A stretch of DNA of 5,322 bases from contig JALSIF010000043.1 in assembly GCA_026981635.1 (NCBI GenBank), forward strand, positions 1 through 5,322, written 5' to 3'. The stretch's first letter is position 1. Each line of letters opens with the position of its first letter. This DNA comes from JALSIF01 sp026981635 [NCBI: bacterium] (GTDB taxonomy: Bacteria > 4484-113 > JALSIF01). The notes beneath the pieces were generated by a model that saw only the letters and a list, made by a program, of their open reading frames with translations, was not told the origin of the DNA and did not search any database. Positions 1-5,322 of the stretch are shown piece by piece. Made by a program: the position numbers and the translations under genes.

Positions 1-10
1 CATCGGGGCG

Positions 11-38
11 ATTATAAACCCCTGCCAAGGGGCAGGTT
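11..38 (-). terminator. Weak candidate intrinsic terminator after lspA
   Basis: On the minus strand, 21 nt past the lspA stop, CCTGCC-CCTT-GGCAGG forms a 6-bp GC-rich hairpin (21..36), or AACCTGCC with GGCA(GG)GGTT if a two-base bulge is allowed (17..38). It is followed by TATAAT, an imperfect U-tract. Position after the last visible gene fits termination; the poor U-run keeps confidence low. Confidence 0.35.
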
Positions 39-58
39 GGGCAGGCCTAACCTATGTC

Positions 59-784
59 TCAGCCCTCCGCCTGTCCCCCTTCTCCCTCGGCGTTGGGCTT
101 GAGGGCAAGCTCGGAGGGAGAGGAGCCTTCTTCGGTTCCTTCCTCTTCCTCTGCCTTTTCGTGGGAGTGGGAGAGAAAGATGGAGATCAGCACCAGCAAA
201 ACGCCGATGGAGGCCAGGCTGTCGGCCACGTTAAAGACCGGGAAATCCCACGGCGGGCGCCCGGGGAGGGGGATGAGAACGTCTATGAAGTCCACCACCA
301 CCGCCATGCGCAGGCGGTCAACGAAGTTGCCCATGGCGCCGGCCACAATGAGGATGAGCCCCCAGCCGGCGAAGCGGTCTCGGTAGGCAACCTTGTGCCA
401 GTAGATAAGTAGCAGAAGGATTAGTAGGGCACTAAACAGAGCAAGCAGGCGGGGATAGCCGGAGAAAATACTCCAGGCGGCTCCGTCGTTTAGGGCCAGC
501 TTAAAGGTGAGCCAGTCGCCCAGCAAGCGCAGAGGAGGAGCAAAGGGACGGTAGGGAAAATCTTCCATTCCAACCGAGTGGAGGGAGAAGTAGCGAAGTA
601 GGAAGCTGGGCAGGGGGCCGCTTGTACTTCCCAGATAGTAGACTGCAAGAGCCTTACTTAGCTGATCCAGAGCCAGCCCCAGGCTCACAACAACCAGCAT
701 CAGGGACCAGGGGCGGCGGGGGGAGGAGTTCTGTGCCCCCTGGCTAGATGCCCCGGCTGGCGTCAATCTCCTGCTGGGCCTCAA
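59..784 (-). CDS. lspA: Lipoprotein signal peptidase II (prolipoprotein signal peptidase)
   Basis: LspA is the inner-membrane aspartyl protease that removes the signal peptide from diacylated prolipoproteins. Conserved residues are intact: D40 (DQLSK), N99 (LNDGAAWS), GAMGNFVDR (149-157), catalytic D165 (VVDFID) and D188 (FNVADS). Four hydrophobic segments lie at about 28-50, 110-130, 138-158 and 186-206. At 241 residues it is longer than the usual 160-170: there is an N-terminal tail, about 28 extra residues between D40 and N99 compared with Pseudomonas LspA, a slightly longer loop between D165 and N185, and an acidic Glu/Gly/Ser-rich C-terminal tail from 206. The start is uncertain. TTG 784 (overlapping the upstream gene by 41 nt) or TTG 766 keeps the positive RRPW before helix 1; ATG 700 would begin inside the helix with no charged tail, so I prefer the TTG. 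No Shine-Dalgarno site is clear. It is the last visible gene of the operon. Confidence 0.95.
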   Translation of the reverse strand: MRPSRRLTPAGASSQGAQNSSPRRPWSLMLVVVSLGLALDQLSKALAVYYLGSTSGPLPSFLLRYFSLHSVGMEDFPYRPFAPPLRLLGDWLTFKLALNDGAAWSIFSGYPRLLALFSALLILLLLIYWHKVAYRDRFAGWGLILIVAGAMGNFVDRLRMAVVVDFIDVLIPLPGRPPWDFPVFNVADSLASIGVLLVLISIFLSHSHEKAEEEEGTEEGSSPSELALKPNAEGEGGQAEG

Positions 785-1325
785 AGGAGTACTTTGCCCA
801 AGGGATGGCCTTGAGCCGCTCCTTGGAGATGGGCTTGCCGGTGCGGCGGCAGAAGCCGTAGGTGCCGTCCTCTATGGCCTGGAGGGCCTCGTCAATGAGC
901 TTGAGGTTGCGCTCCAGCTGGGCCACCAGCTGCTCGTCCTTGGCCAGCTCGGTGGTCTCGGTGATCAGGTCGCTGTCGGGGTCACCGCTGTTTCGCTCGT
1001 GGAGCAGCTCTCCGGCCAGAGCCTTCTGGATCTTCTTGCGCAGACCAGTGAGCTCCTTCTGGATCTCCTCCCGCTTCTCCAAAAGTAGCTTCTTGAAGTA
1101 GTCCAGCTCCTTGTCGGAGAAGCGGGGGTGGTTGTAGCGACGCTTGGCCGACCCAGCGGTTGACTTCTTGGCGGCGGACTTGCCGGCCGCCTGCTTGGAG
1201 CCTTTTGAGTTGGTCTTGGTCTTCTTGCTGGCCAACTTCTCGTTCACCTCCGCATCCTTCTGGGCTCGCCTTCCACCGCCTCGCTTTGCTATACCCCGGC
1301 TAGAGGGAGAAAGCTTTCCTGGCAT
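744..1325 (-). CDS. TraR/DksA-like regulator, cysteine-poor zinc-finger region and basic N-terminal tail
   Basis: 193 residues from the ATG at 1323..1325; a TTG at 1344..1346 would add seven residues, and neither start has a good Shine-Dalgarno site. Numbering from the TTG: residues 8-70 are a Lys/Ala/Ser/Gly-rich basic tail, probably disordered. Residues 76-160 form the long coiled coil expected of DksA, with NSGDPDSD (119-126) near its tip in place of the E. coli acidic tip motif. The C-terminal globule has EDGTYGFCRRTGKPI (159-173), KERLKAIPWAKY (175-186). Of the four zinc cysteines (spaced C-x2-C-x17-C-x2-C in E. coli DksA) only C166 remains; the others are T169, S187 and A190, so zinc is probably not bound. 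DksA binds in the RNA polymerase secondary channel and tunes rRNA and stress promoters with ppGpp; whether this variant does so is inference. The gene overlaps tatD upstream and precedes or overlaps lspA, an arrangement also known in Chlamydiae. Confidence 0.88.
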   Translation of the reverse strand: MPGKLSPSSRGIAKRGGGRRAQKDAEVNEKLASKKTKTNSKGSKQAAGKSAAKKSTAGSAKRRYNHPRFSDKELDYFKKLLLEKREEIQKELTGLRKKIQKALAGELLHERNSGDPDSDLITETTELAKDEQLVAQLERNLKLIDEALQAIEDGTYGFCRRTGKPISKERLKAIPWAKYSFEAQQEIDASRGI

Positions 1326-2052
1326 TTGAGGCTGTTTGAGCGGCAAATTCTACCAGACTGGTCGCCCTAAGGTGGGCAACCCTTTCCGCCGTCGCCACCA
1401 GCATGGCGGGGTGGGAGGGTCTCCCCCGCCAGGGGTGGGGAGCAAGAAACGGCGCATCGGTCTCCAAAAGCACATAGGAGGGATGGAGATTCTTTGCTGC
1501 ATGTTCAATGTCCGGGTCGCCATAGGTGGCGTTGCCGGCAAAGCCGAAGTAGGCTTGGTGGGAGGTTCCCCAGGCCAAGATATCGGGGGAACCGTCAAAA
1601 CAGTGGAAGATGAAGCGAACCTCCGGGTAGCGGCTCACTACGGCCAGTACCTCGGCGGGGGCGCTTCGCTGGTGGACCACCACCGGGAGATGGCGCTCCC
1701 TAGCCAGCTCAATCTGGCCAGCAAACAGCTCCTGCTGGTAGTGGAGGGGGGTGGTCTGGTGGTGGAGGTCAATGCCGCACTCGCCCACCGCCACCGGGGA
1801 GGGTTCTTCCTCAAAAAACCCCGCCAGCTCCCGCAGAGCGGTGGGGGGATGGTGGTAGGCGGGGTGGAGTCCGGCGGTGAAGTGGATCCGGCCGGGGAAG
1901 GCGCGGGCCAGCTCGCGGGCCTTATGGCTGGTCTCCAAGTCAATGCCGATCAGGATGAGGGCGGCAAAGCCGGCCCGGAGGAGACGGGAGATGGTCTCCC
2001 GCTGGGGGGAGAAGTGGTCAAAGTAGAGGTGGCTGTGGGTGTCAATGAACAA
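1300..2052 (-). CDS. tatD: TatD family metal-dependent hydrolase (deoxyribonuclease)
   Basis: 250 residues, the usual TatD length, with all metal ligands of the amidohydrolase-type TIM barrel present: H6 and H8 (DTHSH), E91 (VGECGIDLH), H127 (VVVHQRSA), H150 (FHCFDGS) and D199 (LLETDAPFLAP). The family GLHP (61-64) and the terminal N-A-R-K-A-F are also present. TatD proteins are cytoplasmic Mg-dependent nucleases (3'-5' exonuclease on DNA/RNA in E. coli) linked to DNA repair and quality control; despite the name they are not part of Tat export. The start is TTG: the protein must begin just before FIDTHSH, and no ATG, GTG or other usable start occurs in frame upstream. There is no clear Shine-Dalgarno site; the stop of the fapA-like gene is 5 nt upstream, so re-initiation is plausible. 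The 3' end overlaps the start of the dksA-like gene. Whether this is the TatD, YcfH or YjjV type cannot be told. Confidence 0.95.
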   Translation of the reverse strand: MFIDTHSHLYFDHFSPQRETISRLLRAGFAALILIGIDLETSHKARELARAFPGRIHFTAGLHPAYHHPPTALRELAGFFEEEPSPVAVGECGIDLHHQTTPLHYQQELFAGQIELARERHLPVVVHQRSAPAEVLAVVSRYPEVRFIFHCFDGSPDILAWGTSHQAYFGFAGNATYGDPDIEHAAKNLHPSYVLLETDAPFLAPHPWRGRPSHPAMLVATAERVAHLRATSLVEFAAQTASNARKAFSL

Positions 2053-2057
2053 GGGAG

Positions 2058-3470
2058 CTATTTCTTGCGCATCGCCCGCAGGCGAACCTTGCCCTGGACC
2101 ACGTAGAGCACCACCGAGCGTAGCTCCTCAATGGGCTTAAAGATGGCTCCCTGCAGGATCACCATCACCCCGGGGTAGAGGGTACCGGAGACCTCAACGG
2201 TTGACTTGGGGGCAAAGCTGAGCAGTTTGGAGAGCTCCTCCAGTCGCTCGGCGATGCGGGCAAGCTCCTTCTCCACCACATATTTCTGGTCCTCCAGCAG
2301 GGCCTTGATCTCTCGCTGGCGGGGAGAGATGACCCGCTTCTGCTTGAGCACCTCTAGACCCTGGTTAATCCGCTCCAGCCGGTGGAGATAGTCGCTCTGG
2401 CGGTCGCAAAGCTCCTCGTACTCGGTGGAGAGGATGGGGTTTCTGCCCACCTCCACCCGGGTGAAGGTGCCCATTGGGCTGCCCAGCTGGGTGGTCTCCA
2501 GGCGGTGGTGGACCCGGGCGCTGCCCCCTACCAGCCCGGCGTTTCCCCTGACGGTGAGGCTCCCCCCCACCAGGGTGTCACAGTGGCGGAGTCCCTCCTC
2601 CACCTCTAGGTCGCCTCCCACCTGGACCTTTGCCCCATCGGCGGAACGGATGCGAGCCCGGCCACCTGCCTTAATCTCGCAGTCTCCCTTGCCGAAGACC
2701 CGGCCCTCTATCACCAGGTCACCACCCGCCTCCACCTGGGCCTTCTCCACGAAGCCACGGATGACCAGGTTGCCCCCCGCCCGCACCCGGAAGTCGGGGT
2801 TGACATTGCCGTCAATGGTCAGGTGGCCGCCGAAGTCCAGGTTGCCGGTGGTGTAGTCCACGTCGCCCTGAATGAAGATGCGATCCAGCAGGGAGAGCTG
2901 GTCACCTGACAGAACGACGTGGCCACCGCACTCGGCCACGATGGTGGTGCGGTCTTCACTGTAGCGCAGGTTCTCCCCCGGGTGGTAGCGGGGGTGGCGC
3001 ACCTTCTTTACCTTGATTCTTTTGCCGGTGACGGTAAATCCCTCCTCACCCGGGTCGGGGCTGCGCAGGTAGGCCACCACCTGACCGGGGGCGACGTTGT
3101 TGAAGCGCTTGAGGTCGCGAAAGTCCACACTGCCGTCGGGACGGGTCTTTAGCCCCTCGGCGTGCTCCTCAATGTCTACCGCCAGCACCCACTTGCCCTC
3201 GTCGGCGGGGCGCATCTCCCGCCCCCGGGCAACCACCACCGGCTGCTCATAGATCGGCTCGGCCAGGAGCTGCTCAATGGCCGGCCAATCAATCCCCTCC
3301 ACCACCCCAGCCTCCTTGAGCAAGCTTGCGATCTCCTGGGGGGAGATGGGAGGGTCCCCCTGGTGGGGAGGGTGGAGGGTGAGGCGGGCCTCCATCTGGT
3401 CGGAACTGACCGAGATGTCGGCCTGATAGGCCAGGGAGGTGGGACGGGATGGAGTCTTTGCTTCGCTCAA
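2058..3470 (-). CDS. FapA/DUF342 family beta-helix protein
   Basis: 470 residues, a normal length for the FapA (DUF342) family. The N-terminal domain (about 20-170) has family signatures: DGSVDFRDL (112-120), V-x-PGQ (126-130) and GEEGFTVTGK (141-150). Residues about 196-325 form a repetitive beta-helix with six turns starting GG-[DNHSR]-L-x-[VI] at 214, 232, 249, 269, 285 and 302, roughly every 17-18 residues. Residues about 348-416 are a predicted coiled coil, followed by a short beta region with TLYPGVMVILQGA (430-442), typical of the family C-terminus. There is no signal peptide or membrane segment, so it is likely cytoplasmic. Relatives have been linked to flagellar assembly and cell polarity, but no flagellar gene is visible here and the role in this organism is unknown. 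The TTG start has a GAGGAG site 7 nt upstream. The TAG stop lies 5 nt before tatD, implying co-transcription and probable translational coupling. Confidence 0.9.
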   Translation of the reverse strand: MSEAKTPSRPTSLAYQADISVSSDQMEARLTLHPPHQGDPPISPQEIASLLKEAGVVEGIDWPAIEQLLAEPIYEQPVVVARGREMRPADEGKWVLAVDIEEHAEGLKTRPDGSVDFRDLKRFNNVAPGQVVAYLRSPDPGEEGFTVTGKRIKVKKVRHPRYHPGENLRYSEDRTTIVAECGGHVVLSGDQLSLLDRIFIQGDVDYTTGNLDFGGHLTIDGNVNPDFRVRAGGNLVIRGFVEKAQVEAGGDLVIEGRVFGKGDCEIKAGGRARIRSADGAKVQVGGDLEVEEGLRHCDTLVGGSLTVRGNAGLVGGSARVHHRLETTQLGSPMGTFTRVEVGRNPILSTEYEELCDRQSDYLHRLERINQGLEVLKQKRVISPRQREIKALLEDQKYVVEKELARIAERLEELSKLLSFAPKSTVEVSGTLYPGVMVILQGAIFKPIEELRSVVLYVVQGKVRLRAMRKK

Positions 3471-3545
3471 TCTACCTCTCCTCGCTTGGGGCTTAAGTTT
3501 TTGGATTCAGTTGAGGGTCAAGGTCTCTCTTATACCCACCCGGGG
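3471..3545 (-). other. Intergenic leader upstream of fapA-like gene
   Basis: This is the only real non-coding gap between genes in the window. It is less GC-rich than its surroundings and contains a short palindrome, TTGA-GGG-TCAA (3511..3521), and a TATAAG hexamer reading on the minus strand (3529..3534). I could not find a convincing -35/-10 pair: TTGACC on the minus strand (3516..3521) lacks a good -10 at 16-18 nt. No stem followed by a T-run was seen after the upstream stop. It may hold a promoter for the four downstream genes, but this is weakly supported. Confidence 0.3.
3478..3483 (-). promoter_or_regulatory. Shine-Dalgarno site for fapA-like gene (decides a TTG start)
   Basis: On the minus strand this reads GAGGAG and ends 7 nt before the TTG at 3468..3470, which is ideal spacing. 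Reading upstream in frame from that TTG, a stop (TGA, 3507..3509) is met before any other start codon, so the site and the TTG support each other. It is the only clear Shine-Dalgarno sequence in front of a gene in this window. Confidence 0.8.
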
Positions 3546-5322
3546 CTAGGCCATCTCCTCCATCAGCTCTTTGGGGGTGAGGCGGAAGGCGCCCTTGACC
3601 TCCGGCCTCTCTTCAACGATGTCGCGCACGATCTGGTTCAGGCTCTCAATGTCGGTGGGGCGGGCAAAGAGGGCCTTTTGTCCCGGCGAGCGCTCCCTTC
3701 CGTCCAGCACCAGGATGCTCACCCCGCGGGCGTTGCCAAAGGGGGGAAGCTTGATCAGGCAGAAGATGTCTGCCCGGTCGGTCATCTCACGGAAGAAGTC
3801 GTGGCCCTTGACCTGCTGGAGGAACTCGTCGGTGACGAAGCAGGCCACCCTGCCCTGGGGGGTGATGTTGTTTAGGGCGTGGTCAATGTAGTTGGCCACC
3901 AGATTGGCGTCGCCCTTGAAGGCGAAGTTGCCCGCGATGAGGTCAAACTTGAGGTCGCTTACCTCCTCGCCGAAGATGCGGTCAAGCTGGGTGAAGAAGT
4001 CAAGCTGGGCAACGAACAGCTTGGGGAAGCCGGAGAGCAGGGCGACCATCTGGGTGGCCTTGGCCAGCACCGGGTCGGTCTCCAGGGAGACGAAGTTGTA
4101 GGTCAGGAAGTGGTCAACGAAGTCGTACTGGCTGAGGAAAAAACTCTCCTTGGCCTTCTCCAGCAGGGGGGCATCGGTGGCGTCCACCAGGACTATCTCG
4201 CCCTCGTCGGTCAGCACCTCTATCAGTCCATCCTCCCCCAGCGCCCAGCGGGCGTTCTCCAGCGAGTCGTAGACGTGGGAGACCAGTGAGACTGCCACCA
4301 GCCCGTCGCCGGCGGCCGGGTTGATGACCAGCTGGTTGATGGAGGGGGCAGCAAGCTGGGCCAGGTAGCGGCAGTAGTCGCGGGGGATGGGAATGCGGTA
4401 CTGGGTGTAGTTCTGGTAGTTGTGGTAGAGCAGGTCCTCCACCTTGCGCACCGAGAGGGGACCGTGGACGGTGACCTTCTCCTCGCTCCCCATGCTGGCA
4501 AGCTCAGTCAGGAAGTTGATCACCTCCAGGCGCTGGTGCTTGTTGAGGTGACGCTCGCGGGGCAGGGTCTCAATGCGGTTGAAGTTCTTCCCCCTAAGCT
4601 CCTCCCGCTCAAGCCCCAGCACCGCCCGGCGATCGCTGGGGGGCTGCTCCCCCTCGCCCTCCTTTTCCAGCCGCTCCTTTACCTTCTTCTTGAGTTTCAT
4701 CTTGAGGGGGGACTCGGCCTCGCGCTTGGCCTTGCCCTTTCCCTTCTTGGTCTGCTGTTCGCGGGTCCCCTCAATGAATGCCTGGGCAAACTCCTGTTCC
4801 AAGGTGGGGGAGACACCCTTCTTGGGGGTGATGTCAAAGCCGGCGATGCGCGCCTTCTCCTGCCTGGCCTCCTCGGCCGCCTGCTGGCGCTCGGTCAGGT
4901 CCCAAAGCTTCCTCACCCGGGTGAAACGGCTGTCCATCTCGGGGGTGAAGATGACCAGCTCCCGGTCCAGCTCGGGGTTCTTCTCCAGCACCCGGCGAAG
5001 GATCTCCTTCTCATTCAGGGGGCGACCGGCCTCCTTGAGTACCTGGTAGGCCTGGGGATTTACATCAATCCACTCCTTTCTTCCCCAGCGGCCCTTGTGA
5101 CGGCGCAGTCCCTCCACCTTGGCGGGGTCCAGGGCGACCTGGGAGTACTTGATGCCCAGCTTCTTGGCCACCGCCCGCTTTAGATCGCGCTCGGTGACGA
5201 AGCGGCGGAGCTCATCAATCGCCTCCATCACCACCTGGTGTTCGGGGAGCTTGGCCTTGCTTATCCGCCAGAGCTTCTGCTTCTTGCCCTCTCTGGTGGA
5301 GGTGCGACCGGAGAAGTAGTCG
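3546..5322 (-). CDS. Partial: tandem winged-helix (HARE-HTH-like) protein with degenerate N6-adenine methyltransferase domain
   Basis: The frame is open to the right window edge. A GTG at 5232..5234 could give 562 residues, but it has no Shine-Dalgarno site and about 29 further in-frame codons precede it, so the true start probably lies outside. Numbering from that GTG: residues 1-57 and 59-114 each look like a winged helix ending in an aromatic wing (KGRWGRKEW; MDSRFTRVRKLWDL), as in the HARE-HTH domain of RNA polymerase delta subunit. The upstream codons end in a similar KLWRIS. Residues 117-225 are a charged Lys/Glu-rich linker. Residues about 225-562 follow the HsdM-type N6 methyltransferase fold: motif I NPAAGDG (305-311), an acidic residue after the next strand (D351), then DLIAGNFAF (431-439) where active enzymes have NPPF/NPPY, then the family's LPPFG and SILVLDG (496-512). 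Loss of NPPF/Y suggests no adenine methylation. I infer a DNA-binding or scaffold role; function is unknown. The domain calls are from pattern recognition. Confidence 0.82.
   Translation of the reverse strand, partial: DYFSGRTSTREGKKQKLWRISKAKLPEHQVVMEAIDELRRFVTERDLKRAVAKKLGIKYSQVALDPAKVEGLRRHKGRWGRKEWIDVNPQAYQVLKEAGRPLNEKEILRRVLEKNPELDRELVIFTPEMDSRFTRVRKLWDLTERQQAAEEARQEKARIAGFDITPKKGVSPTLEQEFAQAFIEGTREQQTKKGKGKAKREAESPLKMKLKKKVKERLEKEGEGEQPPSDRRAVLGLEREELRGKNFNRIETLPRERHLNKHQRLEVINFLTELASMGSEEKVTVHGPLSVRKVEDLLYHNYQNYTQYRIPIPRDYCRYLAQLAAPSINQLVINPAAGDGLVAVSLVSHVYDSLENARWALGEDGLIEVLTDEGEIVLVDATDAPLLEKAKESFFLSQYDFVDHFLTYNFVSLETDPVLAKATQMVALLSGFPKLFVAQLDFFTQLDRIFGEEVSDLKFDLIAGNFAFKGDANLVANYIDHALNNITPQGRVACFVTDEFLQQVKGHDFFREMTDRADIFCLIKLPPFGNARGVSILVLDGRERSPGQKALFARPTDIESLNQIVRDIVEERPEVKGAFRLTPKELMEEMA

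What the first reader, a model, noticed from the sequence alone, without database searches (positions are those of the whole stretch)
3546..5322. Fusion of tandem winged helices to a methyltransferase-like domain, outside any obvious defence locus
Winged-helix units resembling HARE-HTH, a long charged linker and an HsdM-type N6 methyltransferase fold occur in one polypeptide. HARE-HTH domains have been proposed to link to DNA modification and occur in restriction-modification proteins and RNA polymerase delta. Here no restriction, helicase or specificity subunit is visible; downstream genes are housekeeping. This suggests a chromosomal DNA-binding or chromatin-like role rather than defence. 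The upstream neighbourhood is not visible, so a defence partner there cannot be excluded.
Basis: partly seen in the sequence, partly recalled or inferred. Interest (0 to 1): 0.7.

Follow-up and report, generated by a model that had tools for sequence, protein, structure and literature searches.

The report
Winged-helix protein with broken methyltransferase
A little-known bacterial lineage keeps, in every genome looked at, one protein that joins three DNA-binding-type winged helices to a DNA-methyltransferase fold whose catalytic signature is gone, which suggests a former DNA-modifying enzyme reused as a chromosomal regulator.

Summary
The ORF at 3546-5321 (-) is cut by the contig end. Nine full-length relatives (647-674 aa) show three, not two, winged helices, a linker, then an HsdM-like N6-methyltransferase fold. 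AlphaFold2 of a relative's winged-helix block gives pLDDT 88; single units resemble RNA polymerase delta among other winged helices. The window's C-terminal model matches HsdM at Z 16.6. Catalytic motif NPP[FY] is N-x-x-F in 10 of 10 family members; the SAM-loop G-x-G is lost in 9 of 10, kept in the window copy. By contrast 18 of 20 N6_Mtase loci of the phylum hold NPP[YFW]. The gene occurs once in 10 of 10 genomes of its phylum; in 9 of 10 loci one or more of fapA, tatD, dksA, lspA follow. Upstream genes vary; none of 18 scanned is a restriction gene. In other phyla the array carries other C-termini, one of them MIT_C near a DNA methylase. I read it as a non-catalytic, chromosomal DNA- or transcription-associated regulator. 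DNA binding, loss of catalysis and function are inferred, not shown.

The parts
5250..5321 (-). Remnant of winged helix 1 (residues 1-24); the rest and the start codon lie beyond the contig end
   Evidence: Aligned to full-length relatives; window is the whole contig; coordinates checked
5070..5246 (-). Winged helix 2 (residues 26-84)
   Evidence: AlphaFold2 of relative L022; repeat of WH3; alignment
4896..5069 (-). Winged helix 3 (residues 85-142) with invariant wing residues D130 R132 F133 R137 K138 W140; HARE-HTH Pfam match (sub-threshold) and weak RNA polymerase delta match
4560..4895 (-). Linker (residues 143-254), basic in this copy, with invariant L174, E175, F178, A181 and L206
3549..4559 (-). 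HsdM-like N6-methyltransferase fold (residues 255-591), acidic; no target-recognition domain seen after the core
4302..4322 (-). Motif I NPAAGDG (SAM loop; G-x-G kept here, lost in the 9 relatives)
3918..3929 (-). Motif IV position: NFAF in place of NPP[FY]
2058..3470 (-). fapA-like gene, next gene on the same strand
   Evidence: Pfam FapA 1.5e-55
1300..2052 (-). tatD-like nuclease gene
   Evidence: Pfam TatD_DNase 1.1e-59
744..1346 (-). dksA/traR-like gene
   Evidence: Pfam zf-dskA_traR 1.3e-9
59..784 (-). lspA-like signal peptidase II gene
   Evidence: Pfam Peptidase_A8 2.3e-29

Best explanation
A single-copy chromosomal protein of one bacterial phylum: three N-terminal winged helices of the HARE-HTH/RNA polymerase delta type, a flexible linker, and an HsdM-like methyltransferase fold that has lost its catalytic signature. 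Proposed mechanism: the winged helices hold DNA, or DNA at the transcription machinery; the acidic pseudo-methyltransferase domain does not methylate but serves as a dimerisation, docking or ligand-sensing part. The whole acts as a transcriptional or nucleoid regulator rather than as restriction-modification. Shown by computation: architecture, folds, motif changes, phylum-wide presence, gene order. Inferred: DNA binding, loss of catalysis, regulatory role.
For: Three winged helices at pLDDT 87.6 in relative L022; delta NTD 2krc Foldseek probability 1.00 though E 0.035, delta in 9a6y Z 7.5, rmsd 3.3, 76 aligned. HsdM-type folds Z 15-16.6. Motif IV is N[FLIY][ATI]F in 10 of 10, both prolines lost; motif I first glycine lost in 9 of 10. 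Control: NPP[YFW] occurs in 18 of 20 N6_Mtase loci fetched from the same phylum (pattern anywhere in the larger ORFs). Three further proteins with array plus methyltransferase (G244 DPPV, G289 NPPS, G249 HPPS) lack the aromatic residue. One copy in 10 of 10 genomes of the phylum. dN/dS 0.14 and 0.08 for the two same-genus pairs, the methyltransferase part 0.14 and 0.06. Two of 10 genomes, G000 and G008, have no N6_Mtase match at E 0.001 or better, so it is not an obligate partner of one. Nearest upstream genes are panB/C/D, RDD/Yip1/efflux, acylphosphatase/beta-lactamase-fold, or prfB/lnt types.
Against: No DNA-binding or expression data. The winged-helix block is near neutral in 3 of 10 rows (charge 0 to +2), and tandem winged helices also bind RNA (SelB) or protein (UFL1/DDRGK1, the only Foldseek hit with E at or under 0.001). 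Many winged helices match as well as delta. The methyltransferase model is only moderate (pLDDT 72; the other four models 46-62). N465, F468, E/D414 and D441 are kept in 10 of 10, so residual SAM or base binding is possible. Pocket windows are not clearly more conserved than the rest of the domain (permutation 0.059), so ligand sensing has no independent support. Absence of N6_Mtase in two genomes is from genomes 84-85% complete, and other DNA methylase families were not searched.
Confidence: 0.55

Rival explanations
1. It is a transcription factor that docks on RNA polymerase as delta does, through a HARE-HTH-type winged helix.
For: Delta is the best PDB sequence match of the winged-helix profile, though weak (2krc E 0.4, WH3), and a fold match. 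The only two HARE-HTH matches found in the phylum are the family itself, so no separate delta was seen. A DksA-type gene lies in the same run in 5 of 10 loci.
Against: Delta has one such domain and an acidic disordered tail (recalled); forkhead and other winged helices match as well as delta.
Confidence: 0.15
2. It is an active orphan adenine methyltransferase (like CamA) with winged helices as its target reader, using an unusual N-x-x-F motif IV.
For: N465 and F468 invariant; SAM-site acids kept; the window copy keeps G-x-G in motif I; CamA among the fold matches, Z 15.7.
Against: Both motif IV prolines lost in 10 of 10 and the motif I glycine in 9 of 10, while 18 of 20 N6_Mtase loci in the phylum hold NPP[YFW]. 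No target-recognition domain is seen after the core.
Confidence: 0.12
3. It is a defence protein, a modification-sensing array with a methyltransferase-like part, whose partners lie elsewhere.
For: PADLOC Mad2 match E 3.4e-11 on the C-terminal half. The same array occurs in G289 with MIT_C (Pfam 6.6e-51) about 1.9 kb from an N6_N4_Mtase ORF with a sub-threshold DUF1156 match. HARE-HTH domains are proposed modified-DNA readers (passages in PMC10853773).
Against: Present in 10 of 10 genomes and grouped by family in the gene tree, unlike the patchy spread usual for defence genes. No match in phage or plasmid records and none confirmed in a pattern scan of viral contigs. No PADLOC match in 9 of 10 neighbours tested; the tenth is a weak HD-domain match to Cas3 about 2.6 kb upstream in one genome.
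Confidence: 0.1
4. The winged-helix array binds RNA or a protein partner instead of DNA, as in SelB or UFL1, and the protein works in translation or assembly.
For: The top tandem-array Foldseek hits include UFL1/DDRGK1, SelB, Egalitarian-BicD and Dcc1 entries; near-neutral charge in three rows.
Against: These whole-array matches have TM-scores mostly of 0.2-0.3 and rmsd mostly over 12, a loose likeness only. WH3 has an invariant basic wing (R132, R137, K138).
Confidence: 0.08

Closest known systems
HsdM and related gamma-type N6-adenine methyltransferases (Pfam N6_Mtase; 5ybb, 3ufb, 2okc, CamA)
   Same: Fold over the C-terminal domain (Z 15-16.6); positions of motifs X, I, III and IV alignable
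   Different: Motif IV NPP[FY] gone in 10 of 10, motif I glycine gone in 9 of 10; no HsdS, HsdR or target-recognition domain seen; three winged helices in front
HARE-HTH domain (PF05066), including the RNA polymerase delta N-terminal domain
   Same: Sub-threshold Pfam match; 2krc as fold match and weak sequence match
   Different: Three in tandem, fused to a methyltransferase-like domain; below the Pfam cut-off in the window copy
Mad2 of the MADS defence system (PADLOC PDLC04134)
   Same: Best PADLOC match to the C-terminal half, E 3.4e-11
   Different: No MADS partner matched among the 10 neighbours tested; phylum-wide presence with a family-wise gene tree
Pseudo-methyltransferases such as METTL14, DNMT3L and the mitochondrial transcription factor mtTFB (recalled, not tested)
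   Same: Methyltransferase fold reused without, or apart from, catalysis
   Different: Different methyltransferase families and domain arrangement

Membership tests
HARE-HTH (PF05066) | Pfam curated score for the domain | tested here: not met
   Window copy 19.4-21.8 bits against 25.9; one relative (G009) reaches 27.6 with its neighbours in the frame
HARE-HTH (PF05066) | Winged-helix fold like the delta N-terminal domain | tested here: met
   2krc Foldseek probability 1.00, E 0.035, rmsd 3.3 over 72 columns; VIA Z 6.8-7.5 to delta entries, tied with other winged helices
HARE-HTH (PF05066) | Extra helix inserted in the HTH (as stated in a passage of PMC11037411) | tested here: inconclusive
   Helices H14-25, H30-40 and H47-61 in WH1, fewer listed in WH2 and WH3; not superposed residue by residue
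N6-adenine DNA methyltransferase (HsdM type) | Class I methyltransferase fold of the HsdM kind | tested here: met
   Z 16.6 to 5ybb and 3ufb
N6-adenine DNA methyltransferase (HsdM type) | Catalytic motif IV [ND]PP[YFW] | tested here: not met
   N[FLIY][ATI]F in 10 of 10
N6-adenine DNA methyltransferase (HsdM type) | SAM-binding motif I with G-x-G | tested here: inconclusive
   Kept in the window copy, lost in 9 of 9 relatives
N6-adenine DNA methyltransferase (HsdM type) | Methylates adenine in DNA | not testable with these tools
   Needs an enzyme assay or methylation-aware reads
Type I restriction-modification system | Neighbouring specificity and restriction subunits | tested here: not met
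   None in the window or among 20 neighbours of five relatives scanned with Pfam, 18 of them upstream; other ORFs of those loci were not scanned, and the window's upstream side is off the contig
MADS defence system | Mad2 together with its other Mad proteins | tested here: inconclusive
   Mad2-type match; no mad match in 10 neighbours tested from 6 loci; not every neighbour was tested
RNA polymerase delta subunit | One HARE-HTH domain followed by an acidic disordered tail (recalled) | tested here: not met
   Three winged helices and a folded, acidic C-terminal domain

The most novel reading that the evidence does not exclude
A phylum-specific core regulator that turned an HsdM-type methyltransferase into a SAM- or nucleotide-responsive, non-catalytic switch on an array of delta-like winged helices. 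It would be one branch of a wider, unnamed class of tandem winged-helix proteins that swap C-terminal effectors between phyla: pseudo-methyltransferase, MIT_C, and unassigned domains.
Probability: 0.12. Interest if true: 0.75.

Novelty: new variant of a known kind. Interest (0 to 1): 0.5.

Why it matters
If right, it is a bacterial case of a DNA-modifying enzyme fold retired from catalysis and kept throughout a phylum as a regulator, parallel to the pseudo-methyltransferases known from eukaryotes (recalled). It would also show that winged helices of the kind proposed to read modified DNA are used as multi-domain arrays with exchangeable effectors, inside and outside defence. The question is directly testable with one purified protein.

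Tried and rejected
Single-sequence scan of genome contigs found nothing; the alignment scan found 8 named records. phmmer against the PDB with the window protein: no hit. NCBIfam: no real match (one spurious E 0.056). PHROGs: none for two proteins. Phage and plasmid records: no tblastn match; viral contigs: 24 stretches matched a pattern, none confirmed. A mobile origin was therefore set aside. Comparing A1 with itself told nothing.

Tested and not supported: that the methyltransferase pocket is specially conserved (permutation fraction 0.059). That WH1 is a sequence repeat of WH2 or WH3: hhalign gave probabilities of 0.9% and 16.8% only (the truncated window row was left out of WH1). That the C-terminus of G090/G231 or G085/G227 is a methyltransferase: hhalign gave no such match above 0.7% (the truncated window row was left out of the profile, 9 of 10 rows used). 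The CFTR_R Pfam match (E 0.07) was taken as a composition effect.

Phylum searches around G249 and G244 (2 and 4 genomes; matches in 1 and 2) were too small to say whether the protein is core there; in the latter two of four genomes lack it. Outside the window's phylum, 13 of 279 genomes matched the profile; 6 matched the winged-helix part and 7 only a short methyltransferase stretch. The 7 were dropped from the family as ordinary methyltransferase likeness.

Literature (open-licence PMC only): no paper on tandem winged helices fused to an HsdM-like pseudo-methyltransferase among those listed (20 of 51 listed; 7 of 7; 0; 1; 0; 8 of 136). The main HARE-HTH paper (PMC3272235) is not held, so it may describe methylase fusions that I could not check. 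A search for MADS papers gave nothing that I used.

Full report
What is there. The window is one whole contig (G000:C43, 5,322 bases) of a genome of 1.75 Mb in 317 contigs, 85% complete. On the minus strand a frame runs from the contig end (5321) to a stop at 3546, 591 codons, without a seen start. Downstream on the same strand lie fapA, tatD, dksA/traR and lspA homologues.

Relatives. The window protein finds one relative in each of the nine other genomes held of its phylum and in none of 30 genomes outside it. A profile confirms 10 of 10 in the phylum (nine full-length, the window's cut by the contig end; G004 also has a short match to an ordinary methyltransferase). Eight relatives have named records, all metagenome-assembled; one is Planctomycetales bacterium 4484_113, another is labelled UBP7 by its submitter. 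A review passage lists GTDB phylum 4484-113 as Candidatus Niteriota, 12 genomes of 1.54-4.11 Mb, and UBP7 as another phylum with genomes of 0.83-1.39 Mb (PMC11382960, passages seen). The ten genomes here span 1.5-4.0 Mb, so I take 4484-113 as the phylum; that is inference from a name and sizes.

Anatomy. Relatives are 647-674 aa and begin with a winged helix that the window copy lacks. AlphaFold2 on the N-terminal 213 residues of L022, with an alignment of nine rows, gives three winged helices at pLDDT 87.6. Foldseek finds the delta N-terminal domain (2krc, probability 1.00, E 0.035) and forkhead domains for single units, and UFL1/DDRGK1, SelB, Egalitarian-BicD and Dcc1 entries for the array, the latter with low TM-scores. 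VIA-align gives Z up to 7.6, with delta at 7.5 tied with many other winged helices; fold alone does not single out delta. By sequence, WH2 and WH3 are repeats of each other, WH3 matches Pfam HARE-HTH below cut-off (5 of 10 members at E up to 0.1), and delta is the best, though weak, PDB match (E 0.4).

The window's C-terminal 352 residues were modelled at pLDDT 72, the other four models being lower at 46-62. The match to HsdM and kin is clear: 5ybb Z 16.6, 3ufb 16.6, 2okc 16.5, CamA 15.7; Foldseek agrees (2okc E 3.2e-7). A profile search of PDB sequences finds M.TaqI at E 1.1e-4, over a stretch after motif IV.

Catalytic residues. An alignment with an HsdM of the same phylum (G007) and two other N6 methyltransferases (G004, G079) places the motifs. 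Motif IV, NPPF in those three, is NFAF in the window and N[FLIY][ATI]F in 10 of 10; both prolines are gone, N and F are kept. Motif I, DPACGSG or DFACGSG in those three, is NPAAGDG in the window; the first glycine is lost in the nine relatives (NPAAQAG, NPAMQVG, HP[AS]C[MLF]EG). The acid at the end of strand 2 (E in 9, D in 1) and D441 are kept in 10 of 10. As a control, Pfam N6_Mtase gave 27 matches in 8 of 10 genomes of the phylum, of which 20 came as loci. Of these 20 loci, 18 hold NPP[YFW]. L094 and L095 do not (L095 lies in a 202-aa frame), and L099 and L105 appear to be the same ORF. The pattern was sought anywhere in the larger ORFs, not by position. That these changes end catalysis is inference from general knowledge of N6 methyltransferases.

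Neighbourhood. Counting the window, fapA follows in 6 of 10 loci, tatD in 8, dksA and lspA in 5; at least one of them follows in 9 of 10 and all four in 3. L017 ends shortly after fapA, L019 shares none, and in L015 tatD is on the other strand. Upstream genes differ between groups: panB/C/D (L013, L014), RDD, Yip1-like and outer-membrane efflux genes (L015, L017), acylphosphatase and a beta-lactamase-fold gene (L016, L018), release factor, lnt and histidine phosphatase (L020, L021). Of each pair one locus was scanned with Pfam and the other assigned by shared clusters. Of the 18 upstream ORFs scanned none is a restriction or helicase gene; several gave no Pfam match, and further ORFs on these loci were not scanned. 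Ten neighbours from six loci were put to PADLOC: nine gave nothing, and L013:5342-6235 gave a weak Cas3-HD match, E 1.4e-5, which may be any HD hydrolase. The Mad2 match of the protein itself (E 3.4e-11 window, 2.5e-10 L022, 2.9e-6 L027, none for L025) shows the nearest defence-type methyltransferase, not a MADS system.

Evolution. Families f2, f3 and f4 each form a supported group in the gene tree; the window row is a long branch (1.42). The two same-genus pairs give dN/dS 0.14 and 0.08 overall, and 0.14 and 0.06 for the methyltransferase part. The domain is therefore kept by selection although its catalytic signature is gone. Two of 10 genomes (G000, G008) show no N6_Mtase match, so the protein does not seem to need such a partner, within the limit of genomes 84-85% complete and of this one Pfam family.

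Wider family. Outside the phylum the profile hits 13 of 279 genomes, 6 of them over the winged helices. G244 and its relative G289 are collinear with the family over 600 columns (hhalign 99.8%), with motif IV DPPV and NPPS and Pfam N6_Mtase at 2.6e-9 and 3.3e-13. G249 matches in both halves (96.9% and 96.7%), with HPPS and N6_Mtase at 1.6e-9. G090/G231, G085/G227 and a second G289 protein share only the winged-helix block (97.1-98.9%). That second G289 protein ends in MIT_C (6.6e-51), and an N6_N4_Mtase ORF lies about 1.9 kb away. The array is thus a recurring module with exchangeable C-termini.

Reading. The best-supported account is a non-catalytic, chromosomally encoded regulator that uses winged helices to hold nucleic acid, most likely DNA, with the retired methyltransferase as a structural or sensing part. 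The acidic C-terminal domain (net -3 to -21 in 10 of 10) makes it less likely to grip DNA alone, though the HsdM of G007 is acidic too (-14). Delta-like docking on RNA polymerase, an active orphan enzyme, a dispersed defence role and RNA binding remain as rivals, in about that order.

Literature seen. Passages of PMC11037411 (winged helices and HARE-HTH as proposed readers of modified DNA), PMC12839542, PMC10853773 and PMC11382960. Search listings. The HARE-HTH paper of 2012 was not available. METTL14, DNMT3L, mtTFB and the domain layout of delta are recalled.

Noticed in passing
744-1346 (-): The window's dksA/traR ORF carries a Lys/Ala/Ser-rich N-terminal stretch of about 70 residues, like a histone H1 tail, and has one cysteine where the dksA genes of L013, L014, L020 and L021 have four in the zinc-finger region and no such Lys-rich tail.
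   Followed up: partly
L109:5228-6751 (-): A G289 protein joins the same triple winged-helix array to an MIT_C phospholipase-D-like domain; an N6_N4_Mtase ORF (with a sub-threshold DUF1156 match) lies about 1.9 kb away.
   Followed up: partly
L058:7774-10539 (-), L059:9464-12082 (+): Two proteins of 921 and 872 aa with the winged-helix array and a similar-looking C-terminal region without a Pfam match; L059 matches the Rok winged-helix model at 5.4e-7.
   Followed up: no
1336-2106 (+): A 256-aa open frame antisense to tatD, probably a by-product of 63% G+C.
   Followed up: no
2058-3470 (-): A FapA-type gene follows the protein in 6 of 10 loci, the window included; whether these bacteria have flagella was not examined.
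   Followed up: no
G003 genome: G003 has 13 N6_Mtase matches against 0-3 in the other nine genomes of the phylum, several in clusters.
   Followed up: no
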